A stretch of 64,000 nucleotides of DNA from Bacteroidales bacterium (lineage in GTDB: Bacteria; Bacteroidota; Bacteroidia; Bacteroidales; UBA932). The stretch covers positions 1 to 64,000 of the forward strand of contig JAKSJN010000009.1 of NCBI GenBank assembly GCA_024402135.1, in the 5' to 3' direction. This document shows, in pieces, positions 1 to 64,000 of this stretch (its first letter is position 1; each line of letters starts with the position of its first letter). The notes below the pieces were generated by a model. The model ran no database searches and was not told where the DNA came from. It saw nothing but the letters and a program-made list of their open reading frames with translations. The position numbers were made by a program, and so were the translations under genes.

Positions 1-241
1 CTCATGGTCCGTCCCTCTAGTGCCGAGGGTGGCATGTCTCCGGAAAAGACTGCCGCCCGCCCTCCTCCACCCTAGTCAGTTTGGGAGATTTCACTTTTCC
101 CGGGGAATTCGTGTCACTTCCCCGGAATTGTGCTCTCAAAATGGCGTTTTGAGTTGTAGATGTCACGGTTTGCCGCGATTCCGTGTATTCTTCCGTGAAC
201 TTGCAGTTGTAATATTCACCAACCGGGAAAAACAATAAAAA
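1..241. other. Non-coding stretch with one hairpin
   Basis: I see no convincing gene here. Two short open frames on opposite strands overlap almost completely and neither looks like a known protein. An inverted repeat of eight bases (CCGGGGAA / TTCCCCGG) lies at 100-125 with a 10-nt loop. The stretch lies downstream of the fimbrillin-like gene and may belong to a gene cut off by the window edge. Confidence 0.4.
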
Positions 242-274
242 AGAGTCGGAGCAACCTCACGGCCCGCCGACTCT
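242..274 (-). terminator. Rho-independent terminator of the fimbrillin-like gene
   Basis: An eight-base stem AGAGTCGG/CCGACTCT is followed, in minus-strand direction, by six T. It sits about 28 bases past the stop codon of the fimbrillin-like gene. Confidence 0.75.
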
Positions 275-301
275 AAAAAAGTATGAAATCAGTAGTATGT
301 A

Positions 302-1792
302 TTATTTCCAATCAAGAACTTTAATGGTAAGATTATGGAAGTGACATTCACACTGTCCATTACCATTTGGTCCAACGAAAGCGACCACAAGCGTGTAAGG
401 TCCGGTGACATCGTCAAGATAAATCTCACATTTAGCATCAGAATTCTCTCCTGGAGGGTTACCCTTTAAATCCACAGAAGACCTAATCTTGTCATTATAT
501 GTAGAGTTTACAACTTCTCCTGTCTGAGTATTATATATAAAACCAATCAGAGGCTCAAGTTCGGACTTTACATTAGGTGAAGAGCCCTTATAAAGGTCAC
601 TCTCCACGATCTTAGCCTGATTCGATGGCTGAACAAAAACATAGAGATATCCACCATTGGCGCTTGAGGTCACTGGAAGGCCAGTCCAGCTGAGTTCAAT
701 TGTCTTTGCATCATCAGCACTAAGCTCAATTTCAGCTGGCTTGATTTCCATCTTGTGAGCCTTGAAAAGGTAGTCAAAAAGACTTACAACATCCTCACTA
801 TTCTTGTATTCCTTAACATTAATTCTACCTGCAATCTTATAGTTATACTTATAACCAGCCTTCCAATCAATTTTACCGAAGATTTCAGGGGAAATGCTCT
901 GGTAAGCACCATACAGATCTCTCTGATAGTCGTTAATGAAAACAGTTACAGACTTGACGGTACTATTCTGAGGAATAACGAAGAAACAATTGTCACCATC
1001 AAAAGTAAGTGTAGTGTAGGTTGGAGAGCTTGGAATGGACCAAGTCGCACCATTTGTAGCAGCCACACACGAAGCCGATGACACAAGCTGAACTTCGATT
1101 CTATCTACTTCACATCTGGCGTCTCCCCTAAACTCAGGATCTTCAGTTTCACCAGCATAAAAATGAATTCCGGAGAAATCAAGAGACACCTTTGCAAGAG
1201 CATGCGAGAATTCTAGGCCAGAAAGAGCGACTTCGTTACCATCCTCCCAATAAACAGACTTATTTGCAACCAGAAGATCATCGTCTCCATCAGTAGCATA
1301 CTCAAATGAGCCATCAGCAGCGATAGATACCTTATTTGCACTAGAGACAGCCCAAAAATCATGAGTTGTCTTATGATGCCAATAGTAGTCATCATCAATA
1401 GCCCAAATTCCATCGGTGCCAAAAGAGACATGAGCACCTGGAATAAAATTGTAACCAGAGTAAATGTCTGTACCCTCGTTAGAGGTCAGGAAACCAAAAA
1501 GATTGAAGCCACTGGCTTTCAAACCCTCGAGATTTGTTTCGGTTGCCTTGGTATAGACGTCATCAAGAATAGGGGTAACAGTCGCTGAAGCCGAAAGAGA
1601 AAAATCCTCTGTAACAACCGGTTCAAACTCACAGACTAGAGCATCATTAGACTTTGTCTTGATATTGTTCATAGTTACTGAGCCAAGTTTGAGGACTTCA
1701 GTACCTTTGACTTTGACAGACTCTTCCTTATTGCAAGAAACAAACGAGACAGCCAAAGCAGCAATCATAAGATAATTGTAGATATTTTTCAT
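302..1792 (-). CDS. Fimbrillin-like lipoprotein
   Basis: About 496 residues. The N-terminus has a short lipoprotein signal ending in SFVSC followed by NKEE, so the product is probably lipidated and displayed at the outer membrane. Around residues 120-200 the sequence shows the pattern of the Bacteroidales fimbrillin-like family (PF13149 type): a YYWHH segment before a short 'DFWAVS' strand, a 'DDLLVA' motif, and the 'LEFSHALAKVSLDF' strand. Such proteins form or decorate type V pili. A GTG codon lies nine bases upstream, but ATG at 1792 gives the clean signal peptide. A coding remnant ends only a few bases upstream. Family call is by motif recognition; whether it is a pilin subunit or an anchor/tip protein is unknown. 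Confidence 0.8.
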   Translation of the reverse strand: MKNIYNYLMIAALAVSFVSCNKEESVKVKGTEVLKLGSVTMNNIKTKSNDALVCEFEPVVTEDFSLSASATVTPILDDVYTKATETNLEGLKASGFNLFGFLTSNEGTDIYSGYNFIPGAHVSFGTDGIWAIDDDYYWHHKTTHDFWAVSSANKVSIAADGSFEYATDGDDDLLVANKSVYWEDGNEVALSGLEFSHALAKVSLDFSGIHFYAGETEDPEFRGDARCEVDRIEVQLVSSASCVAATNGATWSIPSSPTYTTLTFDGDNCFFVIPQNSTVKSVTVFINDYQRDLYGAYQSISPEIFGKIDWKAGYKYNYKIAGRINVKEYKNSEDVVSLFDYLFKAHKMEIKPAEIELSADDAKTIELSWTGLPVTSSANGGYLYVFVQPSNQAKIVESDLYKGSSPNVKSELEPLIGFIYNTQTGEVVNSTYNDKIRSSVDLKGNPPGENSDAKCEIYLDDVTGPYTLVVAFVGPNGNGQCECHFHNLTIKVLDWK

Positions 1793-1801
1793 GGCTATCA
1801 C

Positions 1802-1981
1802 TTATTTAGTAAAATCAAGATCTGACTCAAAGGTAGCATCAACTTCGAAACCGGTTTGAAAATCTTTAACAGTAATATCTGTCAAAGGATATATTATATC
1901 CATCTGCTCACCTGAAGCAGGAACTAAGACACCCTTTTCAAGGGCGATGGAGCTACAAATTGTAGTTGGCTTTGAATACAT
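1802..1981 (-). pseudogene. 59-codon ORF, probable 3' remnant of a larger gene
   Basis: An open frame starts at ATG 1981 and ends in TAA at 1802-1804, ten bases before the fimbrillin-like ATG. It reads MYSKPTTICSSIALEKG near the start and ends ATFESDLDFTK. The same frame stays open upstream to about 2033, through the terminator hairpin of the preceding gene, which suggests it is the tail of a longer protein whose front was lost. Composition is ordinary coding. It has no signal peptide. It may be the C-terminal end of a fimbria-associated protein, given the neighbour, but I do not recognise the family. It could instead be a genuine small protein translationally coupled to the next gene. Confidence 0.4.
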
Positions 1982-1998
1982 AACAGTTGTGTAAGAAA

Positions 1999-2023
1999 AA
2001 TGCCGCTCGGAAGGAACGGCATT
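1999..2023 (-). terminator. Terminator of the outer-membrane barrel gene
   Basis: Stem AATGCCG/CGGCATT followed in minus direction by TTTTTCTT, about 20 bases past the stop codon of the barrel gene. Confidence 0.7.
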
Positions 2024-2041
2024 AAATTTCAGATCAGTTTA

Positions 2042-2716
2042 TTAGAACTTGAAGCTTACGCCGATTGTAAGGCTTGAATAACCCTCGAGCTTGCTGTCAC
2101 CTGACTCACCGTCAAATTCCTCGTCAAGGAGAACGCCGCGGAGATCAGCGATGATGTCAATCTTCTCGCTAACAGGGAAAGCATTGTAGAGACCTGCGTT
2201 GACTGCGAGTGGAAGGCCGGCGCTCTTACCGTTGCTTGAAAGAACATAAGGGAAACCGAGACCTACATATGGGCTGGCGTTCCAAGTGTGCTGATCGATC
2301 TTGTCGTCAGAACCGAAAAGGTTGCTGAGGTTTACCATGATGTCAGCGTGAAGGTTCATTGCGTTGAACTGCTGAGCAAAGAGGAACTGTGCCATTGAAT
2401 CATAGTTCTTCTTGAGAGCATTGATATCATTTACATGAACTGGCTTGCCGTTTGCGTCCTGCTTGATGTAGCTCTCCCAGGTAGCACCCTTAGCGTTGAA
2501 ATCGCTGAATGAAAGACGGGCACCGATATACGGGTTGAACCATCTACCTGCTGAAAGGTCACCTGCGTATGTAACGAGCTTTGTGGTCTTGAGCTGACGA
2601 TTGTGCTCGCCACCATAGATAGATGCACCACCGGCAACATTAACGAACCAAGACTGTGCAGAAACAGAAAGTGCAGCTGAAAGAATGATTGCTGCAGAAA
2701 GGATGAGCTTTTTCAT
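2042..2716 (-). CDS. Small outer-membrane beta-barrel protein
   Basis: 224 residues with a Sec signal peptide (MKKLILSAAIILSAALSVSAQ). The mature part alternates aromatic and polar residues in short strands and ends GVSFKF, the terminal-Phe strand typical of outer-membrane barrels. It lacks the C-terminal OmpA peptidoglycan-binding domain, so it resembles an OmpA/OmpX-type eight-strand barrel only. Its transcript has its own leader with a GC-rich hairpin and its own terminator, so it is probably monocistronic. Specific function is not visible; general roles of the family are envelope integrity or adhesion. Confidence 0.75.
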   Translation of the reverse strand: MKKLILSAAIILSAALSVSAQSWFVNVAGGASIYGGEHNRQLKTTKLVTYAGDLSAGRWFNPYIGARLSFSDFNAKGATWESYIKQDANGKPVHVNDINALKKNYDSMAQFLFAQQFNAMNLHADIMVNLSNLFGSDDKIDQHTWNASPYVGLGFPYVLSSNGKSAGLPLAVNAGLYNAFPVSEKIDIIADLRGVLLDEEFDGESGDSKLEGYSSLTIGVSFKF

Positions 2717-3052
2717 TATTTAATAGTTTTTTTATTTCTACTGATTTCTTTGCAACTTTTTTAATTCAAGAACGGGGCTACAAGTAACAACCCGGAACCC
2801 CGTCCGAACCATTAAAAATTTGCTCGGTGCAAAAGTGAGACATTTGTGAAGATTTGATTTTGTCTAATAGGACATTCGCCATAATTATATGGACAATTTC
2901 AAACTAGTAAAATAGTAAAAATCAGTATGTCAATTTAGCCTAGGCATTAAGTATCAGCAAATTAAAAATACCAATAACCCAAAATAATGTCAAATGTCGG
3001 TAAAACTTTGTTATCGTTCAGTTATCGTTTAGTCAAACAAAAGTAAACAAAA
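2717..3052 (-). promoter_or_regulatory. Upstream region and leader hairpin of the barrel gene
   Basis: A 336-base gene-free stretch. An inverted repeat ACGGGG/CCCCGT at 2772-2803 would fold in the 5' untranslated leader of the barrel mRNA. A near-consensus -7 box (one mismatch to TAnnTTTG on the minus strand) lies at 2830-2837. At 3010-3029 the 9-mer GTTATCGTT occurs twice with an 11-base period. The rest is AT-rich with no open frame of note. Confidence 0.35.
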
Positions 3053-3078
3053 ATCCGCGACCTTTACAGGCCGCGGAT
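3053..3078 (-). terminator. Terminator of the hybrid regulator gene
   Basis: Stem ATCCGCG/CGCGGAT followed in minus direction by TTTTGTTT, 27 bases past the regulator's stop codon. Confidence 0.7.
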
Positions 3079-3104
3079 AAACTTTTTCAAATAGTCGAGA
3101 GGGC

Positions 3105-5969
3105 TTATAGCACCCTTTTACGGTATTGCGAAGGAGAAATACCCTCGTACTGTCGGAACAGCTTTCCGAAATATGAGAAATCCTCGAAACCACAACTCAT
3201 CGCGACATCTGCGATAGGAGTTGTATTATCCGCATCAAGCAGCTGCTTAGCCTTGTTAAGCTTGATCCTGTTAACGTAAGACGAAGTAGACTCCCCGGTA
3301 AGAGCATTGATCTTACGGCTGAGCTGACGAGGGCTGACGCACATATGGGAAGCGATAGAAGCGATATCCGCCGGCTTGTCCTGGGACAATGAAGACAGTA
3401 CATAATCAACGAACTTGCCCAGGAATGCCTTGTCCGCCTTGCTCATCTCAGTACCGTCACTGTTGGTCATAGCCGGGCTGCCTGCAGCCGTAGCGACGGT
3501 GTTCGAATATGTATCACGCAAAGTAGAGCGCTGTTTGAGAAGGCTCTGGACGCGGATACGGAGTTCATTACCGTCGATCGGCTTCTGGACAAAGGCATCG
3601 GCACCGGCTTCTATCAGCCTGAGCCTCTCCGCTTCATCAACTTTTGCAGTAATTACAATAATAGGAATATGGTTCAGAGCTGAAGAAGAGCGGATCTCAC
3701 GAACAAGTCCAAGACCATCCATTTCCGGCATCATAAGATCCGTGATTATGATGTCAGGAACAAGCTCCATAGCATTCTCAAGTGCCTCGAGACCATTCTC
3801 GGCATAGCAAAGACGATGCTCTCGGCTAAGCAAGGTGCCGACATAATAGGCAACGTCCCTGTTATCCTCGACTATCATCACAAGAGGATCAGAAAGGGAA
3901 CCTTCTCCTGTCTGAAGGAATTCCTCCGTGTCAGGGGCCGTATTAGGAACAATGACACCCATATTATTATCTGGAACAGCTGAGGTGCTGACAGCCATAC
4001 CCTTGTAATTGCTCTGGACAGGGATGGAGACGGTGAAAGTTGTGCCGCGGCCAAGTTCACTCTTGACCTCGACAGTACCGGACATGGCCTCGACAAGCTG
4101 TTTTACGAGCGACAGTCCAACACCAGTCGAAACATCTGCACTCTTGTCGCCTACGACATAGAAAGGCTCAAAAATATGCTTGACAGCGACCTCCGGGATA
4201 CCGCCACCTGTATCACTGACCTTCAGCACGAACTTTCCGTTCTCACAATTGGAAGAAACATAGATATGGCCTCCACTCTGGGTATATTTCAACGAGTTTG
4301 AAAGGAGATTCACGACGATCTTCTGGACATAGTCCGGCACAAAATCCATCTCGACCTGTTCCTCGCCCGGGAAGTAGATCATTTCAATACCTCTCTGCCT
4401 TGCATGAAGCACATAAGCCTCTACTGTGGTGCGGACAAAGTTGACCATATCGGCATAGCGCCACTCAATCTTGCCGAGAGCCGATTCAACCTTGCTGATG
4501 TCAAGCAGCTGATTGACCAGCGTCAGCAGTCCCTGTCCCTGGCGGACTATGGTCTGTGACATCGTCCTGACCTGTTCAGGATCCTGCAGAACCTCTTTGT
4601 TGCCGAGTTCATTCGCAAGGCCAAGAATCACTGTCAAAGGTGTCCTGAACTCGTGGGTGATGTTCGTGAAGAAATTCGTACGCATCCTGTCCACATTCTT
4701 CAGCACTTCATGCTTGCGCTTTCGCTGGCCCAGCATCCACACAAGGAACATGATAAGCGCAACAAAGAAAGAAACGACAAGCATTGCTATCACACCGACA
4801 TAATGCTTCTCTCGCCTCTGCATCTCGTAATTGCGCCTGAAGATATCGATCTGGTTCTGCTGTGTCTCATTTAGATAATCCAGGCGGGAATTCTGGGCCT
4901 TGGTGACGACATCGGCGTTACGGATGCTGTCACGATAAGCCACCGACTTCTTGAAGAAATCAAAAGCCTTCGGCGTATTTCCAAGTGCCTCATTCAAGCG
5001 ATACTCGAGTTCAAACAGCTGTGCATAGTATTCCAGCGACTCTACATTCTCCAGACTTGCCGCCGCAATATCAAGATTTCGTCGTGCCTCGGAATAATTC
5101 CCCTTATTAATGAAAGTACGGGAAACAGCAAGATCAACGGTGACAAGATCATATACGGAGTTCATGTCCTCAAGGATTTCATGTGCCTGCTGATATTCTT
5201 CCAGGGCATCATCCCACTTCTTTTCGAGTTCGAACAACTCTCCGAAGAAAATGTGGTTCAGAGCCACTCCCCTGTCATTCTTGTTCCTGACATTGGCATC
5301 CATCGCAAGGTTATAATACGTCCTTGCCGAATCGACCTGCCTGTATTCCTTGTAGATGGAGCCTATATTGGTGTAGTTGACTGCCAGACCATTCAGATCC
5401 TGGAGATAATCAGCACAATCGAATGCTTCACGGAAAGAATTCAGTGCAGCATCGTAATTGCCAAGCTCCATCTGGATGTTTCCAATACCGTTCATGGTCA
5501 CAGAACGGGCCTTGACAACATCGCTGCTAATCTTGTCGGTATAACGACCAAGCAGTGAAAGAGCCTCGTAATAGTACTGGGAAGACTCATCGAGCACAGC
5601 CATCTTTCGATAGTTTGTGCCGATGTTGTTAAGGTGCTCGATGAGCAGAAGTGTATCACCTAGTTCGCGGGACGCATCCAGTCCCTTGAGATGAGCAGCT
5701 ATCGACTCTCTGAAGCTGTTCTCCAGTCGATAGTGAATGCCTAGCTGTCTGTATGCGACAGACAGACCGGCAAGGTCGTTTTCCGCCTGACAGGACGTAA
5801 TGGCCTCCTGGAGAAGAGACACGTCGGACAGTTGTCCTATCGTATCTTCCGCATCCGTCCTGGCACGGCTTGTTTCGGTACTTACAACCTTCTCACCGCA
5901 CGAGACAGTGAGAAGGAGTGACATACCAACTGATACGACCCAATGTTTGAGCAAATTAAATGGGTTCAT
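3105..5969 (-). CDS. Hybrid two-component regulator: TPR sensor, histidine kinase, receiver, AraC-type output
   Basis: 954 residues carrying a whole signalling path in one chain. A lipoprotein-like start (LLLTVSC) is followed by several TPR helical repeats (about 60-370), a coiled segment, one membrane span (about 395-418), a HisKA domain with phospho-acceptor His439 in ITHEFRTPL, an HATPase domain, a receiver domain with Asp744 in DLMMPEMDG, and a C-terminal AraC/XylS helix-turn-helix ending SPSQYRKRVL. It differs from sugar-sensing HTCS proteins in having TPRs rather than Reg_prop/Y_Y_Y blades as the periplasmic sensor. It lies 47 bases after the Wzc-like kinase gene in the same direction, so it is probably co-transcribed and may regulate exopolysaccharide genes; that link is inference. 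Confidence 0.9.
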   Translation of the reverse strand: MNPFNLLKHWVVSVGMSLLLTVSCGEKVVSTETSRARTDAEDTIGQLSDVSLLQEAITSCQAENDLAGLSVAYRQLGIHYRLENSFRESIAAHLKGLDASRELGDTLLLIEHLNNIGTNYRKMAVLDESSQYYYEALSLLGRYTDKISSDVVKARSVTMNGIGNIQMELGNYDAALNSFREAFDCADYLQDLNGLAVNYTNIGSIYKEYRQVDSARTYYNLAMDANVRNKNDRGVALNHIFFGELFELEKKWDDALEEYQQAHEILEDMNSVYDLVTVDLAVSRTFINKGNYSEARRNLDIAAASLENVESLEYYAQLFELEYRLNEALGNTPKAFDFFKKSVAYRDSIRNADVVTKAQNSRLDYLNETQQNQIDIFRRNYEMQRREKHYVGVIAMLVVSFFVALIMFLVWMLGQRKRKHEVLKNVDRMRTNFFTNITHEFRTPLTVILGLANELGNKEVLQDPEQVRTMSQTIVRQGQGLLTLVNQLLDISKVESALGKIEWRYADMVNFVRTTVEAYVLHARQRGIEMIYFPGEEQVEMDFVPDYVQKIVVNLLSNSLKYTQSGGHIYVSSNCENGKFVLKVSDTGGGIPEVAVKHIFEPFYVVGDKSADVSTGVGLSLVKQLVEAMSGTVEVKSELGRGTTFTVSIPVQSNYKGMAVSTSAVPDNNMGVIVPNTAPDTEEFLQTGEGSLSDPLVMIVEDNRDVAYYVGTLLSREHRLCYAENGLEALENAMELVPDIIITDLMMPEMDGLGLVREIRSSSALNHIPIIVITAKVDEAERLRLIEAGADAFVQKPIDGNELRIRVQSLLKQRSTLRDTYSNTVATAAGSPAMTNSDGTEMSKADKAFLGKFVDYVLSSLSQDKPADIASIASHMCVSPRQLSRKINALTGESTSSYVNRIKLNKAKQLLDADNTTPIADVAMSCGFEDFSYFGKLFRQYEGISPSQYRKRVL

Positions 5970-6016
5970 ATAGTAGTAGTTAAAAGAGCTGCACGGTTCA
6001 TGGCAGCCTCAAAGAC

Positions 6017-8440
6017 TTATGATTTCTTTGATTTTTTCTTGTCGGCCTCGTCTTCGGTAAGGGCCATGTCAGCATAGCCATCGCCATAGTTGCCGTAGCC
6101 ATATCCATAGCCGTAGCCATAACCGTACCCATAGCCGTAACCGTATCCATGACCATGACGGCTGGCGGTACCATTGAGGACAAGAGCCATATTCTTGAGC
6201 TTGCCGCCCTTGTAAAGAGATTCAAGATCAGGGAACTGGCGGCGGTCGAAATTACCTACGCGAAGCACGAACAGACTGATATCGGCAACACGGTTGCTGA
6301 TGGTTGCGTCTGCGACAACGCCGACAGGGACCGAGTCGACAACGATATAGTCATATTTCTCGCGAAGGATGGCGAAAAGTTCATCAAGACGATCCTCCAT
6401 AAGGAGTTCGGCAGGGTTAGGTGCCATGGTTCCGGCAAGAATCATATCGTATGGATGCTTGTCATCCTTGTACAGAATATCGTCGAAGGTGATGCTTCTG
6501 TCGGCAAGATAGTCAGTCATACCCTTGCGTCCCTTGCGGAAGGTACCTGAAAGAGTCCCCTTGCGAAGGTCGAGATCGACCGCGATAACGCGCTTGCGGG
6601 TATGAGTAAGGCTGATTGCGAGTCTCTGTGCAACGAAGGTCTTACCTGCGCCAGCGTTGAACGATGCGAGCATCACCACCTTTGAACCTTCATGACCGCG
6701 GGACATGAAGCCAAGGTTGGTCCTGACGATTCGGAAAGCCTCTCCGGTGACGTTTCTGAGACGGCGGAGCTTCTTGTTATAGCCAGGAACCAGGTACTTC
6801 TTTATCCTGTTCTTCTTTGATGCCTCATTGGTCTCGTCCTCAGGGATCTCTCCGAGGAACGGAATGGTCACAGCATCCTCGACATCCTTGCGTCCACGTA
6901 CTGAAGTATCCAGGAAGAGCATCATAAGGAAGATCACGGCAGGGATAGCCATGCCGACCAGGAATCCAAGGAGCAGGAGTCTCTTGAGTGAAGAAGATAC
7001 AGGGATTGATGAAGCCTCGGCTGCGTCGATCACGCGGGCATTGTTGTCGGCCATCGCCTGGGTCAACTCGTTCTCTTCACGACGGTTAAGAAGGAAGGTA
7101 TAGAGAGACGCCTTGATGGACTGCTGACGCTCGATGCTGAGTCTCTCACGCTGCTTGGTAGGGATGGACTGCAGACGGCTCTGGCTGCGGCTCTGCTGGC
7201 TGACAGCCTCGTCCTTGCGTGAGCTGAGTTTGAAGATGACATTGTCAACCGAGCGGATGATCGACTGCTTGAGCGAGTAGAGCTGGCTGTTCAGCTGCTG
7301 AACGACAGGGTTGGCCTCCGACGAATCCTCGATGAGCTTGTCTCGGCGTATCTTCGCAGTATTGTACTGAGCGATCTGAGCCTCGATGCTCGCATCCGAG
7401 ATGCCGGAGTTTGCAGGAAGAAGATCAGACTCCTTGGTCGGATCGGTAAGGTAGTCCTTTATGAACTGAGCCATACGGATCTGGGTTTCCATCTCCGCCG
7501 CCTCGGCATTGTACGAACGGGTCTCATTGAAGTACATGCCGGCCGATGTGCCAAGGTCGACGACGCCGCTGTTCTTCTGGAACTGCTCCAGGTCAGACTC
7601 GACATCGCCGAGTTCCCTCTCGATGATGATGAGTCGCTCGTTGATGAAGTTGGCGGTATTGATAGCGACCTGGTTCTTGTCGCGGAGGGCATCCTCGTTG
7701 TAGACCTCGATGAGGGTATTGAGAACATCCTCGGCACGTCTAGGTGAGTTGTCGCGGATCGCCAGGGTCAGGATGCTTGCAGCATCGTCAGTCTGGCGGA
7801 TACCGATCTGGCCGGCATACGCGCCGGCGACTCCAGCCACAGAACGCTTGGAAACGCGGATATTGACATCCTTCCACTTAGGAGCGAAGAAATTGGTCTT
7901 GCCGAATACAATACGTCCGTACTCGGTGGCAACTGTATCTCCAGGAGCAACGATCGCATTCTTTGATCCATCGATATTGAGACCAAGAACCTCGATTCCA
8001 TTGTCCGAAACGACTCTCGCGGTGAAACCGCACGAACTGTTCGGCTCAGCGTCAATGAACGAAACGACGAAAGGAGAACGTCCATAGTACTCGATATCGC
8101 GGAGACGCTCATGCACGATGTAGCTTACGTCAGCATGGGTGCGTGAAACGACCTCACGGAGGATTCTCTTAGACTTGAACTGAAGAATCTCGTTGCTGAC
8201 ATTCACCTTGTTGATGAGGTTGTCGTAACGGTCGAGCGATGCAGTCGAAGTCTTGTTCGAAGGGTCCTTGATGATTACGGTTGACTGAGCGAAGTACTCA
8301 AATGGCTGCTTCTCGTACTTATACCATGCGAGGGCACAGAATACGAGAACCGAAAGGAGGAACCAGTTCCACTTTGAAAGGAGGTAGAAGAACAGGTCGA
8401 GTACATTCAGTCCCTGGTCTTTATTATTATTGTTCTGCAT
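6017..8440 (-). CDS. Wzc-like polysaccharide co-polymerase / bacterial tyrosine autokinase
   Basis: About 807 residues. An N-terminal Wzz-type chain-length domain has membrane spans near residues 25-45 and 495-515, with a long coiled-coil periplasmic part between. The cytoplasmic BY-kinase domain shows Walker A (FNAGAGKTF), Walker A' (VIAVDLDLRKG) and Walker B (YIVVDSVPV). The C-terminus is a tyrosine cluster made of nine Gly-Tyr units plus two further Tyr, followed by an acidic-lysine tail; tyrosine clusters here are the autophosphorylation sites of the family. It controls chain length and export of the polysaccharide with the Wza-like partner encoded just upstream. ATG at 8440 is preferred over an upstream TTG at 8449. 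Confidence 0.93.
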   Translation of the reverse strand: MQNNNNKDQGLNVLDLFFYLLSKWNWFLLSVLVFCALAWYKYEKQPFEYFAQSTVIIKDPSNKTSTASLDRYDNLINKVNVSNEILQFKSKRILREVVSRTHADVSYIVHERLRDIEYYGRSPFVVSFIDAEPNSSCGFTARVVSDNGIEVLGLNIDGSKNAIVAPGDTVATEYGRIVFGKTNFFAPKWKDVNIRVSKRSVAGVAGAYAGQIGIRQTDDAASILTLAIRDNSPRRAEDVLNTLIEVYNEDALRDKNQVAINTANFINERLIIIERELGDVESDLEQFQKNSGVVDLGTSAGMYFNETRSYNAEAAEMETQIRMAQFIKDYLTDPTKESDLLPANSGISDASIEAQIAQYNTAKIRRDKLIEDSSEANPVVQQLNSQLYSLKQSIIRSVDNVIFKLSSRKDEAVSQQSRSQSRLQSIPTKQRERLSIERQQSIKASLYTFLLNRREENELTQAMADNNARVIDAAEASSIPVSSSLKRLLLLGFLVGMAIPAVIFLMMLFLDTSVRGRKDVEDAVTIPFLGEIPEDETNEASKKNRIKKYLVPGYNKKLRRLRNVTGEAFRIVRTNLGFMSRGHEGSKVVMLASFNAGAGKTFVAQRLAISLTHTRKRVIAVDLDLRKGTLSGTFRKGRKGMTDYLADRSITFDDILYKDDKHPYDMILAGTMAPNPAELLMEDRLDELFAILREKYDYIVVDSVPVGVVADATISNRVADISLFVLRVGNFDRRQFPDLESLYKGGKLKNMALVLNGTASRHGHGYGYGYGYGYGYGYGYGYGNYGDGYADMALTEDEADKKKSKKS
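6095..6148 (-). repeat. Gly-Tyr hexanucleotide repeat in the Wzc tyrosine tail
   Basis: Nine consecutive six-base units of the form GGN-TAY encode Gly-Tyr dipeptides. The codons vary (GGC/GGT/GGA/GGG, TAC/TAT), so it is an old, selected repeat rather than a fresh slippage tract. Confidence 0.9.
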
Positions 8441-8449
8441 GATAATCAA

Positions 8450-9241
8450 CTATTTGGTAGCCCAGAGATAGGTCATGTAAACTGACAGGGCACTGGTAAC
8501 GAGTGAGAATACCTTGAAGAAGGTATCTGAGAACGACGCACGGCGGTAGCTAGGAGCCACATAGATCACATCATTCTGCTGGAGATAGTAGCATGGAGAG
8601 TCAAAGATGTCCTTCGAGCGGATATCCTGGACATAAACCTTGCGCACACCATCAACCTCGCGGATGACGCGGATATCGTCAAGTTTTGCATTATCAGCAA
8701 GGTCGCCGGCCTTCGCAATTGCTTCGAGAAGGGTCACCTTGTCGCCCTGCATTGGATATACTCCAGCGCCGGAAGCGCCAAGAACGATGTAACGGGCATT
8801 GAGGAACTCGATCGTGACGTTTGGATCCTTGATGTATCCACCCTCGATGATTGCGTTCTCGATGACCTTGGCAGCCTCCTTGAGAGTAAGACCGCAGACA
8901 TCGATGCGACCGATCATAGGGAAATTGATATAGCCCTCGGAAACGACGCGGTAACCTGAAACGGCATCGGCAGCAGCCGATGTCACGTCACTTCCGTCAA
9001 GGCTGACGCTGTACGAAGCAGTCTTGCTGTTGAAAGGAAGCGCAAGCTCGCGGTTCTTGCAATCCACAGTAATACCCAAGCGGTCGTCCACGCGGATAAC
9101 GGTCTGGGAAGCCGCTGCCACTGCGTACTCTTCCTCAACGGACATGTCCTGGAAATACATGTACTTGTTCGCCCTCTTATTGCATGATGGCAGTACGACA
9201 GCCACGACGGCGAGCACAAGCACGAGTCGAATCTTATTCAT
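8450..9241 (-). CDS. Wza-like polysaccharide export lipoprotein
   Basis: 263 residues. A lipoprotein signal ends VVLPSC at about residue 20. The Poly_export domain follows (VDDRLGITVDCKNRELALPF, then YRVVSEGYINFPMIGRI), then an SLBB-like segment (GAGVYPMQGDKVTLLEAIAKAGDL). A hydrophobic C-terminal helix (FSLVTSALSVYMTYLW) matches the outer-membrane helix expected of this family in Bacteroidota. It forms the outer-membrane or periplasmic channel for the polysaccharide and works with the Wzc-like kinase encoded nine bases downstream. Confidence 0.92.
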   Translation of the reverse strand: MNKIRLVLVLAVVAVVLPSCNKRANKYMYFQDMSVEEEYAVAAASQTVIRVDDRLGITVDCKNRELALPFNSKTASYSVSLDGSDVTSAAADAVSGYRVVSEGYINFPMIGRIDVCGLTLKEAAKVIENAIIEGGYIKDPNVTIEFLNARYIVLGASGAGVYPMQGDKVTLLEAIAKAGDLADNAKLDDIRVIREVDGVRKVYVQDIRSKDIFDSPCYYLQQNDVIYVAPSYRRASFSDTFFKVFSLVTSALSVYMTYLWATK

Positions 9242-9324
9242 AATACTGTTTCTACTTTTTATCGTGTAAAAATACTAATTATTACCATAAAATACACATT
9301 ATTACCAAAATAGGCTGAAAAATA

Positions 9325-9600
9325 CTATTGAATCAAGCCCATTTCGGTCCATGTTTCAAATATCTCGGCAGCATCAGCTGACGCTGTAGCATTGTCAATA
9401 TCGTACTCTTCGACGAGCCAGGCAGCAAAAATCTCGGCTGTAAGGTCAATTCCCGGATCCTTGGCGGCGCGCTCCCAAAGATAAGCGGCGCTGGCGTTCA
9501 TGGTGTAGACATTGCTCATGTCCACCGCGTCGGCGGAAGCCTGGACGATGATGTATTTTGCACCCAGTTTCCTCAATTTCAAATTTGGATTTGTCTTCAT
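9325..9600 (-). CDS. PqqD-like small protein
   Basis: 91 residues matching the PqqD / RiPP-recognition-element fold: strand-turn-strand start (KYIIVQASADAVDMSNVYTMNASAAYLWERA) followed by a helical winged-helix part (VEEYDIDNATASADAAEIFETWTEMGLI). PqqD-like domains bind leader peptides of ribosomal peptide pathways. Here it sits with an HPr-kinase-like protein and a nucleotidyltransferase and no cyclase, protease or precursor gene is visible. These trios recur next to exopolysaccharide export genes; what the PqqD-like protein binds there is not known to me. Spacing to the neighbours (38 and 83 bases) fits one operon. Confidence 0.8.
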   Translation of the reverse strand: MKTNPNLKLRKLGAKYIIVQASADAVDMSNVYTMNASAAYLWERAAKDPGIDLTAEIFAAWLVEEYDIDNATASADAAEIFETWTEMGLIQ

Positions 9601-9638
9601 ATAGTAGCGGTTCTTTTTAATGGAATAAAAATGTCAAA

Positions 9639-10508
9639 TTATCTTGTCAAGAATTCATGGCTGGTTCTTGCCGCATCAGCATCCGGCAGGCATTCCAGCG
9701 CGGCAACGGTAGTAGCTTCGATCATCGCAAGGACGTTATCGACCAGCATTTCATGCAATGCGCTGTCACGCCTCAACACCGAGCATCCTGGAAGCACCTG
9801 GTTGAGCGCATCGACGTCTTCTGCGCGGCGGATCTTGTTGTATGGAGCCTGGTACAGACGGACTATGCCGCCGAGCGGAGCACTGAGATTGCGGTAGCAA
9901 GGTGTCTTGCCGCTCCATGGGCTGCCATAAACCGTAGCCCTGCCGTCAACGACACGGACATAAGGATTATCGTCGTTGAGCAGTTCGGCACCGGGGATAT
10001 TCTCCATCCAAAGACGTGTATGGGTACTCTTTCCCGTGCCGCTCTTGCCCATGAACATATACCCGCGGCCGCCACAGAGAATGGTGCTTGAATGCATGGA
10101 AATGCCGCCGAAAGCCAGCACACGCTGCGCGAATGCGATTCTGATCATGCTGCTCACCACAAGACCTGCGTACGGCGAAGCCGGATTGAAACGCACCTCC
10201 ATATTGGTAAAAGCACGATTGCAAAGCATCATTCCAAGCTTCTTGCCCTCTTCCGACAACTCCAAAAGGTAATGTGAGCCTCCACCGACGGAAAAAAGTT
10301 CGGAATGTCCCATGTCGGAGTCATCTGACTCCAGGAAGGTCTTCTCGGGATATGAAATCGGGCTGGTATACAGATCGAACACAGCGACGGCCTCCCCACT
10401 CGCGACGCGGAAAGGCTCGCAGTTCCTGAGCAAAGCCGCAAGGTCAAGACGTTCATCCGCCCTGACCACAAAGACCAAGTCAGCCACTTTATAGAAATGC
10501 TCAATCAT
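9639..10508 (-). CDS. HPr-kinase-like ATP-binding protein
   Basis: 289 residues. A P-loop GKSGTGKST at residues 154-162 lies just after a 'GGISMHSSTI' strand, the arrangement of the HprK/PckA-like kinase domain; a 'DDNPYVRV' acidic motif and 'GSPWSGKTP' follow. The N-terminal half is unlike HPr kinase/phosphatase proper, so it is not the carbon-catabolite enzyme. Relatives act in lasso-peptide tailoring and occur in exopolysaccharide clusters together with PqqD-like and nucleotidyltransferase genes, as here. It overlaps the nucleotidyltransferase stop by four bases, showing translational coupling. Substrate unknown. Confidence 0.78.
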   Translation of the reverse strand: MIEHFYKVADLVFVVRADERLDLAALLRNCEPFRVASGEAVAVFDLYTSPISYPEKTFLESDDSDMGHSELFSVGGGSHYLLELSEEGKKLGMMLCNRAFTNMEVRFNPASPYAGLVVSSMIRIAFAQRVLAFGGISMHSSTILCGGRGYMFMGKSGTGKSTHTRLWMENIPGAELLNDDNPYVRVVDGRATVYGSPWSGKTPCYRNLSAPLGGIVRLYQAPYNKIRRAEDVDALNQVLPGCSVLRRDSALHEMLVDNVLAMIEATTVAALECLPDADAARTSHEFLTR

Positions 10509-11575
10509 GACAATTGTCCCTTAATCAATTCAGCAATATAGTCGCAATACTCACGCGGCGCATAGCGGAGGCCGAAGCCCGCGCGCGACATCAATGCGCC
10601 GAATGTCTTTATCTTTCTTCGGATGGAAGACATGTTTGCGAGAGCATCATGTTCCTTCGATCCCCGTCCGAAATTGCCTCCTTCCGTGATCTTCTCAAAC
10701 AGGCTGTCCTTTGTAGCAGGACCATCATTGAACAGTGAATCCAGATACATATCCAGCGCCTCTGTCCATTTCGTCAGCCCACAGTCGGCAATAGCCTTGC
10801 GGTACGCACCCATGACCTCCTCGTCACTTCCCCATTTCTTATACGCCAGATACAGGTCGCAGAACTGCCTGAGACCTATTCCATGACCCATTGCATGCTT
10901 TAGGATGTGGGTGTTGAGCATCAGGAGGGTCGAAACAGGGCCTGAAGCAAGAATACCATCAACAGGGCCTTTCACATATCCTTCTTTCGCGACAACAGCT
11001 GCAATAGTCTTGTCCCAGTTTGACCGGCTCACATCCATAAGGCTTCGATGAAGCTCAACGATCTGGTCACCGAGAGTGAATGTCAATCCTCCGTCGGGGT
11101 CGTGTTCAAGCTTGTCCTTTGGTATGCCCATAGCCTCCCCAAACTCTTCCGGAGTCATATCCGGCATATACAGGTCGATGTCGCCGCATGCACGATGGGA
11201 TGGCTCGGGATAAAGCGCAGCCGAGTTCTGACCCTTCTGGAGCACGACTCTTATTCCACGCTTCTTTGCAGCATTTCCAATTGCGGCAAGGACCTTGTTC
11301 TGCTTTGCATTCTCAGCCTCCATGCCGTCAATCTCGATTGCAAGCTTCATGGATTCGACATCCGGGAGCTCGACAGCATCGGAAACGAATGAGAGGCCAT
11401 CGGAAACCACACCCTGCACCGTATGGGTGCGGGCAAAGGTTATGATGTCATTGAAATGTGACGCGACCTCCGATTCATTCTGCGCAAGCTTGTCCAAAAG
11501 AGCCTGTGGCGGATTGCCGCAACTCATGCCAAGCCTCAGAAGAAGATTGTGCAGCGTCCTAGTATCCGCGGGCAT
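10505..11575 (-). CDS. Nucleotidyltransferase family protein (NTP_transf_5 type)
   Basis: 356 residues with the acidic metal-binding motif CGDIDLYMP near residue 135, preceded by 'VVLQKGQNSAALYPEPSHRA', the pattern of the family described as uncharacterised nucleotidyltransferases (PF14907). Helical regions flank the catalytic core. It lies between a GT4 gene (17-base overlap) and the HPr-kinase-like gene (4-base overlap). In lasso-peptide and some polysaccharide clusters the same kinase plus nucleotidyltransferase pair is seen; here the acceptor may be a polysaccharide, lipid or peptide, which cannot be told from the sequence. Confidence 0.78.
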   Translation of the reverse strand: MPADTRTLHNLLLRLGMSCGNPPQALLDKLAQNESEVASHFNDIITFARTHTVQGVVSDGLSFVSDAVELPDVESMKLAIEIDGMEAENAKQNKVLAAIGNAAKKRGIRVVLQKGQNSAALYPEPSHRACGDIDLYMPDMTPEEFGEAMGIPKDKLEHDPDGGLTFTLGDQIVELHRSLMDVSRSNWDKTIAAVVAKEGYVKGPVDGILASGPVSTLLMLNTHILKHAMGHGIGLRQFCDLYLAYKKWGSDEEVMGAYRKAIADCGLTKWTEALDMYLDSLFNDGPATKDSLFEKITEGGNFGRGSKEHDALANMSSIRRKIKTFGALMSRAGFGLRYAPREYCDYIAELIKGQLS

Positions 11576-12758
11576 TGAGCTGTTCGTGAATGAGATATGT
11601 TACCTTTCCGTAGATATTGAGACAGCCGTCTATCATGGCCTTGCGGGTGAACATTCGATTGAAGCGGTCCAGCGCACCCTGGCAATATGCATTGTAAGTC
11701 TGTTCGTCCTTCGTGATAGCCATGATCGCATTGGCAATTGCCTTCGAGTCGCACATTTCCACATTGAGTCCCGACTCGCCGTGACCGTTGACCCAAGACA
11801 CACCGCTGCCCGGGATCCTTGTCGCAACGACAGGCTTACCACAAGACATGGCCTCGATCTGGGCGATACCGAAAGCCTCTGACTTCATGATAGAGCAGAA
11901 ACTGAATACATCGCAGGCACGATAATAGACAGGAAGATCCTCGTCCTTGACGAATCCGATCAGCTTGACCTTGCGGTCCAGGCCGGCGGCATCGATTCTG
12001 GCGACAAGTTCGTCGTGCATAGGACCTGTTCCTCCGATGAGTATGACGTAATTGTCCGGAAGATCCTTTGCCGCATCGACGAGGTACGGATATCCCTTGT
12101 ACTCGACGAGTCGGCCGAGGGCGAAAATTATCTTCTTTCCAGGATACTTGGCGCGCAGGGCGGCGACCTTCTTCGCGATTGTCTCGTTCTCCTCGACATT
12201 ATCTCCAGCCCCAGGTACCTGATTGATGCCAATAGGCAGATATGTCAGCTTGTTTCGGGCCTTTGCAAGGTGCGGAGACTCGGTGACGTACACGGGAGTC
12301 GTGCCGACAATGATGTCCGCGCGCTTGATCAGCCAGTTCTGGATAGGCTTGTAATATTTCAGGAGGGTGACCTGCTTTACGATATCGCTGTGCCAATGGA
12401 GCACCACCTTGCCTTCATAGCCGCTCAAGTACAGCGCCATGGCTGCCATCGGGTCCGGATGATGGACATGTATGATGTCGTAATTTTCCTTGCGGATAAG
12501 ACGGCGAAGCTCCTTGATCATCGATGGTGCAATCATAGTCGCTTTCACCTTCGCAAGGGCGTCCACACAGATAAGCCAACCATTAGGGTTGAGCTGCTTG
12601 TAGAATGCTCCGTGGGAATTGTGCGCAAATCCATCCATCCAGGTACAGAGCATGTCGCACTTGATACCTCTTTCGGACAGACCAGTGGTAAGATCATACA
12701 TGACCTTTTCCACGCCTCCGAAGATCGGATAGAATTTGCCGAGCTGCAAAATCTTCAT
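11559..12758 (-). CDS. GT4-family glycosyltransferase
   Basis: 399 residues, GT-B fold. N-terminal Rossmann half begins MKILQLGKFYPIFGGVEKV with the acceptor-side glycine loop; the C-terminal half has 'FALGRLVEYKGYPYLVDA' and the donor-binding E-x7-E motif in SEAFGIAQIEAMSCGKPVV. It transfers a sugar from a nucleotide donor to the growing repeat unit on the inner face of the membrane. It is the first gene of the second transcription unit of the locus, with a good -7 box about 87 bases upstream. Confidence 0.9.
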   Translation of the reverse strand: MKILQLGKFYPIFGGVEKVMYDLTTGLSERGIKCDMLCTWMDGFAHNSHGAFYKQLNPNGWLICVDALAKVKATMIAPSMIKELRRLIRKENYDIIHVHHPDPMAAMALYLSGYEGKVVLHWHSDIVKQVTLLKYYKPIQNWLIKRADIIVGTTPVYVTESPHLAKARNKLTYLPIGINQVPGAGDNVEENETIAKKVAALRAKYPGKKIIFALGRLVEYKGYPYLVDAAKDLPDNYVILIGGTGPMHDELVARIDAAGLDRKVKLIGFVKDEDLPVYYRACDVFSFCSIMKSEAFGIAQIEAMSCGKPVVATRIPGSGVSWVNGHGESGLNVEMCDSKAIANAIMAITKDEQTYNAYCQGALDRFNRMFTRKAMIDGCLNIYGKVTYLIHEQLNARGY

Positions 12759-12844
12759 AATTTTTAATGGTTCTTTGAGCAGGCCTCATAATGGCCTTTG
12801 AGCAGTAGTAATGGCTAAAATACTTAATTTTATGCCGTTAGGTG

Positions 12845-12852
12845 CAAATATA
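12845..12852 (-). promoter_or_regulatory. -7 box for the GT4-to-Wzc unit
   Basis: TATATTTG on the minus strand, a perfect TAnnTTTG. It implies an untranslated leader of about 80 nt before the GT4 gene. Confidence 0.55.
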
Positions 12853-12904
12853 ATCCAAATAAATCATAATTACCATCTTTTCGACAGGAAAATAATTACG
12901 ATTT

Positions 12905-13549
12905 TCACCCCACCAGATCAGCGGCATCACAGCGAAGAGCCCGTGAAAGATTCAGAACCGTGGCCGCCTCGGCCTTTGAGATATCCTGAGTTTTCTGTTC
13001 GTATGCCCTGATCATCCTGAGGCTGACGCCGGCTCTCTCCGCCAGCTGGACCTGTGTCATTCCGGCCTGCTTCCGGAAGATGGACACCGGACTCTCCGCG
13101 TCGTTTCTTGCCGTCTCGAGCCTGTGCAATATGACATCCAGAAGCTTGCTGAGATCAGCTTCGTGAAGCGGATCATAAAGTGACAGCATGAGCAAGACAT
13201 TGATTCCATAGCGGTCCAGATACCTGAATGACTTCCCCGTATACCACTGAACATATGCCAAGGCCCATCCACACCAATACTCCGGAGAACAGGATTCCGG
13301 GCAATACTCGTCATGTTCGGGCAGCAGGACACCTATCCGAGAGGCAACGCTGTCGGCAAGCTCTATTCCGGACAACCCGGTAAGATAACGAACCCTTCCT
13401 TCAGCTATCAGATCGGATACACCGGAGTGGAGAAACCAGGAGTAAAACTCAGCGATGGGATAAGCGCAGGTATTCACAGCGAAATCCAGCATCACGGCGA
13501 GATTATCCATCACATCTTCCAGATATGTCTCAGCGTAGGCGCGGTTCAT
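12905..13549 (-). CDS. XRE-type helix-turn-helix protein, probable antitoxin
   Basis: 214 residues. The C-terminal third is a Cro/CI helix-turn-helix (SIFRKQAGMTQVQLAERAGVSLRMIRAYE). The N-terminal two thirds are helical, cysteine- and tryptophan-containing (CGWALAYVQWYTGKSFRYLD) and not a family I can name; it could be the toxin-neutralising part. Its start overlaps the end of the DUF3990 gene by 20 bases, typical of toxin-antitoxin pairs, with the toxin-like gene first. A perfect palindrome at the shared promoter is a likely binding site. Confidence 0.75.
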   Translation of the reverse strand: MNRAYAETYLEDVMDNLAVMLDFAVNTCAYPIAEFYSWFLHSGVSDLIAEGRVRYLTGLSGIELADSVASRIGVLLPEHDEYCPESCSPEYWCGWALAYVQWYTGKSFRYLDRYGINVLLMLSLYDPLHEADLSKLLDVILHRLETARNDAESPVSIFRKQAGMTQVQLAERAGVSLRMIRAYEQKTQDISKAEAATVLNLSRALRCDAADLVG

Positions 13550-14201
13550 CGTTGTTCCATTTTTCCCTCAGGATATCAAGAATATAGATACCGTCGGACA
13601 CAGATGTACTGTCGACCATCATGTCAAACTGCTTCCTTGCCGCACTGTCACGGGTTTCACGCTTTCCCCAGTATATGGATCCATCAGCTTCTTCATATCG
13701 CGAGAAGGTCAGATGAGAAAAGGCTTTTTCAGAAACCAGCACCACCTGCTCACCTAAATTTCCAAGTTTCATAGCCCGGGAGAGCTGCTGGAGCGATATG
13801 CTGCCATTGAGGAATGACTTTGCAAATCTGAAGTATGAGTCATCTGCCCTGTATCCTATGATCACATCATATCCGTCCAGGTCCGGCAGGAATGTCGACA
13901 GAATATATTCCTTCGCCTCCCTGGACAGTCTTGTAGAAGTTGCGAATTCCCTGTTCCGCAACAAGACGGCCAACCAGTTAAGGATATGATATTCCGGTTC
14001 CAAAAGTCTGCAGACGGCAAGTCCTTCGACATCCAGTTCATACTGGTTTGCATAACCGTTTCGATTCTCCGTGCATGCCCATTCTTTGGCCAGTTCGATG
14101 TTTTCCGTACAGTACAGCCCCAACCCATAATCATTCATCGGGTTTCCAGCGCCATACACAGGCTTGACAATTATGTTCTTTGATCCGTGGAATAAAACCA
14201 T
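13530..14201 (-). CDS. DUF3990 protein, ADP-ribosyltransferase-like putative toxin
   Basis: 223 residues. The start MVLFHGSKNIIVKPVYG and 'NDYGLGLYCTENIELAKEWA' match the DUF3990 family, whose fold resembles ADP-ribosyltransferases (the LFHGS strand would carry the NAD-binding residue). A second signature, YDVIIGYRADDSYFRFAKSF then LGEQVVLVSEKAF, is also characteristic. DUF3990 proteins are found next to small regulators and are treated as toxin-like; target and catalytic activity here are unproven. It is co-encoded with the XRE protein and lies inside the polysaccharide locus but is transcribed from its own promoter. Confidence 0.75.
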   Translation of the reverse strand: MVLFHGSKNIIVKPVYGAGNPMNDYGLGLYCTENIELAKEWACTENRNGYANQYELDVEGLAVCRLLEPEYHILNWLAVLLRNREFATSTRLSREAKEYILSTFLPDLDGYDVIIGYRADDSYFRFAKSFLNGSISLQQLSRAMKLGNLGEQVVLVSEKAFSHLTFSRYEEADGSIYWGKRETRDSAARKQFDMMVDSTSVSDGIYILDILREKWNNDEPRLR

Positions 14202-14210
14202 ACCAAACTA

Positions 14211-14222
14211 ACGTTATAACGT
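14211..14222. promoter_or_regulatory. Palindromic operator candidate of the toxin-antitoxin pair
   Basis: ACGTTATAACGT is a perfect 12-base palindrome placed between the -7 box (14230-14237) and the DUF3990 start at 14201, where a dimeric XRE repressor would block transcription. Confidence 0.6.
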
Positions 14223-14229
14223 CACTTGG

Positions 14230-14237
14230 CAAAAATA
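14230..14237 (-). promoter_or_regulatory. -7 box of the DUF3990/XRE pair
   Basis: TATTTTTG on the minus strand, matching TAnnTTTG. Predicted start near 14224, just before the palindrome. Confidence 0.5.
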
Positions 14238-14245
14238 AAAAAATT

Positions 14246-14273
14246 TCCCGTCCCGCCAAGGCGTGTTCCGGGA
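14246..14273 (-). terminator. Terminator ending the main capsule operon
   Basis: Stem TCCCG/CGGGA with an inner GCC/GGC pairing, followed in minus direction by a run of T (AAATTTTTTTATT). It lies 22 bases past the stop of the GT4 gene and separates it from the toxin-antitoxin pair. Confidence 0.6.
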
Positions 14274-14294
14274 TTCTCGGTTTCTTTGAGGTAT

Positions 14295-15578
14295 TTATGC
14301 GTCTATGAGACCTTTGTAAAGTTCGATGTAATCCTTATATCGGTCTTCTTTACTGAAGTTCCCGATGGCATGGTCGCGGCAGATTGTTCTAAGTTGCTCG
14401 AGGTCCTGGTTGCGATAGTAGTCAATTGCCCTTCTGAGGCCCTCAACATCACCCTGTTCAACCACTGTTCCCGTCTCGGCACTATGTGACTCTATGCTGC
14501 CTCCTGTGCGATATGTAATCAGTGGAGTACCGCACGACTGACACTCCATATTGACTGTCGGATAGTTGTCCTGCCACGTTGGATTGAGGAACACGTCAGC
14601 CATTGAATAAAGTGCGGCTAATTGAATGACATTTTCAGTGCGGGGTATCGTGACGATACGCCTTTGGTCTTTTCCTAGCGAGGCATTTGTATTCGCAACA
14701 AGTTCCTGCTGTTCTGCTGTCATCTTGCCGACAAGAACTATCTGCTCATCACATTTGAGAAGCTTCGCCAACTGCATGAAGTCTCCCAGACCCTTTTCTT
14801 TCAACCAGATGCTTGCAAGTCCAAGCAGCACATGGCTGTCCATATCAATTCCGAACGCAGTACGGGTATCCGACATATCCTTCTCGCTGGCCGGTTTGAA
14901 TGTCTCCGTATCAATTCCATTATGAATGACACAAAACGGAAGACTGCCAAGGAATGATTCCTTCATTTCCTCTTTCATCCAATTGGAAACAGTGACTATC
15001 GTCAACTGTCCAGGTGCCAGGGATGTGAAAGCTGTTTTCTTATCTATGTAATTCTTCGCAGAGCGGTCCAAGAGCCATGACGCTGGGAATGACTTTTTCT
15101 GGGGGCAATTACCGCAGCCAGTCCTCCATTTAGGACAGCCGACACTGGAATAATGGTAGCAATGTCCGGTATAAAGCCAACAATCATGGACGGTCCAAAC
15201 AACCTTGATGTCAGTTTTCGACAGATAGTCGAACAGCATCTTGTAGTTGAGGAAGTATCCATGTATGTTATGAATCTGGATTATGTCTGGGTGCAGCTCA
15301 TCTATCTGCTCCAAGAACTTTCTGGTAGCCAGTCTGGAAGCCAGTCCATGCCTGTCCAGCAGACGGGTCTCAACCGCATGCTCAGCCACACTGAACTTTG
15401 TCCCGACGGGGATAATCTTTGACTTGCACAGACTCGGATCCTTACCGTCACGCCCGCCACTATAAGCGATATAGCTTTCCCAGCCATTCTTCATGGCCAG
15501 TTCGCCGATCTCCTGCATAATCTTTCCCGTGGAAGTATTACGCCTTATGACTGGGTTGATCTGTAACAACTTTGGCAT
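14295..15578 (-). CDS. GT4-family glycosyltransferase with Cys cluster
   Basis: 427 residues, GT-B fold. Between the two domains lies a Cys-rich loop, VGCPKWRTGCGNCPQKK, seen in a subgroup of colanic-acid-type transferases where the cysteines could bind metal. N-terminus MPKLLQINPVIRRNTSTGKI; 'WTVHDCWLYTGHCYHY' precedes the Cys loop. The donor site appears around 'NPTWQDNYPTVNMECQSCGTPLI', where E-x7-E becomes a modified form. Last gene of the main operon, four bases after the next GT4. Confidence 0.88.
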   Translation of the reverse strand: MPKLLQINPVIRRNTSTGKIMQEIGELAMKNGWESYIAYSGGRDGKDPSLCKSKIIPVGTKFSVAEHAVETRLLDRHGLASRLATRKFLEQIDELHPDIIQIHNIHGYFLNYKMLFDYLSKTDIKVVWTVHDCWLYTGHCYHYSSVGCPKWRTGCGNCPQKKSFPASWLLDRSAKNYIDKKTAFTSLAPGQLTIVTVSNWMKEEMKESFLGSLPFCVIHNGIDTETFKPASEKDMSDTRTAFGIDMDSHVLLGLASIWLKEKGLGDFMQLAKLLKCDEQIVLVGKMTAEQQELVANTNASLGKDQRRIVTIPRTENVIQLAALYSMADVFLNPTWQDNYPTVNMECQSCGTPLITYRTGGSIESHSAETGTVVEQGDVEGLRRAIDYYRNQDLEQLRTICRDHAIGNFSKEDRYKDYIELYKGLIDA

Positions 15579-15581
15579 TAT

Positions 15582-16715
15582 CTATTCCTTTCCAGTAAGC
15601 CTGGAGTAGAGTTTTATCCACTTCTCCATGACTGACTCTTCGTTATACTTCCCGATTACCTTCCTTGCCTCAACAGACATAGCGGTGCGGAGTTCATCAT
15701 CGTTGATCAGTTTCAGCATGGCTTCAGCAAGGCCTTCAATATCGTCATCCTTGACCAGCAGGCCATTCACACCGTTCTCTATGATATCCCTAGGGCCACA
15801 CTTGAAATCAAAGCTCACGCATGGAAGGCCACTTGACATCGCCTCTATCATCACCATCGGAAGGCCCTCGTAATGGGAACTCATGACAAGCATCGAACTG
15901 TTGGCATACTCATGGCTGATGTTATTAGTCGTACCCTTAAGGTGGCAACGATCCGATATTCCATATTGGTCAATCATATTCTGGAGCATGTCCTTCCACT
16001 CCCCCTGCCCATAAATGTCGAGGGTCCAATCTTTGGTATGATCGCAAACAATCTTCCATGCCTCAATAAGCCTGTCGAAACTCTTCTGGTAGTCGAGACG
16101 ACCGACAGCGATGATTCTCTTGGCAGAGCAATCACTGCCAGGTCCGACAGGAGCTATCGACGCGTTAGGAATGGCAACCATGTTCGCGATATCGCCCCAG
16201 TAGCCCTTATCCTCTTCAGTAAGTACGACAAACCTGTCAAACTTTTTTACCATACGGACATCCATGATCTCACGGAATCTGTCGATCAGCCCTTTAAGCC
16301 CCTTGTTGGCATATTGACGATGGAAAAACTTACTCTGATGGAGCTCTATCACCTTCTTGCTGCCATCCTTGATTGATGGGATGAACGAAGATTCTCCTGG
16401 GTATAGAGTATCGACGATGTCCGCCTTTTCGGCCATCAAGAACTCGGCAAGACGCTTTTTGTGGAGTTGCTTCTTTTTGAGAAATGAAAAAATGTGAGCG
16501 ACAGTGTTCTTGCCCTTATCAGCGCTATAATTTATACCCAGATCGTGCAACCTTATCTGCTCCGGGAAGTCATAGAAAGTCGGACGACCTCCCTGGTCAG
16601 TAGTCACGATGACAACCTCCCATCCATGTGCCGACAACCAGGTCGCCTTGTTCAGCACGACCCTCTCCATCCCTCCCGGGTTATAGAGTGAGTTGATCTG
16701 GTAGATTAGTTTCAT
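15582..16715 (-). CDS. GT4-family glycosyltransferase
   Basis: 377 residues. Starts MKLIYQINSLYNPGGMERVV (acceptor-side GG loop), with 'AVGRLDYQKSFDRLIEAW' and the E-x7-E type motif SHYEGLPMVMIEAMSSGLP in the donor half. Similar to amylovoran/capsular galactosyl- and glucosyltransferases by pattern, but the sugar cannot be told. Its start overlaps the wzy gene end by 35 bases. Base composition rises here relative to the AT-rich genes upstream. Confidence 0.9.
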   Translation of the reverse strand: MKLIYQINSLYNPGGMERVVLNKATWLSAHGWEVVIVTTDQGGRPTFYDFPEQIRLHDLGINYSADKGKNTVAHIFSFLKKKQLHKKRLAEFLMAEKADIVDTLYPGESSFIPSIKDGSKKVIELHQSKFFHRQYANKGLKGLIDRFREIMDVRMVKKFDRFVVLTEEDKGYWGDIANMVAIPNASIAPVGPGSDCSAKRIIAVGRLDYQKSFDRLIEAWKIVCDHTKDWTLDIYGQGEWKDMLQNMIDQYGISDRCHLKGTTNNISHEYANSSMLVMSSHYEGLPMVMIEAMSSGLPCVSFDFKCGPRDIIENGVNGLLVKDDDIEGLAEAMLKLINDDELRTAMSVEARKVIGKYNEESVMEKWIKLYSRLTGKE

Positions 16716-18000
16716 TCTGAACTAGTTGTTCAGGCCCCTCTTTTGGGACGCAGAGATAATAAGCCATAATCAAGAAGATGTCAGTCGACACCTTAAACCA
16801 GATGATAAAGTTCAGGAGTGTAATCAAGATGAAAGCCAACTTATAATGAGGAAAACGTTTCATCAATTGTCTACAAACGGCGACAAAAAACCATGAGAAA
16901 ACCAATAATCCAACAATACCAAAATAGAAGACAAAACGGAGATAACCAATATCTGTGTTCTTATAGAATCCATGGTAAAACTGACCTACATAATAAGGAT
17001 CACTACTATGAGGATTCACCATATATGCATCTCCAATAATCCAAGTCTTCAACGATTCCGGGAATACAACCATATTTTTCAATATGGTATTTGAGTTCGT
17101 TTCCCAACTACCTTTCTCAGCCAAACTGAAAAAGCCCTCAAATGCAAATCTCACATTTCGATGAAACACTGGATTTGTATTGTATAATACAACCGAGATC
17201 GCTACTACAGCTAATCCGATTGACAAAAAATTTGTAATAATGGACCTTTTCTTCGATTGTTGACTTGTCCGTTGGTTCATATGCAAAACGAATAACAATA
17301 CAGCCAAAGCCGCCCCCAAAATTGTTGTTCGCGAGATCATGTCTCCGACCAGCACAATTACAAAGAATGCCAAGATATACAGATATCTTGTCAGAGTATC
17401 ATCTTTTTTTGTATACAATAATAGTTGGGATAGAATAACCAGAACGGCTGCGAATCTTGTGCCTGCTACATCAAGGCTGCATCCGATTCCATACAACCGT
17501 TCAGTTCCATCCAATCGCTGCATATCGATAAAACCCATTCCTGCCACATACCTATTCACGAGATCTTTAAATGCAGGACTATTATCAATCACCAATGCAA
17601 TCACGCATTGGAATACACAAACAGCTACAAGATATCTGCTGGCAGTAGTGATATTCACGTCTCCTTGAATTAGACGAATAAGTTCTATCACAGCATACGC
17701 TCCAAATACCCAGACCAGCATGGAGATAATATATCCAGCATAAGTCATATCATGGGTGTTGTTAATAACTGCCGATAAAAATGACACTACCGACACAAGC
17801 GAGGCCAATACGAGCAGTTCTATTTCTTCCTTTTTAATTGACTGACGTCCCTCCTTGAGATGGTTGAAACCAAACATACAGACACCTAGCGCAGCCAATG
17901 CCATCTTCGTATTGACTCCAGGCAGGAACGTGAATTCAAAGGGGAAAAGAAAAAAACTAGTGATTATTACCAGTGCTATTGACGACAACCAGCGTGACAT
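16681..18000 (-). CDS. O-antigen/capsule polymerase (Wzy-like)
   Basis: About 439 residues with ten or more predicted membrane spans (for example SSIALVIITSFFLFPFEF and YLYILAFFVIVLVGDMIS) and a large polar loop near residues 305-370, the layout of Wzy/O-antigen ligase proteins. It would link lipid-bound repeat units in the periplasm. ATG at 18000 is chosen over an upstream TTG. Very AT-rich compared with the flanking Wza/Wzc genes. Sequence conservation in this family is weak, so the call rests on topology and context. Confidence 0.8.
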   Translation of the reverse strand: MSRWLSSIALVIITSFFLFPFEFTFLPGVNTKMALAALGVCMFGFNHLKEGRQSIKKEEIELLVLASLVSVVSFLSAVINNTHDMTYAGYIISMLVWVFGAYAVIELIRLIQGDVNITTASRYLVAVCVFQCVIALVIDNSPAFKDLVNRYVAGMGFIDMQRLDGTERLYGIGCSLDVAGTRFAAVLVILSQLLLYTKKDDTLTRYLYILAFFVIVLVGDMISRTTILGAALAVLLFVLHMNQRTSQQSKKRSIITNFLSIGLAVVAISVVLYNTNPVFHRNVRFAFEGFFSLAEKGSWETNSNTILKNMVVFPESLKTWIIGDAYMVNPHSSDPYYVGQFYHGFYKNTDIGYLRFVFYFGIVGLLVFSWFFVAVCRQLMKRFPHYKLAFILITLLNFIIWFKVSTDIFLIMAYYLCVPKEGPEQLVQNETNLPDQLTL

Positions 18001-18050
18001 TAAGAAACGTATTACAAATACTACTTTCAAATAGACCTTTCATAAGGTCC

Positions 18051-19028
18051 CTATCTATAGAGGAGTCGATATAAAACTCTGTATACTAAAAAATTGTATA
18101 TCTGAAGAATACTCCACAATTCATGAGCCGCACACCACTGAATCAATCGTGTCCTTAATGGGAGATTCTTATTCTTCATTGCATAGGCATTCGATTCAGG
18201 ATACCAGTCCTTCCATATCTTATACCTTGATTTATCATCCGTAATTATGAATTGAAGTTTGACGTTCAACTTAAAAAAAGCGATTTCTTTTGTCAAATCG
18301 GCAGGATAATGGTTCACAAGATACTCGATTGCCGTATTTGCATTATATTTTACGTCGATCAACCTCTGTTCAGAGAAGCCTTTTGAAATGGCTCCGGTAT
18401 TTATGTTCACATAATGATATAAAGCCTCCGGAACATAAGCAATCCTCTTGGCTTTGGAAAGAACGCTTAACATAATCATATCTTCACCGCCTTTCCGATG
18501 ATCTACAGGGAAAACCACACCGGCATATAGACTTCGTCGTATTAGTTTATTCCAAACATTATACTTCATCGCACCACCTAGGTAGCCTTTTCTTAAAGCC
18601 TCATCTGGTGTGGTGTACGTTGGACAATGCATATACCGTTCGCCAGTTGCATATGTCAGGAAGAAATCGCAGTATGCATAATCCGCGTCAGTCTCACTTA
18701 CAGCGGCATACATCTTCTCCAACATGGTTTCCTCAACATAGTCATCACCATCGCAATTGAACACATAATCTCCAGTTGCTGCCTCAAATCCGGTCTTTCG
18801 TGACGCAGGAAGTCCACGATTAATTTGATGATGTAAAATCTTGATGTTCTTATCCGGATACCTTGAAATAATAGACTCAAGTATTTCAATACTTCCATCC
18901 GTAGAAGCATCGTCAACAAATATATATTCAGCATCCATAAAGGTTTGTTGCATCAGTGAATCAATGCACTTTCCAACATACTGCTTTACGTTATAGATTG
19001 GTGTAATAACTGAAATAACCGGATTCAT
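18051..19028 (-). CDS. GT2-family glycosyltransferase
   Basis: 325 residues, GT-A fold. Starts MNPVISVITPIYNVKQYV, with the nucleotide-binding DDASTDGS and the metal-binding FNCDGDDYVEE (D-x-D). The C-terminus is basic and aromatic, probably membrane-associated. ATG at 19028 is preferred to an upstream GTG because it begins directly at the conserved strand. It follows the ATP-grasp gene by two bases. Confidence 0.9.
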   Translation of the reverse strand: MNPVISVITPIYNVKQYVGKCIDSLMQQTFMDAEYIFVDDASTDGSIEILESIISRYPDKNIKILHHQINRGLPASRKTGFEAATGDYVFNCDGDDYVEETMLEKMYAAVSETDADYAYCDFFLTYATGERYMHCPTYTTPDEALRKGYLGGAMKYNVWNKLIRRSLYAGVVFPVDHRKGGEDMIMLSVLSKAKRIAYVPEALYHYVNINTGAISKGFSEQRLIDVKYNANTAIEYLVNHYPADLTKEIAFFKLNVKLQFIITDDKSRYKIWKDWYPESNAYAMKNKNLPLRTRLIQWCAAHELWSILQIYNFLVYRVLYRLLYR

Positions 19029-19030
19029 AA

Positions 19031-19915
19031 CTATTTGTTTGGCAGGGTTATCCACTCCCCTAATTTGTATTCCCAATCACCTGGTTCAAAAGGAGTAAAG
19101 CCACTTGAAGGATAGAACGTCATTTCTCCGAAGTATACCTTACCATTGGCTTCGTAGAGATCAACTCGCACATGAGGAATGCCCGTAGAAAGACGCGAAG
19201 CTATATCTTTCATTAGGCCAAAATTCTTAGGCTGGTCAATCATTTTAGTTGCATTCTCATGTCCACGCTTGATATTCAAATGGTTAAAATCCATATCAAA
19301 AAAATCAAACTTAACATCTGTTTTTCTATCGGTTGCAATCAATAGCAAACGCGGTACTCCATCAAAACAATAGAATTTATAATCTATCAATTCGTCTGTA
19401 GCCTTGTCATGTATATACTGTTCAGCAAAAACTTGTTTTTTTACAAACTTGTACGGTGTTTCTCTTCCCTTCAAATAATAGTTTGTTTTCAACTGTTTAT
19501 TCATTGCCAATCTTGCAGAGTCTTCATTTAATTGTCTTTTATCTGAGCAAATAATTACCGCCCCTGAATCATGATTACATTTTAAAACAAACTTTTCTGG
19601 CAAATTCGTAAAATCTATGTCAGAACCAGAATCCCAGATTCCTAGCGTAGGAATGACATACTCTTCACCAATAGTAGAAGCCACAAAAGACTTTACCTTT
19701 ATCTTATCAACATAATCCGAATATTCAGGTTTATATCCATAAAGCTTCAACCATTGCAGTTTTTCAGAATAAGTTTTGGGATTCTTCCAATTAATCGACG
19801 CCCCAAAGATTACTCTATATTTTAACGTCAAATATAATTTTGTCGGAACAACATGCATTATTACACGCCAAATAGCATCCGACATAATCCAAGACAAAGA
19901 TTTATTAGAACTCAT
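19031..19915 (-). CDS. TupA-like ATP-grasp protein
   Basis: 294 residues. 'WKNPKTYSEKLQWLKLYG' and 'KVKSFVASTIGEEYVIPTLGIWD' then 'PEKFVLKCNHDSGAVIICSDK' are hallmarks of the TupA-like ATP-grasp family (PF14305), with 'FAEQYIHD...DYKFYCFDGVPRLL' and 'HVRVDLYEANGKVYFGEMTFYPSSGF' forming the ATP/Mg site. Such enzymes make acyl-phosphate-activated ligations; in teichuronopeptide synthesis TupA adds amino acids. Here it may attach an amino acid or other acid group to the capsule sugar; that is inference. Confidence 0.85.
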   Translation of the reverse strand: MSSNKSLSWIMSDAIWRVIMHVVPTKLYLTLKYRVIFGASINWKNPKTYSEKLQWLKLYGYKPEYSDYVDKIKVKSFVASTIGEEYVIPTLGIWDSGSDIDFTNLPEKFVLKCNHDSGAVIICSDKRQLNEDSARLAMNKQLKTNYYLKGRETPYKFVKKQVFAEQYIHDKATDELIDYKFYCFDGVPRLLLIATDRKTDVKFDFFDMDFNHLNIKRGHENATKMIDQPKNFGLMKDIASRLSTGIPHVRVDLYEANGKVYFGEMTFYPSSGFTPFEPGDWEYKLGEWITLPNK

Positions 19916-20852
19916 ATTTTGGTTTCTTTTTACCGACAGTGAAGTACCTAAAAAGAATCTTCAGCCTTTTTAGCAAAGGCAACTGATCATATTCTTCTAA
20001 TTTATTATAGAAATATGAGAAATACACTTTCGAATCATATATTGGGGACTTTCTGTAGAATTCCCACCATTGGTCCAAATTCGGGCACCACCCTTTCCAG
20101 GGCTTCATACCATTGTAGTGAATATTGCTGTATATCAAAGGGTCTTTATCATCTTTGGGAAGAAGATATTTAGTATGAAGTATGTCTGTTTTCATGATGA
20201 CACTTTCATATGCACCAACTACCATTGAGTACACATACGGGATGGACATAATCCGGCCGTTACAAACCAGGTTCATGATATCCTGGTCTTGATATTTAAA
20301 CTTCTCCCCTGCTAATGCTTTGAATCTGGAGACTATACCATCTTTTCTCATCTTCTCCAAATCCATGAGAAGGAAACCTGACAAGAAATAATCTCCAGGT
20401 ACAAGACCAATCGATTTCACATAGTCTCGCCCTTCTTTAGTTGTATTAAGGCCTAGGCCATACACCGCTCCAAGATAATTCTCGCCCATTTCCATCCTAT
20501 ACAGTTCTGACATATCAAGGCGAATTATCATATCAACATCTGCATATATAGCTTTGTCATATTCTAGAACTAACTCAGGTGCAAGTAGACGATAATATGC
20601 AGCAGCAGTAATTCCACGTATTTCGAACGCACCCGAGAATTCATTACCTACTGAACGATATTGTACCCTCATATTGGGATAAGCCCTAATAATCTTCTCA
20701 AGACTTGTTATCACAGGCTGATTACCAGCATGTAGCACAAAGAAATCGTAGAAATCATCAGCCTTGCCAGCTTGCATTATAGAACTTATGCAAACAGCAG
20801 CAGGAAGGGACATATTCTCATCAAATGTCAATATTACTGGAATCGTATTCAT
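19905..20852 (-). CDS. GT8-family glycosyltransferase
   Basis: 315 residues. N-terminal 'IPVILTFDENMSLPAAVCISSIMQ' and the D-x-D motif in IYADVDMIIRLDMSEL identify the GT8 fold used by LPS 1,2-glucosyl- and 1,3-galactosyltransferases. 'YFLSGFLLMDLEKMR' and 'IHYNGMKPWKGW' are the other family blocks. ATG at 20852 removes a 14-residue upstream extension that does not look like the family. Overlaps the ATP-grasp start by 11 bases. Confidence 0.9.
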   Translation of the reverse strand: MNTIPVILTFDENMSLPAAVCISSIMQAGKADDFYDFFVLHAGNQPVITSLEKIIRAYPNMRVQYRSVGNEFSGAFEIRGITAAAYYRLLAPELVLEYDKAIYADVDMIIRLDMSELYRMEMGENYLGAVYGLGLNTTKEGRDYVKSIGLVPGDYFLSGFLLMDLEKMRKDGIVSRFKALAGEKFKYQDQDIMNLVCNGRIMSIPYVYSMVVGAYESVIMKTDILHTKYLLPKDDKDPLIYSNIHYNGMKPWKGWCPNLDQWWEFYRKSPIYDSKVYFSYFYNKLEEYDQLPLLKRLKILFRYFTVGKKKPKYEF

Positions 20853-21045
20853 ATAAATGAAATAAATATTTCTATACAGGCGATTTATACTCAATCTTCT
20901 GTAGCGTTTTTTTACTTGACCGATTTGAATCGGACAGGTATTTGATAATCCGCCATAATCCTTGATTTAGATCTTTGAGATGAGCTTTTTTATTATTTTT
21001 TTTCGAGTTTGTTACATTTTTTTTATAAGAATACTCAAGGTATAC
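20853..21045. other. AT-rich spacer with a 14-base palindrome
   Basis: No gene is visible. CCGATTTGAATCGG at 20920-20933 is a perfect palindrome in an otherwise AT-rich, T-tract-rich spacer between two glycosyltransferase genes; it lacks a following T-run on either strand, so it is not a clear terminator. Confidence 0.4.
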
Positions 21046-21936
21046 TCATCGATTCTTTATCGCCTTAACAAAAGTGACCTCAGCTAGGAAACATCTATAT
21101 GATAACTCCAGCAACAAACGTGTGAATATATTTTTCATACGATAGTTCTTTGCGTAATAATAAGCACTCGCTTTACTCTTCTTCATGTAGCTCGCAGGAT
21201 GAGACACTTTGTTTGTGGTCTCACCTCCTAAATGGATACAAGATACGCTAGGAATTAGGTAATTGATTCTTCCTATTGACAGAATCTTTTGATAGAGAAT
21301 ATTTTCTTCATAATACAAGAAGGTATTTGGATCAAAATAGTCAATGGACCTAAATATATCTTTTGTTATCATCATACAAGAGCCAGATGGAAGTTCGATT
21401 CGGATAGCTTCTTCCCTTACATCGATAGGTATTTTTGAAATAGTCCTGTATTTAGAAATTATGCCAAAAAAGTCTGTGAAATACAGAAAAAAGGACCAGA
21501 TTATCTCTGCCATTTTACAATCTTTTCTCGCACATGAATTATCAATAGTGACACCATCTCTTTTACGCAACAATGGACTTACTAAAGCGGCCTCCGGATG
21601 GTTTTCAATAAAGGTTTTTAACACAGGAATGATATCTTCGGTGAAAAGAATATCATTGTTTAATACCATCACCTCCGTCACATCATCAATACTATCTAAA
21701 AACCTCAATCCCAAATTATTGCCCTGAGCATAACCTCCATTACAATCTGACAATAGTAGATCGTATAGTCCATTATGTTCTCGTTGATAATCTTGTAGGA
21801 TACGTATGCTATCGTCTGTCGAGGCATTGTCAACTATAACAATATGTATTGGATATGTATTGTACTTAACTATCGACTCTAGACAGTTTATTGTTAATAA
21901 CGCGTTATTATAGTTCAGGATCACGATTCCCACCAT
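21046..21936 (-). CDS. GT2-family glycosyltransferase, rhamnosyltransferase-like
   Basis: 296 residues. Starts MVGIVILNYNNALLTINCLES, with VDNASTDDS and 'NNDILFTEDII', then 'LPSGSCMMITKDIFRSIDYFDPNTFLYYEE', the layout of the WbbL-like rhamnosyltransferase branch (N-x-D rather than D-x-D). A basic, aromatic C-terminal tail is likely membrane-bound. Sugar specificity is not certain. Confidence 0.88.
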   Translation of the reverse strand: MVGIVILNYNNALLTINCLESIVKYNTYPIHIVIVDNASTDDSIRILQDYQREHNGLYDLLLSDCNGGYAQGNNLGLRFLDSIDDVTEVMVLNNDILFTEDIIPVLKTFIENHPEAALVSPLLRKRDGVTIDNSCARKDCKMAEIIWSFFLYFTDFFGIISKYRTISKIPIDVREEAIRIELPSGSCMMITKDIFRSIDYFDPNTFLYYEENILYQKILSIGRINYLIPSVSCIHLGGETTNKVSHPASYMKKSKASAYYYAKNYRMKNIFTRLLLELSYRCFLAEVTFVKAIKNR

Positions 21937-22001
21937 AACACAATAGTTTTTCTAATTTGACTATTCTCAATTATAAGCACCACATGGCATTGATTCTTTA
22001 A

Positions 22002-22955
22002 TCATGATTGGACTCGACGGAGAAAAGAATACAATCCTAATAGCGTAACACAATAAGCAATCCGTGAATGCCAACTGACATATCTAGATCTGAAAATATC
22101 AATTGTCAGTTCAGGGAACAACGACAGCCATTTTCTATAAAAACCTGGTCGTGGAAGATATTTGCGAATGGAGTTCTTTACAATAAGTCTCAACGATATC
22201 AATTCTGATTTATATTGGGCTCGAAGCCCCTTATTCGTAATAACCTGTTCAACAATAGCGTAATTAGCTAGATTATCATCAAGTCGCTGCAATATTGCTT
22301 CAACTGATGAATTTTGGACGATAGAACCGTTTCTATGGACATAGTTATATAATGGCTCTGCAACGTAACCTACCTTTGTGGCATTTAATACTAATTGAAC
22401 ACTATATGCAAAGTCCTCGCAGAAAGCATGTGTTGGGTAAATGAAACCATCTAAAAAGAACATTGTTTTTTTTACCAACTTATTACATAGACTTCCTGAG
22501 GTCTTGCACAAAAGCAGACCTTGAAGCATATCCGGAAAATAATTAGGAGCGCTTACGTATGACGGCTTGTCTGAATAGATATTCAGAAAGTCACAAACCA
22601 CTATATCGCATTCTTCCTGTTGCGCTTTTTGTAGCAATTGTTCATACATGTTATCACAGACCCAATCATCACTATCACAAAAAATCACATACTCTCCTTC
22701 CGAAGCGAGAAGGCCGTTCTTTCTTGCTTCTGCGACACCGAGGTTACGTGGATGTTGAATTGTTTTTATAGATCCATGAAAATCAAGTTCCTGTAGGAGC
22801 TCTTTGATAAACAACAATGAACCATCAGTACTGCCGTCATCTACTAATACCAACTCCATTTTATCCTGTATGGTCTGCCGACACATACTTTTAATACAAG
22901 GAGTAACATAATCCTTTGCATTGAAAAAAGGGATGATTACACTTACCATTGGCAT
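22002..22955 (-). CDS. GT2-family glycosyltransferase
   Basis: About 317 residues. 'MVSVIIPFFNAKDYVTPCIKS', 'LVDDGSTDGS' and the D-x-D block IFCDSDDWVCDNMYEQ place it in GT2. The half-conserved 'FCEDFAYSVQLVLNATKVGYV' block is shared with the other GT2 enzymes of this locus. A GTG 12 bases upstream is an alternative start. AT-rich like its neighbours. Confidence 0.88.
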   Translation of the reverse strand: MPMVSVIIPFFNAKDYVTPCIKSMCRQTIQDKMELVLVDDGSTDGSLLFIKELLQELDFHGSIKTIQHPRNLGVAEARKNGLLASEGEYVIFCDSDDWVCDNMYEQLLQKAQQEECDIVVCDFLNIYSDKPSYVSAPNYFPDMLQGLLLCKTSGSLCNKLVKKTMFFLDGFIYPTHAFCEDFAYSVQLVLNATKVGYVAEPLYNYVHRNGSIVQNSSVEAILQRLDDNLANYAIVEQVITNKGLRAQYKSELISLRLIVKNSIRKYLPRPGFYRKWLSLFPELTIDIFRSRYVSWHSRIAYCVTLLGLYSFLRRVQS

Positions 22956-22978
22956 ACTATTACTCACTTTATTCCCTG

Positions 22979-23971
22979 TCAGTTTATTGGTATATACTTA
23001 TTAAGCTTGTCTGATAATAATGGACATAGCTTCCATGCGAGCAGTCTTCTAATAAGATCTATCAAAATCGATACTATGAAGACTACGATAAGCATTACAA
23101 TTATCACCTCTCCGAACCTCAATCCGACACCAAACTTCTGATAACTGTCAAATACCTTGGAATATATTCTTTCATCAAATACCATATCACTGATTAAAAG
23201 AACAGCGGGTACGGACCTTGCTATGAAATTAATACTCTTACTCTTTATGTTCATCTTTGTAAAGACGAGAAAAACTGCAATCGAAGAGATTAGAATAAAA
23301 GGATTGTTATGATATGTATGCATGAGCGTTCCACGACGCTGGTACAACATCATGAATATCACAGCGCATGAGCAAGAAACTATGTATGTAATTGCAGCTT
23401 TTACCGATGTTATCTTATCTGGCAAACCAGTTTTATTAATATATCGGCCGATAATGTATACATAGAAGAGTTGCAATGCATTATGACCGGTTGAATTGTT
23501 ATTCCCAAAAAACCAACCACTTACGCAACACAAGACACCTCCAATAATAACCAAAATTAGCAACTTCTTGTGATCCAAGCTTTCTATTCCAGCATTAATT
23601 AATGGGCTAGCAAACATCAGCCACAAGTATGCTCGAAAAAACCAATGCTCTGTACTTGATATTATCAATGAATGAACAATTGAGGAAAAAGTGACTTGGT
23701 CGTTGATAACAATATTCAAAAGGTTATAGAAAGAGGTTAACATCCATAGATTAAGGATGCCCTTCCAACTCAATCTAATTCCAAAATATCCAGAGATCAA
23801 TACAAACAGACTAATTGCAAGCAATAATGAATCATCAAAAGTTTCGGCTGATATGCTTATCCTTCCCGGCCAGGAAGATCGATAAACTCCATGGACAATA
23901 AAATGCCAAAGCACAATCGATATCATAGATATGATTCGAGCCAGTTCGAGATTTGAGTATCTTTCTTTCAT
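22979..23971 (-). CDS. Acyltransferase family 3 membrane protein
   Basis: 330 residues, about ten membrane spans. The start RYSNLELARIISMISIVLWHFIVHG carries the Arg and His expected of acyltransferase-3 (PF01757) enzymes, and 'STEHWFFRAYLWLMFASPLIN' is the second conserved block. It would acetylate or otherwise acylate a sugar of the repeat unit. A second, broken copy of the same family lies just upstream (24001-24386). Confidence 0.85.
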   Translation of the reverse strand: MKERYSNLELARIISMISIVLWHFIVHGVYRSSWPGRISISAETFDDSLLLAISLFVLISGYFGIRLSWKGILNLWMLTSFYNLLNIVINDQVTFSSIVHSLIISSTEHWFFRAYLWLMFASPLINAGIESLDHKKLLILVIIGGVLCCVSGWFFGNNNSTGHNALQLFYVYIIGRYINKTGLPDKITSVKAAITYIVSCSCAVIFMMLYQRRGTLMHTYHNNPFILISSIAVFLVFTKMNIKSKSINFIARSVPAVLLISDMVFDERIYSKVFDSYQKFGVGLRFGEVIIVMLIVVFIVSILIDLIRRLLAWKLCPLLSDKLNKYIPIN

Positions 23972-24000
23972 TCTAAAAAAACCAAAATAATACTGTTTTG

Positions 24001-24386
24001 TTAGAAAAATCTCTTATCCACAAGCATCAGCAATCTTGAGTAGAAGAATGCAATGATAATTACACTTGTGATAGAGACTCAAAAGAATACGGATTAGCAT
24101 TCCAACCAAAGTGTTCAATAACATTCATGGGAAGTCTTTGCATAATATAAATAGCAAAGGTGTGAGTTCCCAGCCAATAAAGCACCTTGTTACTTATGTC
24201 AACCTTAGTCATTATTAATACTATTGATAGACAGAAGAGACAAGCACATATGCCAAGATGATCATTCCCTATCACGGTATGCCATATTCCTGTTACTATA
24301 ACAGAACAGACGACTAGTAGCCAAGAAATGGCGTTTCTTTTCATCAATGCATCAAAACGTGACTTGTATATTGTTATTCTACTCAA
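24001..24386 (-). pseudogene. Truncated and frameshifted acyltransferase-3 remnant
   Basis: The readable frame from 24386 to 24060 encodes only the C-terminal third of an acyltransferase-3 protein (IVLIMTKVDISNKVLYWLGT, then 'HTFAIYIMQRLPMNVIEHFG'). The N-terminal two thirds are absent; upstream sequence is the end of the GT8 gene. Near 24070 a CT dinucleotide seems duplicated: removing two bases lets the frame run on as SITSVIIIAFFYSRLLMLVD and stop at 24001-24003, the expected basic end of the family. So it is both truncated and frameshifted and should be non-functional. Confidence 0.75.
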
Positions 24387-25353
24387 GGGTTAGATAGTAT
24401 GGATCCTTTCGAATATTATATCTATTCAGCAGTAGTCGAATGGAATACCTAAATCTTTGTATAGTATTATGTTCTCCATAGAAACGTTCAAACTCGCGTG
24501 GAGTAATATCACAAACTGCACAGTATTTAAGATAATATTTCTTGTACAGGTATCCAAATGGATGATCACAATCGGAGAACCATGGTTTTATATGGTCGCA
24601 AAAGTGAATAATTGACGGATGTTTTTTTGAAGAAGAGAGTTCATCTTTAAAAATAGGATCTATCAGAGGTTCCCTTCGATAATAAAATGTCGTCATATTC
24701 CACTTTATTGGTAATAAAGTGATGTTATTTTTAAAATATAACGCTATCACATCTTGCTCATTATGTAATACAGGTGCATTTTTCTTAACCGTATTTATGA
24801 CTGAGTCTTGTTGTTCCATGAGACGCCATTTATCAACATCGCAAAGCATTACTCCTGAGTTAATATAATAGGAACCCATAGGTAATCCTAACCTAGAGGC
24901 ATGTTTCCGGCTCCACCCATTATCATCACACGCAGCGATAACCATATGATCCTCGAGCTTATAATTAAACAATTCCAAGATCTGATCATTTACGATCAAA
25001 TCCACATCAAGAAAAAGACATCTACCAACCTCACGAGGAAGAATTAGCGGAATTGTTAATTTGTAATACACAATGGGATTCCACCGATTTGCAGGAAGGT
25101 CATTGATATCAATTCCGTATACCTCTCTAAGAATACGCCCTGGGTGTAAAATCTCCAAAGAATTATTGTACTTTTTACTTAGTGTAATAAACAATTCTGT
25201 ATTCTCTTCAGATAACTCATCTGTCAATACAAATACTTTGATCGGATAATTATTATTCTCAAAAAGTGAGCACAACATAATCATTGCATATCCGGCAAAT
25301 GAATCATCCGATATTAATACCACATTCTTCGTTGTTTCTGTATTTGCTCCCAT
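24379..25353 (-). CDS. GT8-family glycosyltransferase
   Basis: 324 residues. 'NVVLISDDSFAGYAMIMLCSL' and the D-x-D block RCLFLDVDLIVNDQILEL, then 'YYINSGVMLCDVDKWR' and 'IIHFCDHIKPW', fit GT8. It is distinct from the other GT8 at 19905. Its 3' end overlaps the start of the acyltransferase remnant by eight bases, which marks the deletion junction. Confidence 0.9.
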   Translation of the reverse strand: MGANTETTKNVVLISDDSFAGYAMIMLCSLFENNNYPIKVFVLTDELSEENTELFITLSKKYNNSLEILHPGRILREVYGIDINDLPANRWNPIVYYKLTIPLILPREVGRCLFLDVDLIVNDQILELFNYKLEDHMVIAACDDNGWSRKHASRLGLPMGSYYINSGVMLCDVDKWRLMEQQDSVINTVKKNAPVLHNEQDVIALYFKNNITLLPIKWNMTTFYYRREPLIDPIFKDELSSSKKHPSIIHFCDHIKPWFSDCDHPFGYLYKKYYLKYCAVCDITPREFERFYGEHNTIQRFRYSIRLLLNRYNIRKDPYYLTLE

Positions 25354-25370
25354 GTGAACAAGTATTATGG

Positions 25371-26342
25371 TTAGATCAAATGTGCCATCTGCTTTATGAA
25401 AATAACTATTTTTCTATCAAATAAGTAATTGATAAAACCTTTAAGGAATAGCATAAAAGCATCATGAGATGGTACCATTTTCATCGATAGTAGCATCATT
25501 TGCTTACCTGCTCTCTTTTGTTCACTTCTACTTTCAAAGTCATTATAACACACAATAATCTTACGATAGATGGCATTTATATATACATCCCTATAATCAT
25601 CTCCAAGAGATTGAATCATTTCACGAATAATTATATGGAAAGCCTTAGATGATTTTTCTTTATTTGATTTAGAAATTATACTATTGGGATTATAACGATA
25701 ATGTAAAGTGTTGATTGGGCTTATGGCAACAATGCTAGTACAATACGAACAGTAATGATGCCACAACTCATCTTCGTGAATGATTCCCTCTTTAAAGTGC
25801 AAACCATTCTTTTTAATAAACTTGGACCTATATAACTTATTCCATACTGGAACGGGAAGGCAACCTACCCATGATAGCATTTGTTTTATAATCCACTCTC
25901 TATCAGATGAATATTCATGGTAATCACCCCATGATTCACTATTAAGCCACCGGTAACTAGAGCTATCGCAAGTAGCCCCACCTTGTACAAAGTCTACATC
26001 GGGATACTTTACAGTTAACTTGTACAACTCTTCAAGGCAGTGCGAATATATCCAATCATCACTATCCAAAAAAAAGATCCACTCACCTTGAGCAACTTTC
26101 AGGCCCGTATTCCTTGCCGAACCTATACCTTTATTATGTGAATGATGTATCGTTCGAAACTGTATGGGGCCATTGTATGCATCGATGAATTGTTCTGCAA
26201 TTTTAATACTACCATCACTTCCACAATCATCAACAAGAACACATTCAATACTACCTGAAAAAGATTGTTTCACAACCGATTGAAGGCATTCTACAATATA
26301 TGGTTCAACATTATAAATTGGAATAATAATACTTATATCCAT
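25371..26342 (-). CDS. GT2-family glycosyltransferase
   Basis: 323 residues. MDISIIIPIYNVEPYIVECL, 'LVDDCGSDGS', and the D-x-D block FFLDSDDWIYSHCLEEL define GT2. 'GIIHEDELWHHYCSYC' is the usual acid-bearing block. Strongly AT-rich. Placed between the flippase and GT8 genes with short spacers. Confidence 0.9.
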   Translation of the reverse strand: MDISIIIPIYNVEPYIVECLQSVVKQSFSGSIECVLVDDCGSDGSIKIAEQFIDAYNGPIQFRTIHHSHNKGIGSARNTGLKVAQGEWIFFLDSDDWIYSHCLEELYKLTVKYPDVDFVQGGATCDSSSYRWLNSESWGDYHEYSSDREWIIKQMLSWVGCLPVPVWNKLYRSKFIKKNGLHFKEGIIHEDELWHHYCSYCTSIVAISPINTLHYRYNPNSIISKSNKEKSSKAFHIIIREMIQSLGDDYRDVYINAIYRKIIVCYNDFESRSEQKRAGKQMMLLSMKMVPSHDAFMLFLKGFINYLFDRKIVIFIKQMAHLI

Positions 26343-26396
26343 AATTAATGTATTAATTGACGCACGAGTAATCAGATATCAAGTATTAGCATTGCT

Positions 26397-27938
26397 TTAT
26401 TTAAAGATTAACATCTTTAGGCGATCATTAAAGGATTTCATTCCAGAAAAAAGAGCTGAAAAAACAACATAAACCAGTCCTGTACTCATTATTCCAATAA
26501 TAAAAGTAATAATTATTACTTCCATAAGAGAGGTAGATTCAAAACGTAAGATTCCTGACAGAGGAATAATCATTAATAGCAATATAAACACTACTATTAT
26601 CCGATATGAGAATGGTTTCAAAAAAGTACTATAGTAGTTCCTCATAAAGCCATTTTTCCATAGAAAAAGAGGTTTCCATCCATAGACTATTACAACATAA
26701 CTTGCCACCCCTCCCATTAAGACACCCTTAATCCCCATAAAAGATCCACATACGACCGCAACAGAAAGATTAATGATACTCTCTGCTGCAGGAGCCCAAA
26801 CATCTTGAAACAGTCCAAACCCATCTTTGAAATTGTCGATAGGAGTCCTATTTAACACCAGCCAAATATTTACAAGAATTAGATATAATACACCTCTACC
26901 TAATAGATAATCAGGAGAAAGCCAAACAGAAATAAATGGTTCAGTAACGAGAGCTAAAGTCATGACCAGTGCAGTTGAAAAACACATTCGAGAATCTACT
27001 AGTTCCCAAAAAACGCTAAGCATCTTGTCTTTATCCTTGCTGGCTACTAAATTTCCAACTGCAGCACCTGTACTTGCAAAAGCCTGTTGCATGATACTCT
27101 TCGCCTTATCTGTTATAGCAAGATAATTTCCATAATATGCAATGACAGTCAAAGAACTGAATGAATACATTATCAATGGTGTACACTGAAGAATAACAAA
27201 ACCACCAATTTTATGGACAAATAGTTGCTTGATTTTCTTGAACATATCAGGGTACTCCTCCATCAGTTCCTTTCCTGATTTCAAAGAAGACTTCAACCAC
27301 GGATATTCCTCCTTCAGTACATAGTTCAGCCAGATGCTGCCTATGACGTATCCAAGAAGAGTCGTTCCGAGATAACAAAGGAAAGGATGAGAAGCATATG
27401 GAAGATAAAGAATCAAAAATACCTTGAATGCTATGCTTGACGCCTGAGTGACCTTGACAACCTTGTATTGCTTCTGGTCTGCGGCAAGGACGCTTTGACG
27501 ATAGTTGACAAAGTATCCCAGCATATTGCCGATCAACAGAACTGTAAATGTGGCATACGCATACCATAGAGGTATCTGGATATCTTTGAAAATCCATGGG
27601 AAGAGCCCCATCATGATGAATGAGGCTACCAGAATAAAACCAGCTATACGTCTATATATCCAACCCTGCAAAGACACTAGATCATTAATCTTCATCGTGT
27701 CTTTTTCATAGAATGGAGTATACAAGAAATACGCAACCGCCATTCCCACTCCGGACTCGGCTATATTCAAGAAATTGAGCAGGGACGCTGCAGTGGTATC
27801 CAATCCCAGAACCTCACTACCAAGGTAATCATAGAATACCTTTCGTGACCAAAACCCTAGAATGGTCTGTATAATCAGGAAGAACACGTTAACTCCCGCA
27901 TTCTTCAAGCTTTTGACTGTCCTAGATTCGCCGTCCAT
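26397..27938 (-). CDS. Wzx-type polysaccharide flippase
   Basis: About 513 residues with some twelve to fourteen membrane spans, for example FFLIIQTILGFWSRKVFYDY and ITFIIGIMSTGLVYVVFSAL. It belongs to the MATE-like polysaccharide transporter group that flips undecaprenyl-linked repeat units to the periplasm. ATG at 27938 is preferred over TTG at 27950. The 5' third has a higher GC content than the 3' two thirds, so the boundary of the exchanged cassette may lie inside the gene near 27.25 kb. Confidence 0.88.
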   Translation of the reverse strand: MDGESRTVKSLKNAGVNVFFLIIQTILGFWSRKVFYDYLGSEVLGLDTTAASLLNFLNIAESGVGMAVAYFLYTPFYEKDTMKINDLVSLQGWIYRRIAGFILVASFIMMGLFPWIFKDIQIPLWYAYATFTVLLIGNMLGYFVNYRQSVLAADQKQYKVVKVTQASSIAFKVFLILYLPYASHPFLCYLGTTLLGYVIGSIWLNYVLKEEYPWLKSSLKSGKELMEEYPDMFKKIKQLFVHKIGGFVILQCTPLIMYSFSSLTVIAYYGNYLAITDKAKSIMQQAFASTGAAVGNLVASKDKDKMLSVFWELVDSRMCFSTALVMTLALVTEPFISVWLSPDYLLGRGVLYLILVNIWLVLNRTPIDNFKDGFGLFQDVWAPAAESIINLSVAVVCGSFMGIKGVLMGGVASYVVIVYGWKPLFLWKNGFMRNYYSTFLKPFSYRIIVVFILLLMIIPLSGILRFESTSLMEVIIITFIIGIMSTGLVYVVFSALFSGMKSFNDRLKMLIFK

Positions 27939-27976
27939 GAGAAATAGCAATTACCGCAGAGTATGAAGTCACCCCC

Positions 27977-29431
27977 CTAAAACTTCTTACCAAAAACAAT
28001 ACTCAAAAACGTCTCTCCCAAAATCTTGATGTCAAACCACAGGGACCTGTGTCTAAGATAGTAGAGATCCAGTTCAAGACGGCGGAGCATCTTCTCCAGG
28101 GTGTCGGTGTAGCCGTTCCTGAGGGTCGCGTATGAGGTGACGCCAGGACGGATCTGGTACAGGTAGTAGTAGCGCGGATCGGCCTCCATAATCTGGTCGA
28201 TGTAAAACTGACGCTCAGGGCGGTAGCCGATGAATGCCATGTCGCCGACGAATACGTTCCAAAGTTGTGGAAGCTCGTCCAGGTGGTGCTGACGCAGGAA
28301 CTTTCCGATCTTGGTCAGGCGAGGATCCTCGTCGCCGCTGTAAAGGGCAGGACCCATGGACTCGGCATCCAGACGCATGCTGCGGAACTTGTGGATGTAG
28401 AAAGGACGACCGAAGCGGCCGATGCGTTCCTGGCTGTAGATTGCCGGGCCGCCGTCCTCGCGCTTGACGAGGATGTAGCAGAGAAGGAACGCCGGACTGA
28501 AGATTATCAGCAATATACCCGCAAGGATACAGTCGATTATTCGCTTGGTATTGCGTTCGAACGAGCTCATGCCGTCCGGGATGAAATCGTCCTTCTTCGA
28601 GAAGCTCTGGACCGCGTGCTGGCTGAGTCCGCCGTAGTCGATCTCGGAAACCTGAGGGGCGGTAAGAACGTGTATTCCGCAGTTGAGGAAGGATGTCACG
28701 AGCGCACCCATATCGTCGCCCGGAGCCATCTTCGGCAGGATGACGCCCTCGAGACCGAGATCCTTGCTGAGCTGTGCGAGTTCTTCGTCGCTGGTGAATG
28801 AAAATACCTTCTTGCCCTGGATGACCTGACCGGCAGACTTTTCGCTTCGCGTCAGGAAGCCGGCGATCATGTAGTTCGGGCTCTGCTCAAGGCGGGTCAG
28901 GAGAGCGACGCTCTTGTCATCGATGCCGAATACACCGACACAGAGACGGTCAACATCGCGGCCGACATTCTTGTTCATATCGTCATAGATCACGATCATG
29001 ACGACGCGGACCATGGTCAGAAGCACCAGGGTCGCCATGAAGTCGGTGACGGTCAGCAGTCGCAGCGAGTAGCGCTGTCCCTCGTACAGGAAGTAGATGA
29101 CGGGGAACATCAGCACACACTTGATCAGCGAGGCTGTCGCGATGCGGCCGATGCTGCGCAGGTTGGCGTAGCGGATGACGATCTTCTGGGTGCCCATGGT
29201 CAGGAACGCGATGAGCGAACAGACCGCTGCGGCAACGAGCCAGGAGATCACGAATGTCTGGAATCCCGCGAACGGGTTCAGGAGGAAACGGAGGAAGATG
29301 ATGGAGAGCAGTGATGCTATGAGCGAGATGCCCATGTCCATCAACAGTACAAAGCTGGCGCGCTGGCCGCTTTCTTCATTCTTTGGACGCAAATTTTCCA
29401 TGGTATTGACGGTTCGATTATCTGGTTGCAT
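27977..29431 (-). CDS. Undecaprenyl-phosphate sugar phosphotransferase (initiating enzyme)
   Basis: 484 residues of the WbaP/WcaJ polyisoprenyl-phosphate hexose-1-phosphate transferase family. Four or five N-terminal spans, a CoA-binding-like middle (GVFGIDDKSVALLTRLEQ), and the C-terminal catalytic domain: re-entrant helix KRIIDCILAGILLIIFSPAF, 'SQERIGRFGRPFYIHKFRSM', 'HHLDELPQLWNVFVGDMAFI' (Asp-Glu catalytic pair) and 'RPGVTSYATLRNGYTD'. It loads the first sugar phosphate on the lipid carrier. First assembly gene after the UpxY leader. Confidence 0.93.
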   Translation of the reverse strand: MQPDNRTVNTMENLRPKNEESGQRASFVLLMDMGISLIASLLSIIFLRFLLNPFAGFQTFVISWLVAAAVCSLIAFLTMGTQKIVIRYANLRSIGRIATASLIKCVLMFPVIYFLYEGQRYSLRLLTVTDFMATLVLLTMVRVVMIVIYDDMNKNVGRDVDRLCVGVFGIDDKSVALLTRLEQSPNYMIAGFLTRSEKSAGQVIQGKKVFSFTSDEELAQLSKDLGLEGVILPKMAPGDDMGALVTSFLNCGIHVLTAPQVSEIDYGGLSQHAVQSFSKKDDFIPDGMSSFERNTKRIIDCILAGILLIIFSPAFLLCYILVKREDGGPAIYSQERIGRFGRPFYIHKFRSMRLDAESMGPALYSGDEDPRLTKIGKFLRQHHLDELPQLWNVFVGDMAFIGYRPERQFYIDQIMEADPRYYYLYQIRPGVTSYATLRNGYTDTLEKMLRRLELDLYYLRHRSLWFDIKILGETFLSIVFGKKF

Positions 29432-29732
29432 TATATAGTTTTTTCGTTGAATGGATGCGACTAAATCTTGCTTGTTTCGGATAAAGACACTGCTTCATCT
29501 CCCCTGAACATAGGCGAAAGAGCTGCCGTTCAGGGAGTTAGAGCAAATTCTGTTACATGTGGAGCGCAAAGCTCCTCCGGTTCGAATCAATTTTTAATGG
29601 TGTTGTTGATTCTATATGCTGTGACCGGTTCGTGGGCAACCGCCCTCAACCCTGGTCTTGAATCCGATTTCATTCCCGTATCACTACGGACTTTTTTCTC
29701 TGCGATGATCCGTAATCCCCTATTCCCAGGGA
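29432..29732 (-). promoter_or_regulatory. Structured leader between UpxY and the capsule genes
   Basis: About 300 bases with no believable gene. In minus-strand RNA it holds several hairpins: CTCCCTGAAC paired with GTTCAGGGGAG (one bulge; near 29499-29540), GGAGC/GCTCC near 29568-29582, and a possible ACGGA/TCCGT pair near the UpxY end. No TAnnTTTG box is evident on the minus strand. UpxY proteins act on leaders of their own capsule operons, so this may be a pause or antitermination region; that role is inference. Confidence 0.45.
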
Positions 29733-30293
29733 CTAGCCATCAAGAAGTTCAACAAGTTCGTCACTGGTGAGTTTGACGCTTACCGTGAGGAAGTTGGAGA
29801 GTTTCACAACCATCTCCTTCCTGGCTCCGCGCTTGAGCTGTATGTATGTGCCTTCGACGCCCTGGAAAGGGCCGTTGAGTATCCTGATCCGTGTTCCGGC
29901 GCTGAGGTTCATGTCCTCTAGCCGATGGACCTGCGGATTGCGGTCGTACTCGGTCGATACGCGCATGAAGTCTTCCATTTCCTTGTCGCGCACGAAAAGC
30001 GGTTCGTGGTGCACCCTGTGGCAGAGATCGTAGTAGAACCAGGCCGCTATCCGCTTGCCTTCAATCAGTTCTGTCAGCCGGTCCTTCGTCGAATGGACGA
30101 AAACATAGTCTTTCATAAGACAGACCTTGCGCTTGACTTTCCTGCCGTTCTCGGTGACGATTGCCTCGCTGTATGGCTGGAACCATTCAATCTCCAGTCC
30201 GTCCAGAGCCGCACAGACCTTCGCCGCACTCATGCTGTGGCAGCGCAACACATACCATTTCTGGTCAGGGTTGTTGTTCCGGTCCGTTTCCAC
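29733..30293 (-). CDS. UpxY-family transcription antiterminator (NusG-like)
   Basis: About 186 residues. An NGN domain (QKWYVLRCHSMSAAKVCAAL then 'EWFQPYSEAIVTENGRKVKRKVCLMKDYVFVHS') is followed by a KOW-like segment (AGTRIRILNGPFQGVEGTYI). This is the locus-specific NusG paralog that stops premature termination in Bacteroidales capsule operons. The annotated start here is GTG at 30293, ten bases after the HAD stop; the longer frame upstream lies inside the HAD gene. I see no UpxZ-like partner next to it. Confidence 0.88.
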   Translation of the reverse strand: METDRNNNPDQKWYVLRCHSMSAAKVCAALDGLEIEWFQPYSEAIVTENGRKVKRKVCLMKDYVFVHSTKDRLTELIEGKRIAAWFYYDLCHRVHHEPLFVRDKEMEDFMRVSTEYDRNPQVHRLEDMNLSAGTRIRILNGPFQGVEGTYIQLKRGARKEMVVKLSNFLTVSVKLTSDELVELLDG

Positions 30294-30303
30294 TGATCTT
30301 GTA

Positions 30304-30726
30304 TTACCCGAAAATCTTCGAGAAGAATCCGCTTTTTTTCTCTTTGCCGTAGGTTTCAAGCACCCACTGTTCATATGTCAATCCGCGCGAAATCATGTCA
30401 TATATAGCCACCCAGTCAGGCAGGCCGCCGAGGTTGCGGTCATCGATGAAGATGTCGGCCTTCAGCTTGCGGCAATGACGTGCATGGGTGTCGATTTCTT
30501 CGTCCGGATAGTTGCTGTTGACAGCGTAGAACTCAACTCCCCCTTTCTCGCGGCAGAAATCGATCGCTTCCTGCAACAGCTTTCCCTCACGGACTGTCCA
30601 GAGGATCAGCTCGTGATGGTCATCCTGAAGCATCTTCAGGGTCTTCAATGCGAATGGGATTTCCTTACCGATATGAGGGTATCGGTGCTCTACTATCGTT
30701 CCGTCGAAGTCGACTGCTATTACCAT
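30304..30726 (-). CDS. Small HAD-superfamily hydrolase
   Basis: 140 residues. Starts MVIAVDFDGTIVEHRYPHIG (motif I DFDGT), then 'LILWTVREGKLLQEAIDFCR' (motif II) and 'KADIFIDDRNLGGLPDW' (motif IV). It resembles the short Bacteroidota HAD phosphatases such as BT0820. It is the first gene of the capsule transcription unit; its substrate, perhaps a sugar or nucleotide phosphate, is unknown. Confidence 0.85.
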   Translation of the reverse strand: MVIAVDFDGTIVEHRYPHIGKEIPFALKTLKMLQDDHHELILWTVREGKLLQEAIDFCREKGGVEFYAVNSNYPDEEIDTHARHCRKLKADIFIDDRNLGGLPDWVAIYDMISRGLTYEQWVLETYGKEKKSGFFSKIFG

Positions 30727-30774
30727 GATTTCTTACTTTTTTGCGGGCATATCGTTGCAAATATGCGCCAATTA

Positions 30775-30782
30775 CAAATATA
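30775..30782 (-). promoter_or_regulatory. -7 box upstream of HAD-UpxY-capsule operon
   Basis: TATATTTG on the minus strand, matching TAnnTTTG, about 50 bases before the HAD start. A second near-match (CATATTTG) lies at 30758-30765. Divergent from the tRNA-Leu promoter. Confidence 0.5.
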
Positions 30783-30799
30783 TGAATAAATATCTATAT

Positions 30800-30830
30800 T
30801 TTGCATACCGACGAAAAGTGTTTATCTTTG
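30800..30830 (+). promoter_or_regulatory. Promoter of tRNA-Leu
   Basis: TTTG at 30800-30803 and TATCTTTG at 30823-30830 with a 19-base spacer: a textbook Bacteroidota sigma-70-type promoter eight bases before the tRNA. Confidence 0.85.
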
Positions 30831-30837
30831 CATCAGC

Positions 30838-30919
30838 GCGGGCGTGTTGAAATTGGTAGACAAGCCAGACTTAGGATCTGGTGCCTTCGTGTGTATGGGT
30901 TCGAGTCCCTTCGCCCGCA
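30838..30919 (+). tRNA. tRNA-Leu(TAG)
   Basis: Acceptor stem GCGGGCG/CGCCCGC, anticodon stem CCAGA/TCTGG with loop CTTAGGA giving anticodon TAG, a variable arm, and a T-arm with GGTTCGAGTCCC. CCA is not encoded. The accessory island begins right after it. Confidence 0.95.
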
Positions 30920-30928
30920 CGAAAATAT

Positions 30929-30964
30929 AAGCTAACTTATTGATCTACAATAGGTTAGCTTTTT
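30929..30964 (+). terminator. Terminator of tRNA-Leu
   Basis: Eight-base stem AAGCTAAC/GTTAGCTT followed by a T-run, nine bases past the tRNA. Confidence 0.85.
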
Positions 30965-31006
30965 GATTTATCGAATTCGCACAACAAAAACAGATTTACT
31001 GTTCAA

Positions 31007-31192
31007 TTGTGCACTTTAGCATGCAAAGATCATGGAATTAGGGTAATCTATTATTCTGATTTACAGATTCTGTATCCTTACTTTGTTGTTGAGGACTTTG
31101 AAACTTTGCTTCATCTTATTAAAGAACGGGGCATTGTGAAGGATAAAAGTTTGTGGGAAGATCCCGAGCTTCCTCTATTATTTGAAGAATAG
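31007..31192 (+). pseudogene. Coding remnant, 61 codons, unrecognised
   Basis: An open frame with TTG at 31007, TAG at 31190-31192. It reads CTLACKDHGIRVIYYSDLQI and ends DPELPLLFEE. The same frame is open upstream into the tRNA terminator (…NKNRFTVQLCTLAC), so the real start has probably been lost. Amino-acid make-up looks like a real globular protein end. I do not recognise the family. A short hairpin (GGGC/GCCC) follows the stop. Confidence 0.4.
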
Positions 31193-31244
31193 TGGGCATT
31201 AAGTAGCCCGGTTATTAAGCTGTTTTGTTTTTTAGGAAAATATT

Positions 31245-31274
31245 TTTGGAGGACTAAAAATATTACTACATTTG
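31245..31274 (+). promoter_or_regulatory. Promoter of the structured RNA
   Basis: TTTG at 31245-31248 and TACATTTG at 31267-31274 separated by 18 bases. Predicted start at about 31279, exactly at the first base of the 5' hairpin. Confidence 0.8.
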
Positions 31275-31278
31275 CAGT

Positions 31279-31439
31279 GTATTCGGATGAATACTGGCTT
31301 AGTCAGCCATTGAGCCTGGTTATACCGCTCACGGAAAATGTAGCCCTTAGGAATTAGGGATTTGTTCATAGCTTGGTTGTTACCCTCGACCATTTTTTTG
31401 AGTGCTACGTTGTTCCGTTAAAGAGACAGCGTCTTTTTT
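31279..31439 (+). ncRNA. Structured small RNA upstream of the AIPR-like gene
   Basis: About 160 nt, not coding in any frame. Visible helices in order: a 6-bp 5' hairpin (GTATTC-GGAT-GAATAC, 31279-31294); a 5-bp hairpin (TGGCT/AGCCA, 31295-31309); an 8-bp hairpin with a CT bulge (TGAGC..GGT-TAT-ACC..GCTCA, 31311-31331); a long-range 14-bp helix joining 31331-31344 with 31404-31418 (one bulged G at 31412, one G-T pair); small hairpins inside it (for example GGT/ACC at 31375-31384 and CCT/AGG near 31345-31359) and a seven-T stretch at 31393-31399; last, an intrinsic terminator hairpin. It has its own promoter. It does not match any RNA class I know. AIPR translation starts 33 bases after its end. 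Confidence 0.75.
31420..31439 (+). terminator. Intrinsic terminator of the structured RNA
   Basis: Eight base pairs AAAGAGAC/GTCTTTTT (one G-T pair) with loop AGC and a run of six T. It lies between the RNA and the AIPR-like start, so AIPR mRNA needs read-through. Confidence 0.75.
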
Positions 31440-31472
31440 ATTATGTAATTGAGGGAGCAACTAGCATTGATT

Positions 31473-32816
31473 ATGGAACAGAATCCAACTTACACTTACA
31501 TTAAGCTTGAATCAGGAAACACTCCTCAGCTCTCAAGAGAAGGTCTTAAACTCTGTAGAATTTCTTCAAGCATTTCTCCTTTCACCTTTATCAAACTCTT
31601 TGCAGCGGCGGACAATAAAATTAATCCACGTGTCGCAAAAGAGAATCAGATCACACAGGACATTCGTGCAACACTCGCCACAGAGCCTGAGATATTCTGG
31701 CTGAAAAGCAAGGGAATCGTTGTTGCGACACAGAACTGTAAACTCTCTGATAGAAACAGAGTCGGTATTACTCTTTCTGAGGATGTCGACAGAGAAGGTA
31801 TAATGGATGGAGGCCATAACACCCTGGCTGTAGCACAGTTTCTTCTTGTTAATCTCTTCCCTGAGAATAAAATGATCAAGGACTGGGCTGGGATGAAGGA
31901 GTTCTGGGCAGAGAATACTGATGAGATTGTCGAGAGATTCAATAAAAATGTCAACAGTGGAATGTTTAACTTCTCTATTCCGATTGAGATTATCTTCCCG
32001 TCTGACGAAGAAGGTGCCTTTGAGGAATATCTCGAGTTTATTAATAGTATCTGTGATGGCCGTAACGCCAATGTCCAGCTTAGAGATTCGGCCAAAGATA
32101 ATCAGGTCGGCATTTATGACGGCTTCAAAGATCTCATTGCTTGCAAGGACGATGTAATCTGGAAAACCGGTATGCCTGGAAAGATAAAAGTTGAGAATGT
32201 TGTTAGCATTGCCTCTTTGCTTTTCATTTCACTTCAGGAGAAGAATCTCCTTCCCCCTAGCTTAAGTACTCTCAATCCAGTATCTATCTATAGTGGTAGC
32301 GGCAAGTGTGTTGATTTCTTCGGTGAGGTGATCCGCCATCAGGATGTCTCTGTTAAAGATGGAGATAAGTATGTCATCACAAATCCAAGAGTAAAGTCTG
32401 CAATGTCTATGATTGACGACCTTCTTAAGTTTTACGATAAGATGTACCTTAAATTCCCTGCAATTTATCAGAGGACTCCTGGAAAGTTCGGCGGAATAAA
32501 AGCCGTGGAGATGAAGAGCAGTAAGTGTCCATTTGGATACTTTGAGGAGGTTATCGACTATAAGTATCCTAATGGTTTCTTTATTCCACTCTTCTGTGGC
32601 GTGCGTGAGCTCATCACTTATAATGAAACGACAGATACGATTTCATGGATTATCAATCCCGCCACTATCAATTTTGATGATCTGGACTGTGAAACATATG
32701 TCGAAATGATCAAGTTCCTGAATTTCAATCCGCAGAGTGTTGGAAAAGCTGCCATGATGTATAAGAACGGTGTTAACACCTTCAACGCATATAAAAATGC
32801 AGTACTCAACCGATAA
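31473..32816 (+). CDS. AIPR-like (abortive infection phage resistance) protein
   Basis: 447 residues from ATG 31473; a TTG eight codons upstream is less likely. The conserved block near residues 110-123, GIMDGGHNTLAVAQ, is like the 'DGxQT/N' core of AIPR proteins (PF10592) and also recalls the DGQHR motif of the related DndB/DGQHR fold. Before it comes 'PEIFWLKSKGIVVATQNCKL', after it 'IPIEIIFPSDEEGAFEEYLEFINSICDGRNANVQLRDSAKD'. AIPR proteins are tied to abortive phage resistance, mechanism unclear. No promoter is visible between the structured RNA's terminator and the start codon. AT-rich relative to the chromosome, so probably acquired. Confidence 0.7.
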   Translation: MEQNPTYTYIKLESGNTPQLSREGLKLCRISSSISPFTFIKLFAAADNKINPRVAKENQITQDIRATLATEPEIFWLKSKGIVVATQNCKLSDRNRVGITLSEDVDREGIMDGGHNTLAVAQFLLVNLFPENKMIKDWAGMKEFWAENTDEIVERFNKNVNSGMFNFSIPIEIIFPSDEEGAFEEYLEFINSICDGRNANVQLRDSAKDNQVGIYDGFKDLIACKDDVIWKTGMPGKIKVENVVSIASLLFISLQEKNLLPPSLSTLNPVSIYSGSGKCVDFFGEVIRHQDVSVKDGDKYVITNPRVKSAMSMIDDLLKFYDKMYLKFPAIYQRTPGKFGGIKAVEMKSSKCPFGYFEEVIDYKYPNGFFIPLFCGVRELITYNETTDTISWIINPATINFDDLDCETYVEMIKFLNFNPQSVGKAAMMYKNGVNTFNAYKNAVLNR

Positions 32817-32896
32817 TCGATGTTGGCTCCCCAGAAATGGACATGTCCCTCCAGGTTAACAGGTTCAACTTTTTGGAGGATTTAGTCCACATGTTT

Positions 32897-32933
32897 AAGA
32901 AGCACCGCGTTAAGCGATGCTTCTTATTTTTTT
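32897..32933 (+). terminator. Terminator of the AIPR-like gene
   Basis: AAGAAGCA/TGCTTCTT with an inner CGC/GCG pairing and a following seven-T run. It overlaps the stop codon of the convergent Fic gene. Confidence 0.8.
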
Positions 32934-34231
32934 ATAATTTGATCGAAGTTGTCTCCTCTTATGTAAGCCGATTTTACTTTGTTTATTGGAATGCGCTTTA
33001 TGAAATCTCTATCCACTAATGAATCAAGATCCGTTTTTGCCGTAGTATGGCTGACGGCAAATCTTGTCTCAATCTCTTTAACTGTGATAACCATTTTGGG
33101 GTTATCGCGAACTAATGATAAGATAACGGCTTGCCTTTCATTTATATTTCCGAGTTGCATAAAATCTACACTTTGCTGTTTCTGGAGAATTTTCCGCTCA
33201 ATGTAATTCTTTAGGTCTTTAAACGCTAGATCAAGGACCCTTAAATGATAATTGACAAAGTAGCCAATATCTTTCCCATCGGCTTCCGCATATAGGAAGG
33301 CTTTCTCATAACTTGGCTTGCTTCTGTATATGATTCGCGATATGGACAGATATTCCGTTAACCAATATCCGCTCTTCAGCATATACCAATAGAACAATGC
33401 GCGAGCAGTTCTACCGTTCCCATCGACAAATGGGTGAACATAAGAAACGAGAAAATGGATAAAAATTGCCTTTAGAATAGGATGAACGAAAGTGCCATTT
33501 ATAGAGTCATTAGTATTTACGAACTCGCACAAATCATTCACAAACTCAGGGATGTCTTTATATGTCGGTGGAGTATGGACTATTTCATGGGTGAGGGAGT
33601 TCTCAACCACAACGTCATCGTTAGTCCGGAATCTTCCCGCATCTTTTTCTTCTTCCAATGTCTTCCGAGTCATAAGAGAATGTATCTCTAACAACAATCC
33701 GGCTGTGAGATTTTCATCCTTATGCTCGACTATAAATCTAATTGAAGCATAGTTGTTGAAGATCATCTGTTCAGAACGAGTCCTTGGTGAAATTTTCTTT
33801 CTCAACATGTCCTTTGCAACCTTCCTCGTAGTTGACGCTCCTTCCATTTGGCTAGATGAAATAGCCTCTTCCATCAAAGCGGATATCAAGTACCGTTCCC
33901 TATCATCTGAAGGAATGATGGAGTTGTTACCCCATGAGCCACCAAAGTTCATGTCAAAATTATGGCATAACGCCTGCATTCTATTTGTAATGGGTAATGT
34001 TATTCCGTACCTTTCCCATTGAAAGCCTCGTATCATCAATCTGCTGAATTTGACCAAAGACCATAATTCTTCCGAAGAAATATCTTCTGGCTTCTTTTTA
34101 TATTTTAAGTCAGTCCAATACCAATATTCATTATTCGCAGTTTGGATAATTGCCTGCACATCAGCTCTTTCGTAGAGGGATAAAAACTTCTTATCAAGAG
34201 GTTTTGATATCTTTGGGGTTGGTTCTATCAT
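32924..34231 (-). CDS. Fic-family AMPylase-like protein with winged-helix C-terminus
   Basis: About 435 residues. The Fic active site HPFVDGNGRT is complete, with catalytic His266. An N-terminal inhibitory helix carries SSQMEG (Glu130), the S/T-xxx-E-G/N motif that holds class II Fic enzymes off. The C-terminal end is a winged helix (VITVKEIETRFAVSHTTAKTDLDSLV). Fic proteins of this type transfer AMP to a target protein. ATG at 34231 is chosen because the -7 box lies at 34248-34255, downstream of the frame's earlier start codon. The wHTH and an inverted repeat in the promoter suggest self-regulation. Confidence 0.9.
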   Translation of the reverse strand: MIEPTPKISKPLDKKFLSLYERADVQAIIQTANNEYWYWTDLKYKKKPEDISSEELWSLVKFSRLMIRGFQWERYGITLPITNRMQALCHNFDMNFGGSWGNNSIIPSDDRERYLISALMEEAISSSQMEGASTTRKVAKDMLRKKISPRTRSEQMIFNNYASIRFIVEHKDENLTAGLLLEIHSLMTRKTLEEEKDAGRFRTNDDVVVENSLTHEIVHTPPTYKDIPEFVNDLCEFVNTNDSINGTFVHPILKAIFIHFLVSYVHPFVDGNGRTARALFYWYMLKSGYWLTEYLSISRIIYRSKPSYEKAFLYAEADGKDIGYFVNYHLRVLDLAFKDLKNYIERKILQKQQSVDFMQLGNINERQAVILSLVRDNPKMVITVKEIETRFAVSHTTAKTDLDSLVDRDFIKRIPINKVKSAYIRGDNFDQIIKK

Positions 34232-34247
34232 ACTTCTATTTTTACTG

Positions 34248-34294
34248 CAAATATAGGTGAATTCTTGCAAATACTTCAAAAACTTGCAAGAATT
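34248..34294 (-). promoter_or_regulatory. Fic promoter with 11-bp inverted repeat
   Basis: -7 box TATATTTG (minus) at 34248-34255 and a CAAA -33 element near 34277. AATTCTTGCAA at 34260-34270 and its exact reverse complement at 34284-34294 flank 13 bases and cover the -33 region, an operator-like arrangement. Confidence 0.65.
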
Positions 34295-34460
34295 AGCATC
34301 CTAACATACTGTTCTGCTTATTAATCGGATTCTACTTGAAATGACTTGAGATCTGAAGATCGTCTACTTAATAGAATTCTGGGCTTTGTCTTCAAAACAC
34401 TGATAGACGGCCTCCAGATCACGAAAAAGGGTTCGAAATCTGTCAACGATCACGCACAAA
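34295..34460. other. Gene-free stretch with a possible 29-codon coding remnant
   Basis: On the minus strand 34453-34364 reads VIVDRFRTLFRDLEAVYQCF and stops after 29 codons. It looks like protein sequence but is too short to place; a decayed gene end is possible. Nothing else is seen. Confidence 0.25.
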
Positions 34461-34496
34461 AAAAACGAGGTTGACTAAAAAGTCAACCTCGTTTTT
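34461..34496 (-). terminator. Strong terminator of the lipoprotein gene
   Basis: Sixteen-base stem (A5-CGAGGTTGACT with AGTCAACCTCG-T5) around an AAAA loop, flanked by T-runs on both strands, directly after the lipoprotein stop codon. Confidence 0.85.
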
Positions 34497-34497
34497 T

Positions 34498-35049
34498 CTA
34501 ATAGTAGCCGTCGAATGGGGTTAGACCCTTGTATTTGATGTCGATGACGGTAGAGTCTTTGAGTTTGATACTGATGTCGATGACAGAATCCTCGATCTGC
34601 TTTCCATTGACATCATGTCTTCCAAAATAATAGGATTTGACTTTCACGGACTTGACAAGATCGTTGCTGCCTTTATAGACACCCTGATCAAGTTCAACCC
34701 CCAAGCCATCAAGCCCATGAGCCCCGCCAAGGCTGAATCCAACAAAAGAAAGATATTGGCCCGGAGATGTATACTCGGTTCCCTTATACCTGAAACCATT
34801 GATATACACCACGGATAGAACTTCATGCCAACTCGGGCCATTTTCATAGTATTCACTGTACATGTTGAACCGATGAAAAGATCCTTTGGAAGGATTCGAA
34901 ACACCGCCGCCGACAAAGGCCGACTCGATAGGAACGACCTTCACACCGTCCACAAAGATTCCGTTTTTTCCCTTGAAGACATAGTCTTCCTTCGTACAGC
35001 CAGCAAGGGCGAGTACGAAAACCAGAAACATGTACAGAGCTTTTCTCAT
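34498..35049 (-). CDS. Hypothetical lipoprotein
   Basis: 183 residues. Lipoprotein signal MRKALYMFLVFVLALAGC with Cys at about 18. The mature part reads as beta strands (GIFVDGVKVVPIESAFVGGG, YKGSNDLVKSVKVKSYYFGR). I do not recognise the family. ATG at 35049 gives the signal peptide; the longer frame upstream crosses the promoter. It is monocistronic between a -7 box and a strong terminator. Confidence 0.75.
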   Translation of the reverse strand: MRKALYMFLVFVLALAGCTKEDYVFKGKNGIFVDGVKVVPIESAFVGGGVSNPSKGSFHRFNMYSEYYENGPSWHEVLSVVYINGFRYKGTEYTSPGQYLSFVGFSLGGAHGLDGLGVELDQGVYKGSNDLVKSVKVKSYYFGRHDVNGKQIEDSVIDISIKLKDSTVIDIKYKGLTPFDGYY

Positions 35050-35072
35050 AAAACAGATGTCTTGATAACAGT

Positions 35073-35080
35073 CAAATATA
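35073..35080 (-). promoter_or_regulatory. -7 box of the lipoprotein gene
   Basis: TATATTTG on the minus strand, 24 bases before the ATG. Confidence 0.6.
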
Positions 35081-35128
35081 CACATTAAACACAAAAAACC
35101 TCAAAACCTTGCTTCCAGATGCAAAAAA

Positions 35129-35155
35129 GACGCAAGGGGTTTAATCCCTTGCGTC
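35129..35155 (-). terminator. Terminator of the S15-type hydrolase gene
   Basis: Ten-base stem GACGCAAGGG/CCCTTGCGTC followed in minus direction by TTTTTTGC. Confidence 0.85.
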
Positions 35156-35180
35156 ATATATAGATAACTCGCGTCAAAAG

Positions 35181-37148
35181 CTATTTTACAACAGGAAGCT
35201 TGACGCAGGATGCTGCCGAAGGTTCGCAGTGGATTGTTATGTCGGACTTGACGTATGCGGACTCGTCGCAGGTGTAGATGTCGCAGAAGGTCTGCGGGTT
35301 GCGGTCCACAAGAGGGAACCAGCTTGACTGGACCTGAACCATCAGCTTGTGGCCAGGCTTGAAGGTATGACGTACGTCAGGCATTGTGAAGCGTACCTTT
35401 GTGGTCTCTCCTGGAACGAATGGAACAGGCTCGGAGAAACTCTCGCGGAACTTTCCTCTCATCACCTCTCCCCTGACCATAAGCTGATATCCACCCATAG
35501 GAAGAGTCGTCGATGGAAGGGTCTTCACACGCTGATCGGCATCGCGGGGATCCCTTGAAAAGCCGGTTTCTTCGAACCAGTTGAAAGCGTCAGGGAAAAC
35601 ATCGATGACCTTCACGATAAAGTCAGCATCGGTAGAAGTGATGTCAACCATAAGTTCCACCTCAACCTCGCCGGAGAGCGAAAGAGCCTCGCTGAGGGCA
35701 GGAGTCTGGAAGCAGACAACATCAGGCCTCTGCGCAGCAAAGCGCTGGTCATCGATCATGTAGTCCTTGCTGACACTGGTCTCGAGCACAGCACGGTAAG
35801 GAACCGGTTTTGCAGGATCGCTGGTATAGGTAATCTTGCCGGATGTACGTGGAGCGCTTGTAGAGATGCTTCCGTCGCCATGGAGATAGAACGGGGTCGT
35901 CCTGGCAAGTTCAACCTCTGGCCAGCCGGTCTGGTAGTACTTCCAATCACGATTTCCTGAATCGAACACATAGGCTCCGGTCTTAGGTTTCTCACCCTTG
36001 CCTTCGAGATAATATGCGAAGAACGGATACTCGAACGTAGCATTGTAATACTCAGAAGTCGCCTCGTCTCCAAAGTACATGTTTGCCCACGAAGCTGTCA
36101 TCGAACGTGACCATGCGCCGTGGAACCAAGGGCCCTCTACAAGGTAAAGGTCTGTTGCCGGGCTCTGCTCCTTGATGGCCTTGTAGGTATCGAATGCGCC
36201 GTAGCAGTCCTCCTTGTCGAACAGACCGCCGACGATAAGCACAGCAGGTTTCACGTCGTGCATGTGACCCTTTGTCACTGTATGTGACTCCCAGTACTCG
36301 TCCCAGTTCGGATGCTCACGGATCGTGCGGAGATAGGCAAGGCTGTCCGCATATACCGCAGTATAGTTGCTGTATGTACCGATTCCAAGGTAGTCGCCAT
36401 AGATGTCATTCTTCATCATCTTCGGGAAACGGAAGTCCTGGACTCCCGCCTTGACATACTTGTTTCCCATCATGTACTCGAACCAGGACTGGAACGAAAC
36501 GGTTTCGGCAAGCATAAGGGCGCCATTGTGGTGGGCATCATCGCCGTGGAACCAGTCAGTAACAGGAGCCTGCGGAGATACAGCCTTGACCGCAGGATGT
36601 CCCGAAAGTGCCGCCATGGTCGTATAGAATCCTGGATAGGAAATGCCCATCTGGCCCACGCAACCGTTGTTATTGGTGTTGTGTACGAGCCACTCCACTG
36701 TATCGTAAGTGTCGCTGGCCTCATCAGTCTGGCCGACGTTCTTGGCTTCTTTCTTGTTGAGCTTCTTGCCCTCTATGAAGGCCCTGATCTCCTCGAACTC
36801 TCCTTCGGACATGTTCTTTCCGCGGACATCCTGGAACACGAGGATGTATCCCGCGTCGATGTAAGGGGCATACGAACGCATGTTCATGTACTGGTCCTCG
36901 CCGTATGGAGATACCGCATAGCAGGTTCTCTCCATGAGGATAGGATGCTTGACGCTCTTGTCCTTCGGCTCGTAGATAGAGGTGAAGAGCGACACGCCGT
37001 CGCGCATTCGGATCATCACTTCCTTCTTGTCATAGGTTTGCTTGATAGCCTCAGGAGCGTACTTGCTGGCCTGTGCCGCCATATTGCCCTGGCCGAAAAG
37101 GCTCAGGGTCATGCACAGTGCAATGATTGTCGAGATCAGTTTTCTCAT
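35181..37148 (-). CDS. CocE/NonD family (peptidase S15-like) hydrolase
   Basis: 655 residues with a Sec signal peptide (cleaved near AAQASK). The alpha/beta-hydrolase nucleophile Ser170 sits in GQMGISYPGFY; the acid is in 'LIVGGLFDKEDCYG' and the catalytic His in 'VEGPWFHGAWSR'. A C-terminal jelly-roll-like X-Pro dipeptidase C domain follows (VEVELMVDITSTDADFIVKV). The family covers X-Pro dipeptidyl-peptidases, cocaine esterase, glutaryl-7-ACA acylase and alpha-amino-acid ester hydrolases; the length and 'LMERTCYAVSPYGED' resemble the last two. It is secreted or periplasmic. Confidence 0.88.
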   Translation of the reverse strand: MRKLISTIIALCMTLSLFGQGNMAAQASKYAPEAIKQTYDKKEVMIRMRDGVSLFTSIYEPKDKSVKHPILMERTCYAVSPYGEDQYMNMRSYAPYIDAGYILVFQDVRGKNMSEGEFEEIRAFIEGKKLNKKEAKNVGQTDEASDTYDTVEWLVHNTNNNGCVGQMGISYPGFYTTMAALSGHPAVKAVSPQAPVTDWFHGDDAHHNGALMLAETVSFQSWFEYMMGNKYVKAGVQDFRFPKMMKNDIYGDYLGIGTYSNYTAVYADSLAYLRTIREHPNWDEYWESHTVTKGHMHDVKPAVLIVGGLFDKEDCYGAFDTYKAIKEQSPATDLYLVEGPWFHGAWSRSMTASWANMYFGDEATSEYYNATFEYPFFAYYLEGKGEKPKTGAYVFDSGNRDWKYYQTGWPEVELARTTPFYLHGDGSISTSAPRTSGKITYTSDPAKPVPYRAVLETSVSKDYMIDDQRFAAQRPDVVCFQTPALSEALSLSGEVEVELMVDITSTDADFIVKVIDVFPDAFNWFEETGFSRDPRDADQRVKTLPSTTLPMGGYQLMVRGEVMRGKFRESFSEPVPFVPGETTKVRFTMPDVRHTFKPGHKLMVQVQSSWFPLVDRNPQTFCDIYTCDESAYVKSDITIHCEPSAASCVKLPVVK

Positions 37149-37173
37149 ATCGTGTGTGATTGTTTTCCGAGTC

Positions 37174-37181
37174 CAAAGATA
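37174..37181 (-). promoter_or_regulatory. -7 box of the hydrolase gene
   Basis: TATCTTTG on the minus strand, 26 bases before the ATG. Confidence 0.65.
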
Positions 37182-37252
37182 TGGAATCTTTCCCTGCCGG
37201 AAAGGAAAAATAGTCCATAATTGCTATATTGCAATGATAAAACCATACGAAC

Positions 37253-38455
37253 ATGAAATACAGCTTTGACGAAATCATAGAGAGACGCGGCACCGACGCG
37301 TACAAGTACATGAACCTCAAGATGGTCTGCGGACGCGATGACGTGCTCCCGATGTGGGTTGCCGACATGGACTTCGCGACACCGCCGTTCGTGATGAACG
37401 CAATCCAGAAAAGATGCGACCAGCGCGTGCTCGGCTACACCTGCAGCACTGACCGTTACCGCGCAAGCATCGTCGGCTGGTGCAAGAACCACTATGGCTG
37501 GGAGGTACTTCCCGAGCACATCACCTACATCCCGGGCGTCGTAGCCGGCATCTATCTCGCAATGCAGGCATTCACAGAGAAGGGCGACAAGATTCTCATC
37601 CAGGACCCGGTATATCACCCATTCAGAATCGTTCCCGAGGGCAACGAAAGGCAGATTGTCTGGAATCGCCTTGTACGTAACGAGGAGACCTTCGGAATGG
37701 ATCTTGACGCGCTCAGAAACGACATCAAGGGCTGCAAGATGATGATTCTGTGCAATCCTCACAACCCCGCAGGAGTATGCTGGAGCCGCGAGACTCTCGA
37801 GCAGGTAGCTCATATCTGCAGCGAGGAAGGCGTGATCGTAGTAAGCGACGAGATCCACTGCGACATGATATTCGGAGAGCGCAGACACATTCCATTCGCA
37901 AGCGTCAGTGACGAGGCCAAGGCAATCACGATCACCCTCCAGGCTCCAAGCAAAACCTTCAACATGCCGGGCATCGTATGCTCCCAGGCAATCGTGCCGG
38001 ACGACAGCTTGAGAGAAAAATACTTCGACTACATCGAGCGCAGCGACATGGGCCTTGGCAACGTATTTACCTTCAGCTGTGCGGAAGCTTGCTACTCCGA
38101 CGAAGGCGACGAGTGGAGACGTCAGATGCTCGAGTATGTCAATGGCAACATCGACGCTTTCCAGGCAGGTCTGGCAGCAATCACCGACAAGGTCAGCATA
38201 ATCCGCCCGCAGGCATCATTCCTTGTATTCATGGACTGCCGCCCACTCATGGCAGAACTGGCAGCAGGCAAGAGCGACGAGGAGGCTCAGGAGTGCCTTA
38301 TCAGGTTTTTTGCCGACAAGTGCGGTCTCGGTTTCAATCCGGGCAACATGTTTGGCCAGAACGGCACAGGCTACATGAGAGTCAACATGGGCTGCCCTCG
38401 ATCTACCATTGAAGAAGCACTAAAGAGAATCGCCCAAGGCTTCACAACCCTGTAG
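37253..38455 (+). CDS. PatB/MalY-family C-S lyase (PLP enzyme)
   Basis: 400 residues, fold-type I aminotransferase family. Signature MWVADMDFATPPFVMNAI at residues 34-51, 'NPHNPAGVCWS', 'VVSDEIHCDMIF' (Asp for the PLP nitrogen), the PLP-binding Lys234 in APSKTFNMPG, and 'RVNMGCPRSTIEEAL' near the end. It cleaves cystathionine or other cysteine conjugates to a thiol, pyruvate and ammonia. Divergent from the S15-type hydrolase, with a 104-base shared promoter region. Confidence 0.92.
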   Translation: MKYSFDEIIERRGTDAYKYMNLKMVCGRDDVLPMWVADMDFATPPFVMNAIQKRCDQRVLGYTCSTDRYRASIVGWCKNHYGWEVLPEHITYIPGVVAGIYLAMQAFTEKGDKILIQDPVYHPFRIVPEGNERQIVWNRLVRNEETFGMDLDALRNDIKGCKMMILCNPHNPAGVCWSRETLEQVAHICSEEGVIVVSDEIHCDMIFGERRHIPFASVSDEAKAITITLQAPSKTFNMPGIVCSQAIVPDDSLREKYFDYIERSDMGLGNVFTFSCAEACYSDEGDEWRRQMLEYVNGNIDAFQAGLAAITDKVSIIRPQASFLVFMDCRPLMAELAAGKSDEEAQECLIRFFADKCGLGFNPGNMFGQNGTGYMRVNMGCPRSTIEEALKRIAQGFTTL

Positions 38456-38460
38456 ATAAA

Positions 38461-38486
38461 AAGGTCCTGCTTGATGGCGGGACCTT
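38461..38486. terminator. Bidirectional terminator between convergent genes
   Basis: AAGGTCC/GGACCTT with an inner GC/GC pair; followed by TTCTTTTT on the plus strand and TTTTTAT on the minus strand, serving both convergent genes. Confidence 0.8.
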
Positions 38487-38511
38487 GATTCTTTTTACCT
38501 ATTACGGAATA

Positions 38512-39396
38512 CTAGTCGATGTTCTTCTTTGCGAAAGTCCAGCCCTCGAGATGGTTCATGCCGCAATCTGCGCCCTTGAACATCTTGGCTGCCTTCTTGT
38601 CGCCCTTGAGGTGCCACTCGAGCCATGCGGTAGCCACGGTGCTGAATTCGCCGCCATATGGCTTGTGATAGGTACCGCCATGGCCTACTGGGAAGTTTGC
38701 AGCCGCTGCAGGAACATGGTTGATACGGCTGAAGTCATCCATACCGTTTGCATATGCGATATCAGTCTCGCCGCCGAGGATGTAAATGATAGGAGTATGG
38801 ATCTTGTTGAGTTTCTCCTTTGCCGGCATAGGCATGCCAGGGACTGCGGTAGAAGGGTCGCTGAACAGACCGCTGTTGCAGATCATGACAGTCTTGAGAC
38901 GTGGTTCCTCGCAGATGTCGAGGGTCTGGAGACCACCGCAGGACATACCGGCAGCAGCGATATTCTTTACATCAAGTTTGTTATAGTACTGACTGTTCTT
39001 GTCAGCATTCTGTGCGATTGCCCAGTTGATGGCATCGATGAGCTGCTTTGACTCCGAGCGTCCGCCGCCGCGCTCTCCTTCCTTTGGCATAGGGCCGATA
39101 GCTACGACAAGGAATCCGTGTGAAGCGATCTCATTGAGGAAGTTGACGTGCTCGAACGGAGAATTATTGCAGGCACCGTTTCCCCACACGAGGATAGGCA
39201 GTTTGTTGCCACCCTTGAAAGGCTTGAGATCCTGAGGCTTGAACACAGTATGGGTGGTCAGGCTCGCATCGGTGACCATTATGGCCTTGTACTTTCCTGA
39301 ACCGCCGTTGTCAAGGATGCGCGAATTGATGTCCTGAGCGCCAGCGATACCTGCTCCCAGCAGCATCGCCGCGATAAGAATGATTGCCTTTTTCAT
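38512..39396 (-). CDS. Secreted alpha/beta hydrolase (dienelactone-hydrolase-like)
   Basis: 294 residues with signal peptide (MKKAIILIAAMLLGAGIAGA). Nucleophile Ser in AAAGMSCGGLQT, acid in 'YILGGETDIAY', and His in 'FPVGHGGTY'. A first strand block 'LPILVWGNGACNNSPFEHVN' forms the oxyanion side. It resembles chlorophyllase/PETase-like secreted hydrolases of Bacteroidota by general pattern; the substrate is unknown. ATG at 39396 is fixed by the -7 box at 39433-39440. Confidence 0.82.
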   Translation of the reverse strand: MKKAIILIAAMLLGAGIAGAQDINSRILDNGGSGKYKAIMVTDASLTTHTVFKPQDLKPFKGGNKLPILVWGNGACNNSPFEHVNFLNEIASHGFLVVAIGPMPKEGERGGGRSESKQLIDAINWAIAQNADKNSQYYNKLDVKNIAAAGMSCGGLQTLDICEEPRLKTVMICNSGLFSDPSTAVPGMPMPAKEKLNKIHTPIIYILGGETDIAYANGMDDFSRINHVPAAAANFPVGHGGTYHKPYGGEFSTVATAWLEWHLKGDKKAAKMFKGADCGMNHLEGWTFAKKNID

Positions 39397-39432
39397 ATCA
39401 GTGCTATTAATGTGTTGATTCTGTGGTTTTGA

Positions 39433-39440
39433 CAAATATA
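39433..39440 (-). promoter_or_regulatory. -7 box of the secreted hydrolase
   Basis: TATATTTG on the minus strand, 37 bases before the ATG. Confidence 0.6.
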
Positions 39441-39459
39441 TGCCTTTTACGCGAAAATG

Positions 39460-42400
39460 CTAGATATCAAGTTCGAAACCGCTGAGAAGCGACTCGATCT
39501 CAGCCTCAAGGGCCTCCTGTTCCTGGGCAACCTCGAAATCAAGCATCATCGAATCGAGCTCTGCGAGTTCCTCCGAATCAAGCAGTTCGTCTTCTTCCTC
39601 CTCGCGGAGAGCCTCGCCCCGACGCTGGGCCTCGCGGCGTACAGACTCGTTTCCACGCATGACCTGATCGACTCCGACGCTGAAGATATCGCGGATCGAA
39701 CTTGAAAGATTGTTCTGGATGCTCTCGACGAGCGGCAATACCTGAGGCAGCTTGCGGTTGCGGTATCTTGCACGACCGATAGAATAGTTCCAGTTGTCGA
39801 AGTTGCCAAGAAGATTCAGGCCGAAACGGAACGGCAGCGGAGCATCCACGATCGAGATGTGATAGTCGAAATTGGAGTCAAACTTCTGCTGGCCATACAG
39901 GGCCAGAGTATAGCGGTCCACACCAAGCAGGAATGGATATATCTGCAGCCTGTTGTTGGAGATGATTCCATACAGGGTCATGTCCTTGATATGGCCGGCG
40001 CGCGCGTCCTTGAACATCAGCAGCTGTGCGATGCGGCGCAGGCTGCCGGTATCCTCGAGCAGGAGATCCTTGCCGTCAAGCTTGACCATGCCGTCGATAG
40101 ATGGAAGAACAAGGTTCATGTTGGTATCCAGAGGCGATGTCGCAGCCATCTCAAGGTTGAGCAGGCCCTTGAAGGACTTGAGCATAGGCACGAGACTGTC
40201 CACAACTGGGAACAGCTCGATGACCTTGTCCGCAGTCACGTCAGACAGAGCCAGATTGAAACCGGCCTTGATATCCTTCTTGGTCCTGGTCGAATAGAAG
40301 GCATCGAACTGGGCATTGCCGACGTCTGACATAACCAACGTGTTCAGCAACTGTACAGTACGGTCCCGCATCGTGATATCCGAAGCAAGTCCGTCAAGAA
40401 CGAAGTTAGACACATTGACCTCGCCTGCCTTTACACGGACACTTGCGTTCAGGTTTGAAGGTACCACTATCAGAGGCATATCCAGGCCGACCACGGCATT
40501 CTCCAGCGTATCTACGACAATGCTGTTCTGGTACTCCCGGTTATCCTCGATTATGACATGCTCGATGGTATCCACGGCAGCAATCTCGAATGCTGCAAGC
40601 AGTTCATTGACGTTAAGGCGCGGTGACTCGATGTCCATGTCCAGATTCATCCTGCCGCGTCCCTGGAACGCCTGGCGCAAGCCGCGGAGAGAACCTTTGG
40701 CGCTGAGTGATGATGTACCGGCAGCGACCCCGAGACTGTTGAGGGTAAGGACGTTGTCCGTGAAGTCGAGATCAAGGGAATCAGCGCTGGTACGCAAAGG
40801 CAGCATAGGTGTGACGATCTTTGCCGAAGCGACCTTCAATGATCCGTATGGATTGTACTTCCTGTACATGTCGAACAGAGAACTGTCGAGCTTGATGTCG
40901 ATGTCTTTCAGCTTGAAATCAGACTCGGTCTCAACGGCGTTCTGGCGGCGTCTGGTCGAGTCTCGAGGAGTATTGTTGCGGCGTATGGCAGCGCTTCGGG
41001 TATTCAGGTCCAGCGCAGCGTTCCTGAGGAGAACACGGTTCTCGCCCATGTTCAAGATAAGGGCATTCTCGGCCGTGTTTGCCTTCAGCACCGGAGTCGA
41101 CCCGGAGCCTTTCTTCATAGAGAAGCGGTTACGGCTGCCGCGTACCATCACCTCGAGGTCATCCCCGCTCTGCATGTCGACTGAATTGGCGTCAAGTGCT
41201 ATGTCCACCTGAGGAAAACCGTTCGAGAGTGTATCCGATGAATTGACTGCCTGGGCGCGCAGTTTGGCACCCTGGGCACGCAGAGCCTCGCCGAGAGTGA
41301 ACGACAAGGTATCCATAGCCGCTGAGTATCGACCGTTTTCAAGCCTGACAACCGGTCTTCCAAGATTTGCGTACAGTGTATCAGCCGGCATCGCGAACTT
41401 CACGAGGTCGCCAGATAGCGCAGCCTTCAGTTCGCTGGAGCTGATTTTGTAAAGTGACAGCTGGGAAGGACGGAAAGCTCCGCCGAGAACAAGGTCGACA
41501 TCACCGTCAGCCACTATGCCAAGGTCTGCTGGAAGATATGCCATAAGCTTGTCCAAAGCCGCATGGGCACTTCCATCGACAGCCACCCTTGGATCATCAG
41601 CCAGCGCATCCTCGGACTTGCCCTTTACAGTCAGGGACAGGCCATCCATGTCAAAGCAGAAATCCTCAAGGTCAGCCAGGAGATGACCATCATTGAACAG
41701 AGCCTTGAAGGTCATGTCAAACTCCGAATCCATCACCAGATCAGAGTATGCAAAGTGCGCATCAGGGACGGTCAGGACGGCATTCACGGTCGGCATACGG
41801 CCATCATCGAAACCAAAGGTTCCGTTTGCCTTGGCCTCGAGTTTAATGTCAGCATCAGTCTTCAGTTCCTTGAGAGCCGGCACAAACGGCACAAGATAAT
41901 CATTGATGATTTCCCCTATCGAGCATTCTTTGACGTCTGCAGCAAGATCCATGTCGATATGGTCGCCATATATATCAGCCTTGCCGGACAATTCCATCAG
42001 CATGGCAGCAATCCGTGCATTGAATTCAAGGACGTCGAGAGACACTATTCCGCCATCCTTTACCGGAGGAAAGCCTATTTCGGTATCCAGAACCAATGGA
42101 GCATGGATAAGATCGTATCCATACATCTTATATGAAGCCTCGGACTCCATTTCCACGTCGATATGGTTCTGATGTTCATGCAGGCAGAGATCGCTCAGTT
42201 CCAATGCAACGCTGTCAACCACGTTCCTTTTCTCCACATCCACCAGCCTTGCCTCTACAAGAAGGTTTGCAAGATCAAGATGCAGGCGGTCCTTCTCTGG
42301 ACGTGAACCGATAGTGTACAGCTTGTCCATCAGTTCCGCGTCAAAACGGCCCAGAAGCGACAATTCGTCGAAGCCCAGGCGGGCGTAGATTCCGGCGACA

Positions 42401-42999
42401 CGGTCAGTATAGACAGCCATAGGGCTGCCGTCCACGAGTACTTTGCCAAGATTGATTTCCGGAAGTGGTGTGGAAGACTCCGTGGTATCGCTTTCGAACA
42501 AGAACATATCCCAGTTCACCGCAGTCGAGTCATAGCGATGCGCGTAAGCCCGCAATCCGTTGATACCTATGATCGGCAGGGTGTATTCACCTTTGATAAG
42601 GTCCAGGACATCCACCGCTGCCATAAGCAGGTCTGCATGTGCAAGGGTATCATCGGCAAAGGATAGTGAATCGACATGGCCGATACCCATGGAGGCAAGG
42701 ACCTCCGGATCATCCTGATATGCTTCGAAACGGCTGTGCGGATATGTCAGGTCCACGTCATGCAGTTCCACACGGAAATGTGGAAAGTTGCGGATGGCGC
42801 TGACCTTGATGCGGCCTATATCGAGATTGCCATCCACGTATTGCGGCACTAGCTTGTCAACGACCTTCTGGAGCACAAAGTCACTGAGTACCGCGTCGAG
42901 CAGCATCAACAGCACGACTGGAACAGCAACAAGCACGACGAGGAGACGTTTCAGCCACCTCAGGCGCGATGTATTGGACTTTTTCTCTTCGCTCTCCAT
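39460..42999 (-). CDS. AsmA-like protein
   Basis: About 1179 residues. One N-terminal membrane anchor (LLVVLVAVPVVLLMLLDAVL), then 'VDGNLDIGRIKVSAIRNFPHFRVELHDVDL', the AsmA/TamB-like bridge start, then long beta-rich repeats and the AsmA C-terminal region (about residues 800-1100: 'TSLSAKGSLRG' type strands, 'LNLEMAATSPLDTNMNL'). Such proteins span the periplasm and move phospholipid to the outer membrane. The last 80 residues are acidic (EEEEDELLDSEELAELDSMM), an extra tail. Monocistronic, with its own -7 box. Confidence 0.88.
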   Translation of the reverse strand: MESEEKKSNTSRLRWLKRLLVVLVAVPVVLLMLLDAVLSDFVLQKVVDKLVPQYVDGNLDIGRIKVSAIRNFPHFRVELHDVDLTYPHSRFEAYQDDPEVLASMGIGHVDSLSFADDTLAHADLLMAAVDVLDLIKGEYTLPIIGINGLRAYAHRYDSTAVNWDMFLFESDTTESSTPLPEINLGKVLVDGSPMAVYTDRVAGIYARLGFDELSLLGRFDAELMDKLYTIGSRPEKDRLHLDLANLLVEARLVDVEKRNVVDSVALELSDLCLHEHQNHIDVEMESEASYKMYGYDLIHAPLVLDTEIGFPPVKDGGIVSLDVLEFNARIAAMLMELSGKADIYGDHIDMDLAADVKECSIGEIINDYLVPFVPALKELKTDADIKLEAKANGTFGFDDGRMPTVNAVLTVPDAHFAYSDLVMDSEFDMTFKALFNDGHLLADLEDFCFDMDGLSLTVKGKSEDALADDPRVAVDGSAHAALDKLMAYLPADLGIVADGDVDLVLGGAFRPSQLSLYKISSSELKAALSGDLVKFAMPADTLYANLGRPVVRLENGRYSAAMDTLSFTLGEALRAQGAKLRAQAVNSSDTLSNGFPQVDIALDANSVDMQSGDDLEVMVRGSRNRFSMKKGSGSTPVLKANTAENALILNMGENRVLLRNAALDLNTRSAAIRRNNTPRDSTRRRQNAVETESDFKLKDIDIKLDSSLFDMYRKYNPYGSLKVASAKIVTPMLPLRTSADSLDLDFTDNVLTLNSLGVAAGTSSLSAKGSLRGLRQAFQGRGRMNLDMDIESPRLNVNELLAAFEIAAVDTIEHVIIEDNREYQNSIVVDTLENAVVGLDMPLIVVPSNLNASVRVKAGEVNVSNFVLDGLASDITMRDRTVQLLNTLVMSDVGNAQFDAFYSTRTKKDIKAGFNLALSDVTADKVIELFPVVDSLVPMLKSFKGLLNLEMAATSPLDTNMNLVLPSIDGMVKLDGKDLLLEDTGSLRRIAQLLMFKDARAGHIKDMTLYGIISNNRLQIYPFLLGVDRYTLALYGQQKFDSNFDYHISIVDAPLPFRFGLNLLGNFDNWNYSIGRARYRNRKLPQVLPLVESIQNNLSSSIRDIFSVGVDQVMRGNESVRREAQRRGEALREEEEDELLDSEELAELDSMMLDFEVAQEQEALEAEIESLLSGFELDI

Positions 43000-43017
43000 C
43001 CGGATTAAGGATTGACA

Positions 43018-43025
43018 CAAATATA
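43018..43025 (-). promoter_or_regulatory. -7 box of the AsmA-like gene
   Basis: TATATTTG on the minus strand, 19 bases before the ATG, directly after the rpsU terminator. Confidence 0.6.
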
Positions 43026-43033
43026 ACAAAAAA

Positions 43034-43055
43034 GAGACCGACTGATGTCGGTCTC
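43034..43055 (-). terminator. Terminator of rpsU
   Basis: Nine-base stem GAGACCGAC/GTCGGTCTC with a TGAT loop and a following T-run in minus direction. Confidence 0.85.
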
Positions 43056-43083
43056 CTTATATTTCGTAAAGGTGAATACGAAA

Positions 43084-43278
43084 TTACTGCTCCTCCTCAA
43101 GACGAAGATGCTGTACATAGATTGCCTTCTGACGAGCAATTCTGTTCTTTACTGAAGGCTTCTCGAAGTTCTTGCGTGCACGGAGCTCACGGATAGCGCC
43201 GGTCTTCTCGAACTTTCTCTTGAACTTCTTAAGAGCTCTCTCGATGTTTTCGCCTTCTTTGATTGGAACTATGATCAT
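43084..43278 (-). CDS. rpsU: 30S ribosomal protein bS21
   Basis: 64 residues: MIIVPIKEGENIERALKKFK then a basic helical run (RELRARKNFEKPSVKNRIAR) typical of bS21. It binds the small subunit near the 3' end of 16S rRNA. In Bacteroidota bS21 takes part in hiding the anti-SD. The mRNA leader here carries a rare strong SD-like sequence, which fits reported self-regulation of this gene in the phylum. Confidence 0.97.
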   Translation of the reverse strand: MIIVPIKEGENIERALKKFKRKFEKTGAIRELRARKNFEKPSVKNRIARQKAIYVQHLRLEEEQ

Positions 43279-43284
43279 TTCTTT

Positions 43285-43293
43285 ATCACCCCC
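43285..43293 (-). promoter_or_regulatory. Extended Shine-Dalgarno-like site of rpsU
   Basis: In the rpsU leader the mRNA reads GGGGGTGAT, one base off GGAGGTGAT, the complement of the 16S 3' end, and lies about six bases before ATG. Most genes in this window have no SD. Confidence 0.6.
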
Positions 43294-43317
43294 TTTTTCT
43301 TTCTAATTTTGCGGGCA

Positions 43318-43325
43318 CAAAGGTA
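43318..43325 (-). promoter_or_regulatory. -7 box of rpsU
   Basis: TACCTTTG on the minus strand; predicted leader about 35 nt. Confidence 0.65.
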
Positions 43326-43359
43326 AGAATAAATCTCAATAATCCAAAAGAATTATCAA

Positions 43360-44397
43360 CTATGCCTCAACCTTGCCGAAGAAGTACTTGGTAACCCAGT
43401 ACTTGAAGAGCGGATCCAGGAAGTATGGCTCGTCTTCTTCATTGAAGCTGATGATCTCCTTCTTGCACAAGGCATCCTTGAGGCGTCTCACATTCGCCGA
43501 TGAATTAAGGCCATATTTTCGTATGACGTCACTGGTGCTGAAATGCTTGTGACCGTCAACCACAGCCTCGAGCAATCCTACCTGGAATGTGGTGAGGTCG
43601 TTCATCATTGCAGTGAAACGTGGCTCATGCACGGCAATCATCATCGACATGGCATCGATGAGCACCGGCTGCAGGATATATCCTCTGGTCAGTGTATCGC
43701 AGATCGAGATGAAATGGTTGATATACCAGAGATTATTCTCGAAGCGTTCACAGATGCTCAGGAGCAGGTCGTTCTCGATCACCTTGCCGCTGCTGAGAAA
43801 GCCTCGGATGACGTGATCGACAACCTCTCTGTCCTCGACCTTGCTTACCGGAAGATGCTCGGCGCAACGCCAGAAGAACTTGTGATGCTCGAAGATTTCC
43901 TTCATCGCATTAACCTTCGAACCACTCATTATGTAGCAGGCATTGCTATCCTCTGTGTGCTCTCGCAGTACGGTCTCAAAGGTCTTGTAAAGGCGATATG
44001 AATCCTCTGTGAAATCCAGGTTCTGGAACTCGGACAGGAAGACGACCACCTTCTGGCCAGTCTCAGCCGCCACTTTCCATGGCAATGACAGGGTTTCGGA
44101 GAGTTCACACTCCCCTTCCGGGCTTACGCCGGTCAGTTCTGTGCTGAGCCTGCGAAGGAACTCAGCCTCTGTCCTTACTGTCAAGAGATTGAGACGCGCG
44201 ACCTTTAATGAGACACCCTTCTGTTTCAGGTTAAGCAGAGTCTGCTCGACCAGGGATGTCTTGCCGGTCTTGGGAGCCTCGTACAAGACGACATTACGGC
44301 CGCCCGCAAGCAGGTCTGCGAGTGATGCGCAATCCTGCCTGCGACCGACGAAATGCTTTCCCGTTACGTAGGAGCTATACTCGAATGGCTGATCCAC
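43360..44397 (-). CDS. AAA-type ATPase, DNA-binding-like (archaeal-type ATPase family)
   Basis: 345 residues. Opens with 'FVGRRQDCASLADLLAGGRNVVLYEAPKTGKTSLV', a Walker A at residues 41-48 (APKTGKTS); Walker B-like 'KVVVFLSEFQNL'. The C-terminal end is a winged helix (HFSTSDVIRKYGLNSSANVRRLKDALCKK) plus 'YFLDPLFKYWVTKYFFG', the same ending seen in small Bacteroidota/archaeal ATPases (PF01637 type). Function unknown. The start codon is GTG; no ATG is nearby. It follows fumarase by 18 bases and is probably in the same unit. Confidence 0.82.
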   Translation of the reverse strand: MDQPFEYSSYVTGKHFVGRRQDCASLADLLAGGRNVVLYEAPKTGKTSLVEQTLLNLKQKGVSLKVARLNLLTVRTEAEFLRRLSTELTGVSPEGECELSETLSLPWKVAAETGQKVVVFLSEFQNLDFTEDSYRLYKTFETVLREHTEDSNACYIMSGSKVNAMKEIFEHHKFFWRCAEHLPVSKVEDREVVDHVIRGFLSSGKVIENDLLLSICERFENNLWYINHFISICDTLTRGYILQPVLIDAMSMMIAVHEPRFTAMMNDLTTFQVGLLEAVVDGHKHFSTSDVIRKYGLNSSANVRRLKDALCKKEIISFNEEDEPYFLDPLFKYWVTKYFFGKVEA

Positions 44398-44415
44398 GGC
44401 CGGAAATATCAGTTA

Positions 44416-46041
44416 TTAAAGACCGATGGTCTTGAAGAAGTCGTTACCCTTGTCGTCAACGAGGATGAATGCCGGGAAGTTCTCGACCTCGATCTTCCAG
44501 ATAGCCTCCATGCCGAGTTCAGGATACTCTACGCACTCGATGCTCTTGATGTTGTTCTGTGCGAGGATTGCTGCAGGACCACCGATTGAACCGAGGTAGA
44601 AGCCGCCATGCTTCTTGCATGCGTCGGTGACAGCCTGGCTGCGGTTACCCTTTGCGAGCATGATCATTGAACCGCCGTTGTCCTGGAACTCGTCTACATA
44701 TGGATCCATACGGCCTGCGGTGGTAGGTCCCATCGAACCACATGCCATGCCTGCAGGGGTCTTTGCAGGTCCAGCATAGTAGATAGGGTGATCCTTCATG
44801 TACTGAGGCATGCCCTCTCCTGCGTCAAGACGAGCCTTGAGCTTGGCGTGAGCGATGTCACGGCCGACGATGATGGTGCCCTTGAGGTTGAGACGGGTAC
44901 CTACAGGATAGTTTGTGAGAATCTTGCATACCTCTGACATTGGCTGATTGAGGTCGATCTCGACTGCTCCGCTCTCGCCTGCGTTGCGGAGCTCCTCTGG
45001 GATGAGCTCGTATGGCTTGTCGTCCATCTTCTCGATCCAGATACCGTCCTCGTTGATCTTTGCCTTGATGTTACGGTCTGCCGAGCAGCTTACGCCGAGA
45101 CCGATAGGGCAGCTTGCACCGTGGCGTGGAAGACGTACGACGCGGATGTCGTGTGCCATGTACTTGCCGCCGAACTGTGCGCCGAGACCGATCTTGTGGG
45201 TCTCCTCGAGGAGCTGCTTCTCAAGCTCGATGTCGCGGAATGCGCGGCCTGTCTCGTCACCGGTGGTAGGGAGCTCGTCATAGTAGTGTGTAGAAGCGAG
45301 CTTCACGGTAAGGAGGTTCTTCTCTGCAGAAGTACCACCGACTACGATAGCGATGTGGTATGGAGGACAAGCGGCTGTACCGAGTGTCTTCATCTTGGCT
45401 ACGAGGAAAGGAACGAGGGTACCAGGGTTCTGGATACGTGCCTTGGTCTCCTGGTAGAGATATGTCTTGTTGGCTGAACCGCCGCCCTTGGTGACCATGA
45501 GGAAATGATACTCAGCGCCCTCGCAAGCCTCGATGTCGATCTGTGCAGGGAGGTTGCACTTGGTGTTGACCTCATTATACATGTCGAGAGGTGCGTTCTG
45601 GCTGTAACGGAGATTCTCCTCTGTGTAGGTCTTGTATACACCAAGAGAGAGAGCCTCTTCGTCACAGAATCCGGTCCATACCTGCTGGCCCTTCTCGCCG
45701 TGGATGATTGCGGTACCTGTATCCTGGCAGAGTGGGAGCTTGCCCTTTGCTGCAACCTCAGCATTGCGGAGGAAGGTAAGTGCTACATACTTGTCGTTAG
45801 CGCTGGCCTCAGGGTCGCTGAGAATCTTTGCGACCTGCTCGTTATGCGAGCGGCGGAGAAGGAAGCTTACATCGCGGAATGCGGTGTTTGCCATAACGGT
45901 AAGACCTTCCTTGGCTACCTTGAGCATCTTGTGACCCTCGAACTCCGAGGTGCTTACATACTGCTCTGATCCTGGGATCTTGTAGTATTCAGTGGTGTCT
46001 GGACCAAGCTGAAACATTGGAGCATATTTGAATTCTGCCAT
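44416..46041 (-). CDS. Class I fumarate hydratase (iron-sulfur)
   Basis: 541 residues, the full two-domain class I fumarase. Cluster cysteines appear in [11 protein letters not shown], '[18 protein letters not shown]' and the C-terminal domain shows '[15 protein letters not shown]' and '[17 protein letters not shown]'. It makes (S)-malate from fumarate, or the reverse for fumarate respiration in anaerobes. The 4Fe-4S cluster is oxygen-sensitive. Confidence 0.95.
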
Positions 46042-46064
46042 GATTATTATTAGGTTTTATTAGT

Positions 46065-47204
<1,140 letters not shown>

Positions 47205-47225
47205 TTTCTACACTGTTATATCGTA

Positions 47226-47233
47226 CAAATCTA
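47226..47233 (-). promoter_or_regulatory. -7 box of prfB
   Basis: TAGATTTG on the minus strand, 22 bases before ATG. Confidence 0.6.
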
Positions 47234-47276
47234 CTAAAAAATGAGCATTTCTTAACATAAATGTTTCATAAAACGC

Positions 47277-47512
47277 AACTTTAATTCGATCCTCTCGTTG
47301 AAGTTACTCCCGCTCGGAAATGACCAAACCAGTTTGTCATTTCTCTCGACTCCGAACTTTAATTCGATCCTCTCGTTGAAGTTACTCCCGCTCGGAAATG
47401 ATCAAACCAGTTTGTCATTTCTCTCGACTCCGAACTTTAATTCGATCCTCTCGTTGAAGTTACTCCCGCTCGGAAATGATCAAACCAGTTTGTCATTTCC
47501 TCGCTTAATCGT
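47277..47512. repeat. Tandem 78-bp repeat, three copies
   Basis: Copies at 47277-47354, 47355-47432 and 47433-47512 (the third diverges after about 66 bases and is 80 long). Each starts AACTTTAATTCGATCCTC and holds an imperfect hairpin GAAATGAYCAAAC-CA-GTTTGTCATTTC. Copy 1 differs from copies 2 and 3 by one base (C/T) in the shared part. 78 is a multiple of three, which keeps a spurious frame open on the plus strand. The fourth AACTTT lies in the murI -7 box. Confidence 0.95.
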
Positions 47513-47519
47513 AACTTTG
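47489..47519 (+). promoter_or_regulatory. Promoter of murI, built from the repeat end
   Basis: TTTG at 47489-47492 (inside the third repeat hairpin) and TAACTTTG at 47512-47519, spacer 19. Predicted start is within one or two bases of the ATG at 47525, so the mRNA would be leaderless. Confidence 0.75.
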
Positions 47520-47524
47520 TCCCC

Positions 47525-48295
47525 ATGGCAAAGATAGGAATATTCGATTCCGGATCCGGCGGACTATCAGTCTACAGAGAGATCCATAAACTGCTCCCCA
47601 GAGAGCAGTACGTATACGTCTCTGACAGTGCCTACTGCCCATACGGCGGCAGAACCCGCGAGGAGATTGAATACCGCGCGACAGTCATCAGTGAATACCT
47701 GATAGGCATGGGCTGCGAGCTGATTGTCGTAGCCTGCAACACCGCCACCGCCGCAGCCATCGCATTTCTCCGCGAGAAGTTTCCTTCAGTTCCTTTCATA
47801 GGAATGGAGCCTGCAGTCAAACCCGCAGCCCTTGCGACCAAGACCGGAGTCATAGGAGTTCTCGCCACAGCCGGCACACTGAAGGCATCAAAATACCTTG
47901 ACACCAGGGACCGTTTCAGCGACGGCATCAAGGTCATCGAGCATGTCGGCCAAGGATTTGTCGAACTGGTTGAAAACGGCATTCTGGAGGGTCCTGAGGC
48001 CGAATCTACAGTCCGCGAAAGCGTCGCTCCACTTGTAGAGTCAGGGGCTGACTTCATAGTTCTTGGCTGTACCCACTATCCATTCCTGCGCCCGGTGATC
48101 GAAAAGGTTGCAGCCGAACTCGCCCCTGACAGGGAAATAACCGTAATCGATCCCGCCCCAGCTGTCGCACGCCAGCTTGTCAACGTCATGGCACAAAAAA
48201 ATATTCCTTCCTCACCCGAAGGAGAGGAAGGAAGTATCGATCTTTACGCTTCAGGCGACCTTGAGTCGCTCAGAAGGATCTATAAGCTGATCTAG
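47525..48295 (+). CDS. murI: Glutamate racemase
   Basis: 256 residues. Starts MAKIGIFDSGSGGLSV with Asp8; the two catalytic cysteines are Cys71 in VVACNTATAA and Cys182 in VLGCTHYPF with His184. It makes D-glutamate for peptidoglycan. It is convergent with the Ser-rich protein gene; the two stop codons interlock in CTAG. Confidence 0.96.
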   Translation: MAKIGIFDSGSGGLSVYREIHKLLPREQYVYVSDSAYCPYGGRTREEIEYRATVISEYLIGMGCELIVVACNTATAAAIAFLREKFPSVPFIGMEPAVKPAALATKTGVIGVLATAGTLKASKYLDTRDRFSDGIKVIEHVGQGFVELVENGILEGPEAESTVRESVAPLVESGADFIVLGCTHYPFLRPVIEKVAAELAPDREITVIDPAPAVARQLVNVMAQKNIPSSPEGEEGSIDLYASGDLESLRRIYKLI

Positions 48296-49683
48296 TTCCA
48301 ATATCTTGAAGCCATCTGGTATGGCATCTGACCGAGTACCTCGAGGAGAGGAGTTCCGTCCACAAGAGTGAGGCGGTATACGGTGTCGTCTACTCTGTAG
48401 TACTCGATTCCGTTAAGGACGATGATATCGTAATCATCTGGGAGCTCGTCTACAAGCGCACCTGCTGGAGGAACGATGACCTCGTAGCGGCCTCTCTTGT
48501 TGATTGCGTAGAATACGCCATCCTCGTAGAAGTACTCGCTGTCGAGTCCTGCATAGCTCTGGACAAGTCCGAGGGCGTTTGCAATGTTGTGTGCTGAATA
48601 TGCTCTGTCAGCGTTGAGCGCGATTGAAGCGTTCTGCTGAGCGATTCTGGCATTGTTGGCAGCGATGACTCTGTTCTGCTCCATGATGGTGCGGTAGTTG
48701 TCGTCGATGACATTGAAAGTACGATACACATTGTAGTAATATGCGAAGCGTACTGTCGCGAACTGCATGCGGCGCAGGCTGCGGCTGAATGTCACTCCGA
48801 AAGGAGGACGGCAGACAACGTAGATGTTACCATGGCGGCGATAGTAGATATCGTTGTGGAAGTAGTAGTCAACTCCCCAATGATGCATGTGGCTGTAGTG
48901 AGGTGGCAGCTTGTGCACTCCGTAGCCAAAGTAGTGATTGCCAGGATTGAAGAAATGATCAGGAGTGTTGTACTGGATCTTGTCACGCTGTACAGGAGCC
49001 ACGCGGCTGATATTTCTCTTGTCGTCCATCTTCATGTTGTTCAGGTTCTGAGCAGACATATTGATGTTGGTGTTCTCTCGTGAAGTGCGGGTGCTGCTTG
49101 AAACATTGTTCAGGCCCTTTGCCGAGCTTGCGCTTGAGCGTGCAGCTGCAGCCGAGCTCTGGCTCTTGGTATTGTTGTTTGAAGCTGCGCTCTGACGAGC
49201 CACCTGCTGGGTATTGCTGTTCTCGCGTACAGCGGCAGAACTGTTGTTCGCACGTGCAGCAGCGGCGCTGTTGTTCTGACGGGCAGATGCAGAACCGGTG
49301 CTCTGAGTAGCCTCAGTGCGGGAATTGCGCTTTACCTGTGGTGTTGCCGCTGTGCTTCTGGTTGAAGAGCTTGAGCTTGACCTCGCAGTCGAACTTGAAC
49401 TTCTTGTAGAAGTGTTGGCTGAGCTGCGCTGCTGGCTTGAACTGCTGTTGTTGCGGCTGACCTGAGGTGTGGTTGCTGAATTATTTCGTGAAGTTGAAGC
49501 CGATGATGAGCGTGATGCTGAAGAGCTCCTGGTTGAAGAAGAGCTGGAAGAACTACGCTGCTGGCTTGAGCTGGTGCTCGATGAAGATCTGGCTGCACGT
49601 GACTGTGCGTTGAGATCTGCTGAGCCTGCGACCATAGCTATCGCTACGAGTCCTGCAGAGATGTAGTTGAATAAATTCTTCAT
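48292..49683 (-). CDS. Secreted Ser/Asn/Arg-rich low-complexity protein with DUF6515-like end
   Basis: 463 residues. After a signal peptide (cleaved near LNAQS) comes a disordered stretch of about 190 residues made of Ser, Arg, Asn, Ala, Thr and Gln with recurrent RSSSS, TPQVxRN and AARxNNS patterns. From about 235 a His/Tyr/Phe-rich region follows (HYSHMHHWGVDYYFHNDIYY), then 'VIVPPAGALVDELPDDYDIIVLNGIEYYRVDDTVYRL', which resembles the DUF6515 family end. Role unknown; likely envelope or periplasmic. It is the last gene after NamZ, five bases downstream. Confidence 0.7.
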   Translation of the reverse strand: MKNLFNYISAGLVAIAMVAGSADLNAQSRAARSSSSTSSSQQRSSSSSSSTRSSSASRSSSASTSRNNSATTPQVSRNNSSSSQQRSSANTSTRSSSSTARSSSSSSTRSTAATPQVKRNSRTEATQSTGSASARQNNSAAAARANNSSAAVRENSNTQQVARQSAASNNNTKSQSSAAAARSSASSAKGLNNVSSSTRTSRENTNINMSAQNLNNMKMDDKRNISRVAPVQRDKIQYNTPDHFFNPGNHYFGYGVHKLPPHYSHMHHWGVDYYFHNDIYYRRHGNIYVVCRPPFGVTFSRSLRRMQFATVRFAYYYNVYRTFNVIDDNYRTIMEQNRVIAANNARIAQQNASIALNADRAYSAHNIANALGLVQSYAGLDSEYFYEDGVFYAINKRGRYEVIVPPAGALVDELPDDYDIIVLNGIEYYRVDDTVYRLTLVDGTPLLEVLGQMPYQMASRYWN

Positions 49684-49688
49684 AGTGT

Positions 49689-50972
49689 TTAATCGTATAA
49701 GTGGTACTTCTTTGAAAGTTCCTTGAAGGAGTCGACGTCCTTGTTCCAGTAGGCTTCGATGTCGGCGACCTTGAAGTTCCTTTGCATGTTCAATCTTACA
49801 TAATCCGTGCCACAGACTTTATCGAACATGTTGTTGCGAAGTCCCTCGAATGGATTGATCTTAGGATATAGCTCGTGAACAGCCTGCATCACATAGAACT
49901 GGGTCATGGTCAGCTGGGCCTTGTCATAGTCGGAATAGAAGTACTCCACGCCCTGTATAAGCTTGCCTGCAGAACCGCCTGAGAATGGCTTGAAATATAT
50001 TGTACGGAAGCTGGTTCCAGGGATTTCATAGCTGTCCAGCTTTGCCTTGAGAGCTTCTGCGTCCAGCCATTCAGCCGCGAAGGTTCCGAACGGAATCGTA
50101 TAGCCGACACCGATGTTCAGGTAGTTGTTGAACTCACCGACGAGGCCTGAGCTTGGGTAGCCGATAGCGCTCTGGGGATAAGGGATGTTCGGCGATGGAA
50201 GCACCCATGGAAGACCTGTATCCACGAATGTCATGTCGCGTGTCCAACCCTCCATAGGAATGACGCTGAGCTTGCACTTGAGAGGCGCATCCTTGCCCTG
50301 CTCGCCGCAGTTGAGACCTTCCTCGTTGATGAGGATGGCAAGTTCACCGACTGTCAGACCGTAAACGTATGGAATCTTGAACTCGCTGACGAATGAATGG
50401 AAGCCGTCCTCGACAAGACAGCCTTCGACCTTGAGGCCGTTGACAGGGTTAGGACGGTCAAGGACCATCACCTCGACACCCTGCTCCGCACATGCGCGCA
50501 TCATGAGGCCAAGCGAGCTGATGAATGTGTATGAACGTGAGCCGACGTCCTGGATGTCATAAACCACCACATCGAGCCCCTTGAGCATTTCTGGAGTAGG
50601 TTTGCGTGTATTGCCATATACAGAATAGACCTTCAGGCCAGTGCTCTTGTCGATGGTATCATCGGCGTGACCGCCGGCATAGATGTCACCGCGTACTCCA
50701 TGCTCGGGAGCGAACATGCATACAAGATCCACATTCTCGGCATTGAAAAGGATATCGATTGTGGAGCGGAGGTTGTGGTCCACGCCGCTCGGGTTGGTGA
50801 GCAGACCGACTTTCTTGCCCTCGAGTCCGGCAAAATTACGTTCCTGGAGAACCTCGATGCCTGGCTTTACGCGAATCTTGGATGCAGGCTGAGCCTCAAC
50901 TTTGTTTTCAGCCTGTACTGCACATCCGAATGAGAGCAGCAATGATGCTGCAGCTATGATTATCTTTTTCAT
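49689..50972 (-). CDS. namZ: Exo-beta-N-acetylmuramidase NamZ-like (DUF1343, GH171)
   Basis: 427 residues, signal peptide with a possible lipobox (LLLSFGC). DUF1343 blocks: 'FAGLEGKKVGLLTNPSGVD', 'LVCMFAPEHGVRGDIYAG', 'VVYDIQDVGSRSYTFISSL', 'VMVLDRPNPVNGLKVEG', 'TVGELA' and 'LPWVLPSPNIPYPQSAIGYP'. NamZ enzymes release MurNAc from the non-reducing end of peptidoglycan fragments. The AmpG-like transporter gene lies six bases upstream, a sensible pair for cell-wall recycling. Confidence 0.9.
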   Translation of the reverse strand: MKKIIIAAASLLLSFGCAVQAENKVEAQPASKIRVKPGIEVLQERNFAGLEGKKVGLLTNPSGVDHNLRSTIDILFNAENVDLVCMFAPEHGVRGDIYAGGHADDTIDKSTGLKVYSVYGNTRKPTPEMLKGLDVVVYDIQDVGSRSYTFISSLGLMMRACAEQGVEVMVLDRPNPVNGLKVEGCLVEDGFHSFVSEFKIPYVYGLTVGELAILINEEGLNCGEQGKDAPLKCKLSVIPMEGWTRDMTFVDTGLPWVLPSPNIPYPQSAIGYPSSGLVGEFNNYLNIGVGYTIPFGTFAAEWLDAEALKAKLDSYEIPGTSFRTIYFKPFSGGSAGKLIQGVEYFYSDYDKAQLTMTQFYVMQAVHELYPKINPFEGLRNNMFDKVCGTDYVRLNMQRNFKVADIEAYWNKDVDSFKELSKKYHLYD

Positions 50973-50978
50973 ATCCGA

Positions 50979-52295
50979 TTATTTATTCTTTCTACCGTAC
51001 TCGGCAGGGATGAACTTCTTTACCAGCAACGCTGCAATGATGCCCGGGATGGTGCAGAGGCACACCCAGACGAAGAATGAAGGATAGCCGATGGCTTCCT
51101 GGATCATTCCGGCGAACATGCCCGGAATCATCATGCCGGCAGCCATGAAACCGGTACCGATTGCATAGTGCGATGTCTTCTGGGCTCCCTGAGCGATGAA
51201 CATGAGGAACATCATGTATGCGGTGAATCCGAATCCGTAGCCGAACTGCTCGAGAATGATGCAGAGAGCTACCAGCACCGGACTGTTAGGGAGCAATGTC
51301 GCGAGGAGAACATAAAGCAGGTCCGGGATGTTGATCATGAGCGCCATAGGTATGATCCACTTGCGGAAACCGTCCTTGCTCACCACGATACCGCTGACGA
51401 TACCGCCAAGGAGAAGGGCTATCACGCCGAAGGTGCCGTAGAACATACCCACCTGCGCTGTAGGGAGGTCAAGTCCGCCTGCAGCGCCGTTGTCAAGCAT
51501 GAATGGCTGGGCAATCTTTGCAAGCTGGCTCTCTCCAAGACGATAGGTCAGGAGGAAGAACAGGATGAGGCCCATATGCGGTTTCTTGAAAAAGCTCACG
51601 AAAGTATTCACGAACTCCTTGAGAATCGTCTTCGCGCTGATATCGGTACGAGGGCTGTCAGACTCCGGCTTAGGAAGGATGAATCTATGATAGATCGTCG
51701 TAGCGATGAATATGCCCGCCAGAAGGTAGAAGCATATGGTCCATGAAAGCACGATTTTTCTGTCTGCAGCAATCGACGGGAAGAGCTTGCCAGTCTCGAT
51801 AAGGCCGGCAATCATAACCAGGATGCCCTGTCCGAAAATGGTCGCAAAGCGATAGAAAATGTTGCGGATACCGACAAAGAGGCTCTGGTCACCCTCGTCA
51901 AGCGCCAGCATATAGTATCCGTCAGCCGCGATGTCATGTGTCGCGGACGAGAACGCCATAATCCAGAAGAAAGCGAGCGTCACCTGGACATAGAAGTCGG
52001 TAGGGATGAAGAACGCAACTCCCGCAAAAGCCGCGGCAATCAAGGTCTGCATGGAATTTACCCACCAGCGTTTTGTCTTGATAAGGTCTATGAACGGGCT
52101 CCAGATCGGCTTGATCACCCATGGCAGGTAGAGCCACGAGGTGTAGAGAGCGATGTCAGCATTGCTCAGTCCAAGCTTTTTGTACATGACCACAGCCACT
52201 GTCATCACAGCGACATATGGAAGACCTTCAGCGAAATAAAGGGTCGGAATCCATGTCCATGGATTTCTCTTTCCGTTCAGTTTGTTGGTTGCCAT
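50979..52295 (-). CDS. AmpG-like MFS transporter
   Basis: 438 residues, twelve predicted spans. 'PTLYFAEGLPYVAVMTVAVV', 'LPWVIKPIWSPFIDLIKTKR' and 'SSATHDIAADGYYMLAL' are the conserved blocks of AmpG-like muropeptide permeases. It probably imports MurNAc, anhydro-MurNAc or muropeptides released by NamZ and related enzymes. Same direction as NamZ with a short gap. Confidence 0.85.
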   Translation of the reverse strand: MATNKLNGKRNPWTWIPTLYFAEGLPYVAVMTVAVVMYKKLGLSNADIALYTSWLYLPWVIKPIWSPFIDLIKTKRWWVNSMQTLIAAAFAGVAFFIPTDFYVQVTLAFFWIMAFSSATHDIAADGYYMLALDEGDQSLFVGIRNIFYRFATIFGQGILVMIAGLIETGKLFPSIAADRKIVLSWTICFYLLAGIFIATTIYHRFILPKPESDSPRTDISAKTILKEFVNTFVSFFKKPHMGLILFFLLTYRLGESQLAKIAQPFMLDNGAAGGLDLPTAQVGMFYGTFGVIALLLGGIVSGIVVSKDGFRKWIIPMALMINIPDLLYVLLATLLPNSPVLVALCIILEQFGYGFGFTAYMMFLMFIAQGAQKTSHYAIGTGFMAAGMMIPGMFAGMIQEAIGYPSFFVWVCLCTIPGIIAALLVKKFIPAEYGRKNK

Positions 52296-52348
52296 ATATG
52301 TTTCAGTGTCTTTATTCTTGATTTGTATACGCAGCAGCTGAGAAGCTT

Positions 52349-54529
52349 CTAAATCAGCTTCAGTTCCGAGCCAGGATAATAATGGCGGAGGATGGCATCG
52401 TAGCCATATCCCTTTGCCGACATTACTGCTGCGCCGATCTGGCAGAAGCCGACGCCATGGCCCCAGCCCTTGCCGTCAAGGACAATGCTGTCACCATCAT
52501 AGCTGACATCAAAAGCAGAGCTCTTCAGATGACTCTCGGAAAGCCAGCGCCTGATGATAAGTTCCTTGCCGATATTCATGCTGCGTCTGCTTCCCACGAC
52601 ACGAAGCAGCCCGAGTCGTCCGGAACCGCCTCTTTCAAGAGGTTCGAGTGCCTCTATCGTGCCGAAATCGATGCCTGAGCGTCGACGGACAAGATCCGAC
52701 AGTTCTTCCTTGGTGTATCGGACCTGCCATTTATAGAAATCCCTGGTTTCAAGATCGTAGTCATTGAGGACCTGGGAAAGGATGGCCTGATCGTCAGTAT
52801 CACAGAAATCCTTTCCATCTCCATCCCTGTCAGGAATGGCCTGGAGGTATGGATGATCAACGTCTTCCCAACAGGTATCGAATGTCTCCATCATACCTCC
52901 GCAGCACTTCGAGAATCTGGCGTCGCAGATCTCGCCATCGTACATGAGTACCTGTCCCCAGGTAGCATCGATAGCCTTGCGGACGGTCTCTCCCGCCGCC
53001 ATGCCTATTCCCTGATAGCGCTGGCAATGATCGTCGGCGCACACATCGAAGTTGACATGGTCATCATGATCGAACCACTTGATGTATGTATCTTCAGTCT
53101 CCACGCCCGTGCTGATGCCTGGCTGCTTGTGACCTCGTATCTGGGACATCACCCATGAACGGGATATTACAGAATGAGCCTTGAGATATTCCAGAGAAGC
53201 TGTCGACTTCATCTCGGAAGAAATCACGCTGAGCAGGTAATCCTCGATTCCGATGACATTGATGGCGGTTATCTTGTCACCCTCGACGATGAACTTGAGG
53301 GAACCGGCGAATTTCTGGTCGACCTTTCGCTGCCAATGGAAATCCACTCCGATGACAACGTCGTGAAGGATGAATGACGCCTCTGCGAACATGGTGGATG
53401 GTGTTTCCGCCTCGAAGAAGAGTTCGTCATAGAGAGTTCCGTTATAGTCTATCTGGCCGTTGCACCAGCGGACTTTCTGGGTCCCGGCGCCGTCGGCGAT
53501 CATTTCGAAGGCAATCTCAGGCGCGGACATGATTCCTACCTTGAGTTCAGCTTGGCTGCGTGTCAATTTCCAGATGATTGTTGCTTCGTCTTCTGCGCTG
53601 AGCGAAACCTCGGAGAGCATGTCTTCGAGCAGCCCGGAGTTGAGCTTTGCGTAATCTTCAGCGACCGGGACTATCAGGAAACCTGCCATGTCGGCGGCGC
53701 CAGGTCCCATCGTCAGATGATCCGGGCCGTCGCAGTCAAAGTGATGGCTGAAATGCCTGTCTCTGAATGTTACGAAAGAGCGGTATTCTCCGTTCGAGCA
53801 GTAGGCGAAAAGGTTGAACATTGGTTCAGGACTTCCCGCATGCATAGGAGCACAGTCAAGAAGCCTGTAGAACAGTTTCGCGAGTGATTTCGAGGTCTTC
53901 GCACGCAGGGCGAATACGCCGCGGGTGAAACCCTCGTAGTGGTACAGGTCGGCATCGCGGACCGAGCTGAGATATTTCAGTTTTCCGGAAGCATCTCCGT
54001 CATTGAAAAGAGCCTCGATATCATTCTCTAGCGGCATGAGTCCCTTGGGACATGCCTGAAAGTGCATATGGTCAGGTGCGGAAGCTCCGCACTGAGGACC
54101 GTTGTAGAAGATGCAGAAGTCGTCAAAGCGCTGAGCAAGGTCAAGCATGTCGACATAGCGGTGCCAGATCGACTGGGGTTCATGATTGACAGACGAGATG
54201 ACAAGATGGTCCGGGAATATCGGATATGGGTTTGCCCTTACATAGTAGCGACGTCCCTTGCGCCCGTCAAACAGGAAATTCAGCTGTTCCTCGGGACAGT
54301 TCTCTGCACAGAGAAAACAAGGGCGGGCGGCGACTGACTCGGGATCGGCCTTCGCTGTCGAGGATGTTATGCGTGCTGGATTGTGCTGAAGCAGGACCTC
54401 AAGACCTCCGACCACCAGATTTCGTGTTTCGGCCGATTTGAGCGCACGGAAGTTCGACGCCGCCAAAGGCCAGACTGAAAGCTGGTCACTCATGAATTTG
54501 AGTATGGATTTGTCGGTAGTGCGCCTCAT
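52349..54529 (-). CDS. Fusion of DUF4922 (HIT/GalT-like) and SpoIID domains
   Basis: 726 residues. The first 300 or so are DUF4922-like: 'ARPCFLCAENCPEEQLNFLF', 'NPYPIFPDHLVISSVNHEPQ' and the histidine motif APDHMHFQACPKG, the phosphorylase-type HxHxQ. The rest is a SpoIID/LytB domain: 'IEDYLLSVISSEMKSTASLEYLKAHSVISRSW', 'CGGMMETFDTCWEDVDHPYL', and 'GWGHGVGFCQIGAAVMSAKG'. SpoIID cleaves glycan strands; the N-terminal half may act on a nucleotide or sugar phosphate. No signal peptide is seen. Joined to AmpG and NamZ genes, so it likely serves peptidoglycan recycling. M13 is another possible start. Confidence 0.82.
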   Translation of the reverse strand: MRRTTDKSILKFMSDQLSVWPLAASNFRALKSAETRNLVVGGLEVLLQHNPARITSSTAKADPESVAARPCFLCAENCPEEQLNFLFDGRKGRRYYVRANPYPIFPDHLVISSVNHEPQSIWHRYVDMLDLAQRFDDFCIFYNGPQCGASAPDHMHFQACPKGLMPLENDIEALFNDGDASGKLKYLSSVRDADLYHYEGFTRGVFALRAKTSKSLAKLFYRLLDCAPMHAGSPEPMFNLFAYCSNGEYRSFVTFRDRHFSHHFDCDGPDHLTMGPGAADMAGFLIVPVAEDYAKLNSGLLEDMLSEVSLSAEDEATIIWKLTRSQAELKVGIMSAPEIAFEMIADGAGTQKVRWCNGQIDYNGTLYDELFFEAETPSTMFAEASFILHDVVIGVDFHWQRKVDQKFAGSLKFIVEGDKITAINVIGIEDYLLSVISSEMKSTASLEYLKAHSVISRSWVMSQIRGHKQPGISTGVETEDTYIKWFDHDDHVNFDVCADDHCQRYQGIGMAAGETVRKAIDATWGQVLMYDGEICDARFSKCCGGMMETFDTCWEDVDHPYLQAIPDRDGDGKDFCDTDDQAILSQVLNDYDLETRDFYKWQVRYTKEELSDLVRRRSGIDFGTIEALEPLERGGSGRLGLLRVVGSRRSMNIGKELIIRRWLSESHLKSSAFDVSYDGDSIVLDGKGWGHGVGFCQIGAAVMSAKGYGYDAILRHYYPGSELKLI

Positions 54530-54535
54530 GGCTTA

Positions 54536-55555
54536 TCAATCTATTGGATAGTTCAGGATTTCAAGTTCTTCAGCAGTATAGAGTAACTTGTCGGTCGATC
54601 CAGGGCTTACGCGTGAAACTGCGACAAAGAGTATCAGCGCGGCTGCGACGGTTCCGATAGTGGCCAAGGTAGCCGCTATGGCCGTGCGGGCCCACTGAGG
54701 CATCGGCTTCCTGATTTTTTCCGGCCTAGGTTCCGGTTTGACAGGTTCGGACTTGACAGGTTCGGACTTGACAGGTTCGGTTTTGACTGGTTCTTCCTTT
54801 ACAGGTTCCACTTTGACCGATTCCGGGATGGTTGGTTCCGGGATAGCCGGTTCTGGGATAATTGGCTCCTGAGCCTTTACTTCCTCTGAAGGTTTTACCT
54901 CTACAGCCTGGACTGGTTCCGGAACGATTGAATCTTCCTTTGATGGTACATCTTCCACAGTCTGGACTGGTTCCGGAAGTTCCGGTTCCGGCAATGATAC
55001 TGATTTTATTTCTGGTTCTGTTACAGGCTCAGAAGGGGCAGAGACAGGTTCAGAAGGAGCCACTACTGCGGATGCAGCGGCAAGCATGTCTCCGAGGGAC
55101 TCGACCGCCGAAGCGATTTCCTCTGCTGTCTCTTCGTGAGTCTTCAGGGATAGAGACTTCATCCAGAAACCTTCAGGGTAGATATTCAGATTCTCGTCGG
55201 GGACGAAAAAAAAGTTATTTTCTCGAGTTGCCCTGAGACGTCCAAGACCAGGAAATACTACGGTCTTCTTTTCAATGAGATTCTCTTTCAGTTCGCCAAG
55301 GAACTTTCCAAGAATAGACGCCGCATCTTTCGGTGCAAGGCGGTTGCTGTCAGCGTAGAGGTCGACCAGAAGCGTGTCGTTCTCCTGCTTCTGGCGGAAA
55401 CTGAGGCGCCGATATGGCGGATTGATGGTGTATCCCTTGTCCGAAAAGGACGCAGGAACCATCTCAGCCACGAATACGCCAAGCCCAGGCAGCGACACTT
55501 CGTCGTTGTCGAGGATCAGTTCCGCAACCATTTTTGATAGAAGATCGATATTCAT
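54536..55555 (-). CDS. HU-CCDC81-like membrane protein
   Basis: About 339 residues. Two N-terminal HU-like halves (LLSKMVAELILDNDEVSLPGLGVF and 'LGKFLGELKENLIEKKTVVFPGLGRL') are the bacterial HU-CCDC81 pair. A Pro/Glu/Val-rich linker with repeated 'EPVKSEPVK' units (about 165-285) leads to a membrane span (TAIAATLATIGTVAAALILF) and a short tail of about 25 residues. Other members end in a periplasmic SPOR domain; this one does not. ATG at 55555 fits the -7 box. Confidence 0.8.
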   Translation of the reverse strand: MNIDLLSKMVAELILDNDEVSLPGLGVFVAEMVPASFSDKGYTINPPYRRLSFRQKQENDTLLVDLYADSNRLAPKDAASILGKFLGELKENLIEKKTVVFPGLGRLRATRENNFFFVPDENLNIYPEGFWMKSLSLKTHEETAEEIASAVESLGDMLAAASAVVAPSEPVSAPSEPVTEPEIKSVSLPEPELPEPVQTVEDVPSKEDSIVPEPVQAVEVKPSEEVKAQEPIIPEPAIPEPTIPESVKVEPVKEEPVKTEPVKSEPVKSEPVKPEPRPEKIRKPMPQWARTAIAATLATIGTVAAALILFVAVSRVSPGSTDKLLYTAEELEILNYPID

Positions 55556-55581
55556 AAGTTTGAGCAAATTTTGTTAACTTA

Positions 55582-55589
55582 CAAATATA
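55582..55589 (-). promoter_or_regulatory. -7 box of the HU-CCDC81-like gene
   Basis: TATATTTG on the minus strand, 27 bases before ATG; it probably drives the whole set down to the Ser-rich protein. Confidence 0.6.
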
Positions 55590-55665
55590 GTTATTTTCGG
55601 CAATAATCTCCACCGGAAGACAGGTACTGAACGGGTTACAGAACCCAGCAGCATACACGAAAAAA

Positions 55666-55687
55666 GCGGGCGACTTTCGTCGTCCGC
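55666..55687 (-). terminator. Terminator of tRNA-Asn
   Basis: GCGGGCGAC/GTCGTCCGC (one G-T pair), TTTC loop, followed by six T in minus direction. Confidence 0.8.
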
Positions 55688-55692
55688 TTTCG

Positions 55693-55766
55693 CTCCCCTT
55701 CTAGGACTTGAACCTAGGACCCCCTGATTAACAGTCAGGTGCTCTAACCAACTGAGCTAAAGAGGA
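55693..55766 (-). tRNA. tRNA-Asn(GTT)
   Basis: Cloverleaf on the minus strand: acceptor TCCTCTT/AAGGGGA, anticodon loop CTGTTAA giving GTT, T-arm GGTTCAAGTCC, discriminator G. CCA not encoded. Confidence 0.95.
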
Positions 55767-55786
55767 ATGTTTTCCTTTCGGGATTG

Positions 55787-55817
55787 CAAAGGTAGCAAGG
55801 AATTTTTATTCTGCAAA
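55787..55817 (-). promoter_or_regulatory. Promoter of tRNA-Asn
   Basis: TACCTTTG (55787-55794) and TTTG (55814-55817) on the minus strand with a 19-base spacer. Confidence 0.8.
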
Positions 55818-55841
55818 CTTTTTGAACATTTTTTTCAAAAA

Positions 55842-56324
55842 TTATTGCTCAGGATAATGCAGGTTCTCCTCCGTAATGTTCTCTAGCACCTCGTGAAGAT
55901 ACTTTGAGGACTCCCATTTTGCCATCGGCAGATCGTGAAGAAGCCAGTTTCCGCAATCCTTTGGCGCAGCACCCGGGACTTCTCCGTCAAACTCGGCCAC
56001 AAAACGGAATGTATCCTGCATAAGTTTCACTATGTCAGACGATTCAAGATCGCCACGCATAAGAAGATAATTACCCGTAAGGCAACCCATAGGACCCCAG
56101 TAGACAATCCTGTCCGCCCATTCGGGATCGTTGCGGAGATAGGTCGCCGCAAGGTGTTCTATGGTATGTATCGCGCCCTGACCGAGAGCCGGTTCACGGT
56201 TTGGCTCCTTCATCCGGATGTCGAATGTTGTGACGACCTCTCCCCCGACATTGTCTTTGCGTGAGACATATATTCCTCTCTTGAGTCTTATATGATCGAT
56301 GGTAAAACTTGGTATCTTTTTCAT
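55842..56324 (-). CDS. luxS: S-ribosylhomocysteine lyase
   Basis: 160 residues. Metal motif HTIEH (His53, Glu56, His57) and Cys123 (KDCGNW) as the third ligand; catalytic Cys81 in MGCLTGNY. It splits S-ribosylhomocysteine into homocysteine and DPD, the precursor of AI-2, in the methyl cycle. ATG 56324 is chosen because the longer frame starts upstream of the -7 box. No Pfs gene is beside it. Confidence 0.96.
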   Translation of the reverse strand: MKKIPSFTIDHIRLKRGIYVSRKDNVGGEVVTTFDIRMKEPNREPALGQGAIHTIEHLAATYLRNDPEWADRIVYWGPMGCLTGNYLLMRGDLESSDIVKLMQDTFRFVAEFDGEVPGAAPKDCGNWLLHDLPMAKWESSKYLHEVLENITEENLHYPEQ

Positions 56325-56342
56325 CTTGTTGTCTTTTCCACA

Positions 56343-56350
56343 CAAATATA
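56343..56350 (-). promoter_or_regulatory. -7 box of luxS
   Basis: TATATTTG on the minus strand, 19 bases before ATG, directly after the tRNA-Pro terminator. Confidence 0.65.
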
Positions 56351-56356
56351 ATAAAA

Positions 56357-56383
56357 AAAGGAGCAACGGATACGTGCTCCTTT
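56357..56383 (-). terminator. Terminator of tRNA-Pro
   Basis: AAAGGAGCA/TGCTCCTTT followed by seven T in minus direction, two bases past the tRNA end. Confidence 0.85.
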
Positions 56384-56384
56384 G

Positions 56385-56457
56385 TCGGGATGATCCGACT
56401 CGAACGGACGACCCCTACGTCCCGAACGTAGTGCGCTACCAACTGCGCTACATCCCG
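56385..56457 (-). tRNA. tRNA-Pro(CGG)
   Basis: Acceptor CGGGATG/CATCCCG, anticodon arm CTACG-TTCGGGA-CGTAG giving CGG, T-arm CGTTCGAGTC, discriminator A. It has no obvious promoter of its own and follows the rpsT terminator by eight bases. Confidence 0.95.
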
Positions 56458-56464
56458 AAAAAAA

Positions 56465-56488
56465 GAGGCTGCTTTTTCAAGCAGCCCT
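56465..56488 (-). terminator. Terminator-like hairpin after rpsT
   Basis: GGCTGC/GCAGCC hairpin and a T-run in minus direction, between rpsT and tRNA-Pro. If efficient it would cut off tRNA-Pro, so read-through or processing is likely. Confidence 0.65.
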
Positions 56489-56495
56489 TAATTCC

Positions 56496-56750
56496 TTAGG
56501 CAAGTTTGTTGATGTAAACTGCGATACCGCTCTTGAGGTTTGCTGCCTTGTTCTTGTGGATAAGGCCCATCTTTGCGAGCTTATCGATCATTGCATATAC
56601 CTTAGGGGCGTTAGCCTCAGCGGTCTTCTTGTCAGTGGTGTTTCTGATGTCACGAATTGCGTTTCGTGTTGTCTTTGCATAATACTTATTATGCAATCTG
56701 TGCCTCTCGCTCTGGCGGATGCACTTCTCTGCAGATGCGTTGTTTGCCAT
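56496..56750 (-). CDS. rpsT: 30S ribosomal protein bS20
   Basis: 84 residues, all-helical and basic: [20 protein letters not shown] at the start, then '[29 protein letters not shown]', the conserved bS20 end. It lies 24 bases after tRNA-Glu in the same direction and is probably transcribed with it. Confidence 0.96.
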
Positions 56751-56774
56751 TATTGTATTTTTTATTTATTATAG

Positions 56775-56846
56775 TAGTGGGTAGGAGAATCGAACTCCTA
56801 TTGCGGGAATGAAAATCCCGAGTACTAGCCGTTATACGAACCCACC
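56775..56846 (-). tRNA. tRNA-Glu(TTC)
   Basis: Acceptor GGTGGGT/ACCCACT (first pair G-T), anticodon arm CGGGA-TTTTCAT-TCCCG giving TTC, T-arm GAGTTCGATTCTC, discriminator A. Confidence 0.94.
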
Positions 56847-56881
56847 AGGCCGTTCCATTACGCATTTCTACGAATGGGTTG

Positions 56882-56889
56882 CAAAGTTA
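56882..56889 (-). promoter_or_regulatory. -7 box of tRNA-Glu and rpsT
   Basis: TAACTTTG on the minus strand, with a near -33 element (ATTG) 19 bases further up. Confidence 0.65.
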
Positions 56890-56928
56890 GCAATTATTTT
56901 TGGAATGACAATACCTTTTGAAAAATTC

Positions 56929-57924
56929 TTATTTATTCTTCCATTCGAACGAGTAGAGCAAAGACTCTACCTGACGCAGATACTGTCTCTTGTCAAAGCG
57001 TGGTGCGTAAACGAATGCTTCGCACACGATAACCTCCGAGCCGTCCTGGCTATACTGTGAATGCGACACGAACGGACCGCCCATGAAGTCGTTTTCCACC
57101 TCCCAGAAACCGCGGGTCTGGACGAATGCCCTGCCCTGGTAACGGATGGATTCGGTCGTGAAGGCGCCGATCTCTGATGTTGTCACATAGGTATTCTCGA
57201 ACATTCCCGGAATATTGTACATCATGACCTCGTTACGATGCGCACGGATTGCATCTTCCGAAAGATCCTTCTGTGGATCTCCAGTTGCCGGATAACGGTA
57301 CATCACGATCGACTGGTTGGTGTACTGGCGTTCATCGGCAATCCAGATGAAGTCCTCGGTAGCCTTCTTGAGCTTGTATCCTGTAGGGAAATGTGGAGCG
57401 CCGCCGAATATGCTGCTTGCCTGGGTATAGAGTTCCCTCTCTTCATAAAGCATGGTGTTGCGGATGACACGGTCACGTTCAGCCTGCTCAAGAGCTGAAG
57501 TCATAAGCTGAGCCTCGTCGGCAACGACCTTTGCAGCACCCTCGTCGGTAAACGCCGAGATCTGGAGCACGATCTGTGGAGCAGCCCATACATCATTGCT
57601 GATTGCAACGCCTTCCTTGCTTGCCTGCGGGTCGACATTGACGATGACGATGTTCCTGTGAACCTTGAAAAGGTCTGCAAATCCACCCGGAGCCACATTC
57701 ACAAGGGTATAGAGAGGCTCGCTCTGGGCAAGCCATGGACATTCATCTGCAAGGAGTCCACGGATTGCGTCTCCAAGGTCTCCGTCCCACTTTTCCTTTT
57801 CGATCACGACCAGGACCTCGCCAGCCTTGCCGCTGACGTTAGGGAGAAGCGCCTTGATGGTCTTCTTCGAGTTGCATGAGATGAGGCACATAGCCGCCAT
57901 CAGGAGAATCGCCAGTCTTTTCAT
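56929..57924 (-). CDS. DUF4837 family lipoprotein
   Basis: 331 residues with a lipoprotein signal (MKRLAILLMAAMCLISC). 'KAGEVLVVIEKEKWDGDLGDAIR' and 'FKVHRNIVIVNVD' then 'ERDRVIRNTMLYEERELYTQASSIFGGAPHFPTGYKLKKA' and 'TTESIRYQGRAFVQTRGFWEVENDFMGGPFVSH' are typical of DUF4837, common in Bacteroidota beside rseP/dxr. Function unknown. Confidence 0.88.
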   Translation of the reverse strand: MKRLAILLMAAMCLISCNSKKTIKALLPNVSGKAGEVLVVIEKEKWDGDLGDAIRGLLADECPWLAQSEPLYTLVNVAPGGFADLFKVHRNIVIVNVDPQASKEGVAISNDVWAAPQIVLQISAFTDEGAAKVVADEAQLMTSALEQAERDRVIRNTMLYEERELYTQASSIFGGAPHFPTGYKLKKATEDFIWIADERQYTNQSIVMYRYPATGDPQKDLSEDAIRAHRNEVMMYNIPGMFENTYVTTSEIGAFTTESIRYQGRAFVQTRGFWEVENDFMGGPFVSHSQYSQDGSEVIVCEAFVYAPRFDKRQYLRQVESLLYSFEWKNK

Positions 57925-57927
57925 ATC

Positions 57928-59265
57928 TTATCTTATTAATCTTACTATATCGTTACCGAATGCCAGGGCCATCAGCATGAGAAGCAGCACCATGCCCACC
58001 ATCTGCGCCCCGATGAGGAACTTCTCGCTTGGCTTATGACCGGTCACCATTTCACAGATGGTGAAAAGGATATGGCCACCGTCAAGGCCAGGAATAGGAA
58101 GCAGGTTCATCACTCCAAGCATTATCGAGAGCATGGCCAGTAGTTCAAGGAACTGATACCAATCCCAATAGCTAGGGAAAACCTGACCGATGGAGATGAA
58201 GCTGCCGACAGACTTGTATGCTCCAGTGCTTGGCTTTGCAACAAGTCTGAGATCGCGGACATAGCCCGCTATGTTGTCCCATGTCCTGGCGCATCCCTGA
58301 GGAATCGCCGTAAGGAAATTGAAACTCATTACGCGAAGGCCGGGAGTCTCCATCACGACCCCTATCAGGCCATTGGCATCCACAATCATACGGCGGGAAA
58401 GGGTATCCGCACCACGGAGGATTGAAGCGGTGATCTCCGATCCTGCCCTGGCGTCAAGCAGCGGTCTGGCATCCTGGACAAAATCGACCTTGATGCTGTC
58501 GATTGCAAAGATCCGGTCTCCATGCTGAAGATCGGCTCCCGCGTTCGGCGAGCCCTCTCCAAATGAATCAATCACAAAAGGAACCGCGAGCTGAAACATC
58601 CCGGAACTGTTCAGTATCTCCCCTACCCGGGCGCTGTCCATGTACAAAGCCACTGTATCTCCGTCACGAAGGACATTGACGCAGCGTACCGAACGGCGTA
58701 CAAGGTCAGCCTGGAGCAAGCCGAAATTCTCGGGCACGTAACCGTCCATGTCCAGGATACGGTCTCCGTTGCGGAATCCCATATCATATGACAGGTCATT
58801 CACATATATGGCGTTACCCTCATTCGCGATGTATGATTCTCCCCAGATCGAGAGGATGGAAGTATACGCAATGATGGCCAGGAAGAAGTTGAACATCACG
58901 CCTCCTGCCATTACCAGCAGGCGCTTCCATGCTTTCTTCGACCTGAATTCCCATGGCTTCGGATCCTCCTTGAGTCCTTCGACATCGAAAGATTCATCGA
59001 CCATTCCATTTATCTTGCAATAGCCGCCAAGCGGCAGCCAGCCTATGCCATATTCAGTTTCTGAATCAGCAGCTTTCGGAAAAATCTTCGTGAACCAGGC
59101 AGACTTTGAGCTGAACAGCTTCACGCCGTTGACATCGAAGAAAAGGAAGAACTTGTCGACCCTGATCCCGAATATCTTGGCGAATAGAAAATGTCCGAAC
59201 TCATGTATGGCCACGAGTACGGACAATGCCAGTATCACCTGAAGTATCTTGAAAACAACTACCAT
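57928..59265 (-). CDS. rseP: RseP-type site-2 protease
   Basis: 445 residues. Zinc motif HEFGH near residue 21 in an N-terminal span, PDZ-like middle region(s), and the C-terminal 'NLLPIPGLDGGHILF' carrying the second metal ligand. It cuts membrane-bound anti-sigma factors and signal-peptide remnants. Overlaps dxr by seven bases. Confidence 0.95.
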   Translation of the reverse strand: MVVVFKILQVILALSVLVAIHEFGHFLFAKIFGIRVDKFFLFFDVNGVKLFSSKSAWFTKIFPKAADSETEYGIGWLPLGGYCKINGMVDESFDVEGLKEDPKPWEFRSKKAWKRLLVMAGGVMFNFFLAIIAYTSILSIWGESYIANEGNAIYVNDLSYDMGFRNGDRILDMDGYVPENFGLLQADLVRRSVRCVNVLRDGDTVALYMDSARVGEILNSSGMFQLAVPFVIDSFGEGSPNAGADLQHGDRIFAIDSIKVDFVQDARPLLDARAGSEITASILRGADTLSRRMIVDANGLIGVVMETPGLRVMSFNFLTAIPQGCARTWDNIAGYVRDLRLVAKPSTGAYKSVGSFISIGQVFPSYWDWYQFLELLAMLSIMLGVMNLLPIPGLDGGHILFTICEMVTGHKPSEKFLIGAQMVGMVLLLMLMALAFGNDIVRLIR

Positions 59266-60416
59266 TTATCAATCAGTTCATTCGCCTTGGCAAAAACCTC
59301 GGCATTGGTCTGGAATATATCATCCAGAGATGGATCAGCTGCAAAAACCGTGCTCTCCATCATCTTCTCGGACACGGCTGCGATATCGTAGAATCCTATC
59401 CTGTCACGGAGGAAAGCCGCCACGGCAGCCTCGTTTGCCGCGTTGAGCATGCAAGGCATGTTTCCACCCTTCTCTATTGCCTCGAATGCGAGTGCGAGAC
59501 ATGGAAAGAGTTTCAGGTCAGGTTCATGGAACGACAGAGAGCCAAGGGTCGCGAAATCCAGCTTCTTGTTGTTCAGGCTGAGACGGTCAGGAAAGCTGAG
59601 AGCAAACTGAATGGGTTCCCTCATGTCGGGATGGCCAAGCTGCGCGATGACTGCGCCGTCCTCGAATTCTACCATGGAATGAATGATGGACTCAGGATGG
59701 ACGACGACATTGATATCCTTTGGAGTCATGTCGAAAAGCCAGCGGGCCTCCATCACCTCGAAGCCCTTGTTCATCATCGTCGCAGAGTCTATGGTGACCT
59801 TCGCGCCCATGTTCCAGTTTGGATGCTTAAGTGCTGAAGCCGCTGTTGCCTGTGCGATATGCTCTTTGTCCCAGGTACGGAATGGTCCTCCGGATGCTGT
59901 AAGATGTATGCGGGTCACATTGTTTCCCTGAGCTGCAAGAAGGCACTGAAAGATTGCCGAATGTTCAGAATCAACCGGAAGGATAGGTGCATTGTATTTG
60001 CGGGATTCGCGCATTACTATTGCACCGGCAGCCACCAGGGTTTCCTTGTTGGCAAGCGCGATGATCTTGCCGGCACGGATCGCCGCGAGGGTTGGAGCAA
60101 GGCCGCTGAAGCCCACCATGGATGCCACAACGATGTCGATATCGTCACCGGCGACCAGGCCGCATGCAGAATCGATTCCTGCGAACACCTTGATGTCTCG
60201 GCTCTGAAGTGCGTCCGCAACCTGACCGTACAGGGCCTCGTTGCAGATGACAACGTTCGCAGCATCGAATTCTATCGCCTGCTGGATCAGCAGATCACTG
60301 GAATTGTTCGCAGTTAGCAGGACGACTTCAAAGAGATCCGGATGCTGACGTACCACGTCAAGAGTCTGGGTTCCTATCGATCCGGTGGATCCAAGTATAG
60401 CTATCCTTCTTTTCAT
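59259..60416 (-). CDS. dxr: 1-deoxy-D-xylulose 5-phosphate reductoisomerase
   Basis: 385 residues. NADPH site GSTGSIGTQTLDVV at 9-22, 'ALANKETLVAAG', 'PVDSEHSAIFQCL' (metal/substrate loop), 'LTASGGPFR' and 'MNKGFEVMEARWLF'. It makes 2-C-methyl-D-erythritol 4-phosphate in the MEP isoprenoid path. Coupled to the M23 gene upstream (1-base contact) and rseP downstream. Confidence 0.97.
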   Translation of the reverse strand: MKRRIAILGSTGSIGTQTLDVVRQHPDLFEVVLLTANNSSDLLIQQAIEFDAANVVICNEALYGQVADALQSRDIKVFAGIDSACGLVAGDDIDIVVASMVGFSGLAPTLAAIRAGKIIALANKETLVAAGAIVMRESRKYNAPILPVDSEHSAIFQCLLAAQGNNVTRIHLTASGGPFRTWDKEHIAQATAASALKHPNWNMGAKVTIDSATMMNKGFEVMEARWLFDMTPKDINVVVHPESIIHSMVEFEDGAVIAQLGHPDMREPIQFALSFPDRLSLNNKKLDFATLGSLSFHEPDLKLFPCLALAFEAIEKGGNMPCMLNAANEAAVAAFLRDRIGFYDIAAVSEKMMESTVFAADPSLDDIFQTNAEVFAKANELIDKW

Positions 60417-61258
60417 CAGAAATTTATGAATTTGGTAGGGTCGACAGCATCGCCCTTGTACCAGAGTTCGAAATGGAGGTGGTCGAAGCCGGCAGAGCCT
60501 GAAGAACCGATAAGAGCAATCGGTGCGCCCGCAGTAACACGGTCTCCCGCCTTGCGCAGAAGCTTCTCGTTATGTCTGTATACCGAAATGATGTCGTTTG
60601 CGTGCTGGACCTGGATCACGTAACCGAAATCATCCATCCATCCGTCGAAGATGACCGTTCCGTCAAGCACCGACAAGACCGCAGAGTTGTCCGGAGCGCT
60701 GATATCCAGGAAAGGATGAAGCACAGGGTCGTAAGCCTTGACGATCGCACCTTTGAGCGGAACGAAGAAATGCAGACCCTCCATCGTGAGGTTACGTTCA
60801 TGTCCACCGATCTCGAACTGTTCCAGATCAGAGACTGTTTCTCGAAGAAGCGAGTCACGGGATGCGAGGTAGGCCTCGTCGGCTTCCGCCACGGCTGCCG
60901 ATGTCAAAGTCAGTATGCTGTCGATGCTCAAAGGTTCCTCACCATCAATGACGCGGAGAAGATTCTCGGAATAGAGTTCCCAGCGCTTGACGACCTGTTC
61001 AAGAGAGTCGGTACGGATAGCGTTCTGGACGACGGCACGACGAGCGTGACCGTCAGGATATCCTGGAATCGCCATGCGCAGCGGAGTGAATGCAAACAGA
61101 CTGAAAGCCAGGGCTAGAACAAGAACCGAAAGAGTGATCAGCGTCACGAAGATACCGACGCGGGAAAGCGTCAGAACCCTTATTGCCCTATGGGTTTCCG
61201 CATCTGTCACAGACAGGCGGAATACATTGACTTTTGGCTCTTTATTTTGTTTGGACAT
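60416..61258 (-). CDS. M23-family metallopeptidase, membrane-anchored
   Basis: About 280 residues. One span near residue 35-58 (VGIFVTLITLSVLVLALAFS), a coiled region, then the LytM/M23 domain: 'PLKGAIVKAYDPVLHPFLDI' (H-x3-D), 'SVLDGTVIFDGWMDDFGYVI', and 'GFDHLHFELWYKG' (H-x-H). It cuts peptide cross-links in peptidoglycan or regulates such enzymes. ATG at 61258. Divergent from ruvX by 22 bases. Confidence 0.9.
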   Translation of the reverse strand: MSKQNKEPKVNVFRLSVTDAETHRAIRVLTLSRVGIFVTLITLSVLVLALAFSLFAFTPLRMAIPGYPDGHARRAVVQNAIRTDSLEQVVKRWELYSENLLRVIDGEEPLSIDSILTLTSAAVAEADEAYLASRDSLLRETVSDLEQFEIGGHERNLTMEGLHFFVPLKGAIVKAYDPVLHPFLDISAPDNSAVLSVLDGTVIFDGWMDDFGYVIQVQHANDIISVYRHNEKLLRKAGDRVTAGAPIALIGSSGSAGFDHLHFELWYKGDAVDPTKFINF

Positions 61259-61276
61259 TCTTTTTCGGTAAATTTG
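61246..61276 (+). promoter_or_regulatory. Promoter of ruvX
   Basis: TTTG at 61246-61249 and TAAATTTG at 61269-61276, spacer 19. Predicted start coincides with the ATG at 61281, so the message is probably leaderless. It overlaps the start of the divergent M23 gene. Confidence 0.75.
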
Positions 61277-61280
61277 CACA

Positions 61281-61703
61281 ATGGACAGGTTAATCGGAAT
61301 CGACTACGGAAGAAAAAGAACAGGGCTGGCGGCCAGCGATCCGCTCGGCATCTTCGCGTCGGCACTCGACACCGTACCATCTGCAAAGATAATAGATTAT
61401 CTTAAAAAATACGCCGAAAAGGAGACCATAACCCGCTTCGTGGTTGGCTATCCGCTCAATCTTAACGGCGCCCCGGCAGAGGCTGCGGCAGATGTCGACG
61501 TGTTCCTCAAAGTGCTCAGAAAGGCATTCCCGGACATTCCGGTCACACTCGAAGACGAAAGATTCACCTCCGTGCTCGCCCACCGCGCAATGATCGACGG
61601 AGGAATGAAGTACAAGGACCGCAGAGACAAGAATTCAGTCGACAAGATCAGCGCGGCAATCATCCTCCAGGGATACATGGACAGAAATTCAAGAAACGTA
61701 TGA
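61281..61703 (+). CDS. ruvX: YqgF/RuvX family nuclease
   Basis: 140 residues, RNase H-like fold: MDRLIGIDYGRKRTGLAASD (first Asp), 'FVVGYPLNLNGAPAEAA', 'VTLEDERFTSVLAHRAM' and 'DKISAAIILQGYMD'. The family takes part in 16S rRNA end maturation and is also called a putative Holliday junction resolvase. Overlaps def by four bases. Confidence 0.94.
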   Translation: MDRLIGIDYGRKRTGLAASDPLGIFASALDTVPSAKIIDYLKKYAEKETITRFVVGYPLNLNGAPAEAAADVDVFLKVLRKAFPDIPVTLEDERFTSVLAHRAMIDGGMKYKDRRDKNSVDKISAAIILQGYMDRNSRNV

Positions 61704-62254
61704 TACAGCCAATATATCTTTACGGCTCGGAAGTACTCAGAGCCAAGGCCGAGGAAATCGACCTCAACGACAAGGAGTACATCGCAAACCTTCTCACCGA
61801 CCTCAGAGAGACCCTCAAGGTAAGCGAGGGTTGCGGCCTTGCAGCGCCTCAGATCGGTGTGAGCAAGAGGATGGTGATAGTTGACGGCCGCGAAATGACC
61901 GAATCTTACCCTTATCTCGAGGGTTTCGTTCGCGTGCTCATCAACCCGACAATCATCGAGGAGAGCGAAAAGAAATGCGAGTTCAACGAGGGATGCCTCA
62001 GCGTCCCTGGAATATACTGCGACGTTGTCCGCTCCGAGTCGATGACAGTAGAGTACTGGAACGAAAATCTCGAGAAGGTGACAGAGACTTTCGACAAGTT
62101 CGCCTGCCGCATGGTCCAGCACGAGCTGTCTCATCTTGACGGAGTGCTCTTCACCGACCTCGTTCCTCCTATCCGCAAGAAGATCATCTCGAAGAAGCTG
62201 CTGAACATCACAAAGGGCAAGATTTCGACCCATTACAAATCGAAGATAAAGTAA
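61700..62254 (+). CDS. def: Peptide deformylase
   Basis: 184 residues. Motif 1 GCGLAAPQIG, motif 2 EGCLSVPG (Cys99), and motif 3 QHELSHLDG (His141, Glu142, His145) bind the Fe2+ and catalyse removal of formyl from nascent chains. Length is typical for Bacteroidota. Confidence 0.97.
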   Translation: MIQPIYLYGSEVLRAKAEEIDLNDKEYIANLLTDLRETLKVSEGCGLAAPQIGVSKRMVIVDGREMTESYPYLEGFVRVLINPTIIEESEKKCEFNEGCLSVPGIYCDVVRSESMTVEYWNENLEKVTETFDKFACRMVQHELSHLDGVLFTDLVPPIRKKIISKKLLNITKGKISTHYKSKIK

Positions 62255-62257
62255 GCC

Positions 62258-63619
62258 ATGGGAGCATTCCACGCATATGACATACGCGGCATCTATGGAG
62301 TAGATTTCGACAAGGAGACCGCGTACAAGACCGGTTATTTCATTCCTCAGTTGCTCGGCACCGACAAGGTTCTGGTCGGCAGGGACTGCCGTACCAGTTC
62401 CCCCGAAATCCATGACGCCGTGCTCCAGGGTATCACCGATGCCGGAGCTGACGTTTACGACATAGGGCTCAGCTCTACCCCGATGGTATATTTCGGAACC
62501 GCAAATTATGGTTTCAAGGCGTCTGTCCAGATTACTGCGTCCCACAACTCTGCCGAGTACAACGGCATGAAGGTTTCGTGCGAGAACGCCGGACCTGTCG
62601 GCCTGGACAGCGGACTTGGCCAGATAAAGACATGGATCGAGGAAGGACGTCCGACACCTCCCGCCGAGAAGAAGGGTTCTGTTTACCAGAAAAACGTCAA
62701 GGATGACTATCTCGCATTCCTTCGCAAGTATATGGGCGAAAGCGAGGGACTGAAACTGGCCTTCGACCTTTCCAACGGCATGTCGTGTCTCTTCGCAAAG
62801 GAAATCTTCGGTGAAGGTCATACATACCTGTTCGACGAGATGGACGGCCGTTTCCCTAATCACGACCCTAATCCGCTGCTGTCACGCAATCACAAATGGC
62901 TGCGCGAGGCTGTCCTCAACGACGGTGCCGACCTTGGTGTCATCTTTGACGGCGACGCCGACCGCGTAATGTTCCTGGACGAGAAGGGACGTTTCATCTC
63001 TCCAGACCTCATGATCGCTCTTCTGGGAATCTATTTCATCGGCGAACGCGGCGAAAAGGGCGTGGTTCTCCAGGATATCCGCAGCTCAAAATCCGTAAAG
63101 GAATTCCTTGAGCCTATGGGCGCAAAGGTCGAGACATGGAGAGTCGGTCGTGCATTCGCTGCTCCAAAGCTCCGCAGCCTTGACGGCGTCTGGGGCGGAG
63201 AGCTCGCCGGACACTATTATTTCCGCGATTTCTTCTATTCGGACAGCGGCATGCTCGCGGCCATCCTTGCGCTGCGCGTGGTTGCCAAGCTCAAGAAGGA
63301 TGGCATCAGCATCAGCGAGATGGTTGACAAGATTTCCCACTATCACAATTCTGGAGAAATCAACTACCGCGTAGAGGAGAAGGCAGCAGCGATGGATGCT
63401 GTCAAGGAGATGTTCACCTCGAAAGAAGAAGCCCTTGCATTCATGGACTTCGACGGATATCGCGTAGAGTTCAAGGACTGGTGGTTCAATATCCGTCCTT
63501 CGAACACCGAACCTTACCTCCGTTTCCTTTGCGAGGCAAACAGCAAGGAGCTGCTCCAGGAGAAGATCGAGGCAACCTGGACTCTTCTTAGAGACAGATT
63601 CGGAGCCGAGAAGGCATAA
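62258..63619 (+). CDS. Phosphomannomutase/phosphoglucomutase
   Basis: 453 residues. Active-site Ser loop ITASHNSAEYNGMK, metal loop FDGDADRVMFLD, sugar-binding loop 'GGELAGHYYFRDF' and phosphate loop 'RPSNTEPYLRF'. It interconverts hexose 6- and 1-phosphates, making mannose-1-P or glucose-1-P that feed nucleotide sugars, including those for the capsule. The exact sugar preference cannot be told. It follows def by three bases. Confidence 0.93.
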   Translation: MGAFHAYDIRGIYGVDFDKETAYKTGYFIPQLLGTDKVLVGRDCRTSSPEIHDAVLQGITDAGADVYDIGLSSTPMVYFGTANYGFKASVQITASHNSAEYNGMKVSCENAGPVGLDSGLGQIKTWIEEGRPTPPAEKKGSVYQKNVKDDYLAFLRKYMGESEGLKLAFDLSNGMSCLFAKEIFGEGHTYLFDEMDGRFPNHDPNPLLSRNHKWLREAVLNDGADLGVIFDGDADRVMFLDEKGRFISPDLMIALLGIYFIGERGEKGVVLQDIRSSKSVKEFLEPMGAKVETWRVGRAFAAPKLRSLDGVWGGELAGHYYFRDFFYSDSGMLAAILALRVVAKLKKDGISISEMVDKISHYHNSGEINYRVEEKAAAMDAVKEMFTSKEEALAFMDFDGYRVEFKDWWFNIRPSNTEPYLRFLCEANSKELLQEKIEATWTLLRDRFGAEKA

Positions 63620-63662
63620 TTATTGCAGCCTTTCGAACCGTTAATTATTTGTAAAGACGTAT

Positions 63663-64000
63663 ATGAATTTCCCTAAACGACTGATAATGACGCTGTCGAT
63701 AGCGTCTACTTTCTTCTTTTCAGCCGCTGCCAGGAATTTCAGAGCTCGCCCGGACACCACGGAAATGACTCTCGACCGTGCCGAGCTGCTGATTCCCAGG
63801 GAGGACCTGAAACCTAAGAAATCGATGGTTCCCACAGGAGCCAAGCCTTATGATACCCTCGAGACCTCGGACCCACGTGTAATCCTTGTCCTCATGGACG
63901 ACCACACATGGAGATACGAGAAGAACGGAGACCTTATAAAGAACGAGGACTATTTCAGCACTCATTGGGACAATGAGAATTCAGACCCATACCGTGCCGA
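63663..64000 (+). CDS. Secreted protein, N-terminal part only
   Basis: The frame from ATG 63663 is open to the window end (112 codons). A signal peptide (LIMTLSIASTFFFSAAA) is followed by 'RDTTEMTLDRAELLIPRED'-like sequence and 'YDTLETSDPRVILVLMDDHTWRYEKNGD', then 'YFSTHWDNENSDPYRA'. These blocks resemble the front part of Bacteroidota M23 peptidases with a LysM/SH3-like leader, where the catalytic domain comes later. The domain itself is not in this window. Confidence 0.6.
   Translation, partial: MNFPKRLIMTLSIASTFFFSAAARNFRARPDTTEMTLDRAELLIPREDLKPKKSMVPTGAKPYDTLETSDPRVILVLMDDHTWRYEKNGDLIKNEDYFSTHWDNENSDPYRA

Follow-up and report, generated by a model that had tools for sequence, protein, structure and literature searches.

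A conserved structured RNA precedes a scattered group of predicted antiviral genes of the AIPR family in several bacterial phyla, is almost exclusive to them in the sequences searched, and lies in loci whose neighbours include defence genes. The case from which the family was traced is a 64,000-nt stretch of a Bacteroidales genome (contig JAKSJN010000009.1; hereafter the window), where a preliminary description had paired a structured RNA with an AIPR-like gene. That pairing recurs at homologous genes from several phyla, where the helices show compensatory changes. We regard as evenly balanced between right and wrong the reading that RNA and gene form a two-part module, in which a solitary AIPR-family protein and an upstream structured RNA are expressed from a shared promoter and the RNA controls AIPR. 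The structured RNA in front of AIPR may act as a switch that keeps the gene quiet until it is needed.

Collection of AIPR-family loci

Relatives were collected by searching bacterial genomes with a three-protein alignment (A1) as query, and the best 80 of 111 relatives were combined with six viral contig loci and two plasmid loci into a set of 88. This set places AIPR-family genes across several bacterial phyla, sometimes on plasmids and viral contigs. The two plasmid relatives, from Subdoligranulum and Roseomonas, are about 30% identical to the window protein. A single-protein scan of genome contigs returned no relatives, and phage records contained no AIPR-like relatives. Across 85 aligned relatives, identity to the window protein ranges from 26 to 83%. 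In the protein tree, the window and 20 other members form a fully supported group; these others are mostly from Bacteroidota and include one Acidobacteriota MAG, one Verrucomicrobiota MAG and one viral contig. The nearest relative, L037, is encoded in a Bacteroidales MAG from goat reticulum and is 83% identical. The remaining 65 rows of the tree are from Pseudomonadota, Actinomycetota and Bacillota, together with L091 (a Bacteroidota MAG) and rows of plasmid or viral origin.

Among related genomes the window gene is rare, as its own genome is the only one with a convincing match in draws of 101 and 395 genomes. AIPR matches were found in 2/101 and 2/395; each time one of the two is the genome of the window itself, and the other matches are short pieces. 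A genome of the same genus (G036, contig C46, 31549–31674; L002 and L003) contains two short stretches 75–81% identical to the AIPR protein, which are perhaps the remains of a decayed copy. A nucleotide search with the window RNA (E ≤ 1) matched 269 of 299 family genomes; besides the window locus, the matches listed are short and mostly restricted to the promoter part of the query (about positions 1–44), with some elsewhere, and the search yielded no relative.

The RNA in the window

The preliminary description had placed between a promoter and an intrinsic terminator (31245–31472, forward strand, as are all features below) an RNA with three consecutive hairpins and a long-range helix. Base-by-base examination agreed with the promoter boxes at 31245–31274, namely TTTG at 31245–31248, an 18-nt spacer and TACATTTG at 31267–31274, which we take to be of the Bacteroidetes type. 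Of 16 Bacteroidota leaders, 15 have a −7 box (TAnnTTTG-like) that ends a few bases ahead of the first hairpin, compared with a rate of 4.2% among random 24-mers taken from these loci, a control not matched for A+T content. An 11-bp inverted repeat (AATATTTTTGG / CTAAAAATATT, one of its pairs being G-T) lies over the −33 promoter box (31239–31264) and is operator-like in appearance; none is evident at the same place in L037.

The three hairpins were likewise found. P1 (31279–31294) has six base pairs and a GGAU loop, the motif conserved across the family and belonging to a loop class enriched before AIPR genes; in L037 its pairs are kept, with one compensatory change and a GGUA loop. P2 (31295–31309) has a UAGUC loop and shows one compensatory change in L037. 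P3 (31312–31330, GAGC..GCUC) is unchanged in L037 and therefore gives no covariation evidence. The long-range helix is formed by 31331–31344 (A1) and 31404–31418 (A1′), with the claimed 14 pairs, one bulged G and one G-U pair, and L037 has one compensatory change in it and lacks one end pair. A small hairpin identified by eye (P4, 31344–31359; GGAA in the loop, GGAU in L037) competes with the inner part of the minimum-free-energy fold. Inside the long helix, the terminator scan reported a first terminator-like site (31374–31399), consisting of hairpin P5 (31374–31392) and a T7 run; L037 keeps the hairpin without the T run. As for the terminator that had been proposed before the gene, a stem at 31421–31437 followed by a T run is present (31421–31439, by eye; L037 likewise has a stem and T run), but the stem is weak and the scan did not report it. 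Finally, 31451–31461 (B1′), which adjoins the start codon, could pair with 31376–31387 in a crossing helix B of 11 pairs and one bulge. This weak candidate was seen by eye, also in L037, and an ungapped-helix test for it in the window was not significant (p 0.32).

Folding of 31278–31440 gave −49.4 kcal/mol (z −2.94), a value equalled by 1 of 200 dinucleotide shuffles, and 31279–31418 gave z −3.25, equalled by none of 200. Without the 3′ arm (31279–31399), z was only −0.66 and 54 of 200 shuffles were as good; the long helix is thus the source of most of the fold signal. Between the window and L037 leaders, 92.9% of positions are paired and three pairs are compensatory, and with two sequences only, 138 of 500 shuffles scored as high.

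A shared loop motif upstream of AIPR genes

In the upstream regions that were read, a typical leader starts with one, two or three hairpins whose loop is GGAU (GGAC, GGUA and GGAA being less common), followed by long-range helices and the gene. Hairpins within one leader share the loop and differ in their stems. GGAU tetraloop hairpins with stems of at least 5 pairs occur at 2.24/kb in the 260 nt before AIPR genes vs 0.019/kb elsewhere in the same loci, where both strands were counted. At this stem length a GGAU or GGAC hairpin is present in 51 of 88 leaders (200 random draws: mean 0.8, maximum 4). With stems of at least 4 pairs, one was found in 61 of 78 non-redundant leaders (100 random draws: mean 3.5, maximum 8), the number per leader running from 0 to 3 and 17 of the 78 having none. 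The non-redundant set comprises the 88 loci minus L035, L063, L072, L086, L087, L088, L096, L097, L107, L118 and L119, plus the window. Three viral contigs (L117–L119) encode an AIPR homologue 44% identical with no GGAU hairpin upstream (L117 being counted here); this AIPR has possibly lost its RNA or is under other control. The pairing is not general to AIPR: two more distant AIPR genes (22–23% identical) instead have a divergent HTH regulator gene, 80 and 180 nt upstream.

Covariation

When upstream regions of AIPR homologues were aligned and tested for covariation, they proved to be conserved, with strong covariation. Five measures were applied, not all of which beat every shuffle, and the structures tested were derived from the same sequences. 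Six Bacteroidota leaders, compared over P3, long helix A and P4, have 107 of 107 cells paired and four pairs changed on both sides; their covariation score was reached by 0/500 shuffles, and the number of pairs changed on both sides by 20/500. Four other Bacteroidota leaders (L043, L044, L045 and L052) have 88.0% of cells paired and 14 of 40 pairs changed on both sides, with 0/500 shuffles matching either value; for further pair types, 298/500 were as good. The crossing helix B has 81.8% of its cells paired in these four, and its 3′ strand lies past the terminator, adjoining the start codon. Hairpin P1 is paired in 112 of 113 cells across 19 leaders from Proteobacteria and Bacillota, all six of its pairs having compensatory changes (8/500 shuffles matched the number changed on both sides). 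Among 38 leaders aligned by a covariance model, an alignment that leans towards structure, P1 is 98.6% and P2 80.3% paired (10/500 shuffles matched the number of pairs changed on both sides).

Linkage of the RNA to AIPR

Two covariance models were used to search for further copies. The first, R1, was built from six of eight aligned Bacteroidota leaders, L038 and L049 being excluded for insertions, and it recovered both of these. Over 43 sources it found four leaders outside the seed at E < 0.01 and some marginal ones, and all matches up to E of about 1.1 are in AIPR leaders. A search of 247 genomes of the phylum, run without a positive control, gave no match. The second model, R2, was built from 19 leaders and run on both strands of the window plus 79 of the 88 loci, 732,069 bases in total. 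This search resulted in 38 matches at E < 0.01, 19 from the seed and 19 outside it (three of the latter, L035, L096 and L107, being close to seeds), all on the AIPR strand and shortly upstream of where AIPR was matched.

When 20 whole genomes were searched with R2, 19 gave a match, each with the score of its AIPR leader. The sole additional match scored 30.5 bits and is not credible; it falls within an open frame of 542 codons, on a contig that has no AIPR. Of 199 genomes from one alphaproteobacterial family, five were matched: three strongly, next to AIPR genes, and two weakly (29.2 and 28.4 bits), with no AIPR match in either of the latter genomes. Four of the 199 have AIPR, the fourth leader showing P2 and a GGAU by eye. 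Since the matches of R1 and R2 are nearly all in AIPR leaders, the RNA, as far as searched, accompanies this AIPR clade and is practically absent elsewhere. Neither R1 nor R2 matched the window RNA, which together with L037 is a divergent subtype; it is tied to the family through the ancestry of the protein and through its position, layout and loop motif.

The window RNA matched no Rfam 15 family at gathering score, and two sub-threshold matches near it (sau-59 at 30963–31091, E 0.038 and far below the cut-off, and CAESAR, E 3.2) were taken as chance. Across the window and 33 of the 88 loci, Rfam 15 identified only tRNAs and one traJ-II RNA, with no match near the leaders. The preliminary description would have lost its footing through a lack of covariation and conservation or through a match to an unrelated known RNA class; both points were examined, and neither was found. 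The family is absent from Rfam 15 and no AIPR–RNA pairing turned up in the literature, for which open-licence papers only were covered; closed or unpublished work may exist.

Leader layout and the start codon

From the predicted promoter and the position of the RNA, one promoter would serve both parts, with the RNA upstream of the protein gene on the same strand. A terminator between RNA and gene was noted in the window; inspection by eye added L037, L044, L045 and L052, as well as several leaders from Bacillota, and none was seen in L039–L042. The last 42 nt before the AIPR start are complementary to the leader (p ≤ 0.05) in 19 of 77 leaders vs 6 of 136 control genes (Fisher 2e-5), as judged by a simple score with mononucleotide shuffles; L081 has too little upstream sequence and is not among the 77. 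This excess indicates that the leader fold reaches the start codon in many members. In Proteobacteria a final CUCC..GGAG hairpin seems, by eye, to cover the ribosome site.

The AIPR-like protein

The gene at 31473–32816 likely starts at ATG 31473, giving 447 amino acids, with TTG 31449 as the alternative. The window protein barely passes the Pfam AIPR model (PF10592; 26.2 bits, gathering cut-off 25), its best stretch being residues 60–130 of the 455-aa reading. A Pfam scan of 86 family members (E ≤ 0.01) found AIPR in 61 and three other families in one or two members each, with Abi_2 absent from the matches. NCBIfam and PADLOC gave no useful match for the window protein, and a profile search of PDB sequences with the family returned 0 matches, hence no PDB relative by sequence. 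The AlphaFold2 model (pLDDT 95.2) had no Foldseek match at E ≤ 0.001, so none was usable by Foldseek alone; ParB-like rows surfaced only in a second look after Foldseek. In this model the N-terminus appears to resemble ParB/SspE/BrxU folds.

PMC3506569 places the DndB N-terminus in the AbiU1/AIPR group, links AIPR to restriction-modification and predicts an N-terminal HEPN RNase. Neither the model nor the alignment shows such a domain here. The HEPN motif RX4-6H has no position common to the 84 aligned members and is found in at most 11 of 84 at one place, and H114 is the sole column in which 50% or more of the residues are H.

Genomic neighbourhood

Immediate neighbours of the AIPR gene were scanned after exclusion of 12 redundant loci, and no recurring protein partner was found among 141 neighbours from 76 of the 88 loci. 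A PADLOC scan identified defence genes among the neighbours (25 of 140 families listed); two of the matches, DndA/SspA-like, could be cysteine desulfurases of the ordinary kind. In the window, a Fic/DOC family gene with a C-terminal HTH-like stretch (32924–34279) is convergent with the AIPR gene. The Roseomonas plasmid copy (L035, 3140–3691) lies behind a PIN-domain gene among IS elements, and the traJ-II RNA (L058, 84–184), which shares a contig with an AIPR unit and lies far from its leader, suggests a conjugative neighbourhood.

Two AIPR units lie shortly downstream of a tRNA gene, a tRNA-Leu in the window (30838–30920) and a leucine-like tRNA by eye on the Subdoligranulum plasmid (L034, 3369–3451), which may reflect coincidence or an insertion preference. 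Between the window tRNA-Leu and the RNA is an open frame (30983–31192) resembling the end of a truncated gene. An empty-site comparison yielded no usable site; outside the window genome, the tRNA-Leu matches cover little beyond the tRNA.

Comparison with known RNA-controlled systems

Type III toxin–antitoxin systems are described in PMC5086642 as having one promoter with the RNA first and the protein second, and as following a logic of release when phage stops RNA synthesis. The AIPR units resemble ToxIN, TenpIN and CptIN in having a single predicted promoter, a structured RNA before the protein gene, repeated RNA elements and crossing helices, in some members a putative Rho-independent terminator, and an abortive-infection setting. 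Unlike type III systems, they have hairpins that share a loop in place of near-identical direct repeats, a terminator was not seen in every leader, and the protein is an AIPR with a predicted ParB-like N-terminus and no PDB relative by sequence. For the ToxN endoribonuclease fold, the PDB profile search had 0 matches and Foldseek none at E ≤ 0.001.

AbiF/AbiD proteins are paired with an abiF RNA (RCd22 in C. difficile) that, according to PMC12373285, acts on its protein in cis and in trans; there too, conserved motif hairpins (two in RCd22) are found upstream of a single Abi gene. The protein here is an AIPR, in contrast to Abi_2/AbiD/F there, and no Rfam match lies near the scanned leaders. 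With 61 of 86 members matching Pfam AIPR, the family resembles the AIPR/AbiU1/DndB group (PF10592). Because the near-identical repeats of type III and the Abi_2 protein of AbiF are absent, the AIPR unit was assigned to neither. Our best reading is that it would work like RNA-controlled Abi modules while being neither of these two.

Models for the function of the RNA

As a two-part module, the unit would operate as follows. Judging from the promoter boxes, the transcript would start at the first hairpin, and in some members, including the window, many transcripts probably stop at the terminator before the gene, yielding an RNA of about 120–165 nt in excess over the mRNA. Binding and the steps that follow it are what we infer: because the RNA is, as far as searched, practically confined to AIPR loci, the hairpins with GGAU-type loops are probable landing sites of the AIPR protein, and its binding to the leader would keep AIPR low or inactive. 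The read-through mRNA would also carry a helix adjoining the start codon. By analogy with type III and AbiF systems, phage takeover would halt new RNA synthesis and thereby free AIPR to act.

The sharpest rival is a purely cis-acting leader, a 5′ untranslated region that controls termination and translation, autogenously or through another protein, with no RNA in trans and no inhibition of AIPR activity by RNA. In each clade that was read, the RNA extends as far as the region of the start codon, and the complementarity into the last 42 nt (excessive over control genes), the proteobacterial hairpin over the ribosome site, the leaders without a terminator and the lack of a second credible R2 copy elsewhere in 20 genomes all speak for it. 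A 5′ hairpin array with one loop motif nevertheless exceeds the needs of a single start codon, and the window has two terminator-like sites between RNA and gene; we judge this explanation unlikely, if a serious contender. The near one-to-one linkage of RNA and protein, reminiscent of defence reverse transcriptases with their ncRNAs, and the conservation of P1 and the core across phyla would also suit a ribonucleoprotein effector that senses phage or is activated by it, for which the RNA would be required and not inhibitory. This is improbable in our estimate: the RNA sits in the leader, the usual place of control elements, and the stem sequences vary freely while loops and helices stay, so that no guide or template stretch is apparent.

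A riboswitch-like leader that senses a ligand or stress, unrelated to AIPR binding, would account for the conserved structure and for terminator-like and start-codon-proximal helices in one leader. Riboswitches usually precede several gene families, however, whereas this RNA is tied to one, and its GGA[U/C] hairpins vary in number from 0 to 3, leaving this explanation highly improbable. The window alone, with a moderate z of about −3 and covariation from two sequences, might be an ordinary intergenic region with a chance fold; for the family this is contradicted by enrichment, covariation and linkage across the collected loci, and we give it almost no credence.

Extending the two-part module, the family could represent a class of RNA-gated immunity, in which a ParB-like and possibly nucleotide-switching effector would be restrained by a GGAU-hairpin RNA with a crossing helix, and loss of RNA synthesis or of the fold during infection would release it, making the class a type III counterpart on an unrelated fold. 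We put this forward tentatively and with more doubt than confidence. AIPR genes recur in defence islands, and the RNA partner of one solitary AIPR clade across phyla offers a direct handle on how they work. If the protein is RNA-gated, RNA-controlled abortive infection would gain an unrelated protein fold; should the RNA prove to be only a leader, it would still make up a family of regulatory RNAs not described before, whose loop motif is unusual.
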